From Calditrichia bacterium (GTDB taxonomy: Bacteria; Calditrichota; Calditrichia; RBG-13-44-9; J075): DNA of 41,467 nucleotides. The notes below the pieces were generated by a model. The model searched no databases and was not told where the DNA came from. It saw only the letters and a program-made list of their open reading frames with translations. The position numbers and the translations under genes were made by a program. Location: contig JANQQU010000031.1 in NCBI GenBank assembly GCA_028284905.1, positions 1-41,467 of the forward strand, given 5' to 3'. Shown in pieces: positions 1 through 41,467 of this stretch (positions are counted from its first letter, which is position 1; every line of letters begins with the position of its first letter).

Positions 1-25
1 CCCCGGTTGAGATAACTTTTTTACC

Positions 26-40
26 AACCCTGAAGGGGTT
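26..40. repeat. short palindrome, REP-like
   Basis: AACCC and GGGTT arms flank a TGAAG centre, giving a small hairpin. It resembles the short dispersed palindromes found elsewhere in this window (for example 24622-24668). The rest of positions 1-127 shows no gene I can support. Confidence 0.4.
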
Positions 41-127
41 ACAGAATTTATTATGTTAAATGTTGCCAGTGAATACATTTTCACAAAATTTGTCAAAGAA
101 CGTAAAATTCTAAAGTAACCGCTGAGA

Positions 128-2356
128 GTGAACCTTAATTTGAGAACGATTTTTCGATACCTGTTAATACTTTTCGCCATTTTGCTATTTCAAGCCTGCC
201 AAACAGAAACTAATTTCGAAGTAACCACCGATGAGTTCATCCTCCCGGAGGGATTTACCATGACAGCTGTTGCAGCGGAGCCATTGCTGGATTCGCCGGT
301 CGCAATGCAGTTCGATGCCCGGGGACGTATTTGGGTGGTGGAATTGCCCGGATATATGCGCGACATCGACGGTGCGGATGAGGAAAAGGCTGATGGAAAG
401 ATTGTGCTGCTGGCCGATAATAATAAAGATGGCAGGATGGACAGCCGTCGGATCGTTATCGATAGTTTAATTGCCCCACGCACTTTATTACCGGCTTACG
501 GCGGTTTGCTATATTCCAACGGCACCAGCCTTTGGTGGGCCGAGCTGAAAGATACGGAAGTGCTGCGCACGGAACTGGTCGATTCTTTGTATGTGATTGG
601 CGGCAATATTGAGCATCAGCCGAACAACCTTTTCTATCATCTTGATAACTGGATTTACAGTGCGAACGCGACCGTGCGCTATCGCCGGAAAAATGGCCAA
701 TGGCTGCGGGAAGCGACTGCATTCCGGGGACAATGGGGACTAACTTCAGACATTGACGGCAGGCTGTATTATAATAACAACAGTTTACCGATCGCGACTG
801 ACTATGCGATGCCCAATCAACTGACTCATAATGTACATCAAAAAGTGCGCTATGGGCATAACCAGGCTATTGCAACGAGCAGCCGACTGTTCGCCTATCA
901 GGCGACCGCTGTTAATCGTGGATATATCGATGGCGTACTGGATGATTCCGGAAAAGTGCAATCTTTTACTTCCGCTTGCAGCCCTTTGATTTATAACGGC
1001 AGTTCGCTGGGGAGCGATTTCTTCCAGAATGCTTTTGTCTGTGCGCCGGAAGCGAATTTGGTCAAACGATATATTCTCATTGAAAAAGATGGTAAAAAAA
1101 TCGCTGAGCCTGCTTATGAGAATAGTGAGTTTTTAGTCTCCCGGGAGGAAACTTTTCGCCCGGTTAATCTTTACAATGGTCCCGATGGAACGCTGTACGT
1201 ATTGGACATGCGCAAAGGCATCATTCAACACCGTGCTTATATGACCAGCTACCTGCGGGAAAAGATCCTGGAAAGAGGATTGGAAAAAGTGCGCGGCCGT
1301 GGCAGAATATACCGCGTGGCGGCTACAGCACAACAGTTGGGAACAGTAACGGATTATAGTCAATTCACTGCGACGGATTGGGCCGGTTTATTAGCCGCTT
1401 CGTCTGCATACCAACGGCGGCTGGCGCAGCAGCAGCTGATTGCCGAACAGGCTGTCGGTGCGAAAGAGGCGATAAAAGAGATCGCCCTAAACAACGCCAA
1501 TCCCTATGGCCAGTTGCATGCTCTCTGGACGCTGGAAGGGCTCTCCGCACTGGATGCCATGCTTTGGAAAAGCGTATCCGAAAAGGCGACAGCGGCGATT
1601 GTGCATGAAACCTTAATTCGCTTCTCGGCTTTTTTCCCGGAAATTGAGTCCGGGCAAATCAGCTACTTTCAAAAAGCCGCGGCGCTGAAAAATGTACAGA
1701 TTGACCAGCAACTGCTAATTCGCCTGGGGCAAATGAATTTACCAGCCGCGCAGGAGCTGTTTTGGGAAATCATCGAAAGGCGGAAAAACAATCCGCTGTT
1801 ATGCGAGGCGATTATCAGCGGTAGCGCCGGTAAAGAAGAAGCGCTGCTGCAAAAATTACAATCCATATCGCAAACAGATAGCCTGCAAAGCTTTTTACGC
1901 ACGGTGATCAATAATAAACGGGAAAATCGGATTGAAGGGCCGCAGTTGCCCCGGATATTTTACCAGGATAATCGCACTGCCGGCTTCGCCCTGTATAGCA
2001 AACACTGTGCGTCCTGCCACGGAATGGATGGCAAAGGAAACGGTAATCTGGCACCGCCATTGGTCGATTCCGAATATGTCAGTGAATCCAAAGACCGTTT
2101 GATATTGCTGACCTTGAATGGCATAAAGGGACCGATAACGGTTAACGGAAAACGCTATGAACTAAATCTGTTTATGCCGGGGATTAAAAATAATCCGGAG
2201 CTAACTGACAAAGATATCGCCGACTTACTGGTCTTCCTGAGAAATTCCTTCAGCTTTTCCGATACCCATATTAGCGAAGCGGATGTAGCGAAATGGCGGG
2301 AAGCGACGAAGGACCGGACGAAGTTGTTTACGGAAGAAGAATTGTTACAGTATTGA
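128..2356 (+). CDS. membrane-anchored dehydrogenase (PVC-type / sorbosone-dehydrogenase-like) fused to cytochrome c
   Basis: This is a 742-residue predicted lipoprotein: a hydrophobic N-terminus ends in a lipobox-like LLFQAC near residue 24. Residues about 37-400 match the beta-propeller 'membrane-bound dehydrogenase domain' family (GFTMTAVAAEP, then RGRIWVVELPGY), which is common in Planctomycetes and related to glucose/sorbosone dehydrogenases. A helical HEAT-like stretch follows. The C-terminal 120 residues are a class I cytochrome c with one heme site CASCH near residue 626 and a candidate axial Met in LFMPG. By family it probably oxidises a sugar or alcohol in the periplasm and passes electrons to the heme; the substrate is unknown. 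The start is GTG. It has no clear operon partner. Domain identity is firm, substrate is not. Confidence 0.85.
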   Translation: MNLNLRTIFRYLLILFAILLFQACQTETNFEVTTDEFILPEGFTMTAVAAEPLLDSPVAMQFDARGRIWVVELPGYMRDIDGADEEKADGKIVLLADNNKDGRMDSRRIVIDSLIAPRTLLPAYGGLLYSNGTSLWWAELKDTEVLRTELVDSLYVIGGNIEHQPNNLFYHLDNWIYSANATVRYRRKNGQWLREATAFRGQWGLTSDIDGRLYYNNNSLPIATDYAMPNQLTHNVHQKVRYGHNQAIATSSRLFAYQATAVNRGYIDGVLDDSGKVQSFTSACSPLIYNGSSLGSDFFQNAFVCAPEANLVKRYILIEKDGKKIAEPAYENSEFLVSREETFRPVNLYNGPDGTLYVLDMRKGIIQHRAYMTSYLREKILERGLEKVRGRGRIYRVAATAQQLGTVTDYSQFTATDWAGLLAASSAYQRRLAQQQLIAEQAVGAKEAIKEIALNNANPYGQLHALWTLEGLSALDAMLWKSVSEKATAAIVHETLIRFSAFFPEIESGQISYFQKAAALKNVQIDQQLLIRLGQMNLPAAQELFWEIIERRKNNPLLCEAIISGSAGKEEALLQKLQSISQTDSLQSFLRTVINNKRENRIEGPQLPRIFYQDNRTAGFALYSKHCASCHGMDGKGNGNLAPPLVDSEYVSESKDRLILLTLNGIKGPITVNGKRYELNLFMPGIKNNPELTDKDIADLLVFLRNSFSFSDTHISEADVAKWREATKDRTKLFTEEELLQY

Positions 2357-2664
2357 TATTAGCGATGATTTCACTGCATAGTGGCAGTAAGCAGTCATTG
2401 TATTTCCTGCCACAGTCACAGCCACTTATTACCCTCACTTTTTCAAGCGTTTCTTTCAAAACGGCATTCTATTTCTTATTTTGAAATGAAACCGGGGCCT
2501 TTATTCACCTGATTATTCGGGACATTTTAAATTGACAAGTGTCGAATAAGGGCGGTAAAGGTGCCTGCAATATAATCTTCAGGAAGGAGCATTTAGATGT
2601 TAACACATCAGTTCTATTAAACTATAATAACCCTTAATCCCCCTTATCTTGAAAGGAGGGTGTC
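2357..2664. other. intergenic region without a supported gene
   Basis: This 308-bp gap holds no ORF of useful size. A good Shine-Dalgarno-like AGGAAGGAG at 2581-2589 precedes an ATG at 2597 that opens only a seven-codon frame ending at 2620. I treat it as chance or a remnant. Confidence 0.5.
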
Positions 2665-3405
2665 ATGTGTTATCATAAGTTAATGAAGTTATTCCCGATC
2701 TTTTTACTGATCGTATTTATCGGTCTGCGTTGTTCTTCAGACGATAACAATCCCATTTCTTCTACCGATCCTCCGGCGCATCCCGCATTCCAGTTTAATA
2801 AAATTACAGTTCCCGATCAGATGATTCAAACTTCCGATCCACATGTTGTCCAGGCATTAGATTATATCGCCCATTGCCAGAATTTTAATTCACGCGGTTG
2901 TTTCTTTGATCCTTCTCCGAATGCGCAAAAGGATGTGAACACCACCAATGAATCCACGAAATGGCAGTATCGCTGGCGTCACGGTACACTGGACTTTGAA
3001 ATGGAAATTCGGAGTCAGCGGGATCGCTATACTTGGACAATCTATCTTGATGGCGAAGATGGCGGTGTCACGTATAATAATTGGAAATTCATGGAAGCAG
3101 TGCAGTTGAAGGATCAGTCCAGCGGACATATTTATCGCTATAAAACCAATACGCAGGAAATGCGTTTTGAGTGGACCTGGAATACCATGACGAACAATGC
3201 TTATCGTCTGAACCAGCGAAATTTCGATGAACCGTTAACTGTCGATCAAATCACCAGCAATGCCGATCAATCCGGCGAAATCTACCACTACGAGCGAGCG
3301 AACGGCGCTTTCTATTTAGCTTTTAAAGCGATCTGGCATAGTGATGGCAGCGGTTCCTGGTGGACCTATGACGAAACCGCGATGATTGATAGCGGTAGCT
3401 GGTAA
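2665..3405 (+). CDS. hypothetical lipoprotein
   Basis: This is a 246-residue protein with a lipoprotein signal (hydrophobic stretch ending in GLRCSSDD near residue 24). The mature part is rich in Trp, Tyr and Asn, with a predicted beta-rich body and no motif I recognise. AAGGAGG at 2653-2659 sits 5 nt before the ATG, which fixes the start; a second ATG at 2683 gives a more typical signal peptide but lacks its own ribosome site. It converges on the DUF4838 gene with a 32-bp gap and no obvious terminator. It is probably surface or periplasmic; its function is unknown. Confidence 0.75.
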   Translation: MCYHKLMKLFPIFLLIVFIGLRCSSDDNNPISSTDPPAHPAFQFNKITVPDQMIQTSDPHVVQALDYIAHCQNFNSRGCFFDPSPNAQKDVNTTNESTKWQYRWRHGTLDFEMEIRSQRDRYTWTIYLDGEDGGVTYNNWKFMEAVQLKDQSSGHIYRYKTNTQEMRFEWTWNTMTNNAYRLNQRNFDEPLTVDQITSNADQSGEIYHYERANGAFYLAFKAIWHSDGSGSWWTYDETAMIDSGSW

Positions 3406-3437
3406 AGTTAAAGAGATGCCGCTCTTCACGACGTTTG

Positions 3438-5693
3438 TTAGCGGATGATGACTTCATCACAAAAGATCCAGGCATCGCCACCGGCGCCGATGTGCCAATC
3501 CGGGCAATGGATGCGGCTGCTCGTTTTTACCCGAATGTAGCGGGTTTTAGTTGGTGCTAAAGTGCTGCGAAAGGTTTCAATTAACTTCTCCTTATTCCGT
3601 TCAGCAGCCCTGCGCTGAACGGGCGGGAGAGAAACGTACTTTTCACCATCAGACGAGATGAGGAACTCGACACTTTGCGGTAACCAGATCCAGGCGCCGT
3701 AATCCTGGAGGAAATTTGCGGAAATTTCTTTGATTTCCCGTTCCTCACCGAGATCGATGACGGCATCCATTTCATGGGCTTCAAAGCCCAGCCAGTTGAA
3801 ATGATAGTCATTGATGCCGGTCAGTCCATCTGTCAGCGCAGCGGCGCCACCTACGGGATATTTTTCACTGTGGGTAGTATGTAATGCGACCGGTTTTTGA
3901 TAGGCCAGGTGCTGAATAAATCCCTTTTCAAAGAATGCTTCCGTTGCCGCCTGGTACTCATCCGGAGAAGTGCCGTGTTCTTCCAGGCGTTCGATGCCGG
4001 CGGTTTTTACCCCGGCGATAAAATTCTGCAACCGTTGGCGCATCGTTGGTTTCACCTGCCAGCTGCCATCGACCTTCTTATGAAGGGATAAGAATTCATC
4101 GACATTCCGCTTGGAAATTTCCAGTATGGCAAATTCCAGGGGCAGCCGGGCGTTTTTCACTCGCTGCAATACCTGCGGATCATCTGCAACAGCCGCTTCC
4201 GCAGCATCGAATAACTGGATATATTCCTGGATCAAGTCGGGTGTCAGGTAGCTGTCGATGCCGTCATAGGGATAACCGTAAATTTGCAGATCATCTCCGG
4301 CTGCCGCCAGTGCATCGTGGGTACGATCGATATATTGGCGAAGATATTGCCCCGCGTCCCCATAAAATCCATTGAGAAAATCGTCGATAATTGCCGAAAC
4401 ATTCACGTCGGGATTCCAGAGCAGTTTTGCAATGATGTAGGTGCGTAACTGGTAAAACTCGCTCCAGGAAGTGCCACTGCCCTGCTGGAACATCAGGCGG
4501 GCGTTATTGGCGGCAAAGAATTGCAGGTTTGGTTGGAGAACGCGCAAATTCGGAAAAGGGTCGACATAATTGCGAAATTGCACCGTATAGTCCCAGATAA
4601 GAATATTATCGGTCAGCTTTCCCCATTCGACAATATCCCGCCGGAAAGAAGCACTGCGGGAATCGGTCGCGATAGACTCGCTGCGATTACATTCAATGCT
4701 GCACAATACGATATTGACATTATCCGCCGGGAGAATGTCCACCGGTGCGGAACGAGAGTACTGATAGGCGAGGGTGGAAATAATTTTATCCGGAAATTGA
4801 GCGGCCACTTTGTTGACGAAGGTGACAATCGAGCCGGAAGGGCCGCCGTGCGTCTCATCTATTTCTGCGCAGTTATCGCATTGGCAGGGGCCGTAAGTAT
4901 CGTTTTGCGACACTGACCAGTAGCGCGCCGCTGGTTTTTTTTGCATGCGCGCTTGCAGGCCGCTGATACCCAGTGAGAATACCTCTGGATTAGTGAGACA
5001 AAGTTGGAAGTTCGGAGAACGTTCCCCGTTGATTAGGGAAAAGTATTCCGGGTTGGTTTGAAAATAGCGTTCCGGTGGCACCAGGTCATCAAAGGTATGC
5101 ACCCACATTCCCCAGCTTTTTTGGCGCTGCGGCCGGGCATGCAGCTTATGCCAGGCAGTAAAGGAACTGTCCCCGATAGGATCGGGCATGTGCAAATCCC
5201 GGTATTGAAAAATCGGTATCTGAATATCATCGATTGGCGCTAACTGAATGGTAGGCATTTCCGGGGTGTATGATACTGCCGAGCTGTATTTCCGGCAACC
5301 GAGGTAATCCTCAAGAAACCCATAAACACCGAAAAGCGTACCTTTTCCACTTCCCCCAGCAATAATTAGCTGCTTACCATTGGTTTTGAGATGAAATCCG
5401 GCATCTTGCAGGGAGGCTTTGTTGATCGCTTGTTGCACTGCCGGTCGGGCATTGCCGATCAAAATTTCATTGATTTCCGGAGCAGTATCATCATTAACAA
5501 TTGGAAGCCTTGCGCCGGATATTTTCTGCAGATATTTTTGCAGTTCGCTGGCGGCTTGATGTTCGATTTCTGTTGCAGCAGCGGGGATAACGATGCGATA
5601 ATCGCTCTGCCCGTTTGTAACAAGCGCAATCGTTCCCTGTTGACAGGCGGCCAGTAAAAAAACGGAGATGAGAATGCTTAAAAATCTTATCAT
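3438..5693 (-). CDS. DUF4838 glycoside-hydrolase-like lipoprotein with C-terminal discoidin-type domain
   Basis: This is a 751-residue predicted lipoprotein (MIRFLSILISVFLLAACQQ). Residues about 25-125 resemble the N-terminal domain of GH67 alpha-glucuronidases (ASELQKYLQKISG, then EILIGNARP). A TIM-barrel-like DUF4838 region follows, with a CQCDNC cysteine cluster near residue 290. The last 130 residues look like an F5/8 type C (discoidin) carbohydrate-binding module. The frame is open upstream to GTG at 5801, but that extension would run through the terminator hairpin 5740-5783. The ATG at 5693 has AGGAG 8 nt upstream and gives the signal peptide, so I chose it. It lies downstream of the sugar importer on the same strand, which suggests release of a sugar that the importer takes up. 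The substrate is unproven. Confidence 0.82.
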   Translation of the reverse strand: MIRFLSILISVFLLAACQQGTIALVTNGQSDYRIVIPAAATEIEHQAASELQKYLQKISGARLPIVNDDTAPEINEILIGNARPAVQQAINKASLQDAGFHLKTNGKQLIIAGGSGKGTLFGVYGFLEDYLGCRKYSSAVSYTPEMPTIQLAPIDDIQIPIFQYRDLHMPDPIGDSSFTAWHKLHARPQRQKSWGMWVHTFDDLVPPERYFQTNPEYFSLINGERSPNFQLCLTNPEVFSLGISGLQARMQKKPAARYWSVSQNDTYGPCQCDNCAEIDETHGGPSGSIVTFVNKVAAQFPDKIISTLAYQYSRSAPVDILPADNVNIVLCSIECNRSESIATDSRSASFRRDIVEWGKLTDNILIWDYTVQFRNYVDPFPNLRVLQPNLQFFAANNARLMFQQGSGTSWSEFYQLRTYIIAKLLWNPDVNVSAIIDDFLNGFYGDAGQYLRQYIDRTHDALAAAGDDLQIYGYPYDGIDSYLTPDLIQEYIQLFDAAEAAVADDPQVLQRVKNARLPLEFAILEISKRNVDEFLSLHKKVDGSWQVKPTMRQRLQNFIAGVKTAGIERLEEHGTSPDEYQAATEAFFEKGFIQHLAYQKPVALHTTHSEKYPVGGAAALTDGLTGINDYHFNWLGFEAHEMDAVIDLGEEREIKEISANFLQDYGAWIWLPQSVEFLISSDGEKYVSLPPVQRRAAERNKEKLIETFRSTLAPTKTRYIRVKTSSRIHCPDWHIGAGGDAWIFCDEVIIR

Positions 5694-5739
5694 TTGATAC
5701 GCTCCTGATATCGTAATTCCGGTGTGGATTTCCGAAAAT

Positions 5740-5783
5740 AAAGCAGTCCGCCCCGAGGTGATTCCTTCGGGGCGGACTGCTTT
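5740..5783 (-). terminator. strong intrinsic terminator after the sugar ABC operon
   Basis: A perfect 17-bp GC-rich stem (5740-5756 with 5767-5783) has a 10-nt loop that two further pairs can shorten. Read on the minus strand it is followed by a T-rich stretch (TTTATTTTC). It lies between the permease stop and the start of the DUF4838 gene, so it should end or attenuate the importer transcript before the glycosidase-like gene. Confidence 0.75.
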
Positions 5784-5801
5784 ATCATGTTTTAAAATCA
5801 C

Positions 5802-6752
5802 TTAAGCCGTTTGCCGATGACGGAGCTGGTCGACCAGTACTGCCAGCACAATGACCAGTCCGGTGACGATCTGGGTGACCCAGGGCGGCCAGCCGTTTAA
5901 CTGGCAGCCGGTGCGGATTACCGTCATAATGACTGCGCCGATAATACTGCCGAGAATAGACCCTTCGCCCCCATTCAGACTACCACCGCCAATTACCACT
6001 GCAGCGATAACGTCCAATTCCAGGCCGATGGCGCCGGTGGGGTCGCCCTGTTCCTGGTAGGACATCAACATTAAACCGGAGATGCCGGAAAACGCCCCGG
6101 CAGCGGTATAAACGAATAACTTTACCCGCTCCACAGCGACCCCGCAAAGCCGAGCGGTTTGCTCGTTGGAACCAACTGCAAAAATATGTCGACCGAGTTT
6201 GGTGTAGCGTAACATTCCGGCGATGAGGGCGGCGAGGATGATCATCAACCAGGCGCCGCTGGGGAGTAACTGCCATTTTTGATCGGCAGGCAATGCTGCC
6301 AGTAAATTGCTGAGTGGGGTATGCCCAACGTTGATCGGAATGCTGCCGGACAACCCCTTCGCAACCCCACGCACGATTAGCAAGCTACCCAGGGTAACGA
6401 TGAACGGCACCAGGCGCAGACGAGTGATCAACAAACCGTTAAATATACCACAGAGTGCCCCCGCACCGATTCCGCCAAGTGCAGCAACAAGCGGACTAAA
6501 TTGGAAACTCTCCAGCAAAAGAGCAACGACGACCGATCCGAGGGCGATGATTGATCCGGCAGCGAGATCGATACCACCGGCAATGATAACCAGGGTCATA
6601 CCAATCGCGGAAATGCCAACGATGACGGTTTGCAGCAGCATCGTCTCCAGGGCAGTGAAAGTGGTAATTTTTGCGTCCAGTAATGCAAAGAAGACATAGA
6701 CAAAAAGCAATGCCAGAAACGGGCCGAATTTGTTAAGAATTTTCCAGTTCAT
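5802..6752 (-). CDS. sugar ABC transporter permease (CUT2, RbsC-like)
   Basis: This 316-residue integral membrane protein of the BPD_transp_2 family shows the expected 8-10 hydrophobic segments. Its central sequences GMTLVIIAGGIDLAAGS and AVVIGGGSLNGGEGS are typical of RbsC, YtfT and XylH. It should form the inner-membrane pore (as a homodimer) of a monosaccharide importer together with the double ATPase (6867-8387) and the binding protein (8369-9373). The start ATG at 6752 lacks a strong ribosome site. A 114-bp spacer containing a heptamer array separates it from the ATPase gene. The family is secure; substrate choice (L-fucose, L-rhamnose or galactose are candidates) rests only on the nearby catabolic genes. 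Confidence 0.92.
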   Translation of the reverse strand: MNWKILNKFGPFLALLFVYVFFALLDAKITTFTALETMLLQTVIVGISAIGMTLVIIAGGIDLAAGSIIALGSVVVALLLESFQFSPLVAALGGIGAGALCGIFNGLLITRLRLVPFIVTLGSLLIVRGVAKGLSGSIPINVGHTPLSNLLAALPADQKWQLLPSGAWLMIILAALIAGMLRYTKLGRHIFAVGSNEQTARLCGVAVERVKLFVYTAAGAFSGISGLMLMSYQEQGDPTGAIGLELDVIAAVVIGGGSLNGGEGSILGSIIGAVIMTVIRTGCQLNGWPPWVTQIVTGLVIVLAVLVDQLRHRQTA

Positions 6753-6819
6753 AGTCAGCTATTTTCTTTTAGCACATATCGTGATAGTTACAAAATCCTA
6801 ATGTTTTTCATCTCCGCAA

Positions 6820-6861
6820 AGGCCTAAGACTTAGGGCCTAAGGCCTTAGGCCTAAAGCCTA
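6820..6861. repeat. heptanucleotide tandem array (AGGCCTA type)
   Basis: Six consecutive 7-bp units close to AGGCCTA run from 6820 to 6861 with no phase slip. On the minus strand the array starts 5 nt after the ATPase stop codon (6867-6869) and lies in the spacer before the permease gene. Because the unit is nearly palindromic the array can fold on itself. Confidence 0.85.
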
Positions 6862-6866
6862 AAAAC

Positions 6867-8387
6867 TTACTGCCCGGTTGCTTCCAGCATCAGCTTATGT
6901 TCGTCCCAGCTTGCAGTCGGCAATGCTTCTCCCAACTGGCCACGATGCATCACGGCGATTCGGTCGCACACGCCGAGCAGTTCCGGCAGATAGCTGCTAA
7001 TCATTAGCACTGCCTTTGCCGGTTGCTTACTGGCGATATCATCAATCACCTGGTAAATCAGCGCTTTGGCCGCGACATCAATACCGCGGGTCGGCTCGTC
7101 CAGCAGCAGAATATCGACATCGTGCTGGAGCAAACGGGCCAGTGCTGCCTTCTGCTGATTGCCACCGGACAATTCGTTGATGAGCTGCTGCGGCTCCCGG
7201 CAGCGAATATTTAGCCGTTCGATCCACTGGTTGGTGGCATTGTTCTGCTGTTGGGGCATTACCAAACGGGCGGGGCCAAAATCGCGCAGGCGGGAAAGCG
7301 TAACATTATCCGCGATACTCAGGTTGAGTGCAAGGCCTTCCTCTTTCCGGTCTTCACTGAGCATGCCCATGCCGGCCTGCCAATGCTCTACAGGGACGCC
7401 GGGACCGACAAACGCGCCGATTTTTATCTCGCCGCTTTTCAGTTCATCCAGGCCAAAAATGGTGCGCAATAGTTCGGTTCTGCCGGCGCCAACCAGTCCA
7501 AAAATACCGAGCACTTCTCCGCGATGCAGATCGAAGCTGGCTGACTCTGGTTTTTCCGGCCCGGAAAGCTGGTTGACCGTTAAGAGGACATCTCCTTGCT
7601 GACGAGGCGAGCGCGGGTAAAGATCTTTCATTTCCCGTCCGACCATCATCCGTACGATTTCATCCGGGGAAACGTCGGATACATTGCGCGTGTCGATGGT
7701 TTTTCCATCGCGGAGAACAGTGACGCGATCGGCGATTTCCTGCACTTCTTCAAGAAAATGAGAGATGTAAATAATCGAAAGTCCCTGCGCTTTCAGGTCG
7801 CGAACGATTTCGAAAAGGCGACGGATATCCTCGCGGGAAAGACTGCTGGTTGGTTCGTCCAGCACCAAAACCTGGCAACCAACAGCGAGGCTGCGACCGA
7901 TTTCCACCAGCTGACGGGCGCTAACGGATAGCTCGCGCACTGGTGTTTGCGGCTGGATTTCCGGGTGATTAAAACGCTGAATAGCATCACTGGCTCGTTG
8001 GCGGACCTCCTGACGATTTACCCAGCCCCATTTGGCCGGCTCCATGCCGAGGAGAATGTTTTCTTCCACGGTGAGGTGCAGCGCGAGCGACAGTTCCTGG
8101 TAGATCATCCCCACGCCGGTGAGGCGGGCATCCAGTGGATGACGAGGGTGATAGGCTTCTCCTTCAAGGCGCATCGATCCTTCATCGGGTTGATGCGCGC
8201 CGGAGAGAATTTTCATCAAGGTGCTCTTACCGGCACCGTTTTCTCCAACGAGCGCGTGCACCTCACCCGGCAGCACGGAGAAAGTTACACCGTCCAGCGC
8301 AATCGTCGCCCCAAAACGTTTGGAGATGTTGTGCATCTCCAGGCGGGGCGTTGTTTCAGCGGATTGATTTAATTCTCTTTCAGCCAC
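6867..8387 (-). CDS. sugar ABC transporter ATP-binding protein, double domain (CUT2, RbsA-like)
   Basis: This is a 506-residue protein with two fused ABC modules, the normal length for RbsA/XylG/MglA. Module 1 carries Walker A GENGAGKST near residue 53, a Q-loop (MIYQELSLA), signature LSVSARQ and Walker B VLVLDEPTS. Module 2 has the usual degenerate Walker A (GLVGAGRTE), signature LSGGNQQK and Walker B ILLLDEPTRG. It powers import of a monosaccharide in the cytoplasm. The start is GTG at 8387, inside the last codons of the binding-protein gene (19-nt overlap), implying translational coupling. An internal ATG at 8336 is an alternative start. Confidence 0.93.
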   Translation of the reverse strand: MAERELNQSAETTPRLEMHNISKRFGATIALDGVTFSVLPGEVHALVGENGAGKSTLMKILSGAHQPDEGSMRLEGEAYHPRHPLDARLTGVGMIYQELSLALHLTVEENILLGMEPAKWGWVNRQEVRQRASDAIQRFNHPEIQPQTPVRELSVSARQLVEIGRSLAVGCQVLVLDEPTSSLSREDIRRLFEIVRDLKAQGLSIIYISHFLEEVQEIADRVTVLRDGKTIDTRNVSDVSPDEIVRMMVGREMKDLYPRSPRQQGDVLLTVNQLSGPEKPESASFDLHRGEVLGIFGLVGAGRTELLRTIFGLDELKSGEIKIGAFVGPGVPVEHWQAGMGMLSEDRKEEGLALNLSIADNVTLSRLRDFGPARLVMPQQQNNATNQWIERLNIRCREPQQLINELSGGNQQKAALARLLQHDVDILLLDEPTRGIDVAAKALIYQVIDDIASKQPAKAVLMISSYLPELLGVCDRIAVMHRGQLGEALPTASWDEHKLMLEATGQ

Positions 8388-9373
8388 TTGTCGAGATCCG
8401 GTTTAATCAGCTCCTGCATATCTGGCTGAGTCATATTTTCCTGAGTTATAAAATGGACACCGGTATCGATACGTTTTTCCACTGGCTGCCCGTTCAAATG
8501 CGCAACCATCGTTTTCACGCCGAGGTATCCCATGTTAAAGGGATTCTGTACGACCAGCCCATGAATTTCACCTTTCTCAAGGCCTTCGATCAGCGCCGGG
8601 GAGGCGTCGAAACCAACGAATTTCACCTGGCCTTCCAGGCGATTGCGCTGCAGGGCTTGCAGCATACCATAAGTGCTCGATTCGTTCGGACAGAAAATGC
8701 CATCAAAACCGAGCGTACCCTGCTCATCGCGAAAACGTAGAATGAGGTTCTCGCTGGCCTGCTGGGCAGTGGCCTTGGTAACACCGGCATATTGTTCGTC
8801 GCTAACCACTTCGATGCCGGAAAATTCGGCGATCGCTTCCATAAAACCGGCTTCCCGTTTGTCCGTACTGGCCGAGCCTTCGTTATAGCGCAGCAGAATC
8901 ACTTTGCCGTTACCCTCAAGCATTTCCCCCAACTGGCGCCCGGCAATTTTGCCACCTTCGAAGTTATCGGTGGCGATAAAGCTGGTGTAGACATCCTCGG
9001 AATCTTTCAACCCGGAATCGACAATAACGACCGGAATATTTTTATCGACAGCTGATTTTACCGGGCGGCGAATGGCCATGTCATCCAGTGGTGCGAGGAC
9101 GATACCATCGACCTGACCGATAATCTGGTTATTGATCAGGGTAATTTGCTGCTGGCGGTCATCTTCCTTTTCCGGGCCGACCCAAAGGATATTTACATCC
9201 AACTCCTGGGACGCTTTTACTGCACCGGCATGGATCGATTTCCAGAATTCCTGGGTAGTACCTTTCGGGATAACAGAGATTGTTAATTTATCGGATTCGC
9301 CATTGTCCTTGCTACAGGAAAAACCGGCAAAGAGAAAAAATACAGCTATTAAGAGTAGGGAAAAAATACGCAA
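8369..9373 (-). CDS. sugar ABC transporter substrate-binding lipoprotein (RbsB-like)
   Basis: This is a 334-residue periplasmic-binding protein of the Peripla_BP_4 type. It starts with a lipoprotein signal (lipobox FAGFSC near residue 20) and shows typical RbsB elements: QQITLINNQIIGQVDGI, then APLDDMAI and VVIVDSG. It captures the sugar outside the membrane for the permease and ATPase encoded downstream. The start codon is TTG at 9373, justified by a near-perfect AAGGAGGT ribosome site at 9378-9385 and by the signal peptide. It is the first gene of the importer operon; about 400 bp with a dispersed palindrome separates it from lutC on the same strand. Confidence 0.93.
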   Translation of the reverse strand: MRIFSLLLIAVFFLFAGFSCSKDNGESDKLTISVIPKGTTQEFWKSIHAGAVKASQELDVNILWVGPEKEDDRQQQITLINNQIIGQVDGIVLAPLDDMAIRRPVKSAVDKNIPVVIVDSGLKDSEDVYTSFIATDNFEGGKIAGRQLGEMLEGNGKVILLRYNEGSASTDKREAGFMEAIAEFSGIEVVSDEQYAGVTKATAQQASENLILRFRDEQGTLGFDGIFCPNESSTYGMLQALQRNRLEGQVKFVGFDASPALIEGLEKGEIHGLVVQNPFNMGYLGVKTMVAHLNGQPVEKRIDTGVHFITQENMTQPDMQELIKPDLDKWLKEN

Positions 9374-9377
9374 GTGG

Positions 9378-9385
9378 ACCTCCTT
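9378..9385 (-). promoter_or_regulatory. ribosome binding site fixing a TTG start
   Basis: On the minus strand the sequence AAGGAGGT ends 4 nt before TTG at 9373. No ATG in this frame lies near enough to encode the lipoprotein signal, so this site decides the start of the binding-protein gene. Confidence 0.75.
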
Positions 9386-9467
9386 GAACGGATTGAGATT
9401 GCTTAAACTGCAAGATCTATTTCAAATTTTAGTAGTGTTAGCATGTACTGTTGAAAATCTTCGAGCT

Positions 9468-9557
9468 GTCATCGCGATCCCGGATTGCCGGGAGAAGCGA
9501 TCCCTTCGTTGCATGCACCTTTTGAGATTGCTTCGGCAAAAAGCGCCTCGCAATGAC
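9468..9557. repeat. dispersed palindromic element (GTCATTGCGA type)
   Basis: A 90-bp element is bounded by GTCATCGCGA and its imperfect inverse TCGCAATGAC, with internal blocks GATCCC, GGATTGCCGGGA, GAAGCGATCCC and GATTGCTTCGGC. Elements of this composition occur in intergenic regions of many unrelated bacteria. It lies between the lut genes and the importer; the rest of 9374-9774 shows no gene. Confidence 0.7.
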
Positions 9558-9706
9558 AAAGTCGAAAGTATCACTTTTTTAACACTATCCAAATTTTTTA
9601 TGCATATCGGTATTTAGCCACAGATAGAGATTGATTTTCGCTGCTTTTAAATCGCGATTGAGATAGCAAAGCAAAAATTGCTGCATAGCCAGACAAATTA
9701 AGCTTT

Positions 9707-9734
9707 CCGGGGGAAAAACTCAAATTTCTCCCGG
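9707..9734 (-). terminator. possible stem-loop terminator after lutC
   Basis: A 10-bp stem (CCGGGGGAAA with TTTCTCCCGG, one G-T pair) has an 8-nt loop and lies 40 bp downstream of the lutC stop. No clear T-run follows on the minus strand, so termination is uncertain. Confidence 0.35.
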
Positions 9735-9774
9735 TAAATTTTTTTCCCGGAATAAAGTTGACAGTAAAAGGGAA

Positions 9775-10365
9775 TCAACATTCCTCTTCAGAGAGTAAAA
9801 CAGTGAGGCTTCTCGCGCCATGGGCGCCGATAATCAGAGATTGTTCGATGTCGGCGGTTTTCGAAGGTCCGGCAATAAAAACTCCGTAGCCGTTATCATC
9901 AATTTGTATTCGCTGATAGGCCTGATGCATATTCGCCACCAGCTGCTTTTCATGCAGTACAATCACCAGGTGCTGACAGATAAAAGGCGCAGCACGATGG
10001 ACCAAATCCGTTTCACGAAGCCAGATCGCTCCGTTTTCTGCTACGCCGAATTGCCCGGTGAGAATGGCAACGTCGACATCTGCCAGCTGATGCGGATCGT
10101 TAAAGTTCTTCAGCTCAAGTGCCTTCGGAAAGAAAGATGACCGGGAGACCGCAATTTGCTGAACATCGGAAAATTTTTCATGAATCGCCTTTGAAATTTC
10201 TACCCGGCCAGAAATTCGAATAACGGTTCCCTCGATCCCCTCGCTTACTTGCCGGAATTGTTGAAGCAAATCGGGATTGGGTGTATCAAAGACGGGAATC
10301 TCCGGCAGGGAACGCCGGGGAGGCTTGTGCTTGCCAATGGATTTCAGGATTTCTGCGCGGCTCAT
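9775..10365 (-). CDS. lutC: lactate utilization protein C (LUD domain)
   Basis: This 196-residue protein of the LutC/YkgG family has a single LUD domain, with VAILTGQFGVAENGAIW as its most recognisable block and a C-terminal GAHGARSLTVLL typical of the family. LutA, LutB and LutC together oxidise L-lactate to pyruvate through a cytoplasmic iron-sulfur complex. Its start overlaps the lutB stop by 4 nt (10362-10365), so the two are translationally coupled. In this locus the likely substrate source is L-lactate released from a 6-deoxysugar by the enzyme encoded at 15616-16488. Confidence 0.9.
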   Translation of the reverse strand: MSRAEILKSIGKHKPPRRSLPEIPVFDTPNPDLLQQFRQVSEGIEGTVIRISGRVEISKAIHEKFSDVQQIAVSRSSFFPKALELKNFNDPHQLADVDVAILTGQFGVAENGAIWLRETDLVHRAAPFICQHLVIVLHEKQLVANMHQAYQRIQIDDNGYGVFIAGPSKTADIEQSLIIGAHGARSLTVLLSEEEC

Positions 10366-11729
10366 TTTTTGCCCTCATTTTTATCATACCATTCCCGAAA
10401 ACTCTCGCGGGGCGCTACTGGTAATTCCCGACTGAGTCCCCAATGGTTCCAGCGATGATAGATTGCTTTCCGAGGCAGCATGCGTAAAAACAGACGTGCT
10501 GTTTTGCCTGCCAGGCGATATGCCTGGGGATGGCTGAATAGCCAGGCGGCGAATTGCATTAGGCGTTTTTTCCCGGGAGCGGCTGCCTGGCGGATTTCGC
10601 TATGCTGCCGCCAATGGTAGAGCTGTTGGTGGATGTCAATCTTAACTGGGCAAACGTCGTTACAGGAACCGCAAAGTGTCGAAGCAAAGGGTAAATCGGG
10701 ATGACCGCCGATGGGCATGCCGGGGGTAAGGATAGAACCGATAGGCCCGGGAATGACGCTGCCGTAACTATGTCCGCCGCTGCGGCGATAAACCGGGCAA
10801 GTATTCATGCAGGCACCACAGCGAATGCAACAGAGGGATTGCCGGAATTTTTCCTGTCCCAGCTGCTCCGAACGGCCATTATCCACAATGATAATGTGCA
10901 TTTCGCCTCCCGGCTTCGGGCGATGGTAGTGGGAGGTGTAAGTGGTCAGTAATTGTCCGGTAGCGCTACGAGCGAGCAGGCGCAGAAAAATACCAAGATG
11001 CTCGGCACGCGGCAATATTTTCTCGATACCCATGCTGTGGATCTGAAGCGGCGCCAGGTGGACGCCCATGTCGGCATTTCCTTCGTTGGTGCAGACGACC
11101 ACCCCACCGGTTTCGGCAATCGCAAAGTTAACCCCGGTAAGTGCTGCCTCTGCCCGGAGAAATTTCTCCCGCAGGTGTTGGCGGGCTGCTTCCGTCAGGT
11201 AGGCCGGATCGCTGTTCCCTTTTTCGGTGCCAATCGTTTGATGGAAGAGTTCGCCAATCTCCGCTTTTTTCTTGTGGATGGCCGGCATCACGATATGGCT
11301 GGGTGGTTCTTCGGCCAATTGCACAATACGCTCACCAAGGTCGGTATCGATAACTTCGATATCGTTCGCCAGTAAAAATTCATTTAAGCCGCATTCTTCG
11401 GTCAGCATCGATTTGCTCTTAACGAGGGAGCGGGCATGATGCTTTTGGAGGATGTTGAAGACGATTTCGTTATGCGTCTTTCCATCGCGGGCCCAATGAA
11501 CATGCACGCCGTTTTTTTGGGCATTCTTCTCAAAACTTATCAGGTATTGATCGAGATCGGATAAGACCTGCTGTTTGATTTCCGACGCGAGCGTGCGGAG
11601 TGTTTCCCATTCCGGAACGGCTTTCGCAACAGCGTCACGCTTTTCGCGCACGAACCATAATGAAGCGTCATGCCAGCCGGTACGCTGTTTGTCACGGAGA
11701 AATTTTTCGCTCGATTGAGAATGATTCAC
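10362..11729 (-). CDS. lutB: lactate utilization iron-sulfur protein B
   Basis: This is a 455-residue LutB/YkgF-type protein. Residues about 60-300 are a LUD domain (AIAETGGVVVCTNEGN). A ferredoxin-like region follows with two cysteine sets, CIRCGACMNTCPVY near residue 300 and CGSCNDVCPVKI near residue 355, which should bind two [4Fe-4S] clusters. The C-terminus is the LutB-specific basic region. It acts with LutA and LutC in NAD-independent L-lactate oxidation. It overlaps lutA by 4 nt (11726-11729) and lutC by 4 nt, a tight operon in the canonical A-B-C order. Confidence 0.93.
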   Translation of the reverse strand: MNHSQSSEKFLRDKQRTGWHDASLWFVREKRDAVAKAVPEWETLRTLASEIKQQVLSDLDQYLISFEKNAQKNGVHVHWARDGKTHNEIVFNILQKHHARSLVKSKSMLTEECGLNEFLLANDIEVIDTDLGERIVQLAEEPPSHIVMPAIHKKKAEIGELFHQTIGTEKGNSDPAYLTEAARQHLREKFLRAEAALTGVNFAIAETGGVVVCTNEGNADMGVHLAPLQIHSMGIEKILPRAEHLGIFLRLLARSATGQLLTTYTSHYHRPKPGGEMHIIIVDNGRSEQLGQEKFRQSLCCIRCGACMNTCPVYRRSGGHSYGSVIPGPIGSILTPGMPIGGHPDLPFASTLCGSCNDVCPVKIDIHQQLYHWRQHSEIRQAAAPGKKRLMQFAAWLFSHPQAYRLAGKTARLFLRMLPRKAIYHRWNHWGLSRELPVAPRESFREWYDKNEGKK

Positions 11730-12466
11730 GACGTTGCTCCGTTTAAAATTTCGGCAAAATGCATCACGCGGATGTTACTTTTTTGGCGACGGAGCAGTCC
11801 GTCCAGATGCATCAGGCAGGACATGTCCGTTGCGGTAATGACCGCTGCGCCATTTCGCTGATGGTCGGCAATGCGGTCTTCCCCGATCCGGGTAGACATC
11901 GCTGCCTGACTAACGGCAAAAGTACCGCCGAAACCGCAGCATTCATCAGGGCGATCAAGATCGACGAGTTGCAGTCCCTCGACCATCTCCAGCAGGCGGC
12001 GTGTTTTCGAATATTGCGCAACGACCTGCTCGGAAGAATTTCCCAAACGCAATCCCCGCAATCCATGGCAGCTTTGGTGTAACCCGACTTTTTCGGGAAA
12101 TTGCGCGTCGATTTTTTCCACTTTTAATACGTCCGTTAAAAATTCCGAAAGCTCGTAGATGTTTTTCTGAATCTGCTCGATACCAGCTTTGTTTGCCTCT
12201 CCATGAAAGTGATGTTTGACGTGAAAGACGCAACTGCCTGAAGGACCAACAATGTAATCATAACCGGAAAAACTTTCACAGAAGTTCCGGACAGTGGCAG
12301 CAGTATAATGTTCATATCCGGCATTGGCAATCGGCTGTCCGCAGCAGGTTTGCTCCCGGGGAAAATCCACTGTAATCTCGAGCTTCCGAAGCAGTTGCAG
12401 GGTCGCAATCGCCACCTGCGGATAGAACTGATCGATGTAGCAAGGAACGAAAAGCGCTACCTTCAT
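11726..12466 (-). CDS. lutA: lactate utilization protein A (CCG-domain iron-sulfur protein)
   Basis: This is a 246-residue protein with the two cysteine-rich CCG motifs of the LutA/YkgE and GlpC/HdrB family: CCGQPIANAGYEH near residue 42 and ECCGFGGTFAV near residue 175, plus HQSCHGLRGL near residue 130. It is the first gene of lutABC. No lactate permease (LldP type) and no lutR-type regulator is present in the window, which fits a role in using lactate generated inside the cell. The ribosome site before ATG 12466 is weak (AAGAAGAAA). Confidence 0.93.
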   Translation of the reverse strand: MKVALFVPCYIDQFYPQVAIATLQLLRKLEITVDFPREQTCCGQPIANAGYEHYTAATVRNFCESFSGYDYIVGPSGSCVFHVKHHFHGEANKAGIEQIQKNIYELSEFLTDVLKVEKIDAQFPEKVGLHQSCHGLRGLRLGNSSEQVVAQYSKTRRLLEMVEGLQLVDLDRPDECCGFGGTFAVSQAAMSTRIGEDRIADHQRNGAAVITATDMSCLMHLDGLLRRQKSNIRVMHFAEILNGATS

Positions 12467-12504
12467 AATGAGAGTTTCTTCTTTAATTAAGTAGTGATGA
12501 GATT

Positions 12505-12585
12505 CCCGCGAAACACACGAAACCTAAAACAGTAATAACTCTAATATCTAATTGAAATATTTGCGTATTTTGCGTGTTTCGCGGG
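12505..12585. repeat. inverted repeat, dispersed-element type
   Basis: CCCGCGAAACAC (12505-12516) and GTGTTTCGCGGG (12574-12585) are perfect 12-bp inverted arms around 57 bp of AT-rich DNA. This type of arm occurs as intergenic repeats in other bacteria. It sits just upstream of lutA in the divergent lutA/uxaA-like region and could also affect transcription. Confidence 0.55.
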
Positions 12586-12616
12586 CGATAAAATTCTACA
12601 CAAGTAATCTATTCTC

Positions 12617-12762
12617 TGGATAATTACGACTTATTGGATTAGGCCCGCTTCTCTTCTGATAATTTGGGTCAAACTAGACATAATGGTGTTCGGTATTACC
12701 CTTCTGGCACTGTCCACTTTTGTGCTATTGATTAGCAATTAGATCTATAAAGTGATTATCCA
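12617..12762. promoter_or_regulatory. possible operator pair between divergent operons
   Basis: TGGATAATTAC at 12617-12627 and GTGATTATCCA at 12752-12762 are inverted copies matching at 10 of 11 positions. They lie in the 409-bp gap (12467-12875) between the divergent lut and dehydratase operons, where a shared sugar-responsive regulator might bind. No regulator gene is adjacent, and I see no convincing -35/-10 pair. This is pattern evidence only. Confidence 0.25.
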
Positions 12763-12875
12763 ACCAATTTATTGTTGAAAATAAACCGCGACAGTATTAA
12801 ATAGGCAAGGGGAAACAGCGTTATCAGAAATTTAATTTCGTCCATTGCCCTTCAGAAAGGTGCTAGCAAAATAAT

Positions 12876-14534
12876 ATGACCGCGATTCGAGAAACCCTGA
12901 AAGTGCATCGTGATGATAATATTATCGTTGCATTAACCGATTTGGCAGCCGGTAAAACGGTCTTCAATGAGGGCACCCCTTATTTGTTGCGAACCGATAT
13001 TCCCGCCAAACATAAATTTGCTGCAAGAGATTTCTCCCCGGGAGATGCTGTCCTGATGTATGGCATTATCATCGGCCGGGCAGTGGAAACAATTGCCCGG
13101 GGGGAACGAATTACCACAGAAAATATTCGCCATGCAGCAGCAGATTATGCCGGCCGGGAAGGGCAGTATGAATGGCATCCACCGGATGTCTCCCGCTGGA
13201 AAAATAGTACATTCAACGGCTACCATCGCTCCGATGGCAAAGTTGGTACCGCCAATTATTGGTTAGTCATTCCCCTGGTTTTTTGCGAAAACCGCAATGT
13301 GGAAATTATGAAAAATGCCCTGGCGGAAATTCTTGGGTATGCAAAACATCGTCCCTATGAAACCTATGCCAATGAGTTAGCGGCTATGTATCGTGCCGGC
13401 AAATCTTACGACGAGATTCATGCGGCAGAGTTGACACTGGCAGGTGAAAGCAATCAGCGTAAACAACTTTTTCCAAACCTGGACGGCGTAAAGTTTTTAA
13501 CGCACGACAGCGGTTGTGGCCGCACCGAAGAAGACATTGCCAGCCTTTGCGGATTACTGGCGGGATACATCCTCAATCCGAATACCGCCGGTGCGACCAT
13601 CCTCAGCCTCGGCTGCCAGAAGGCGGAAATGAAGATGTTGCGGGAAGTGCTGGAAAATGCATCTCCCGGTTTCGATAAACCCATCCATTTTTTCGAGCAA
13701 CAAAAAAGCCGCTCCGAGCAGGAGATGCTGACCCGGGCGATTCGCGCCACTTTCCTGGGTATGATGCAGGCGAATGAACTGCGTCGGCAACCGGCAGCGT
13801 TATCGCAATTATCCATCGGAATGGAATGCGGAGGTTCGGATGGGTTCTCCGGCCTTTCCGCTAATCCGGCGATGGGCCATTGTGCGGATATCCTGACGGC
13901 GCTTGGCGGCACGGTATTGTTATCGGAATTCCCGGAATTATGTGGGGTAGAACAGGCGCTGATCAACCGGGCAGTGGATGAAGCCACCGCGGATAAATTT
14001 CGCCGGATTCAATCCGAATATGCTGCACGTGCCGCTGCCGTTGGTTCCGGATTTGAAAACAATCCTTCCCCGGGGAACATTCGTGATGGGCTGATAACCG
14101 ACGCGATGAAATCCGCTGGCGCTGCCAAAAAGGGGGGCACTTCCCCGGTTAGAGGTGTGCTGGATTATACTGAGCAACCAACCCGGAAAGGATTGCATCT
14201 GCTCTGCACGCCGGGCAATGATGTGGAGTCTACCACTGGTATGGCTGCTTCCGGCGCGAACCTGATGCTATTTTCCACCGGTTTGGGTACGCCGACCGGA
14301 AATCCGGTAACACCGATTATCAAAGTTGCGACGAATACGACCCTGGCAGCGCGCATGCCAGATATTATTGACTTTAATGCCGGTACGGTAATTACTGGTG
14401 AAAAGAGCATCGAGGAATGCGGTGAAGCGCTCTTCGAGCTGTGCTTGCGAGCGGCGAACGGAGAATATATCCCGAAAGCGGTGTTGCTAGGGCAGGATGA
14501 TTTTATTCCCTGGAAGCGAGGGGTTTCGTTGTAA
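12876..14534 (+). CDS. UxaA/GarD-family sugar-acid dehydratase (candidate L-fuconate dehydratase)
   Basis: This 552-residue protein belongs to the altronate/galactarate dehydratase family. Residues 1-90 form the SAF domain and the rest is the catalytic UxaA region. Family landmarks are FNGYHRSDGKVGTANYW, then THDSGCG near residue 210, MECGGSDGFSGLSANPA near residue 317, and GNDVESTTGMAASGANL near residue 447. These enzymes are iron-dependent and remove water from aldonates to give 2-keto-3-deoxyaldonates. Beside a fuconolactonase-like gene and a diketo-acid hydrolase the likely substrate is L-fuconate (or L-rhamnonate), replacing the enolase-superfamily dehydratase of known pathways. The specific substrate is inference. 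It begins the plus-strand catabolic operon. Confidence 0.88.
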   Translation: MTAIRETLKVHRDDNIIVALTDLAAGKTVFNEGTPYLLRTDIPAKHKFAARDFSPGDAVLMYGIIIGRAVETIARGERITTENIRHAAADYAGREGQYEWHPPDVSRWKNSTFNGYHRSDGKVGTANYWLVIPLVFCENRNVEIMKNALAEILGYAKHRPYETYANELAAMYRAGKSYDEIHAAELTLAGESNQRKQLFPNLDGVKFLTHDSGCGRTEEDIASLCGLLAGYILNPNTAGATILSLGCQKAEMKMLREVLENASPGFDKPIHFFEQQKSRSEQEMLTRAIRATFLGMMQANELRRQPAALSQLSIGMECGGSDGFSGLSANPAMGHCADILTALGGTVLLSEFPELCGVEQALINRAVDEATADKFRRIQSEYAARAAAVGSGFENNPSPGNIRDGLITDAMKSAGAAKKGGTSPVRGVLDYTEQPTRKGLHLLCTPGNDVESTTGMAASGANLMLFSTGLGTPTGNPVTPIIKVATNTTLAARMPDIIDFNAGTVITGEKSIEECGEALFELCLRAANGEYIPKAVLLGQDDFIPWKRGVSL

Positions 14535-14590
14535 ATGGGCAAACCCTAAATGGGCAAATGGGCAAACCCCAAAGGGGCAAGTGGGCAAGC
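14535..14590. repeat. short tandem array (ATGGGCA, 7/8-bp units)
   Basis: Units close to ATGGGCA, AACCCTA and AAGGGGCA repeat about seven times with 7- and 8-bp spacing. The array begins at the base after the dehydratase stop codon (14532-14534) and occupies the first half of the spacer before the next gene. Confidence 0.7.
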
Positions 14591-14655
14591 TATTGATCCT
14601 GCTTATTTGCTTTCAATCTTAAATGTAGAAATTTCACCTAAAAGTGAGGTGGGCT

Positions 14656-15432
14656 ATGTTTTCATTATCAAAGAAAGTTGCTGTTGTTACCGGAGGCGGC
14701 AGTGGTATTGGTCAGGCGATTTGCCAGCGATTTGCCGCTAGTGGTGCAATCGTTTACGTGCTTGATGTTAATCTAACCGCAGCCCGGGAAACTGCAGCTG
14801 CAATTACGGCTGATGGCTCGCAGGTCTTTACGGAAACTGTTGACGTTGCGATTCAGAAGGATGTCCGGGCAACTTTCCGGCATATCCACGAACAAGCTGG
14901 ACGAATCGATATTTTGATCAATAATGCCGGCATTGCGCATATCGGAAATGTTGAGGAGACAACAGAAAGCGACTTTGAAAGAATTTTTCAGGTGAATGTC
15001 AAGGGGATCTATAACTGTGCCCGGGAAGCGGTAAGCATTATGAAGCAGCAGGATGGCGGTGTGATTATTAATCTCGCCTCGATCGCCGGTAGCTTAGGCA
15101 TACCCGACCGTTTCGCCTATTCGATGAGTAAAGGCGCTGTGTTGAGCATGACCTACAGTCTTGCCCGCGATTATTTACAGGATAATATACGCTGCAACAG
15201 TATTTCCCCGGCGCGGGTGCACACCCCTTTTGTCGATGGATATCTGGCGAATAATTACCCGGACAAAATTGAGGAGATGTTTGCAACGCTTTCAAAAACC
15301 CAGCCGATTGGGCGAATGGGAAAACCGGCGGAAATCGCCGCGTTATGCCATTACCTCTGCTCGGATGAGGCCGCTTTTATCACTGGTACCGACTATCCGA
15401 TTGACGGCGGATTCATAAGATTGAATACTTAA
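14656..15432 (+). CDS. SDR oxidoreductase, candidate 2-keto-3-deoxy-L-fuconate dehydrogenase
   Basis: This is a 258-residue classical short-chain dehydrogenase/reductase with cofactor loop TGGGSGIG near residue 12, NNAG, catalytic Ser in NLASIAGS and YxxxK in YSMSKGA. A stretch near residue 190 (PARVHTPFVDGYL, then KTQPIGRMGKP) resembles SDRs found in 6-deoxysugar clusters of marine bacteria. It probably oxidises C4 of 2-keto-3-deoxy-L-fuconate with NAD(P)+ to the 2,4-diketo acid. The frame opens with GTG at 14644, but AGGTGG (14647-14652) lies just before ATG 14656, so the ATG is preferred. It lies between the dehydratase and the hydrolase that would use its product. Confidence 0.87.
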   Translation: MFSLSKKVAVVTGGGSGIGQAICQRFAASGAIVYVLDVNLTAARETAAAITADGSQVFTETVDVAIQKDVRATFRHIHEQAGRIDILINNAGIAHIGNVEETTESDFERIFQVNVKGIYNCAREAVSIMKQQDGGVIINLASIAGSLGIPDRFAYSMSKGAVLSMTYSLARDYLQDNIRCNSISPARVHTPFVDGYLANNYPDKIEEMFATLSKTQPIGRMGKPAEIAALCHYLCSDEAAFITGTDYPIDGGFIRLNT

Positions 15433-15487
15433 AACCGCCAGCATTAACACAGAGAATAATTAGTACAAATTTTTAGACCTGTTTCCT

Positions 15488-15566
15488 CGTTTCCAAAATC
15501 CTTTTGGGAACGCACTTATTTGCGAAACTCCTGTTTCGCAGTATTCCGCTGCCAGGGAATCCCTTG
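15488..15566. repeat. three tandem hairpins, REP-like element
   Basis: Three hairpins stand in a row: GTTTCCAAAA/TTTTGGGAAC (15489-15511), a perfect TGCGAAAC/GTTTCGCA stem (15521-15540) and CCAGGGA/TCCCTTGG (15551-15566). The first two match the style of the element at 41189-41241 (fold-back xCCCAAACT, then CGAAACTCTGTTTCG). It sits inside the catabolic operon, between the SDR and the hydrolase, and might tune mRNA stability. Confidence 0.7.
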
Positions 15567-15615
15567 GGGCGGGCAAAAGAATAACTTAATCGATGATTAA
15601 TAAATAGGAAAAATA

Positions 15616-16488
15616 ATGAAACTGATACGATGTGGAGAAGCAGGAAAAGAAAAACCGGGCGTTCAGCTCGCCGATGGACGGCGTTTGGATGTTAGCAGTG
15701 TGGTCGATGATTATAATGAAGATTTTTTTGCTGGAGGCAAGGAAAGCCTGGAAGAGTTACGGGAATGGGTAGAAAAATCCGCTGCGAGTGCGCCGGAAAT
15801 TTCCCCGGATGTTCGATTGGGTGCACCGCTTGTCCGCCCGGGAAAGATCATCTGCGTTGGCCTGAATTATCGCAAGCACGCCATCGAAAGTGGGATGGAT
15901 ATTCCCACGGAGCCAGTAATCTTTTTTAAGGCGGCATCCTCTTTATGTGGCCCTTTTGATGATCTGGTTATTCCGAAAGGCGGCGAGAAAACCGACTATG
16001 AAGTAGAGCTGGCGATTATTATTGGAAAGAGAGCGCATCATATCGAAGCAGCGAATGCTTATGAATATATTGCCGGCTACGCCTTGCATAACGACTACAG
16101 CGAACGCGCTTTTCAGCTGGAAATGGGCGGGCAATGGGTAAAGGGAAAAAGTTGTGATACCTTCGCGCCGCTGGGGCCATTTATAGCAACAGCAGACGAG
16201 ATTGTCGATCCGAATAATCTCGGCTTGTGGCTGAAGGTCAATGGGGAAACCCGCCAGAACAGTAGCACCAGCGATTTCATCTTCGATGTGCCGGAGGTCG
16301 TCAGCTATATTTCCCGCTTTATGACACTTTGTCCCGGTGACGTTATCTCCACCGGCACTCCTTCCGGGGTGGGATTAGGCTTCGATCCTCCGCGCTATCT
16401 CAAACCGGGTGACGTCGTCGAGCTCGGCATCGAAGGGCTGGGCACTTCCCGCCAAACAGCGTATGCCTATCCCGGGAGAAGTGAATGA
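15616..16488 (+). CDS. fumarylacetoacetate-hydrolase-family enzyme, candidate 2,4-diketo-3-deoxy-L-fuconate hydrolase
   Basis: This is a 290-residue protein of the FAH superfamily. The N-terminal 70 residues are the usual cap (RCGEAGKEKPGVQLADG). The catalytic part shows GLNYRKHA near residue 85, metal-binding acidic residues in DYEVELAIIIGK near residue 120 and NDYSER, and the C-terminal GDVISTGTPSGVGLG. In 6-deoxysugar pathways this family hydrolyses 2,4-diketo-3-deoxy-fuconate or -rhamnonate to pyruvate plus L-lactate, which explains the nearby lutABC. A GGAAAAATA-type site precedes the ATG. Its stop overlaps the next start by 4 nt (16485-16488). Confidence 0.9.
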   Translation: MKLIRCGEAGKEKPGVQLADGRRLDVSSVVDDYNEDFFAGGKESLEELREWVEKSAASAPEISPDVRLGAPLVRPGKIICVGLNYRKHAIESGMDIPTEPVIFFKAASSLCGPFDDLVIPKGGEKTDYEVELAIIIGKRAHHIEAANAYEYIAGYALHNDYSERAFQLEMGGQWVKGKSCDTFAPLGPFIATADEIVDPNNLGLWLKVNGETRQNSSTSDFIFDVPEVVSYISRFMTLCPGDVISTGTPSGVGLGFDPPRYLKPGDVVELGIEGLGTSRQTAYAYPGRSE

Positions 16489-17315
16489 AAATCGACAGTC
16501 ATCAGCATTTCTGGCACTATCATCCCGATACCCATGGCTGGATAGATGATGAGATGGCTGTACTGCGCCGCGATTACCTCCCGGATGAACTGCAGGGGGA
16601 ATTGAAACAGGCCGGTTATGATGGCTGCGTTGCCGTGCAGGCAGCACAGAGCGAAGCGGAAACGCGCTTCCTGCTGGATTTGGCGGCGAAGCATGAATTT
16701 ATTCGCGGCGTGGTTGGCTGGCTGGATCTAACCGTTGATAATGCCGAAGTGCCTCTGGCTGCTTTCGCGGAAGAAAAGAAGCTCAGCGGACTGCGTCATA
16801 TTGTGCAGGATGAAGTTGATGACAATTTTTTGCTGCAGGAAAATTTTATGGGCAATATTGCCCGTCTGGAAAAATTCGGCCTCACTTACGATATATTGAT
16901 CTACCCGAAACATTTAGCGGTAGCGCGGGAGTTTGTCGCGGCATTTCCCAACCAGAAGTTTGTGCTGGATCATTTGGCAAAACCATTTATTCGGGCGGGT
17001 GAAATGATGCCCTGGGCGGCAGAGATTAAGCTACTTGGCAAATTCCCGAATGTGCATTGCAAGTTTTCCGGGATGATTACGGAAGCGGATTGGCAGCACT
17101 GGCAGCCGGCAGACTTTGCCCCATACCTCGATACAGTATTGTCCGCTTTCGGACCGGAACGGTTGATGATCGGTTCCGATTGGCCGGTTTGCCGCCTGGC
17201 CGGCGAATACAGTGCGGTTATGTCGGTCGTGGAAGATTACATTCGCCGCTTAAGTGTGGCGGAGCAGGCAGCCATCCTTGGCGAGAATGCCCGGGATTTT
17301 TATGGATTGATTTAA
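16485..17315 (+). CDS. amidohydrolase family 2, L-fuconolactonase-like
   Basis: This 276-residue TIM-barrel amidohydrolase opens with DSHQHFW at residues 3-9 (metal- or substrate-binding His pair) and contains GVVGWLDLT, LDHLAKP near residue 165, HCKFSGM near residue 190 and GSDWPVC near residue 227, all hallmarks of the L-fuconolactonase and 2-pyrone-4,6-dicarboxylate lactonase branch. It should open L-fucono-1,5-lactone to L-fuconate in the cytoplasm. The ATGA overlap with the FAH-family gene shows translational coupling. Rhamnono-lactonases of other pathways are usually SMP-30 proteins, so this family favours fucose, or a related L-sugar, as substrate. Confidence 0.9.
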   Translation: MKIDSHQHFWHYHPDTHGWIDDEMAVLRRDYLPDELQGELKQAGYDGCVAVQAAQSEAETRFLLDLAAKHEFIRGVVGWLDLTVDNAEVPLAAFAEEKKLSGLRHIVQDEVDDNFLLQENFMGNIARLEKFGLTYDILIYPKHLAVAREFVAAFPNQKFVLDHLAKPFIRAGEMMPWAAEIKLLGKFPNVHCKFSGMITEADWQHWQPADFAPYLDTVLSAFGPERLMIGSDWPVCRLAGEYSAVMSVVEDYIRRLSVAEQAAILGENARDFYGLI

Positions 17316-17335
17316 ACCCTAGGGAAGAAGTAGTT

Positions 17336-18112
17336 ATGGATTTAGGCTTAAAAGGCAAGGTTGTGATTGTCACTGGCGGAGCGAATGGCATTGGTAAGGC
17401 AGTTGTGCAGGGGGCCTGCCGGGAAGGTGCAACGGCAGTGATTGTCGATCGCGACGAAAAAGGAGGGGCGCAATTAGCAGGTGAGATGAGCAGCGCGGGT
17501 GCTTCTGCCATTTTTTTAGCGGCGGACCTGAGCGATGCCGATAATTGCCGAAAGGTTGTGGCATCCACATTGGAGCAATTTCAACGTATCGATATTCTCG
17601 TTAATAACGCCGGCAGTAACGACGGAGCCGGGTTAACAAGCAGCGTTGCGGATTTTCATAGATCTTTACAGCTAAACTTGATTCACTATTTTGCCATGGC
17701 CCATTATGCTTTACCGGCCCTAAAGGAAAGCCGTGGTGCGATCATCAATATTGGGTCGAAAGTGGCGGTGACCGGCCAGGGAGGCACCTCCGGTTATGCT
17801 GCGGCCAAAGGGGGCATTCATGCCCTTACCCGGGAATGGGCGACAGAACTGGCCAAAGACGATATCCGGGTCAATGAAGTGCTGCCAGGGGACGTGATGA
17901 CGCCAATGTATGAAAACTGGTTGAACCTGCAGGAAAATCCCCGGGAGGTTTTGCAGGAAATTACCGCCGCTATTCCCCTGGGAAAACGAATGGCAATGGC
18001 GGAAGAAGTCGCCGCTGCCGTGTTGTTCCTGGCTTCGGATAAAGCCGCGCAAACTACCGGGCAATATTTTTACGTCGATGGCGGCTACACCCACCTGGAC
18101 CGCCGTTTATAA
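17336..18112 (+). CDS. SDR oxidoreductase, candidate L-fucose dehydrogenase
   Basis: This is a 258-residue classical SDR: TGGANGIG near residue 14, NNAG near residue 89, catalytic Ser in INIGSKVAV and YxxxK as YAAAKGG. The open frame reaches back to 17057 inside the lactonase gene, but ATG 17336, preceded by GGGAAGAAG, begins the normal SDR fold, so the longer form is rejected. In the proposed pathway it would oxidise L-fucose at C1 to the lactone with NAD(P)+, the first step. The two SDRs of the operon could have the opposite assignment; order and sequence style make this one the sugar dehydrogenase. Confidence 0.85.
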   Translation: MDLGLKGKVVIVTGGANGIGKAVVQGACREGATAVIVDRDEKGGAQLAGEMSSAGASAIFLAADLSDADNCRKVVASTLEQFQRIDILVNNAGSNDGAGLTSSVADFHRSLQLNLIHYFAMAHYALPALKESRGAIINIGSKVAVTGQGGTSGYAAAKGGIHALTREWATELAKDDIRVNEVLPGDVMTPMYENWLNLQENPREVLQEITAAIPLGKRMAMAEEVAAAVLFLASDKAAQTTGQYFYVDGGYTHLDRRL

Positions 18113-18128
18113 GAGAGATTTTAGTGTT

Positions 18129-19418
18129 ATGAAAAAAGATGACCTCAATTCCCTGACAGTAGAACGTTGGCTTACGATTGTTTACGGGAATGACACCGGC
18201 AAGCTGAATATCCAAAGAGATCGTTACGAGAAATTACTGACAGAATTTGAGGCAAATTTCGGCGCGGCAGATGTTCAGCTGTTTAGTACGCCCGGTCGCA
18301 CGGAGATCAGCGGCAATCACACTGACCATAATCGCGGACGGGTGTTAGCAGGCAGCATCACGCTCGATGCTATTGCCGCTGCCGCTGAAAACGGGCAGGA
18401 GAAAGCGGTGCTTTACTCCGAGGGATATGCCAAACCGTTCTCGGTTGATTTGAATGCGCTGGACGTGAATGAAACTGAATTCGGCACAACAACATCGCTG
18501 ATTCGTGGCGTCGCTGCCCGTTTCCGAATGCTTGGGTTGCAGATCGGTGGTTTCAATGCGATGATTAGCAGCGATGTGCTTCCTGGCTCCGGCCTGAGTT
18601 CTTCCGCGGCGATTGAGGTGCTCATTGGAACCATCTTCAACGGTTTGTTTAATGATGGAAAAATTGCTCCGGAAACCCTCGCGAAGATCGGGCAGTATGC
18701 GGAAAATGTCTTTTTCGGAAAACCCTGTGGATTGATGGATCAGGTCGCCTGCGCGGTCGGCGGCATCGTTACGATTGATTTTCAGAACCCCGAACAGCCG
18801 GATATCCGGAAGGTCAACTTCGATTTTACCGCTCAGTCCTATCAACTGGTAATCGTCGATACCGGAGGCAATCATGCTGACCTTACTGATAACTATGCGG
18901 ATATTCCCCGGGAAATGAAAGCAGTCGCCGCCCACTTTGGAAAAACGGTTTGCCGGAAGATTAGTCGCGGAGAAATCCTTGGCGATATTGAAAATCTGCG
19001 CAAATCAGTTGGCGATCGCGCGGTACTACGGGCATTGCATTTTCTCGATGAAAATGACCGGGTGGAAAAGCAGGTCGCAGCATTGGAAGGCAATAATTTA
19101 CCGAAGTTTCTGAATTGGGTGCGCTCGTCGGGAAATTCTTCTTTTCGCTGGCTGCAGAATATTTATGCGCCGCAAAACCCTGCTGAGCAAGGAGTGAGTT
19201 TAGCATTAATGGTCAGTGAACGTTTCCTGGCAATAAAAGCGGCGGGTGCCTGCCGGGTGCATGGCGGTGGATTTGCCGGTACCATTCAGGCTTTTGTTAA
19301 CCAGGCGGATGTGCCGGACTACTGCCGGGAAATGGAGCAGCTCTTCGGTGCTGGCGCTGCTCTCCCGCTGTCGATTCGCAGCCTTGGTACAGTTCACTTA
19401 AATCGATTAACGGGTTAA
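18129..19418 (+). CDS. galactokinase-like GHMP kinase
   Basis: This is a 429-residue GHMP-superfamily kinase. The N-terminal galactokinase signature appears as GRTEISGNHTDHNRG (usual form GRxNLIGEHxDYxxG) near residue 58, the ATP-binding motif as LPGSGLSSSAA near residue 155, and the third GHMP motif as VHGGGFAGT near residue 380. It should phosphorylate C1 of galactose, or possibly fucose. The start is ATG 18129; an earlier in-frame codon at 18078 overlaps the SDR gene. It is the last plus-strand gene of the locus, hinting that galactose arrives together with the 6-deoxysugar, as from a fucosylated galactan. No galT or galE lies in the window. Confidence 0.85.
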   Translation: MKKDDLNSLTVERWLTIVYGNDTGKLNIQRDRYEKLLTEFEANFGAADVQLFSTPGRTEISGNHTDHNRGRVLAGSITLDAIAAAAENGQEKAVLYSEGYAKPFSVDLNALDVNETEFGTTTSLIRGVAARFRMLGLQIGGFNAMISSDVLPGSGLSSSAAIEVLIGTIFNGLFNDGKIAPETLAKIGQYAENVFFGKPCGLMDQVACAVGGIVTIDFQNPEQPDIRKVNFDFTAQSYQLVIVDTGGNHADLTDNYADIPREMKAVAAHFGKTVCRKISRGEILGDIENLRKSVGDRAVLRALHFLDENDRVEKQVAALEGNNLPKFLNWVRSSGNSSFRWLQNIYAPQNPAEQGVSLALMVSERFLAIKAAGACRVHGGGFAGTIQAFVNQADVPDYCREMEQLFGAGAALPLSIRSLGTVHLNRLTG

Positions 19419-19428
19419 GCGCTCGATT

Positions 19429-19887
19429 CTATGCCTTTTGCAAACTTTCCACCAGTGCCCAGCGAGCATCATCATCCAGACTTTTATTGCGATGGTAGGT
19501 CAGCGCCAGGGCAATGCAGGATTGCAACGCTTCCGCAGGAATTTTTTCATCCAGCTTAAAAACGATTGCCCGATTGCCTTCGAAATTAAATACTTGCGAA
19601 TATTTCTCCCGAAATGCCGGCACCAGGTTCGCGGTGCATTTAAAGTACATTGCATATTGCTCCGGCTTCGATTTCTTCCAATCGATCCGAACGGTGCTTC
19701 CGCTTTTTGTTTTTGGGGTCAAATAACTCGGCTCCCCCCACTTAAGCGTTTCCTCGATTTCCCCAACGCCTTCAATCGCCGCCGCCGTTTCCAGGATCAA
19801 CTGCCGCAGAAACAATATTTTTTCACGAATCTCTCCCGGATAACGCTGAAAAACCGCCGCAACTTCCGGACTGTCTATCTTCTTCAA
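19429..19887 (-). CDS. DUF1801 (YdhG-like) protein
   Basis: This small cytoplasmic protein of about 152 residues matches the DUF1801/YdhG group: YPGEIREKILFLRQLI near the N-terminus, then ETLKWGEPSYL and a late AIVFKLDEKIP. Some relatives were described as frataxin-like iron chaperones, but function is not established here. The frame stays open to ATG 19968 only because the heptamer array 19905-19967 is translatable; that ATG shares a base with the RidA stop codon. The site AAAGGTGG lies 7 nt upstream of TTG 19887, making TTG the best start; GTG 19893 is an alternative. It converges with the galactokinase gene, 10 bp away. Confidence 0.75.
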   Translation of the reverse strand: MKKIDSPEVAAVFQRYPGEIREKILFLRQLILETAAAIEGVGEIEETLKWGEPSYLTPKTKSGSTVRIDWKKSKPEQYAMYFKCTANLVPAFREKYSQVFNFEGNRAIVFKLDEKIPAEALQSCIALALTYHRNKSLDDDARWALVESLQKA

Positions 19888-19904
19888 ATTCACACCACCT
19901 TTCA

Positions 19905-19967
19905 AATGTGGAATGCGGAATGTGGAATTCGGAATTCCGCATTCCACATTCGACATTCCGCATTCCA
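19905..19967. repeat. heptanucleotide tandem array (AATGCGG / CATTCCG type)
   Basis: Nine 7-bp units run without slip from 19905 to 19967: AATGTGG, AATGCGG, AATGTGG, AATTCGG, AATTCCG, CATTCCA, CATTCGA, CATTCCG, CATTCCA. The two halves are inverse complements, so the whole array is a palindrome. It ends at the RidA stop codon (19968-19970) and fills the spacer up to the ribosome site of the DUF1801 gene. Confidence 0.92.
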
Positions 19968-20504
19968 TTAATCTCTGATTTGTACAATCGCCTCAACTTC
20001 GCAGACTATATTCCAGGGCAGGGATACCATTCCAACGGCTGAGCGGGCATGTTTACCACGTTCGCCAAAGACTTCAATCATTAAATCTGTATACCCGTTG
20101 ATCACTTTCGGATGATCGGTAAAATCGGGGCCAGCATTCACCATACCGAGCACCTTAACAATTTTTTCTACTCTGTTAAGATCACCAAGTTCTGTTTTAA
20201 GAACGCAGAGGTGACTGACTGCTGTTAGCCGTGCAGCTTCGTAGCCTTCTTCAACAGTAAGATCGCTGCCAACTTTCCCGGTAATGCGGCTGCCGTCTAA
20301 AGTGCGAGGGCCGTTACCGGATAAAAATAGCAAGTTGCCGCTCCGAACTGCCAGAGAAATATTGATCCCCGGAGGCATTCTCATTTCAGTCAACTCAATG
20401 CCCAATTCAGATACTCGCGCCTCCACATCATAGTCGTACAAGGGTTGTTCCACCTCGTTACATGCAAATAAAACGACAAAAAATAGCAAAAAAAGATATC
20501 TCAT
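19968..20504 (-). CDS. RidA (YjgF/YER057c/UK114) family lipoprotein
   Basis: This is a 178-residue RidA-family protein preceded by a lipoprotein signal, MRYLFLLFFVVLFACNE, lipobox near residue 15. The family core is present: LLFLSGNGP, EEGYEAARLTAVSHL, and ARSAVGMVSLPWN, which holds the conserved Arg used by RidA deaminases to hydrolyse reactive enamines/imines, followed by CEVEAIVQI. RidA proteins are normally cytosolic, so export is unusual. AAAGGGG precedes ATG 20504; a longer frame exists only through the heptamer array and is rejected. It follows the D-aminoacylase-like gene on the same strand, suggesting periplasmic amino-acid derivative metabolism. Confidence 0.87.
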   Translation of the reverse strand: MRYLFLLFFVVLFACNEVEQPLYDYDVEARVSELGIELTEMRMPPGINISLAVRSGNLLFLSGNGPRTLDGSRITGKVGSDLTVEEGYEAARLTAVSHLCVLKTELGDLNRVEKIVKVLGMVNAGPDFTDHPKVINGYTDLMIEVFGERGKHARSAVGMVSLPWNIVCEVEAIVQIRD

Positions 20505-20514
20505 ATTAACCCCT

Positions 20515-20556
20515 TTACAATTCGGAATTCGGAATTCCGCATTCGACATTCCGCAT
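20515..20556. repeat. heptanucleotide tandem array (TCGGAAT / TCCGCAT type)
   Basis: Five clean units (TCGGAAT, TCGGAAT, TCCGCAT, TCGACAT, TCCGCAT) plus one degenerate unit run from 20515 to 20556. The array ends at the stop codon of the D-aminoacylase-like gene (20557-20559) and occupies the spacer up to the RidA ribosome site. It is the same sequence family as the array at 19905-19967. Confidence 0.9.
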
Positions 20557-22233
20557 TTAAACACCTCGAACAACTATACCCGGCAATTTACCGCTGTACT
20601 TTTCCTGATCAATGACGATTTCTCCATTCACAATCACATAAGGAATTCCACTGGGATAGCGGTGGGGATCTCCCCAGGTGGCGTTATCGATGACTGTTGC
20701 GGGATCGAAGATGGCGACGTCGGCAGCATAGCCCTCTTTTAACCAGCCGCGATCTTTTAGGTTGAGCATCGCTGCCGGCAGTGCAGTAATTTTCCGAACC
20801 GCTTCCTCCAGGGGCATAATACCATCCTGTCGTACATATTTGCCGAGCAGGCGGGGAAAAGTGCCGTAGCCGCGGGGATGCGGATTACCGCGATGCAGCG
20901 GACCTTCATTCGCCAGGGAAGAGGCATCGCTGGCAGTCATGCAATAATCGTAGGCGAGCAGACGGGAAGTGTTCTCTTCGCTCATGGCAAATCCAACCAT
21001 ACCACCTCCACCGTTCTCATTTTGGATTAAACTCAGCAAAAGCTGGTAAGGATCGCTGCCATCGCTCGTCAATTCTTCCAGATGCTTCCCTTCATACTGT
21101 TTGCGCTGCTCATTTTTGCGCAGAGAAGAAATCATTACCGAGGCCCAGCCGCCGATTTTATCAACCTTGGCGGTCACCGCATTTTGGATGGAATCACTCA
21201 GAGCCGCATCCTGCAGGCGGGACATGAAGCGATCGCTGCCACCTTCCCGGGACCAGAGTGGAAAAAGCGAGGAGAGGCCGGTGCTGTAGGCGACATAGGG
21301 ATAGCGGTCGCAGGAGACGGTCATCCCGGTGGCGCGGGCGGCATCCAGGCGGGCGATCATCGCATCCATTTTGTGCCAATTGCGGCGCGCGGAGGCTTTC
21401 ATGTGGGATATATTTAAATCAACCCCGGCGGATTGGGCAATCGTGATCGCCTCTTCCAGTGCCTCCAGCACGGTATCATCTTCGTTACGCATATGGCTGG
21501 AATAGATGCCCCGGCCATTCATCGCTTTGCAGATGGCAATAATCTCATCGGTGCTGGCAAAGCTCCCCGGTGTATACTCCAGCCCGGAAGATATACCGTA
21601 AGCGCCTTGCGCAAAAGCCGTGGCAGCGAGCTGTTGCATTTCGGCAATCTCTGCGCTCGTTGCCGGGCGATCATCTTCTCCCACCACACATTGCCGTAAA
21701 GTGCCCTGACCGAGCATGCTGAGGGCGTTGGTAATCATTCCCCGTTTTTCCAGTAGGGCGAAATATCCCGCGAAATCATCCCAACCCTTATCATTTCCAA
21801 GAATTTTTTGAAAGCGGGACATGCGTGAGTCTCGCATGTCGGCATTTAGTGGTGCCATGGAACCGCCGTCCTGCCCAAGCACCTCCAGGGTCACCCCCTG
21901 ACGCACTTTCGATTGCGGATTGCCGCCCATCAGCAATTCATCATCGCTATGGGAATGGAAATCGATAAATCCCGGCGCGACGGCCAAACCAGCGGCATCG
22001 ATCTTTCGGGCAGCGGAACGATCTTTTAAATCGCCAATTGCGGTAATGCGCCCGTCGCGTATCCCGACATCACCGACACTGCCTGGTTGACCACTGCCAT
22101 CAAGAATAAGGCCACCAACGACGATAAGATCGAAATCATATAACCCCTGGCAGGAAAACCCCCAAAGGGCAGTAGCGGTGGCAATACCGCTGCTGATTTT
22201 CATAAAATGTCGGCGGGAAATGGTTTTGGGCAT
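20557..22233 (-). CDS. N-acyl-D-amino-acid deacylase family amidohydrolase, Tat-exported
   Basis: This is a 558-residue amidohydrolase of the D-aminoacylase family. A twin-arginine signal, SRRHFMKIS at residues 5-13, precedes a hydrophobic stretch ending in GFSCQG, so it may be a Tat-exported lipoprotein. Metal-site features are DFHSHSD near residue 93, ISSGLEYTPGS near residue 215, a metal-ligand region YSSHMRNE and a late TASDAS near residue 437. Such enzymes cut N-acyl-D-amino acids (or D-amino-acid-containing peptides). Its pairing with an exported RidA-like lipoprotein suggests a joint role outside the cytoplasmic membrane. Specificity is not visible from sequence. Confidence 0.9.
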   Translation of the reverse strand: MPKTISRRHFMKISSGIATATALWGFSCQGLYDFDLIVVGGLILDGSGQPGSVGDVGIRDGRITAIGDLKDRSAARKIDAAGLAVAPGFIDFHSHSDDELLMGGNPQSKVRQGVTLEVLGQDGGSMAPLNADMRDSRMSRFQKILGNDKGWDDFAGYFALLEKRGMITNALSMLGQGTLRQCVVGEDDRPATSAEIAEMQQLAATAFAQGAYGISSGLEYTPGSFASTDEIIAICKAMNGRGIYSSHMRNEDDTVLEALEEAITIAQSAGVDLNISHMKASARRNWHKMDAMIARLDAARATGMTVSCDRYPYVAYSTGLSSLFPLWSREGGSDRFMSRLQDAALSDSIQNAVTAKVDKIGGWASVMISSLRKNEQRKQYEGKHLEELTSDGSDPYQLLLSLIQNENGGGGMVGFAMSEENTSRLLAYDYCMTASDASSLANEGPLHRGNPHPRGYGTFPRLLGKYVRQDGIMPLEEAVRKITALPAAMLNLKDRGWLKEGYAADVAIFDPATVIDNATWGDPHRYPSGIPYVIVNGEIVIDQEKYSGKLPGIVVRGV

Positions 22234-22273
22234 GTTGTTTCTCCTTACGATGGTGGTGTATAAACCGTATCGG

Positions 22274-22792
22274 TCATTTATCGGATAATGTTTTCAACGC
22301 GGAATCATATCCCATCATTCGCCGCCATTCGGCCAATTGGCCAATATGCCAGGAATGATGCAACATACACTGAAAATAGAGCAACTGTCCTACAGTCGGC
22401 ATGTACTTATCAAGTTTCCAGGTATAGGGTTCTTCAAAAACTGCATTATCAGCGTTCTCGATGAGTTTTACCACCAGCTCATACTTCGCTTTTAAAACAG
22501 AGATTAATTCCGCTTTGCCCGGATATTTACTGGTTTCTTTTTCCGGCAATCGGGGATCTCCCGGTCCTCTGCGTAAAAATAATTCATCCCAGCCTTCCGG
22601 CACTTCATAGTCTTGGCCTAATAATTTCCCGGTTAAAGCAGTAGCGGTGATAAGGTGACCGATGGTAAATGCGGGGTGATTGATAAAACCATTGGGTTGC
22701 TTGGTCATGTCGGCTTCTTTCACATCGGCGATGAGGGCGTAGGTGTAGTCCATGTTGAGGCGGAAACCGTTTAGTAGTGTTTGTTTGTCCAT
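22274..22792 (-). CDS. DinB-like four-helix protein
   Basis: This is a 172-residue protein of the DinB/YfiT superfamily. Conserved histidines that bind a metal in this fold appear as INHPAFTIGHL near residue 40 and HHSWHIGQLAEWRRMMG near residue 145. Many DinB-like proteins are thiol-dependent transferases or hydrolases of unknown substrate. The start is ATG 22792, with GAGGA 5 nt upstream; the open frame extends to 22876 through a hairpin element and is not needed. It is the most upstream gene of the minus-strand group and ends 40 bp before the Tat protein gene. Confidence 0.85.
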   Translation of the reverse strand: MDKQTLLNGFRLNMDYTYALIADVKEADMTKQPNGFINHPAFTIGHLITATALTGKLLGQDYEVPEGWDELFLRRGPGDPRLPEKETSKYPGKAELISVLKAKYELVVKLIENADNAVFEEPYTWKLDKYMPTVGQLLYFQCMLHHSWHIGQLAEWRRMMGYDSALKTLSDK

Positions 22793-22813
22793 GGGGGTCC
22801 TCGCGCCTGAGAT

Positions 22814-22857
22814 AGCCTTCGGCTGACTCTGGCTTGGTTGTGTAATGCCTTCGGCAT
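22814..22857. repeat. paired small hairpins (GCCTTCGGC type)
   Basis: AGCC-TTC-GGCT at 22814-22824 and ATGCC-TTC-GGCAT at 22845-22857 are two compact hairpins 20 bp apart, upstream of the DinB-like gene. The style is REP-like. The remaining gap 22918-23193 shows no gene I can support. Confidence 0.5.
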
Positions 22858-22868
22858 AAAATACATTA

Positions 22869-22917
22869 ACGATCAACGATCAACGAACAACGAACAGCGA
22901 ACAGCGAACAGCGAAAG
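22869..22917. repeat. heptanucleotide tandem array (ACGAACA type)
   Basis: Seven perfect-phase 7-bp units cover 22869-22917: ACGATCA twice, ACGAACA twice, GCGAACA twice and GCGAAAG. It lies upstream of the DinB-like gene, in the gap before the plus-strand symporter gene. Confidence 0.93.
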
Positions 22918-23193
22918 ATAACAAATCCCGGAGACATCTGCTAAATAATGCTGCTCCACCTGCCACATTTTAGCGGTTTTATTTAATAGAAAATGTTTTT
23001 AAACCTAATAATTACAACAAAATATGACGTGACTGGCAGTCGCTGTCATTGTTTTATGGCAGGTAGACTGAATATATGAGTTCTTCTAATGCTCTGTTTT
23101 TTAGAACTTTGGAAAAGATTGCTTCCTGGCAGTATTTTTGCCAAAGTGTTGGATGAATGTATTTCTTAATGAAGATGACAGGAATTTTTAAAA

Positions 23194-24615
23194 ATGATAT
23201 CGAAGAAAACAATGCACTTGAGTATATCAGTAGTAGCAACATTGCTCGTTTTGGTTATTCCGGTCAGCTGGATTCCCATTGATGGATTAACGATTATTGA
23301 ACAACGGATTCTCGCGATTTTTCTCCTGGCAACAATGTTCTGGATTTTGGAGCCGATTCCGATATTCGCTACGTCGGTGCTGATTATTACCCTGGAATTA
23401 GTGATGGTTTCCGATAAGGCTTTCTTTCTCTTTCAGAATGACGGCAGTGTGGCGAATTTCGGGTCGATCATTGCCCATAAGGAAATTATGGCGACTTTTG
23501 CCTCGCCGATTATCCTGCTGTTTCTCGGCGGTTTTTTTATGGCGATAGCGGCGACGAAGTATCGCCTGGATATCAATCTCGCCCGGGTGCTATTACGGCC
23601 ATTTGGCAGCGATCCTCGCAAAGTTTTACTAGGTCTGATGGTAATTACCGCGGTTTTTTCCATGTTCATGAGTAACACTGCAACAACCGCGATGATGCTG
23701 GCGTTGTTAGCGCCGATCCTCGCTTCGCTGGAAAAATCCGACACGGGCAAGATGGCCTTCGTTCTCGGTGTTCCCTTCGCGGCAAATATTGGTGGCATTG
23801 GCACTCCGATTGGCACACCACCTAACGCCGTCGCCTTAAAATACCTCACTGGGGAAAACGCCATCGGTTTTGGCAACTGGATGGGGTTTGCCGTCCCATT
23901 TGTGATCATATTACTAGGGTTTACCTGGATTTTATTACTACGCCTCTTTCCACCACAGTCAGCGACACTGGCATTGGATATTCGCGGGAAATTCCTGAAA
24001 CACTGGAAAGCATTAACGGTGTACGTTACCATGGGCATCACAATTTTACTCTGGTTGCTGGATGCTTTTCATGGAATGAATGCCTATGTTGTAGCGATGA
24101 TTCCCGTGGCAGTTTTTACCGCTACCGGCATCGTTACCACGGAGGATATGAAGCGAATTAGCTGGGACGTACTCTGGCTGGTCTCCGGAGGCATTGCCCT
24201 GGGAATGGCGATGGAGAAGAGCGGATTGGCGATGCACATTATCGACAGCATTCCCTTTGCAGCTTTCTCCCCGCTGTTAATTGTCGGCGTGGCGACAGTG
24301 ATTACGATCGTTATGGCCACGTTCATGTCCAATACGGCCACGGCTAACTTGATGCTGCCGATTGTCGCTGCATTGGGAATTAGCCTGGGCGGCCTGGAAA
24401 TACTCGGTGGTAGCAAGATGCTCATTCTGGCGGTCACCTTTGCAAGTTCCCTGGCGATGTCTCTGGCCATCAGCACGCCACCGAACGCTATGGCCCAGGC
24501 AACCGGCCTTGTAGAAACCCGCTACATGCGAAAAAGCGGAATCATCATCGGAGTGGTAGGATTAAGCGGCGTCTATATATTAATGTTCGTATTGAGGCAG
24601 GTAGGATTTTTCTAA
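23194..24615 (+). CDS. DASS (SLC13) family sodium:dicarboxylate/sulfate symporter
   Basis: This is a 473-residue integral membrane protein with about 11-12 hydrophobic segments. It carries the two hallmark SNT motifs of the divalent anion:Na+ symporter family, FMSNTATTAMM near residue 155 and FMSNTATANLMLP near residue 378, each followed by a Pro-rich loop (GTPIGTPPNA near residue 208 and STPPNAMAQ near residue 428). Members import succinate, malate, fumarate, citrate or sulfate with sodium. It is followed on the same strand by a sensor kinase and a receiver protein, which may control its expression. A palindromic repeat that could act as terminator follows immediately. Confidence 0.93.
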   Translation: MISKKTMHLSISVVATLLVLVIPVSWIPIDGLTIIEQRILAIFLLATMFWILEPIPIFATSVLIITLELVMVSDKAFFLFQNDGSVANFGSIIAHKEIMATFASPIILLFLGGFFMAIAATKYRLDINLARVLLRPFGSDPRKVLLGLMVITAVFSMFMSNTATTAMMLALLAPILASLEKSDTGKMAFVLGVPFAANIGGIGTPIGTPPNAVALKYLTGENAIGFGNWMGFAVPFVIILLGFTWILLLRLFPPQSATLALDIRGKFLKHWKALTVYVTMGITILLWLLDAFHGMNAYVVAMIPVAVFTATGIVTTEDMKRISWDVLWLVSGGIALGMAMEKSGLAMHIIDSIPFAAFSPLLIVGVATVITIVMATFMSNTATANLMLPIVAALGISLGGLEILGGSKMLILAVTFASSLAMSLAISTPPNAMAQATGLVETRYMRKSGIIIGVVGLSGVYILMFVLRQVGFF

Positions 24616-24621
24616 AAACGA

Positions 24622-24668
24622 GTCCCAGCGGGACGACATACTATAGCCCCGGGCATAAAGCCCGAGGC
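24622..24668. repeat. palindromic element with two hairpins
   Basis: GTCCC-AGC-GGGAC (24622-24634) is followed by GCCCCGGGC-ATAAA-GCCCGAGGC (24646-24668, one mismatch). This is a familiar style of dispersed element in FCB and other bacteria. Placed directly after the symporter stop, it may also protect or terminate that mRNA, although no T-run follows. Confidence 0.7.
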
Positions 24669-24671
24669 GAA

Positions 24672-24706
24672 ATATCCAATAATGAATATCCAATATCTAT
24701 TATCGA
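24672..24706. repeat. heptanucleotide tandem array (ATATCCA type)
   Basis: Five in-phase 7-bp units, ATATCCA, ATAATGA, ATATCCA, ATATCTA and TTATCGA, run from 24672 to 24706. The array starts 3 bp after the palindromic element and ends 32 bp before the sensor kinase start. Confidence 0.75.
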
Positions 24707-24738
24707 AGGATTGAATTAATTTTATTTTGGGTTAAACG

Positions 24739-26088
24739 ATGAAAAATTTTTATAACAATCTCAATTTAACCGTATTGATCAGCGCATATTTTTCTGACCC
24801 GGAAAAGCGCATGATTCTCGAAGAAGGGATGACGATAATGCACCAGGGGGAAGAAAACGAACGCCTGTTTCTGGTGCTCAGTGGTTCCTTCGCCGGGTAT
24901 GTTGATAATCCGGAAGGCGATGCTATTCCTTTCTTCCAGCTGCAGCCGGGGATGTTTGCCGGTGTGCAGAGTTTTTTTTCCCGGACCTATATCAGCAGCA
25001 CGACAATTATAGCGCAGGAAAGAAGTGAGGTCGCATATATTGAGCGTGAGCAGCAGACCATTGCTAACGAAGGAAATGAAAGTTTACTGGAGCAATTCAT
25101 GCCGGTGGTAGTGGCGGATCTCGCCTATCGCCAGCAGTTAGCGCATACTGCCTCAGTTGACAAGGCGCAGACCTTAAAAAAATTAATTGCCTCGGAAAAG
25201 ATGGCCTCTCTCGGTCAAATGGCCGCCGGCATCGCCCACGAGTTAAATAATGCTGTTGCTGTGCTGCAAACCAATACCCGTTGGCTGGCGGAACAGCTAC
25301 CGATATTGATCCCGGCATTAAAAGGAGATGCGAAAACACTTTTTCTACGGGGATTAAATGACGGCCGGAAAATGTCCACATCAGAGATCCGCAAACGGAG
25401 AAAGGCGCTGCAGGATCGCTGGGGATTATCAGCATCTATCTGCGATAAAATTGCGGAGACCGGCTTGAGCGATGAAGATTTACCGAATTCTCCGGAAGCA
25501 ATCGCAGCCTTGATTGATCGCCTGGGAGGATTCTGGGAAATTGGCGCAACACTGAACGGCATGCAGCTCGCTGCGGATCATGCCGCGCATGTCGCGAAAT
25601 CCGTTAAAACACTCGGTGCCCACCATTCCACCCGCCATCCCGATGTAGATGTTAACGACAGTCTGCGCGAGGCAATCACCCTACTGCGCAGTCCCCTGCG
25701 AAAGGTAACGGTTGCCAGCGAGTTAAATCCGGTATCAGGAATTACTGCGAATAAAGGGGAGTTAGTACAAATCTGGGTGAATCTGATCCGCAATGCCTGC
25801 GAGAGTTTGCAGCAAGAAAAAACTGCCGCTGCGACAATCGGCATCCGCAGCCGGGAAGAAAAAGGTGCTATTATCGTGGAAATTAGCGACAATGGCCCGG
25901 GGATTCCGGCAGAAACGCTGCCGAAAATTTTTCACCCGGATTTTACCACCAAGGTGAGCGGATTATCATTTGGGTTGGGGCTCGGCCTTTCCATCGTGCA
26001 ACGATTGGTGGAAAGTTATCAGGGAAATGTTCAGGTGGAAAGCAACAGGGAAAAGACTGTGTTTATAGTGCAGCTGCCGCTTGCATAA
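24739..26088 (+). CDS. cNMP-binding-domain sensor histidine kinase
   Basis: This is a 449-residue soluble kinase. Residues about 10-115 form a cyclic-nucleotide-binding-like domain (GMTIMHQGEENERLFLVLSG). The phosphoacceptor box is GQMAAGIAHELNNAV with His167. The ATPase domain has the N-box NLIRNACE (Asn352), G1 DNGPGIPAE and G2 FGLGLGLSIV. About 185 residues separate His and N-box, some 80 more than usual, because of an extra helical insert (about 185-300). There is no membrane segment, so it senses an intracellular cue. The next gene, 29 bp downstream, is a receiver. It likely regulates the adjacent DASS symporter or its pathway; that link is inferred from position. Confidence 0.9.
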   Translation: MKNFYNNLNLTVLISAYFSDPEKRMILEEGMTIMHQGEENERLFLVLSGSFAGYVDNPEGDAIPFFQLQPGMFAGVQSFFSRTYISSTTIIAQERSEVAYIEREQQTIANEGNESLLEQFMPVVVADLAYRQQLAHTASVDKAQTLKKLIASEKMASLGQMAAGIAHELNNAVAVLQTNTRWLAEQLPILIPALKGDAKTLFLRGLNDGRKMSTSEIRKRRKALQDRWGLSASICDKIAETGLSDEDLPNSPEAIAALIDRLGGFWEIGATLNGMQLAADHAAHVAKSVKTLGAHHSTRHPDVDVNDSLREAITLLRSPLRKVTVASELNPVSGITANKGELVQIWVNLIRNACESLQQEKTAAATIGIRSREEKGAIIVEISDNGPGIPAETLPKIFHPDFTTKVSGLSFGLGLGLSIVQRLVESYQGNVQVESNREKTVFIVQLPLA

Positions 26089-26117
26089 ATTTTTAGGATT
26101 AAGAAAAGGTAAAGATT

Positions 26118-26600
26118 ATGGAAAAGCCAGTAATCATTTGTGTCGATGATCAGCGGGAAGTACTCGCGGCCTTGCGAAAAGACCTGGCAGGTCTAACAGA
26201 AAAATGTGAGATAGAATATTGTGAAAGTGCCGAGGAAGCTGGAGAGATCATGAATGCGCTTGATGATAGCGGAGAGACAACGGCGCTGCTAATATGTGAC
26301 CATGTGATGCCTCGGAAAAATGGTGTAGACTTCCTCATCGAGATCAACAATGATGCGCGTTTTACCAGGGTACGAAAGCTCTTGCTTACAGGGCAGGCAA
26401 CGCATCAGGATACGATTGTTGCTATTAATGAAGCCGCAATCGATCGTTATGTAGAAAAGCCCTGGCAGGCGGAAGAATTGCTGAAAACGGTGAAAATTCT
26501 GCTGACGGAATTCCTGTTGGTAAGCGGAATGGATTATCAGTCTTATCTGGAAATTATCGACCAGGAAACCCTCTATGAACAACTTCGGAAAAGAACCTGA
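26118..26600 (+). CDS. single-domain response regulator
   Basis: This 160-residue receiver protein has no DNA-binding or enzymatic output domain. Acidic pocket residues are in ICVDDQ near residue 10, the phosphoacceptor Asp in LICDHVMPRKNG near residue 60, the switch Thr in LLLTGQA and the Lys in VEKPW near residue 113. The C-terminal 45 residues are helical. It is encoded directly after the cNMP-domain kinase and should be its partner, acting by phosphotransfer or protein binding. AAAGGT precedes the ATG. Confidence 0.9.
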   Translation: MEKPVIICVDDQREVLAALRKDLAGLTEKCEIEYCESAEEAGEIMNALDDSGETTALLICDHVMPRKNGVDFLIEINNDARFTRVRKLLLTGQATHQDTIVAINEAAIDRYVEKPWQAEELLKTVKILLTEFLLVSGMDYQSYLEIIDQETLYEQLRKRT

Positions 26601-26720
26601 TTTTCGGATAATACCTGGCACTATCTGAGGAGAAAATGATTATGGTAAGGGGAGAAAATTTTGATAAGACCTAAAAATAGCTTAAATCTATAGGGTAAAA
26701 TCAAAATGGAGGCGTCAAAT

Positions 26721-27089
26721 ATGAGTAAAGCTGCAAAGAGTGTTTATGTATTTGGCATATATCTGGCATTTACTGGGGGATTTCTTCTTTTGCTTCCCAA
26801 TACACTAATCGGTATGGTTGGCCTGGCGGAGACCAACGAAGTATGGATTAGAGTGGTTGGCATGCTTGTGCTATTCCTGTCATTCTATTATACGCAGGCG
26901 GCACGCTCGGAAATGACCGACTTTTTCCGTTGGACGGTCTATGTGCGCTCCCTGGTGATTGTTTTTTTCAGTGTGTTCGTATTCCTGGGGTTCGCCAAGT
27001 TGCCATTAATTTTGTTTGGCGTTATTGATTTATTATGCGCAGGCTGGACAGGCATGGCACTGAAAGCTGAAGAAAAACAATTAGCTTAA
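26721..27089 (+). CDS. small four-helix membrane protein
   Basis: This is a 122-residue protein with about four hydrophobic segments (KSVYVFGIYLAFTGGFLLL, then a segment at VVGMLVLFLSFYY, one at VIVFFSVFVFLGF and one at LILFGVIDLLCAG) and a short charged tail. I do not recognise the family. The open frame begins at ATG 26706, but GGAGG at 26708-26712 lies 8 nt before ATG 26721, so the latter is the start. It follows the two-component pair by 120 bp and may or may not belong to it. Confidence 0.75.
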   Translation: MSKAAKSVYVFGIYLAFTGGFLLLLPNTLIGMVGLAETNEVWIRVVGMLVLFLSFYYTQAARSEMTDFFRWTVYVRSLVIVFFSVFVFLGFAKLPLILFGVIDLLCAGWTGMALKAEEKQLA

Positions 27090-27111
27090 GGCAGGTGATT
27101 AGAAAAGCAGT

Positions 27112-27161
27112 AGCGGCTATGGATTGCTCGCCTACAAACAAGGCGTTATAAATCAGCCGCC
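27112..27161 (+). terminator. possible nested stem-loop after the small membrane protein gene
   Basis: AGCGGCT/AGCCGC outer arms (27112-27118 with 27155-27160) enclose an inner CGCCT/AGGCG hairpin (27129-27145). TTTT follows at 27162-27165. It could terminate the upstream transcript before the giant sensor gene. The long loops make it weak. Confidence 0.35.
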
Positions 27162-27220
27162 TTTTCTCCGGCAATACCGCCGATATTTTTATTTTATCCG
27201 CCAGTCGCGTATATTTTTAA

Positions 27221-30200
27221 ATGATTAGCAATACGCTAAATCTTATTATCTTAATAGGGGATCGGTTTTTTAAGGTCGGTTCCTTATGCTATTTTTTTAT
27301 CTTGCTATTCACTGTTGTAACGTTCTGCCAACCACGATATAGTCTAACCGACTTACCCGACTGGTTATCACCGCAATCGAAATCCCCACTCCTGAAGTTT
27401 GAACATTATACCATAGAACAAGGCGCGCCCGCGAATGAATTCCTCGCGTTGCTGCAGGATCGCCTCGGCTTTTTGTGGATTGGTACCGGCAACGGGCTGG
27501 CTCGTTACGACGGCTTTCACTTCAAAAACTTTTTTCATGATTCGGATGATTCAACCACGCTGAGTGATAATTGCGTCTGGTCTTTATTGGAAGATCAGCA
27601 GGGAATGATCTGGGTCGGCACGGAATCCGGTGGTTTGAATCGTCTGGATCCTGCGACTGGACGCGTTACGCGCTATATCCATCAAGCGGAAGACACCAGC
27701 AGCATCGCTGATGGCTATGTGCTGACGCTCTTCGAGGATCATCAGCAGACTCTCTGGGCGGGATTGCGCGGAGGGGCCTTAAATCGATTCAACCGGGAAA
27801 GTGGCACGTTTACAAGATACACTCATCGGGAAAGAGATACGACCAGCCTCGGCAGCAATTTCGTTGTGGATATTCTTGAAGACAGCAAGAAGCGCTTCTG
27901 GGTGGTTATGCGTGGGGGCGGTCTACAAATGATGGATCGGGAAAGTGGGCAATTCTCTTCGCCCCCATCCCATCCGGATCCCGCTAAACGCTTGGAAACA
28001 AAAAGTTTGACGGCGATCGTTGAAGACCCTGAAGGTAGACTTTGGCTCGCATCCACGGACCATGGACTTTACTTGATGAACGAAGAGAAAGCGGTCGATA
28101 AATCTTCCTGGGCATTTGAGCAACAGCCTTTCAATTTTTCTGAAGATCCATCGCCACAGGTCCACATTTTCCGGATGGCAATGGGGAGCAAAGGACGCCT
28201 TTGGCTGGCCACCTGGGGCAGTAGCTTACTACAGTTTGATATCGGAGAGCGCAGCTTCATCCAACATCTTGATGGGGACCGGAAACCCGGTTTCATCACC
28301 AATAATTACGTGCACAGCGTGCTGGAGGATCGTTTTGGAGTGCTTTGGGCTGGCAGCGATTACGGGCTGAATAAAGCGCTCCCGAAACAGCAACCATTCT
28401 CAGTGTTTCAAACGAATAGCGATGAGTTGCAAAATTTGTCTCGCACCAAAGTGCACCGCCTTTATCGGGATAGTCGCGGGAAACTTTGGCTGGGGACAGG
28501 CAATCTCAGCCGCCTGGAAAATGCACTTTCGCCCGCTGAAAAACCGCTCTTCCGAGTTTTTGAGAACGATCCGGAAAATCCCTATTCTCTGCCATACGGA
28601 AATGTTGAGGCGATCCTCGAAGATCATCTCGGGCGGATGTGGATTGGTCTCCGGGATGGCGGCTTAAGTTGCTATTTACCGGATGCCGATCGCTTCATTA
28701 ATTATCGCCACGATCCCGCTAATCCGCAGAGCCTTAGCCATAACATTGTCACCTCACTATATCAGGATTCGCAAAAACGATTATGGATTACTACACTCGG
28801 AAATGGCATCGACGTGTTGCAGTTAAACGATCAGGCGCTTACCGGAAAGGAAACTTTCCGTAATATGCGCATTGAGACCGACCTGAAGCCGAATGACAAA
28901 CTCGATAGCTGGCTGACCTGGACGCTGCTGCCGGATACGGCGGGAATGTTCTGGGTGGGGACCAGCGGCGGACTATTTCACGTTCGCCCGGAGGATGGCA
29001 AGGTGCTGGCGACTTATCGGCAAGATGCTAATAATCCTGCTTCGCTCTCCGATAATCATATTCGCCACTTGTATCTCGATCCAGAGGGGATATTGTGGAT
29101 TGCCACGCTCAGCGGTGGCCTTAACCGCCTCGATCCTTCCACAAAATCCATGACGCATTATCCCATCGGGGAAGGTGTGGCAACATATAATGTCGACTGG
29201 ATTCAGCCGGACCAACGGGGCAATCTTTGGCTGGCCACTTCCGGTGGGCTATTCCGCTTTGATCCGCGGAACGGCTCGCAAAAGGGGTTTACTGCAGAAG
29301 CCGGCATTCCCTGGAGTGGAATGGAATGTGGACTGCTGGATGCCGATGGGCGGATGATTGTTGGCGGCACCGACGGCCTGATAACGTTTTATCCTGAAGC
29401 TGTTCTCGATAATCCCCATCCACCGGCCGTCGCTTTTACCGGGCTGGATCTGTTTAACCAGCCGGTCTCTATTGATGCGCCGGATTCTCCCCTGCAAAAG
29501 CAGTTGAGCCATAGCGATCCCTTTACCTTGCGGCACGATCAAAAAGTGCTCACATTCCGCTATGTTGGTCTGCATTTCGCCGATCCGGAAAATGTCGAGT
29601 ATGCCTATAAGCTGGAAGGATTTGATGATAACTGGAGCTACGTCGGGCCGAAACGGGAAGCGACTTACACCAATCTTTCTCCCGGCAATTATCGCTTCCG
29701 GGTAAAAGCGGCTAATGCGGATGCGGTCTGGAATGAAGCAGGGGCGATGATCGACTTTCAGGTGCTCCCGCCCTGGTGGCGAACCTGGTGGGCCTATTTG
29801 ATTTATTTCCTCACTGCCGCCGCGCTCTTTTTATCATTACGGCGTTATGAGCTGAATCGTCAAAGTTATAAGCATCAATTGGAGCTGGAAAAAGTTGAAG
29901 CGGATAAACTGAAGGAATTAGATGGCCTGAAATCGCGCTTCTTTGCGAATATTTCCCATGAATTCCGGACGCCACTAACGTTGATACTGGGACAAATTGA
30001 CAGCGTGCTGGAAACCCAATCGGATGATCGCAATGCCAACCGCCTGAGCATGGCCCGGCGCAATGCCGATCGCTTGCAGCAGCTGATTAATGAATTGCTC
30101 GACCTTTCCCGGCTGGAGGCAAATCGAGCAACTCTTGCCGCCCGGCCGGTGCAATTTCTTTCTTTTCTACGTGGATTGGTCTTCTCCTTTGAAACCCTGG

Positions 30201-31516
30201 CGGAAGACCGGGAAATTCAATTATCGTTTGATGCAATGCCCAAAAATCTGGAAAATATCGAAGTCTTTATCGATCCTGGCCGCCTGGAAAAAGTGTTTCT
30301 CAATCTGCTTTCCAATGCGATGAAGTTTACGCCGAGAAAAGGCACGGTGGCAGTAATTGTCCGCGGACCGATTCCCTTACCGGAAAATTCTGCTGGCGGA
30401 GAAGCAATTGAAGTGCAAGTGCAAGATAGCGGCAGCGGCATTCCCGCCGATCAACTCCCGTTCATTTTTGATCGCTTCCATCAGGCAGGTGATGCCGTCT
30501 CCGGCGAACTGCGCGGCACCGGCATCGGTCTGGCACTGGCCCGCGAGGTCGTCGAGTTACATCACGGACAGATTTCCGCGGAAAGCAAAGTCGGGGAAGG
30601 AAGTGTTTTTACTGTGATCCTACCGCTGGGCCGGGAACATCTTCAACCGGAAGAAATTACTCAAGAAAATGTGGAATTTGGAATTTGGAATGCGGAATTG
30701 GAAAAATATAATTCCGAATTCCCAACTCCGAATTCCGAATTCCCAACTCCGCATTCCGAATTCCCATATGTTTTGATCGTCGAGGACAACCAGGATGTGC
30801 GTCACTACCTTCGCGATCATCTGGAAAAAGACTTCCGGGTCGGAGAAGCCATTAATGGGGAAGAAGGTCTGCAAAAGGCGCGGGAGGAATTGCCCGATCT
30901 GATCATCAGCGACGTGATGATGCCGAAAATGGATGGCTACGCCTTTAGCCGGGAAATTCGCCGGGATGAACTTACCTGCCATATCCCAATCATCATGCTG
31001 ACTGCCCGGGCCGCCGAAGCGGATAAAATCAGTGGATTGGAAACCGGTGTCGATGCCTATCTCACCAAACCGTTTAGTCCCCGGGAGCTGCTGGTGCGGG
31101 TGCATAATTTGATCGCCATGCGCCAAACTCTGCGGGAGCGTTTTCGTACTGCTACCATCGTTAAACCTGCCATGGTCAGCGAAGTGCCGCTCGATCAGTC
31201 TTTTCTGGAAAAGGCGCTCGCCTTTGTCGAAGTGCATATGGAAGATGATGAATTGAATGGCGATCTGTTGGCGAATGAGATGAATATGAGCCTCTCGCAG
31301 TTGAATCGGAAACTCCGCGCCTTAATCGATCAACCGGCCGGGAAATTGATTCGCTCCCTGCGCCTGCAGCGCGCCGCGGATTTGCTGAAACAACAGGCCG
31401 GTACCGTAGCAGAGATTGCCTATCGTCTCGGATTTGGCAGTCAGGCGCACTTCAGCAAGATGTTCCATAAGCATTTTGGACAATCACCCTCTGAATATCG
31501 CCAATCTCAAAAATAA
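27221..31516 (+). CDS. hybrid two-component system regulator (propeller sensor, kinase, receiver, AraC-type output)
   Basis: This is a 1431-residue one-gene signalling system of the HTCS type. After an N-terminal signal or membrane segment come two seven-bladed-propeller-like blocks of reg_prop repeats (LWIGTGNGLARYDG, LWAGLRGGALNRF and many more, about 65-740), a Y_Y_Y domain (about 770-845) and one membrane helix near 860. The cytoplasmic side has HisKA with His913 (NISHEFRTP), an HATPase domain to about 1140, a receiver with Asp1231 (IISDVMMP) and a C-terminal AraC-type HTH (about 1330-1431). Such proteins bind periplasmic oligosaccharides and activate sugar genes. Residues about 1151-1183 between kinase and receiver are encoded by a DNA heptamer array. 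No polysaccharide locus adjoins it. Confidence 0.95.
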   Translation: MISNTLNLIILIGDRFFKVGSLCYFFILLFTVVTFCQPRYSLTDLPDWLSPQSKSPLLKFEHYTIEQGAPANEFLALLQDRLGFLWIGTGNGLARYDGFHFKNFFHDSDDSTTLSDNCVWSLLEDQQGMIWVGTESGGLNRLDPATGRVTRYIHQAEDTSSIADGYVLTLFEDHQQTLWAGLRGGALNRFNRESGTFTRYTHRERDTTSLGSNFVVDILEDSKKRFWVVMRGGGLQMMDRESGQFSSPPSHPDPAKRLETKSLTAIVEDPEGRLWLASTDHGLYLMNEEKAVDKSSWAFEQQPFNFSEDPSPQVHIFRMAMGSKGRLWLATWGSSLLQFDIGERSFIQHLDGDRKPGFITNNYVHSVLEDRFGVLWAGSDYGLNKALPKQQPFSVFQTNSDELQNLSRTKVHRLYRDSRGKLWLGTGNLSRLENALSPAEKPLFRVFENDPENPYSLPYGNVEAILEDHLGRMWIGLRDGGLSCYLPDADRFINYRHDPANPQSLSHNIVTSLYQDSQKRLWITTLGNGIDVLQLNDQALTGKETFRNMRIETDLKPNDKLDSWLTWTLLPDTAGMFWVGTSGGLFHVRPEDGKVLATYRQDANNPASLSDNHIRHLYLDPEGILWIATLSGGLNRLDPSTKSMTHYPIGEGVATYNVDWIQPDQRGNLWLATSGGLFRFDPRNGSQKGFTAEAGIPWSGMECGLLDADGRMIVGGTDGLITFYPEAVLDNPHPPAVAFTGLDLFNQPVSIDAPDSPLQKQLSHSDPFTLRHDQKVLTFRYVGLHFADPENVEYAYKLEGFDDNWSYVGPKREATYTNLSPGNYRFRVKAANADAVWNEAGAMIDFQVLPPWWRTWWAYLIYFLTAAALFLSLRRYELNRQSYKHQLELEKVEADKLKELDGLKSRFFANISHEFRTPLTLILGQIDSVLETQSDDRNANRLSMARRNADRLQQLINELLDLSRLEANRATLAARPVQFLSFLRGLVFSFETLAEDREIQLSFDAMPKNLENIEVFIDPGRLEKVFLNLLSNAMKFTPRKGTVAVIVRGPIPLPENSAGGEAIEVQVQDSGSGIPADQLPFIFDRFHQAGDAVSGELRGTGIGLALAREVVELHHGQISAESKVGEGSVFTVILPLGREHLQPEEITQENVEFGIWNAELEKYNSEFPTPNSEFPTPHSEFPYVLIVEDNQDVRHYLRDHLEKDFRVGEAINGEEGLQKAREELPDLIISDVMMPKMDGYAFSREIRRDELTCHIPIIMLTARAAEADKISGLETGVDAYLTKPFSPRELLVRVHNLIAMRQTLRERFRTATIVKPAMVSEVPLDQSFLEKALAFVEVHMEDDELNGDLLANEMNMSLSQLNRKLRALIDQPAGKLIRSLRLQRAADLLKQQAGTVAEIAYRLGFGSQAHFSKMFHKHFGQSPSEYRQSQK
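30672..30769. repeat. heptanucleotide array inside the hybrid sensor gene
   Basis: Fourteen 7-bp units (TGGAATT, TGGAATT, TGGAATG, CGGAATT, two degenerate, then CCGAATT/CCCAACT types) lie in frame. Since 7 and 3 share no factor, the DNA heptamer encodes a heptapeptide repeat, seen as NSEFPTP, NSEFPTP, HSEFPYV. It belongs to the same family as the arrays at 19905-19967 and 20515-20556. Confidence 0.92.
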
Positions 31517-31762
31517 CAAGCCTTTATGTAGTTTCTCCTTTTTAAAATTTCACCAATAATGCCCAAAAATGACAAGCTTTTGCGCGAAAAGCGAAAGACT
31601 TTCCACCCCTCAATTTGCTATCCTGCTACTGTTCGCAACAAGCAATCAACACCGATCGGGCATAAATAAATCCATGATTGCTGTAATCTAAAAATATGCG
31701 CTAAGGAAGCTATTTTTTATAGCGTTGAAAGATCAACGATCAATTAATCAGTGGAGTCAGTC

Positions 31763-33439
31763 ATGAAAAATTTAATACCGCAAATTATCTTCTTAGCATT
31801 ATTGTTTTTCAGTTTTGGATCATTACACGCACAGCCTGTCGACTTCCTCTGGACGGTGCAGGTCGAGGGCAATGGTTTCTTTGACGACGGCAGAGACATC
31901 GCCACCGATGGTGCCGGCAATATTATTCTTGCCGGACAGTTCGAAGGCTCAGCAACATTTGGCGATACAACTTTGAGCAGTTTCGGCTCTGCAGATATCT
32001 TCCTAGCCAAATATGATGCCGATGGCAACGTGCTCTGGGCGACGCAGGCCGGTGGCAGTAACTTTGATGAAGGCATTGCCGTGGCAACCGATGAGGCCGG
32101 TAATATTTTTCTCAGCGGCCATTTTGTAGAAACCGCCAGCTTTGAGGATACCAGCCTAACCAGCCTTGGTTTCCAGGATATTTTTCTTGCCAAGTATGAT
32201 GCTAGCGGCAATTTGCACTGGGTAAAACAGGCCGGTGGTAGCGAGACGGACATCGGTATCGATATGGCAGTAGACAATACCGGGAATGTTGCCCTTTGTG
32301 GTTTCTTTAGCGGTAGCTCAACCTTTGATAATACTACCCTGACCAGCGTTGGTTTCGAAGATATCTTTCTTGCCAAGTTCGATAGTAATGGCAACTTGCT
32401 CTGGGCAAAACAAGCCGGGGGCGATGGCACTGACAACTGCTTTGGCCTTGCCATCGATGCTGCGAATAATATTATGATCACCGGTGTATTCGCCGAAACG
32501 GCAACCTTTGCTGATACTTCGCTGACCAGCGTCGGCTTTGTGGATATCTTTCTCGCCAAATACGACAGCGACGGCAATTTTCTTTGGGCGGCACAAGCCG
32601 GCGGGCCCGATTTTGACAGCGGCGCCGGCGTTGCCAGCGATGAGGCCGATAATATTGTGCTCACCGGGACTTTTGGTTCCTTCGGTCCACCGAGCGGTGG
32701 AAGCGCTACCTTTGGGAATATTACCCTGAACAGCGCCGGCATGGGAGATGTTTTTGTGGCTAAATACGATAGTGATGGCAATGTGATTTGGGCGAAGCAA
32801 GCCGGTAGTTCCAGCTTTGACAGTGGCCAGGGTATTGCAACAGATAATGCCGGAAATATTGTTGTTACCGGTGGCTTTAACGATCAATCAACTTTTGGTG
32901 ATACGACCATGGCCAGTAATGGTCTTCTGGATGTCTTCATTGCTAAATACGACAGCGACGGTAATGTGCTTTGGGTGAAGCAGGGCGGCGGATCGGATTT
33001 TGATACCGGCATCTCTATCACTACCAATGCTGCCGGCGACATTCTTACCACTGGTTCTTTCCTCGGCGTTGCCGATTTTGATAATACCACCCTCACCAGC
33101 GGTGGTGGGCAGGATGTCTTTATTACGAAAATCGCCGGCAGCGTTACCGGTATCGAAGATGAATTGAATCAGCCGCGTTTGTTTACTTTGGCGCAGAATT
33201 ATCCGAATCCATTTAACCCCAGTACCACAATTGAATTTACCCTGCAAAAAAGCAGCTTGGTTCAGCTAACGGTTTATAATGTTTCAGGGCAGGCAGTTGC
33301 CAGGCTGGTTTCGGACAGACTGGCTGCCGGTCGCTATCAATACGAGTGGGATGCCAGCAATTTGTCCAGCGGCGTATATTTTTACCGGATCGATGTTGAA
33401 ACCCAATCTCTGGTAAAACGGGCGATTCTCTTGAAATAA
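31763..33439 (+). CDS. secreted SBBP-repeat protein with type IX-like C-terminal sorting domain
   Basis: This is a 558-residue exported protein: signal peptide ending at SLHAQP, seven beta-propeller-like SBBP repeats of about 60 residues (each near FLAKYDADGNVLWATQAGG), then a C-terminal sorting domain beginning near YPNPFNPSTTIEF and ending in YFYRIDVETQSLVKRAILLK. The sorting domain marks cargo of the Por/type IX secretion system, so the protein is probably released or attached to the cell surface. Its ligand is unknown. GTG 31751 is in frame, but GGAG (31753-31756) 6 nt before ATG 31763 fixes the start. The gap 31517-31762 holds no gene, only a short GATCAAC-type repeat (31731-31751). Confidence 0.9.
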   Translation: MKNLIPQIIFLALLFFSFGSLHAQPVDFLWTVQVEGNGFFDDGRDIATDGAGNIILAGQFEGSATFGDTTLSSFGSADIFLAKYDADGNVLWATQAGGSNFDEGIAVATDEAGNIFLSGHFVETASFEDTSLTSLGFQDIFLAKYDASGNLHWVKQAGGSETDIGIDMAVDNTGNVALCGFFSGSSTFDNTTLTSVGFEDIFLAKFDSNGNLLWAKQAGGDGTDNCFGLAIDAANNIMITGVFAETATFADTSLTSVGFVDIFLAKYDSDGNFLWAAQAGGPDFDSGAGVASDEADNIVLTGTFGSFGPPSGGSATFGNITLNSAGMGDVFVAKYDSDGNVIWAKQAGSSSFDSGQGIATDNAGNIVVTGGFNDQSTFGDTTMASNGLLDVFIAKYDSDGNVLWVKQGGGSDFDTGISITTNAAGDILTTGSFLGVADFDNTTLTSGGGQDVFITKIAGSVTGIEDELNQPRLFTLAQNYPNPFNPSTTIEFTLQKSSLVQLTVYNVSGQAVARLVSDRLAAGRYQYEWDASNLSSGVYFYRIDVETQSLVKRAILLK

Positions 33440-33478
33440 ATTTGTGAATAAAAAATTGTGAAATGATCTAATAAAAAT

Positions 33479-33510
33479 GCCCGTTAATCCAATCAGCAGG
33501 ATTAACGGGC
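33479..33510. terminator. bidirectional intrinsic terminator
   Basis: A perfect 12-bp stem (GCCCGTTAATCC with GGATTAACGGGC) has an 8-nt loop. A-rich DNA lies on its left and ATTTTT shortly to its right, so it works as a terminator for the secreted protein gene (plus) and the convergent DsrE-like gene (minus), which has TTTTTATT after it. Confidence 0.85.
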
Positions 33511-33534
33511 GTTGCATTTTTGAAGAGTATTTGA

Positions 33535-33900
33535 TCAGAAGGAAAGCGTTGCTGCGCCTTGCTTGATTGCTTCGTGCATCGGGGTGGAGCCGACAATTAC
33601 TACCCCATCCAGCAGGTCATTATCGGAAAGCCCACGCACTTTTGCGCAGGGAGGGCAGACCAGTATTCTGCCTTCATCGAGCACCTTCTGGATCATTTCC
33701 AGCATCGGAGGATCGAGCGGGTTCAAGTGAGCAGCATCCGCTGCGCCTTTTCTCACCCAATCCACACCGGAACTGGTTAGGAATACGGTTAAATCCAGAT
33801 CGTTGTTGATAGCGCCGTTCGCGATGCTCCAGGCCACTGAAGAACGTTCGTCGTCTAAACCACGGGTCAGCATAATGACTAATTTTTTCCTGGTTTCCAT
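33535..33900 (-). CDS. DsrE-family protein
   Basis: This small cytoplasmic protein of 121 residues has the DsrE/DsrF-like fold: KLVIMLTRGLDDERSS at the N-terminus, LTVFLTSSGVDWV, and a Cys pair in RILVCPPCAKVRG near residue 80, which may be a sulfur- or thiol-relay site as in DsrE/TusD relatives. An earlier in-frame ATG at 33915 exists, but GGGAG lies 10 nt upstream of ATG 33900, which begins METRKK. It is followed across the shared terminator by a convergent gene and preceded on the same strand by an unrecognised gene 45 bp away, possibly one transcript. Confidence 0.8.
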   Translation of the reverse strand: METRKKLVIMLTRGLDDERSSVAWSIANGAINNDLDLTVFLTSSGVDWVRKGAADAAHLNPLDPPMLEMIQKVLDEGRILVCPPCAKVRGLSDNDLLDGVVIVGSTPMHEAIKQGAATLSF

Positions 33901-33945
33901 TTTTAAATCTCCCATAAGATAAAGTTTGATAGTATTGATAATAGA

Positions 33946-34452
33946 TTAGTTGAACATTAGTACTGCTACTTCCTGGTTGCCCTGCACCCTGGCGAGGTTT
34001 TCATATATGAAAGTTTCATTTTCTATCAGGCTGATCCAGTCGGATCCCCATTTTGTCAGTAAATATTGGGTATCAATCCCTTCCCGCAGGTAGAACCAAA
34101 ATACCCGGGTGGCGGCATCGTTTTCTTCGCAGAAGACAATCTCATAATCCGTCGAAATCAGTTCGAGGTGACGCCGTTGGATACGGGCCCATTTGATGGT
34201 TCGCCAATCGACATGGAAATGAACCGCCGGTTCTCCGCGTAAATCGGCGAGCCCGGCCTCTTTCAAAGCCAGCATGGTTTCGTCGCTGTTTTCCAAGACG
34301 GACGACCAGTGTTTGTCAAACAAGGTAAATGCACCGTGGATGTTGATTGAGAGCGTCTCGGTTCTTTTCGTGGTTAAAGCTATTTCATTCAGTTTAGAGA
34401 TGTCCGCGAAAAATTCGCGTTGCGCCTGGTTTGCTAAGGATCTTGATGGCAT
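33946..34452 (-). CDS. hypothetical protein (unrecognised)
   Basis: This is a 168-residue soluble protein with no signal peptide or membrane segment and no motif I can name. Its middle is rich in Trp, His and Arg (AVHFHVDWRTIKWARIQRRH), and the C-terminal half has aromatic clusters such as FWFYLREG and WGSDWISLIEN. GGAGAAG precedes the ATG at a good distance, and codon use resembles its neighbours, so it looks like a real gene. It shares strand and close spacing with the DsrE-like gene, suggesting joint expression. Confidence 0.7.
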   Translation of the reverse strand: MPSRSLANQAQREFFADISKLNEIALTTKRTETLSINIHGAFTLFDKHWSSVLENSDETMLALKEAGLADLRGEPAVHFHVDWRTIKWARIQRRHLELISTDYEIVFCEENDAATRVFWFYLREGIDTQYLLTKWGSDWISLIENETFIYENLARVQGNQEVAVLMFN

Positions 34453-34983
34453 TTTCTTCTCCGGTCTTTCTTGTCGTAACTTTTTGCTACTCGTTTTATT
34501 GTTGTTGCTGATTTCAAGATAGAAGAAGAGAAGTGGGAAGTCTTTCGTATATGTTGCAAAGGTTTTCGGAAATGTTACATTTTTCGTTGAAAATGCTGTT
34601 TTAGATGAGCCAGGCGTTTTCGAAGGTTAATTATGATGAGTATTCAAAACTGTGTAATGGCTTCAATTTTCCATTCAACTTGACTTTCTACATAGTAAGC
34701 TCAGGACGAATGGAGGTGAATAACTCGTTTTGAAAATTAGTTTTATAGGAATAAACGATGATATTTTAATGCGTTTTTGATTTTTTCGTCAAAATAGATT
34801 TTTTAGACAGTTTCTGGAGTTGGGTAATGAGTAAGAAAGAGCAGGTGAGTACATGTAGAAGCCGCTCATAACCGGTATTTTTAAATTGGATATAAATAAA
34901 AAAATACGTAAGGTCTTAGAACTATCAAATATTGCAAAAGCTGCATTTTCCTGTGCGAATATCAACTGAGGAAAATTAGAAGT
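34453..34983. other. 531-bp intergenic region
   Basis: It is AT-rich, lies between divergent genes, and holds no ORF longer than about 15 codons with a good start. Promoters for both neighbours must lie here, but I see no convincing -35/-10 pair. No palindromic or heptamer repeat was found. Confidence 0.6.
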
Positions 34984-35739
34984 ATGACCACGAAAGCCTG
35001 GTATTCAATCGGAATTTTCATTGCCGGTCTCCTTATCGAAATATTCCTGTTTACCCTTTTTCCCGATGCCGGTCTGGGGCAGCTATTTACGATTCCAATC
35101 ATGATTTTTATTAGCGGTGCGCTTGCTGCCGCATTCTATTTCCTGGCGACAAAGGTTACCGGGAATGGGCTGCGGATCCTTGCCTTTATCGCCGCAATTT
35201 TTCTGATATTCTTTATCGCCTATAACATTCACCCTTCCCAGGAAAGCGATCGAACGCTTCAAAGTGAAGTCGCCACCGCCCTGGATAGCTATTCAAATTA
35301 CGATGCGCTGACGTACGCCGACATTTTTGAGATCAACCATCCCTATGCGAGGAACGCAAAACGGATTGCCGCCATCCATAAATTTCGCGATCAATTACCG
35401 GATTCCGCCTTCAAATTGGAATACCATAAGTTTGATGCAAATTATGAATTCGTCTTCCGGAAAGAATTCTACCTGGCCTTTAAGGGCGGAGAAGTTCAAT
35501 CGAACCGGGCAGCACTTTCCCTGCAACAATCTTTAGCAGACACACTCTTTTTTGCCGACACCTTAAATTCACAACCTCTCTTGTTTGCGATCTACCCACG
35601 GCAGGAATATCATCGTAAAGCTGTGGAAATACGTGAGCACATGGATGCCGAGGTGAAAATCTTTTCCCGGGAAATATCCCTGCAGCCGATCGGCACTATG
35701 CATCGCTGGTATTATTCCCTGCTCAACCTCATGAAATAG
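34984..35739 (+). CDS. hypothetical membrane protein
   Basis: This is a 251-residue protein. The first 85 residues contain three hydrophobic segments (WYSIGIFIAGLLIEIFLF, then one at IPIMIFISGALAAAFYF and one at ILAFIAAIFLIFFIAY). The remaining 165 residues form a soluble domain with a two-part repeat of phrases like FRKEFYLAFKGGE and IYPRQEYHRK. I do not recognise the family. It ends 11 bp before the metallo-beta-lactamase lipoprotein gene, and the two are probably co-transcribed. GAGGAAAA lies upstream of the ATG. Confidence 0.75.
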   Translation: MTTKAWYSIGIFIAGLLIEIFLFTLFPDAGLGQLFTIPIMIFISGALAAAFYFLATKVTGNGLRILAFIAAIFLIFFIAYNIHPSQESDRTLQSEVATALDSYSNYDALTYADIFEINHPYARNAKRIAAIHKFRDQLPDSAFKLEYHKFDANYEFVFRKEFYLAFKGGEVQSNRAALSLQQSLADTLFFADTLNSQPLLFAIYPRQEYHRKAVEIREHMDAEVKIFSREISLQPIGTMHRWYYSLLNLMK

Positions 35740-35750
35740 CCGGAGTTTCA

Positions 35751-36596
35751 ATGAAGCGGATTTGCCTGACTTTTATTTCGGCCGTATTTATCATCACCGG
35801 CTGTGCTTCAGATGTCCCGCAGAAAACATCGCTCAAGCTTTATGTTCTCAATGGCGGTCGCTTAAATTTTGACACATTGGCACCTTTCTTTGGCATCGCC
35901 GATGATGAAACTGCGGTGCGGGATATGATCGTGCCCTCCTATCTTATTGTTCACGAAAAAGGGATGTTGCTTTGGGAAGGAGGTCTGCCCTCCACCCTGG
36001 CAGATAGTGCCGGCTGGCAGGAGATGAGCGGTGGCTGGCGAATGCGCCTGGATACGACCATCTCGGAGCAATTAAAACCGTTGGATATATCGCTGGATGA
36101 TATCGATTACATGGCATTTTCCCATTTTCATTTCGATCATGTCGGCATTGCCAATGAAGTAAAAAATGCCAGGCCAATTCTCCGCAATATCCAATATGAA
36201 ACAGCCTTTGCGGATAGCGTCACCGTGCCGGGATTTTCCCCGGAACTTTATAATGCCCTGGACCGGCCGGAGAAAATTATCATCGAAGGCGAATACGATG
36301 TTTTTGGCGATGGGCGCGTCCGCCTTATGCCAACGCCCGGCCATACACCGGGGCACCAGGTGCTTTTTCTTAACCTGGAAGAAACCGGCCCATTACTACT
36401 TTCCGGTGATCTTTTTGTGCTTCGTGTCGGGAGGGAAAAGGGGCGCACCTTAACCTGTGATATGGATACCACCACCAGCCGGCAATCGATGACGCAAATC
36501 GAAGCACTGCTCGAAACAACTGGGGCCAGCCTATGGATCGGCCATGATTATGAGCATTACCAGCAATTGAAGAAACCGCCGCTGTTTTATCAATAG
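35751..36596 (+). CDS. metallo-beta-lactamase-fold lipoprotein (lactonase-like)
   Basis: This is a 281-residue predicted lipoprotein (ITGCASD, lipobox near residue 18) with an MBL fold. Zinc ligands are visible: SHFHFDH near residues 124-130 (HxHxDH), TPGHTPGH near residue 199, SGDL near residue 219 and a late IGHDYEH. The general layout resembles AHL-lactonase-type (AttM/AiiA) enzymes, so an ester or lactone substrate is plausible, but many activities occur in this fold. CGGAG lies 5 nt before the ATG. The lipid anchor puts the enzyme outside the cytoplasm, which is uncommon for lactonases of this branch. Confidence 0.87.
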   Translation: MKRICLTFISAVFIITGCASDVPQKTSLKLYVLNGGRLNFDTLAPFFGIADDETAVRDMIVPSYLIVHEKGMLLWEGGLPSTLADSAGWQEMSGGWRMRLDTTISEQLKPLDISLDDIDYMAFSHFHFDHVGIANEVKNARPILRNIQYETAFADSVTVPGFSPELYNALDRPEKIIIEGEYDVFGDGRVRLMPTPGHTPGHQVLFLNLEETGPLLLSGDLFVLRVGREKGRTLTCDMDTTTSRQSMTQIEALLETTGASLWIGHDYEHYQQLKKPPLFYQ

Positions 36597-36652
36597 TTTT
36601 TATACTAATTGAGATGACGAAATGAAATGAAGCGACGTCGATGGAAGTACTG

Positions 36653-37354
36653 ATGAAAAAGATGAAATTTGAGAATTGGACACAATACGGATTTGAATTT
36701 TTGTCAATTTTTATTGCTGTTATTTCTGCATTTGCCTTGAATAATTGGAATGAAAACAGAAGAGACGCGCATTCCGAAAACAAAATTCTTATAGAAATAT
36801 CCAATGGACTGGAAAAAGACCTGGAAGATATCAAGTTGAATAAAGGTGGGCATGAGTCCGGAATTATTGCCTGCAACTATTTCCGGGAAGCATTTGCCGG
36901 GAAAGAAGTAAAAGTAGATTCATTGATGATTCATTACTTCAATCTTACCCGCGATTTTGTATCCATTCAAAATATCGCCGGATATGAAACATTGAAATCC
37001 AGAGGATTGGAGTTGATTAATAATGATTCCTTAAGACTTAAAATAATCTCTCTGTACGAATACGATTATAACATTTTGCGCAAATTGGAAGAGGAATATT
37101 CTGAGATGCAATTCCAGGAGAGTTATTTTAAAGAAATTAACGAATCACTCGCGCCGCATTTTAAAATAGATGAAAACGGAATGATTATTGGGATCGATCT
37201 GCCGCTTAAATTACCGGCTAGAGAACGAAAAGTGCTCATGTTGTATTTATGGAAAATTCAATCCAATAGAATGTTTATCCTGCAATTTTATGACGAAGTT
37301 AAAAAGAAAATAAAAGATGTCAGAGAAAATATTGAGAATGAAATAAGCCATTAA
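36653..37354 (+). CDS. DUF6090-like membrane-anchored protein
   Basis: This is a 233-residue protein with one N-terminal membrane segment that ends in the phrase FALNNWNENRR, typical of the Bacteroidota-wide DUF6090 group, followed by a long mostly helical domain rich in Glu, Lys and Leu (IISLYEYDYNILRKLEEEY). Function is unknown in the family. ATG 36641 is also possible, but GGAAG lies 5 nt before ATG 36653. Base composition here is more AT-rich than in the upstream genes. It converges on the beta-lactamase-family gene 77 bp away. Confidence 0.78.
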   Translation: MKKMKFENWTQYGFEFLSIFIAVISAFALNNWNENRRDAHSENKILIEISNGLEKDLEDIKLNKGGHESGIIACNYFREAFAGKEVKVDSLMIHYFNLTRDFVSIQNIAGYETLKSRGLELINNDSLRLKIISLYEYDYNILRKLEEEYSEMQFQESYFKEINESLAPHFKIDENGMIIGIDLPLKLPARERKVLMLYLWKIQSNRMFILQFYDEVKKKIKDVRENIENEISH

Positions 37355-37431
37355 TTATACACTTGATAATAAATCTTGACTTAATATTGAATCCCGGCAT
37401 ATGAGCAAAATATGGTAAGTTGATTTCTAAT

Positions 37432-38727
37432 CTATTTTTCACGCTTCCAAAATTGCTTATACAATGCACCACGAAACTTGTCATTCATTTCATAACCGGG
37501 TGCGCGAACTGCATTATTTTGGGACATGATTAGTCCCACAAAATTACGTTTGGGATCCGCCCAAAAGTAAGTGCACTCATAACCCCCGCCAATCCATAGC
37601 CCGGCTTCCCCTTGTTCTTTTATCCGCATAGAATCACCGCTGATCCAAAGGTTATATCCATTATATCCATAAGGACTGTCCAGTTGGGTATGCGGAGAAT
37701 AAATCTCCTCAACGGTTTCTTCTTCTAAAAATCGATAACCGTTCAATTCCCCTTTTTGTAACAACATTCTTACAAAATCTGCATAGCCATCAGCCGTTCC
37801 TACCATTCCTTCTCCGCCTAAATACAATTGACGGGCTAATGCATATTCAGGGACATCAGGGCCGAAAATATCCAACTCACCCCTGGCAGCTATTCGTAAA
37901 ATTGAATCCCTGCCAGTAAACTTCGGGAAAAGCTTTTCATTGGCAGGCAGCCCGTATTGTAAACCCTTAATCTTCATTGGATCAGTCACCCGCTCAGCAA
38001 CTAATTGCTTCAGGCTCTTACCTGTTGCTCTTTCTGCTACTATGCCTAATACAGTGGTGTTGGTCCCATAAAAATAATCAGTTCCGGGATGTTGGATTAG
38101 GGGTAATTTTGACATTCTGTTTATCAGCTCATCAGTGTTTTTTGCCATCGGTAAGTTTTGCTCAGCCATCATGGAATCCAAACAAGGATATCCTGTGGTC
38201 GCATAATAAAATCCGGCTTGATGATTAATGAGATGAAGGACAGTCATTATAGAATCATTTGGCACCAATTGAATAGGACATGCAGAATCTCTATTGCCCC
38301 ATCCATATTCTGTTAAACTTTTTCCGGTATTTGAAACGGCCACTTCCAGATTTTCAAATTCGGGAATATATTTTGAAACGGGATCATCCAACTTTAGAAT
38401 GCCATCTTCAATTAAATCCAGGGCAACAGATATCGTTACTATTTTACTCATCGACCAAATTCGCAGCCATGTATCTCCATTTACCTTTGTATTCGGTAAT
38501 AGCGCTTCATTGACGGAACTATGTTCGTAAATCACGTTGCCATCCAAATCTTCTAATCGGGCATAGACAAATGGATAAAACCCTTCCTCCACATAATGAT
38601 TTAAAACATTATCCAATTCATCCGGGTCGGCAATTGCCAAAACAGGTGCTGTATCATTTGTTGAGCAAGAAAAAGCGGCAACAATTAAAAAAAGTGAAAA
38701 AACAAAATGGAGAATATTTCTTTGCAT
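37432..38727 (-). CDS. serine beta-lactamase-family (class C-like) hydrolase lipoprotein
   Basis: This is a 431-residue lipoprotein (VAAFSCSTND, lipobox near residue 21) of the beta-lactamase/transpeptidase-like fold. The nucleophile motif SxxK is SMSK near residue 92; YFYGTN near residue 218 is a plausible second motif, and the C-terminal IGGGYECT region occupies the third-motif place. Such proteins are often esterases or D-aminopeptidases rather than antibiotic-degrading enzymes, and nothing here indicates resistance. It is a single gene facing the DUF6090-like gene. The composition is more AT-rich than the sugar locus. The upstream gap 38728-38936 shows no clear element. Confidence 0.88.
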   Translation of the reverse strand: MQRNILHFVFSLFLIVAAFSCSTNDTAPVLAIADPDELDNVLNHYVEEGFYPFVYARLEDLDGNVIYEHSSVNEALLPNTKVNGDTWLRIWSMSKIVTISVALDLIEDGILKLDDPVSKYIPEFENLEVAVSNTGKSLTEYGWGNRDSACPIQLVPNDSIMTVLHLINHQAGFYYATTGYPCLDSMMAEQNLPMAKNTDELINRMSKLPLIQHPGTDYFYGTNTTVLGIVAERATGKSLKQLVAERVTDPMKIKGLQYGLPANEKLFPKFTGRDSILRIAARGELDIFGPDVPEYALARQLYLGGEGMVGTADGYADFVRMLLQKGELNGYRFLEEETVEEIYSPHTQLDSPYGYNGYNLWISGDSMRIKEQGEAGLWIGGGYECTYFWADPKRNFVGLIMSQNNAVRAPGYEMNDKFRGALYKQFWKREK

Positions 38728-38936
38728 GGCTCTTCCTCTTTATTTTTTGGGATGAAGATAGACGTTATAAGCCAGAATATCAAGATCCCTGCATTCTTTA
38801 GCTGCTCTAAAAACCGATTACGCCTAAAATTTATTTGATTCTTTTTGTGGTATTGTCTATGATAACAAATACTGATATTCACGCAATGTAAGTTATGAGT
38901 TTCAACAACCGCCGAAATTAGGGGATGGATTTAGGC

Positions 38937-40025
38937 ATGTTGAAAAAACTGCTGCTTTCTATATTTATCGCTTTGAGCGCCCTTTACCTGAGCAATTGCC
39001 AGGAACCCGGGGAAAACTACGTTTGCCCACCCTGCGACTTACCCTGTGATAGTCTGACATTCATAGCATCCGGCGATTGTCCGAACTGTAATATGCCCCT
39101 TGTTGTGAAAACACAAATGGAGCTGGTGGTAGATGATGTTGTCATTCATCCCGGACCGGGAAAATTTCTGATCTCCGGTGGGAAGGGGCATGTTGAGAAA
39201 ATTATTACAGTCTATTTTAACCGGCCGCTGAATTTTACGTCCCAATCGAAAATCTTGCTGGTGCTTCCCGGGGCGGGACGCAATGGAAATGACTACCGCG
39301 ATGCCTGGCAAGCTGCTTCGGAAAAATATAATGTATTGGTGCTTTCCCCCTCGTATCCCGAAAAAAGTTATGATTTTGGCGCTTACCACATGGGCGGGCT
39401 GCTTTATGATTTCAATCTTAAGGAAAGTGTTACTTTCTCGGAAAACACCAACGAAGTTTTTCTCGATGAAGATAAACTGTCTTTCAAGATAAATCCGGAT
39501 AAACAAAGCTGGCTGTTTAACGATTTTGAGCGAATTTTTGATGCAGCGGTGCAGGCGACAGCTTCCCGGCAAATCAGCTATGATCTCTTCGGACATTCCG
39601 CTGGTGGGCAGATTCTCCATCGATTTACCCTGTTTGGTGATAGCTCTCGTGCGGCTAAAATCGTTGCAGCCAATACCGGTTTTTACACATTGCCCGATTC
39701 CGCACTGCCATTGCCTTTTGGGGTGAAAGGGACTGGCACCACAGATGAAAAGCTGGTTACAGCTTTTCAAAAGCAGTTAGTCGTTTTTCTCGGAGAAGCT
39801 GATAACCAGGATGAAACCCGTGGGTTTTTATTGCGCTCTTCCAGTGCGGATGAACAAGGGGGACACCGCTTGGCGCGCGGCGAATTCTTTTATCAATATT
39901 CAGTACAACAGGCAAAAGCATTAGCTGCGGATTTTCAATGGCGATTGATTAAAATACCCGGTATCGGACATGACTATCGGAAAATGAGCGCTGCCGCCGC
40001 CGAATTTCTATACGGGAATAATTAG
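38937..40025 (+). CDS. lipoprotein with heavy-metal-binding-like motif and alpha/beta-hydrolase domain
   Basis: This is a 362-residue lipoprotein. After the signal (LSNC near residue 22) comes a short Cys-rich segment, YVCPPCDLPCD then GDCPNCNMPLV, resembling the heavy-metal-binding or zinc-ribbon domain found in metal-efflux proteins. The rest is an esterase-like alpha/beta hydrolase: ILLVLPGAGRNGNDY (oxyanion region near residue 108), nucleophile in FGHSAGGQ near residue 220 and a final His in PGIGHDYRK near residue 345. The natural substrate is unknown. ATG 38925 is an alternative start. The fusion of the two modules is uncommon. Confidence 0.82.
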   Translation: MLKKLLLSIFIALSALYLSNCQEPGENYVCPPCDLPCDSLTFIASGDCPNCNMPLVVKTQMELVVDDVVIHPGPGKFLISGGKGHVEKIITVYFNRPLNFTSQSKILLVLPGAGRNGNDYRDAWQAASEKYNVLVLSPSYPEKSYDFGAYHMGGLLYDFNLKESVTFSENTNEVFLDEDKLSFKINPDKQSWLFNDFERIFDAAVQATASRQISYDLFGHSAGGQILHRFTLFGDSSRAAKIVAANTGFYTLPDSALPLPFGVKGTGTTDEKLVTAFQKQLVVFLGEADNQDETRGFLLRSSSADEQGGHRLARGEFFYQYSVQQAKALAADFQWRLIKIPGIGHDYRKMSAAAAEFLYGNN

Positions 40026-40122
40026 CCACAGATTTACACTGATTGACATAGATGCAAAAAACATTGAAATGTAATTTATAGATATAGTTTTAAATCTATG
40101 TGTATCTGTGAAATCCGTGGCT
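40024..40122. repeat. inverted repeat, AGCCACAGAT type
   Basis: AGCCACAGATTTACAC at the left and ATCTGTGAAATCCGTGGCT at the right are imperfect inverted copies, with ATAGAT/ATCTATG inner arms. Another fragment, AGCCACAGATAGAG, lies near 9616, so the element is dispersed. It fills most of the gap between the esterase-like and the deacetylase genes. Confidence 0.65.
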
Positions 40123-40186
40123 TAAAAAGCTGTTACAAAAATTAGCATAAAAAATGGATCAACGTATTGCAAAAGAAGGATGTCAA

Positions 40187-41092
40187 ATGAAGCAGCTTTT
40201 CGCTATTCTTTTCTTTCTGCTCCTGCCCGGAATTTTGTTCGCGCAGGAAATAGCTATTACTATCGACGATGCTCCGCGCAAAGATTCGAAACTGTTTAGC
40301 GGGGAGGAAAGAACGGCAAAATTGATCGAAAACCTGCAGCAAGCTGGCGTTAATGATGCGCTGTTTTTTGTAACCACAAAAAATATTGATTCCCTGTCCA
40401 GTAAGCGCCTGGAAGCATATACGGCTGCCGGATTCCACCTTGCCAATCATAGCCATAGTCATCTTTCGATCAACAGGGTTGAGCTTGATGCTTACCTGGC
40501 GGATATCGACCGGGCCCATGAGATTTTGACGCCGTTTGCTAACTTTCTGCCGTTTTTCCGTCATCCCTTTTTGCATCATGGCCGGCCACGGGAAGTGCGC
40601 AACAGTGTGCGCAGTCATATTAGAATACTCGGTTACGAAATTGGCTATGTTACGGTTGATAATTACGAATGGTACATGGATGCCCTGCTCCAGAAAGCGA
40701 TTGCCGATAGTAAACAGGTCGATTATGAAAAATTGAAGTCCATTTACGTGGAAGTGCTTTGGGAAGGCATCCAATTTTACGATGAGATCGCCCGGGAGCA
40801 GCTGGGGCGTTCTCCGAAACATGTGCTGCTGGTGCACGAGAACGACATAACCGCTTTATTCATTGGCGATCTCGTTCGCCACCTTCGTTCGCATGGCTGG
40901 CGTATCATTTCCCCGCAGGAGGCCTATAGCGATCCCATTGCGACGACCCTCCCGGATGTGTTGTTTAATGGGCAGGGGCGCGTCGCCGCCATCGCCCGCA
41001 GTAAGGGGCAGAAACCACGAGACTTGATTCACATTTCCGAAGATGAAGCATACCTGGATAAATTGTTCACCGAAAGGGCGGTTTTTCAATAA
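40187..41092 (+). CDS. polysaccharide deacetylase family protein, exported
   Basis: This is a 301-residue protein with a signal peptide ending at LFAQE (about residue 19) and a NodB-type deacetylase domain. The metal site is visible as TIDDAP near residue 25 (catalytic Asp pair) and NHSHSHLS near residue 88 (HxxxH), with a basic site in FFRHPFL near residue 125 and a late LLVHEN. It would remove acetyl (or similar) groups from a surface or environmental polysaccharide. The frame is open to 40154, but AGAAGGA 6 nt before ATG 40187 and the signal peptide set the start. Confidence 0.88.
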   Translation: MKQLFAILFFLLLPGILFAQEIAITIDDAPRKDSKLFSGEERTAKLIENLQQAGVNDALFFVTTKNIDSLSSKRLEAYTAAGFHLANHSHSHLSINRVELDAYLADIDRAHEILTPFANFLPFFRHPFLHHGRPREVRNSVRSHIRILGYEIGYVTVDNYEWYMDALLQKAIADSKQVDYEKLKSIYVEVLWEGIQFYDEIAREQLGRSPKHVLLVHENDITALFIGDLVRHLRSHGWRIISPQEAYSDPIATTLPDVLFNGQGRVAAIARSKGQKPRDLIHISEDEAYLDKLFTERAVFQ

Positions 41093-41127
41093 ATCTTTCG
41101 ACCGATGGATAAACAAATATTTCATCT

Positions 41128-41158
41128 CGTTCCCTTCCCGGCACCCGGGATGGGAACG
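41128..41158. repeat. hairpin element (CGTTCCC...GGGAACG)
   Basis: CGTTCCC (41128-41134) and GGGAACG (41152-41158) enclose an inner CCCGG/CCGGG stem. It is part of the cluster of hairpins that fills 41128-41409 downstream of the deacetylase gene. Confidence 0.65.
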
Positions 41159-41188
41159 TAGTTTCTCTCGAAACTCAGTTCTTCTTCT

Positions 41189-41371
41189 CGTCCCCAAACT
41201 CCAGTTTGGGGACGCAGTTATACTCGAAACTCTGTTTCGAGAGAGTTTTATGAAAAGTGTTTCTAAGAGGATAAATTCGAAGCAGAGTTTTTTGAATATG
41301 TCGATTGAATTAATTCACATTTTTTTTCGCTTGAAACAGAGTTTCAAGTATAACGCATTCCCAAACTGGAG
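41189..41371. repeat. REPIN-like inverted pair of REP elements
   Basis: The left copy (41189-41241) contains CGTCCCCAAACT/AGTTTGGGGACG and CTCGAAAC/GTTTCGAG hairpins. The right copy (41330-41371) is its inverse, with CTTGAAAC/GTTTCAAG and a CCCAAACTGGAG block. Over about 43 nt the two copies match with only a few changes, separated by about 90 bp. A further CCAGG-AAA-CCTGG hairpin is at 41397-41409. Two REPs in inverted orientation are the form moved by REP-associated tyrosine transposases. Confidence 0.75.
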
Positions 41372-41449
41372 AGACTGTGTAAAAAGTATTTGCAATCCAG
41401 GAAACCTGGTACTACCGTTTTACAGCTAAAAAAAGAATGTGGAGAGCTA

Positions 41450-41467
41450 ATGCATTACATAAAAGGC
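41450..41467 (+). CDS. possible 5' end of a truncated gene (RAYT-like start)
   Basis: GGAGAG at 41441-41446 is followed 3 nt later by ATG, opening the frame MHYIKG to the window edge. REP-associated (TnpA-REP/Y1) transposases often begin with phrases like MxYxxGxIYH, and this start lies next to a REPIN-like pair. Six codons cannot prove it. Confidence 0.3.

Follow-up and report, generated by a model that had tools for sequence, protein, structure and literature searches.

In-frame intergenic heptamer repeats in two loops of the hybrid two-component sensors of a Calditrichia bacterium

The window, meaning the whole stretch of 41,467 nucleotides analysed here, comes from a Calditrichia bacterium and contains an array of AATTCCG-type heptamers within a gene. 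This locus raises the question of how a repeat of the kind found between genes came to be translated inside a sensor protein, and of what it does there.

The translated array of the window gene

The host gene (27221-31516, plus strand, as are all its features given below) encodes a hybrid two-component sensor (HTCS) of 1431 amino acids. Pfam places all parts of an HTCS in this one chain: a Reg_prop propeller, Y_Y_Y, HisKA (PF00512, E 2.5e-17; aa 904-967, 29930-30121), HATPase_c (PF02518, E 4.3e-26; aa 1018-1137, 30272-30631), the receiver or Response_reg domain (PF00072, E 7.4e-28; aa 1184-1294, 30770-31102) and an AraC-type HTH (PF12833, E 1.8e-23; aa 1350-1428, 31268-31504). The key catalytic residues H33, N148, N152, D351 and K403, in the numbering of the alignment, are invariant over 51 HTCS. 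The ORF located 3′ of the sensor holds a 183-bp tandem repeat (1.9 copies, 74%; window 32319-32667).

The initial annotation described a heptamer array at 30672-30769. The array does lie there in frame, the ORF is open throughout and Tandem Repeats Finder (TRF) reports a period of 7; its layout, however, is not a simple direct one but consists of two inverted arms, half of which had been overlooked. The left arm (30668-30701) falls within a period-7 block at 30668-30703 and is made of heptamers in the CGGAATT orientation, with the units AATGTGG, AATTTGG, AATTTGG, AATGCGG and AATTGG. A short A/T-rich spacer (30702-30709) separates it from the right arm (30710-30766), where AATTCCG-type heptamers run in the opposite orientation. 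TRF describes this arm both with a period of 7 (7.9 copies) and with a period of 21 (2.7 copies, 97% match), the 21-bp higher-order unit being AATTCCGAATTCCCAACTCCG. The arms are complementary, forming an inverted repeat of 81% between 30668-30699 and 30710-30741.

The reading frame stays open across the array, which codes for residues ~1150-1182. As HATPase_c ends at aa 1137 and Response_reg starts at 1184, the array is a linker between kinase and receiver, just as it was first read. The left arm is translated as ...VEFGIWNAEL and the right arm as NSEFPTPNSEFPTPHSEFP; the frame contains ...VEFGIWNAELEKYNSEFPTPNSEFPTPHSEFPYVLIVEDN..., and the array as a whole is translated as VEFGIWNAELEKYNSEFPTPNSEFPTPHSEFP. 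Proline is present, and the earlier label of "Pro-rich" is generous for ~5 Pro in 30 residues. The absence of stops had been attributed to 7 being prime to 3, which is incorrect: TAACTGA is also 7 nt long and has stops in all three frames of one orientation (PMC4679880). A heptamer that is coprime with 3 yields one heptapeptide in all three frames, and whether it is free of stops depends on the unit.

The predicted RNA fold of the window hairpin has an energy of -42.6 kcal/mol, compared with -21.3 ± 3.3 for shuffles (z -6.5). AlphaFold2 modelling of residues 881-1299 gave a mean pLDDT of 85.6, with values below 50 only at model positions 274-299, which correspond to aa 1154-1179 of the linker (30680-30757), predicted to be disordered. 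The window array is a hairpin-forming repeat of the intergenic type that is translated in frame as a floppy linker. A second site of importance, termed loop A, was located by HTCS alignment at 30362-30406 as the β-hairpin loop in HATPase_c (RGPIPLPENSAGGEA). It sits between model strands E162-172 and E181-189, i.e., in a β turn. In the alignment, loop A of the window gene is without repeats, and many paralogues have repeats there.

The repeat family in the genome and in other bacteria

Exact copies of AATTCCGAATTCCG number 81 in the 8.55-Mb genome and are mostly intergenic, while the reversed control gives 0. The array is thus far beyond chance, and the repeat inside the gene is of the same family as that between genes, the latter as originally proposed. 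The census was based on 1.45 Mb of genome stretches, some of which were picked because they held arrays or sensors, together with genome-wide pattern searches. With a criterion of 18-of-21, 73 arrays were found in the 1.45 Mb and 0 in an equal-sized Markov control; 4 were in the 552 kb that came from consecutive stretches, namely contig C39 together with a portion of C61. According to a simple ORF caller, 36 of the 73 are intergenic. Most of the 37 "coding" arrays belong to HTCS, to short ORFs or to the ends of ORFs, the last being probable miscalls; where the ORF is short, the array is mostly at one of its ends. The window has examples of its own. One TRF array of the AATTCCG family (19905-19967) is at the 5′ end of an ORF (19429-19968, minus strand), probably upstream of the true start; another (20516-20557) is at a boundary between ORFs and carries an exact AATTCCGAATTCCG on the minus strand, as seen by TRF and pattern search.

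The distribution across bacteria is patchy. Among 40 genomes of the class, only the window genome has more than 3 exact copies of AATTCCGAATTCCG, and the other six genomes of its family have 0. In a wider collection, the exact 21-mer was found in at least Clostridia, Planctomycetes, Acidobacteria, Verrucomicrobia and Cyanobacteria, among others. The heptamer is abundant in many unrelated phyla, and AATTCCG arrays are sometimes in frame there too (many of loci L093-L208). One in Verrucomicrobia (L128) is in frame near residue 353 of a 975-aa ORF, in what looks by sequence like a loop of leucyl-tRNA synthetase.

Several further observations were made on these repeats. At G000:C12:214454-214643 (L036), a tRNA-like sequence is flanked by two hairpin arrays. 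A search of the window for Rfam and tRNA matches gave none. At 22868-22915, the window contains a heptamer array of an unlike kind, AACGAAC in 6.9 copies, and repeats of the TCAACGAACAACGA type are found at other places in the genome. Inverted arms were also seen; MITEs are defined by terminal inverted repeats, a target-site duplication and a partner transposase.

REP/BIME elements with RAYT transposases are short dispersed intergenic palindromes. The AATTCCG repeat resembles them in this respect but has no GTAG-type head that could be seen. Mobilisation of the repeats by a RAYT seems doubtful, as Y1_Tnp does not track the arrays: 33 of the 40 genomes have Y1_Tnp irrespective of arrays, and the 2 matches to Y1 transposase in the window genome are equalled or exceeded in its array-less relatives. 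No candidate for a mobilising enzyme emerged. Genome-wide heptamer arrays are also known from Xanthomonas and Nostoc, where GGGNATC-type units show a preference for non-coding DNA (Rehm et al. 2015, PMC4692102). The likeness lies in the genome-wide arrays; the GGGNATC repeats are G-rich, quadruplex-forming and under-represented in coding DNA, unlike AATTCCG.

Repeats in two loops of the hybrid sensors

Of 12 long genes with an internal exact AATTCCGAATTCCG, 11 encode an HTCS and the twelfth encodes a non-ribosomal peptide synthetase (NRPS). HTCS make up ~1.9% of the coding DNA, an estimate from 33 genes and one fragment, which gives a binomial probability of ~1e-18 if the events are independent; this is still very small with only five to seven independent events. 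AATTCCG arrays are present in 14 of the 33 full HTCS of the window genome, so the array is not special to this gene. All lie in one of two places, counted from where the kinase begins: loop A, at offset 155-186, or loop B, the HATPase-receiver linker, at offset 262-332; in the truncated C57 gene, placement in loop B was made by its neighbours. No arrays occur in the ~900-aa sensor part of the 33 full HTCS.

The same concentration is seen with 12-mers of intergenic repeats. These mark 35 coding runs, 24 of which are in 14 HTCS (11% of the coding DNA sampled); the remainder comprise one contig-end HTCS fragment, the NRPS and others that are mostly near ORF starts. Among the kinase-bearing genes of the sample that are without an AraC domain, 1 of 23 has a repeat, and this is itself the fragment of an HTCS at a contig end. 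In the NRPS (G000:C67:70751-70785, L058), the in-frame array is read as PNPNSEFRIPNSPKGQ in a loop of the adenylation domain, accompanied by a CCCCTTTGGGG-type insert.

Loops A and B are also occupied by other repeat families. Loop A of seven HTCS holds TCAGTTA heptamers, in many cases with the inverse unit TAACTGA after them, and the resulting peptides are of the form LSVISYQ...LITDN (e.g., QLSVISYQ...KLITDNCLLIT). A further palindrome, GGTAGGTGCGAAGC...GCTTCGCACCTACC, is found in loop B of C45 and C60, and inserts of the CCTGCCCCTTCGGGG type are present in several loops. When repeats of any family are counted, 18 of the 33 HTCS have them in translation, scattered over the family tree, the assignment in loop A being made partly by reading the peptides by eye.

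A genome of the same family and a different genus (G005) has a CCCCTTCAAAGGGG palindrome in loop A of four HTCS. The remaining G005 copies of CCCCTTCAAAGGGG lie between genes, in short ORFs or where ORFs begin, apart from one inside a 1015-aa ORF that may reflect chance. Loop B of one G005 gene (L278, C120) consists of four tandem repeats of ~20 residues (HPLQSIESHTEEFAGDASPQ) with a GGGGCGAAGCATCC palindrome. Three related kinases of the window genome (G000; C64:3871, C69:205179 and C75:171; L262, L264 and L267) have a CCCCTTCAAAGGGG-derived insert, IPLGPPSKGEAR (PPSKGEA), directly after the N-box helix of HATPase, and these sites are all three exact copies of the CCCCTTCAAAGGGG 14-mer in that genome. 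Eight HTCS sampled from G003 have loops without repeats, and G034, which is rich in TCAGTTA, has no exact repeats in its HTCS. The pattern is thus frequent but not universal.

The TAACTGA heptamers described from Beggiatoaceae, Cyanobacteria and Bacteroidetes (MacGregor 2015, PMC4679880) are mainly intergenic and patchy across phyla. Now and then, copies in the orientation that lacks stops are in frame, with the translations LSVISYQ and LITDN. The identical unit, with the same two translations, is what fills loop A of the seven HTCS. AATTCCG differs from TAACTGA in its self-complementary core, AATT, and in lacking stops whichever way it is oriented. The window genome has many inverted pairs, compared with a single indirect repeat reported for MacGregor's genome (PMC4679880).

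The closest parallel is provided by the palindromic elements of Rickettsia (RPE; Ogata et al. 2000, 2002) and by their Wolbachia counterpart. These palindromes have entered coding genes in frame, at segments that are unstructured or on the surface (PMC10969869, PMC2996958). The window repeat is likewise palindromic, in frame, in a disordered segment and present in many copies outside genes; the host genes are intact, and hairpins form, if not with every HTCS copy. RPEs, in contrast, are defined, conserved elements of ~100-150 bp (of the order of 150 bp); each family encodes its own conserved peptide, and they are found in many unrelated metabolic genes. The window repeat is a variable 7-mer array, and its insertions into genes are concentrated in two loops of a single family of signalling paralogues. 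It behaves as RPEs do without being one of them. No earlier report of these peptides, of the 14-mers or of a focus on HTCS loops was found in the open-access literature.

History of the loops and competing explanations

The explanation that we consider probable is that loops A and B are tolerant of insertion and collect in-frame copies of palindromic repeats resident in the genome, with some linkers moved between paralogues. A copy of the repeat with its two inverted AATTCCG-heptamer arms would have become fixed in frame in the disordered loop of the window HTCS. Loops A and B would act as sinks for any small repeat present between the genes of that genome, the copies being filtered by reading frame and lack of stops. 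At least one linker would later have passed from one paralogue to another, with gene conversion as the probable route. The catalytic domains remain intact, and the effect on signalling would probably be small. We infer the insertion event itself, the route by gene conversion and the near-neutrality of the outcome. Tolerance by itself does not account for the near absence of the repeats from proteins other than HTCS.

On the trees, arrays were gained or lost in HTCS many times. The array label changes 9 times on the kinase tree and 10 times on the receiver-HTH tree, with 10.4 and 10.8 changes in shuffles. A single ancestral array passed on by duplication was rejected, as the label is scattered on both trees. 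It was also considered whether the array peptide was seeded from the H-box, as GAATTCCG occurs in H-box codons and HEFRTP resembles SEFRIP. This was treated as coincidence because arrays exist in the opposite orientation (NSEFGIR), other heptamers behave alike and most copies are intergenic.

An adaptive alternative is that gain or loss of 21 bp alters the kinase-receiver tether, and loop A as well, and is kept for phosphotransfer or specificity. The 21-bp unit of the right arm fits the earlier suggestion of steps of three units and seven residues, and the concentration of repeats in one signalling family is in its favour. Loops with repeats are longer, if modestly so, with medians of 61 against 51 aa for loop B (p 0.004) and 26 against 17 for loop A (p 0.001). 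However, the loop indels examined between closest paralogues are of 12, 15, 18 and 30 bp, all in frame and none a multiple of 21, some being a 15-bp CCTGCCCCTTCGGGG-type insert. Identity at lag 21 is only slightly higher in HTCS arrays (0.78) than in other arrays (0.72), and the 21-bp period was rejected as a mark of coding selection on account of this small difference. The same loops are filled by unrelated repeats with unrelated peptides, and the linker of the window gene, at 46 aa, is at the short end of the range. Length tuning of this kind is therefore considered unlikely.

The shared repeats could alternatively promote the exchange of sensor, kinase and receiver-HTH modules, and be kept as a source of new sensors. 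The relevant evidence comes from C42, C91 and C57. The linker DNA of C42 and C91 is 92% identical, with flanks of 80% and 75% (p 0.001 and 3e-6), and that of C91 and C57 is 81% identical, with flanks of 59% and 65%. Array DNA inflates these linker identities; the segment between the arms, which is absent elsewhere in the genome, is still 96% and 86% identical. Linkers that are more alike than their flanks point to transfer of the linker between the paralogues of this trio, which lends direct support, in this trio alone, to gene conversion as its probable route. In most other pairs compared the reverse is seen, the linker being less alike than the catalytic flanks, and most array-bearing pairs show no such similarity. 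C45 and C60 are ~90-92% identical from HATPase to receiver and 67% in the HTH, which would suit an exchange of modules, but the change falls 3′ of the receiver and away from the array. For one other pair, exchange at the kinase-receiver junction was not significant (AU p 0.33 and 0.08), the kinase and receiver-HTH trees being without significant conflict; module exchange at the array was rejected on this test. Maintenance of the repeats as recombination hubs is slightly less probable again than length tuning.

Selection might instead act on the hairpin itself, through translation pausing, mRNA stability or DNA topology in long genes. The window hairpin is stable (z -6.5), and the median fold z of loop B is -3.0 with repeats versus -0.3 without (p 0.0006). 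Against this, several repeat-bearing loops have z near 0, the contrast in loop A is weak (p 0.05), and palindromic repeats give structure whether selected or not, making this a very improbable explanation. Finally, that intergenic copies were misjoined into genes by the assembly has a negligible probability: arrays do break assemblies, lying within ~500 bases of the ends of contigs C7, C22, C24, C32 and C41, and unit numbers may be unreliable, but the frame is kept through all HTCS arrays, these are confined to two loops within the genes, close paralogues share the array context, and a related genus has the same pattern with another repeat.

The preferred reading, of tolerant loops that collect resident repeats, extends what is known from Rickettsia, where in-frame palindrome insertion is seen sporadically, in genes unrelated to one another. 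In the present case the insertions are focused: in more than one genus, the same HATPase β-hairpin and the same kinase-receiver linker of hybrid sensors are filled by repeats of unrelated families. A caution for databases follows, as translated intergenic repeats such as NSEFRIPN, NSEFGIRN, QLSVISYQ and PPSKGG are neither domains nor evidence of homology. The HTCS of these bacteria also constitute a natural insertion-scanning experiment on histidine kinases, which poses the question of whether the loops are merely tolerant or are being diversified. It is conceivable, though improbable, that HTCS loops recruit repeats, which would travel among paralogues in the form of linker cassettes flanked by heptamer arms. 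If so, standing variants of loop length and sequence would diversify signalling in genomes with large HTCS families, and any repeat family of the genome could serve.
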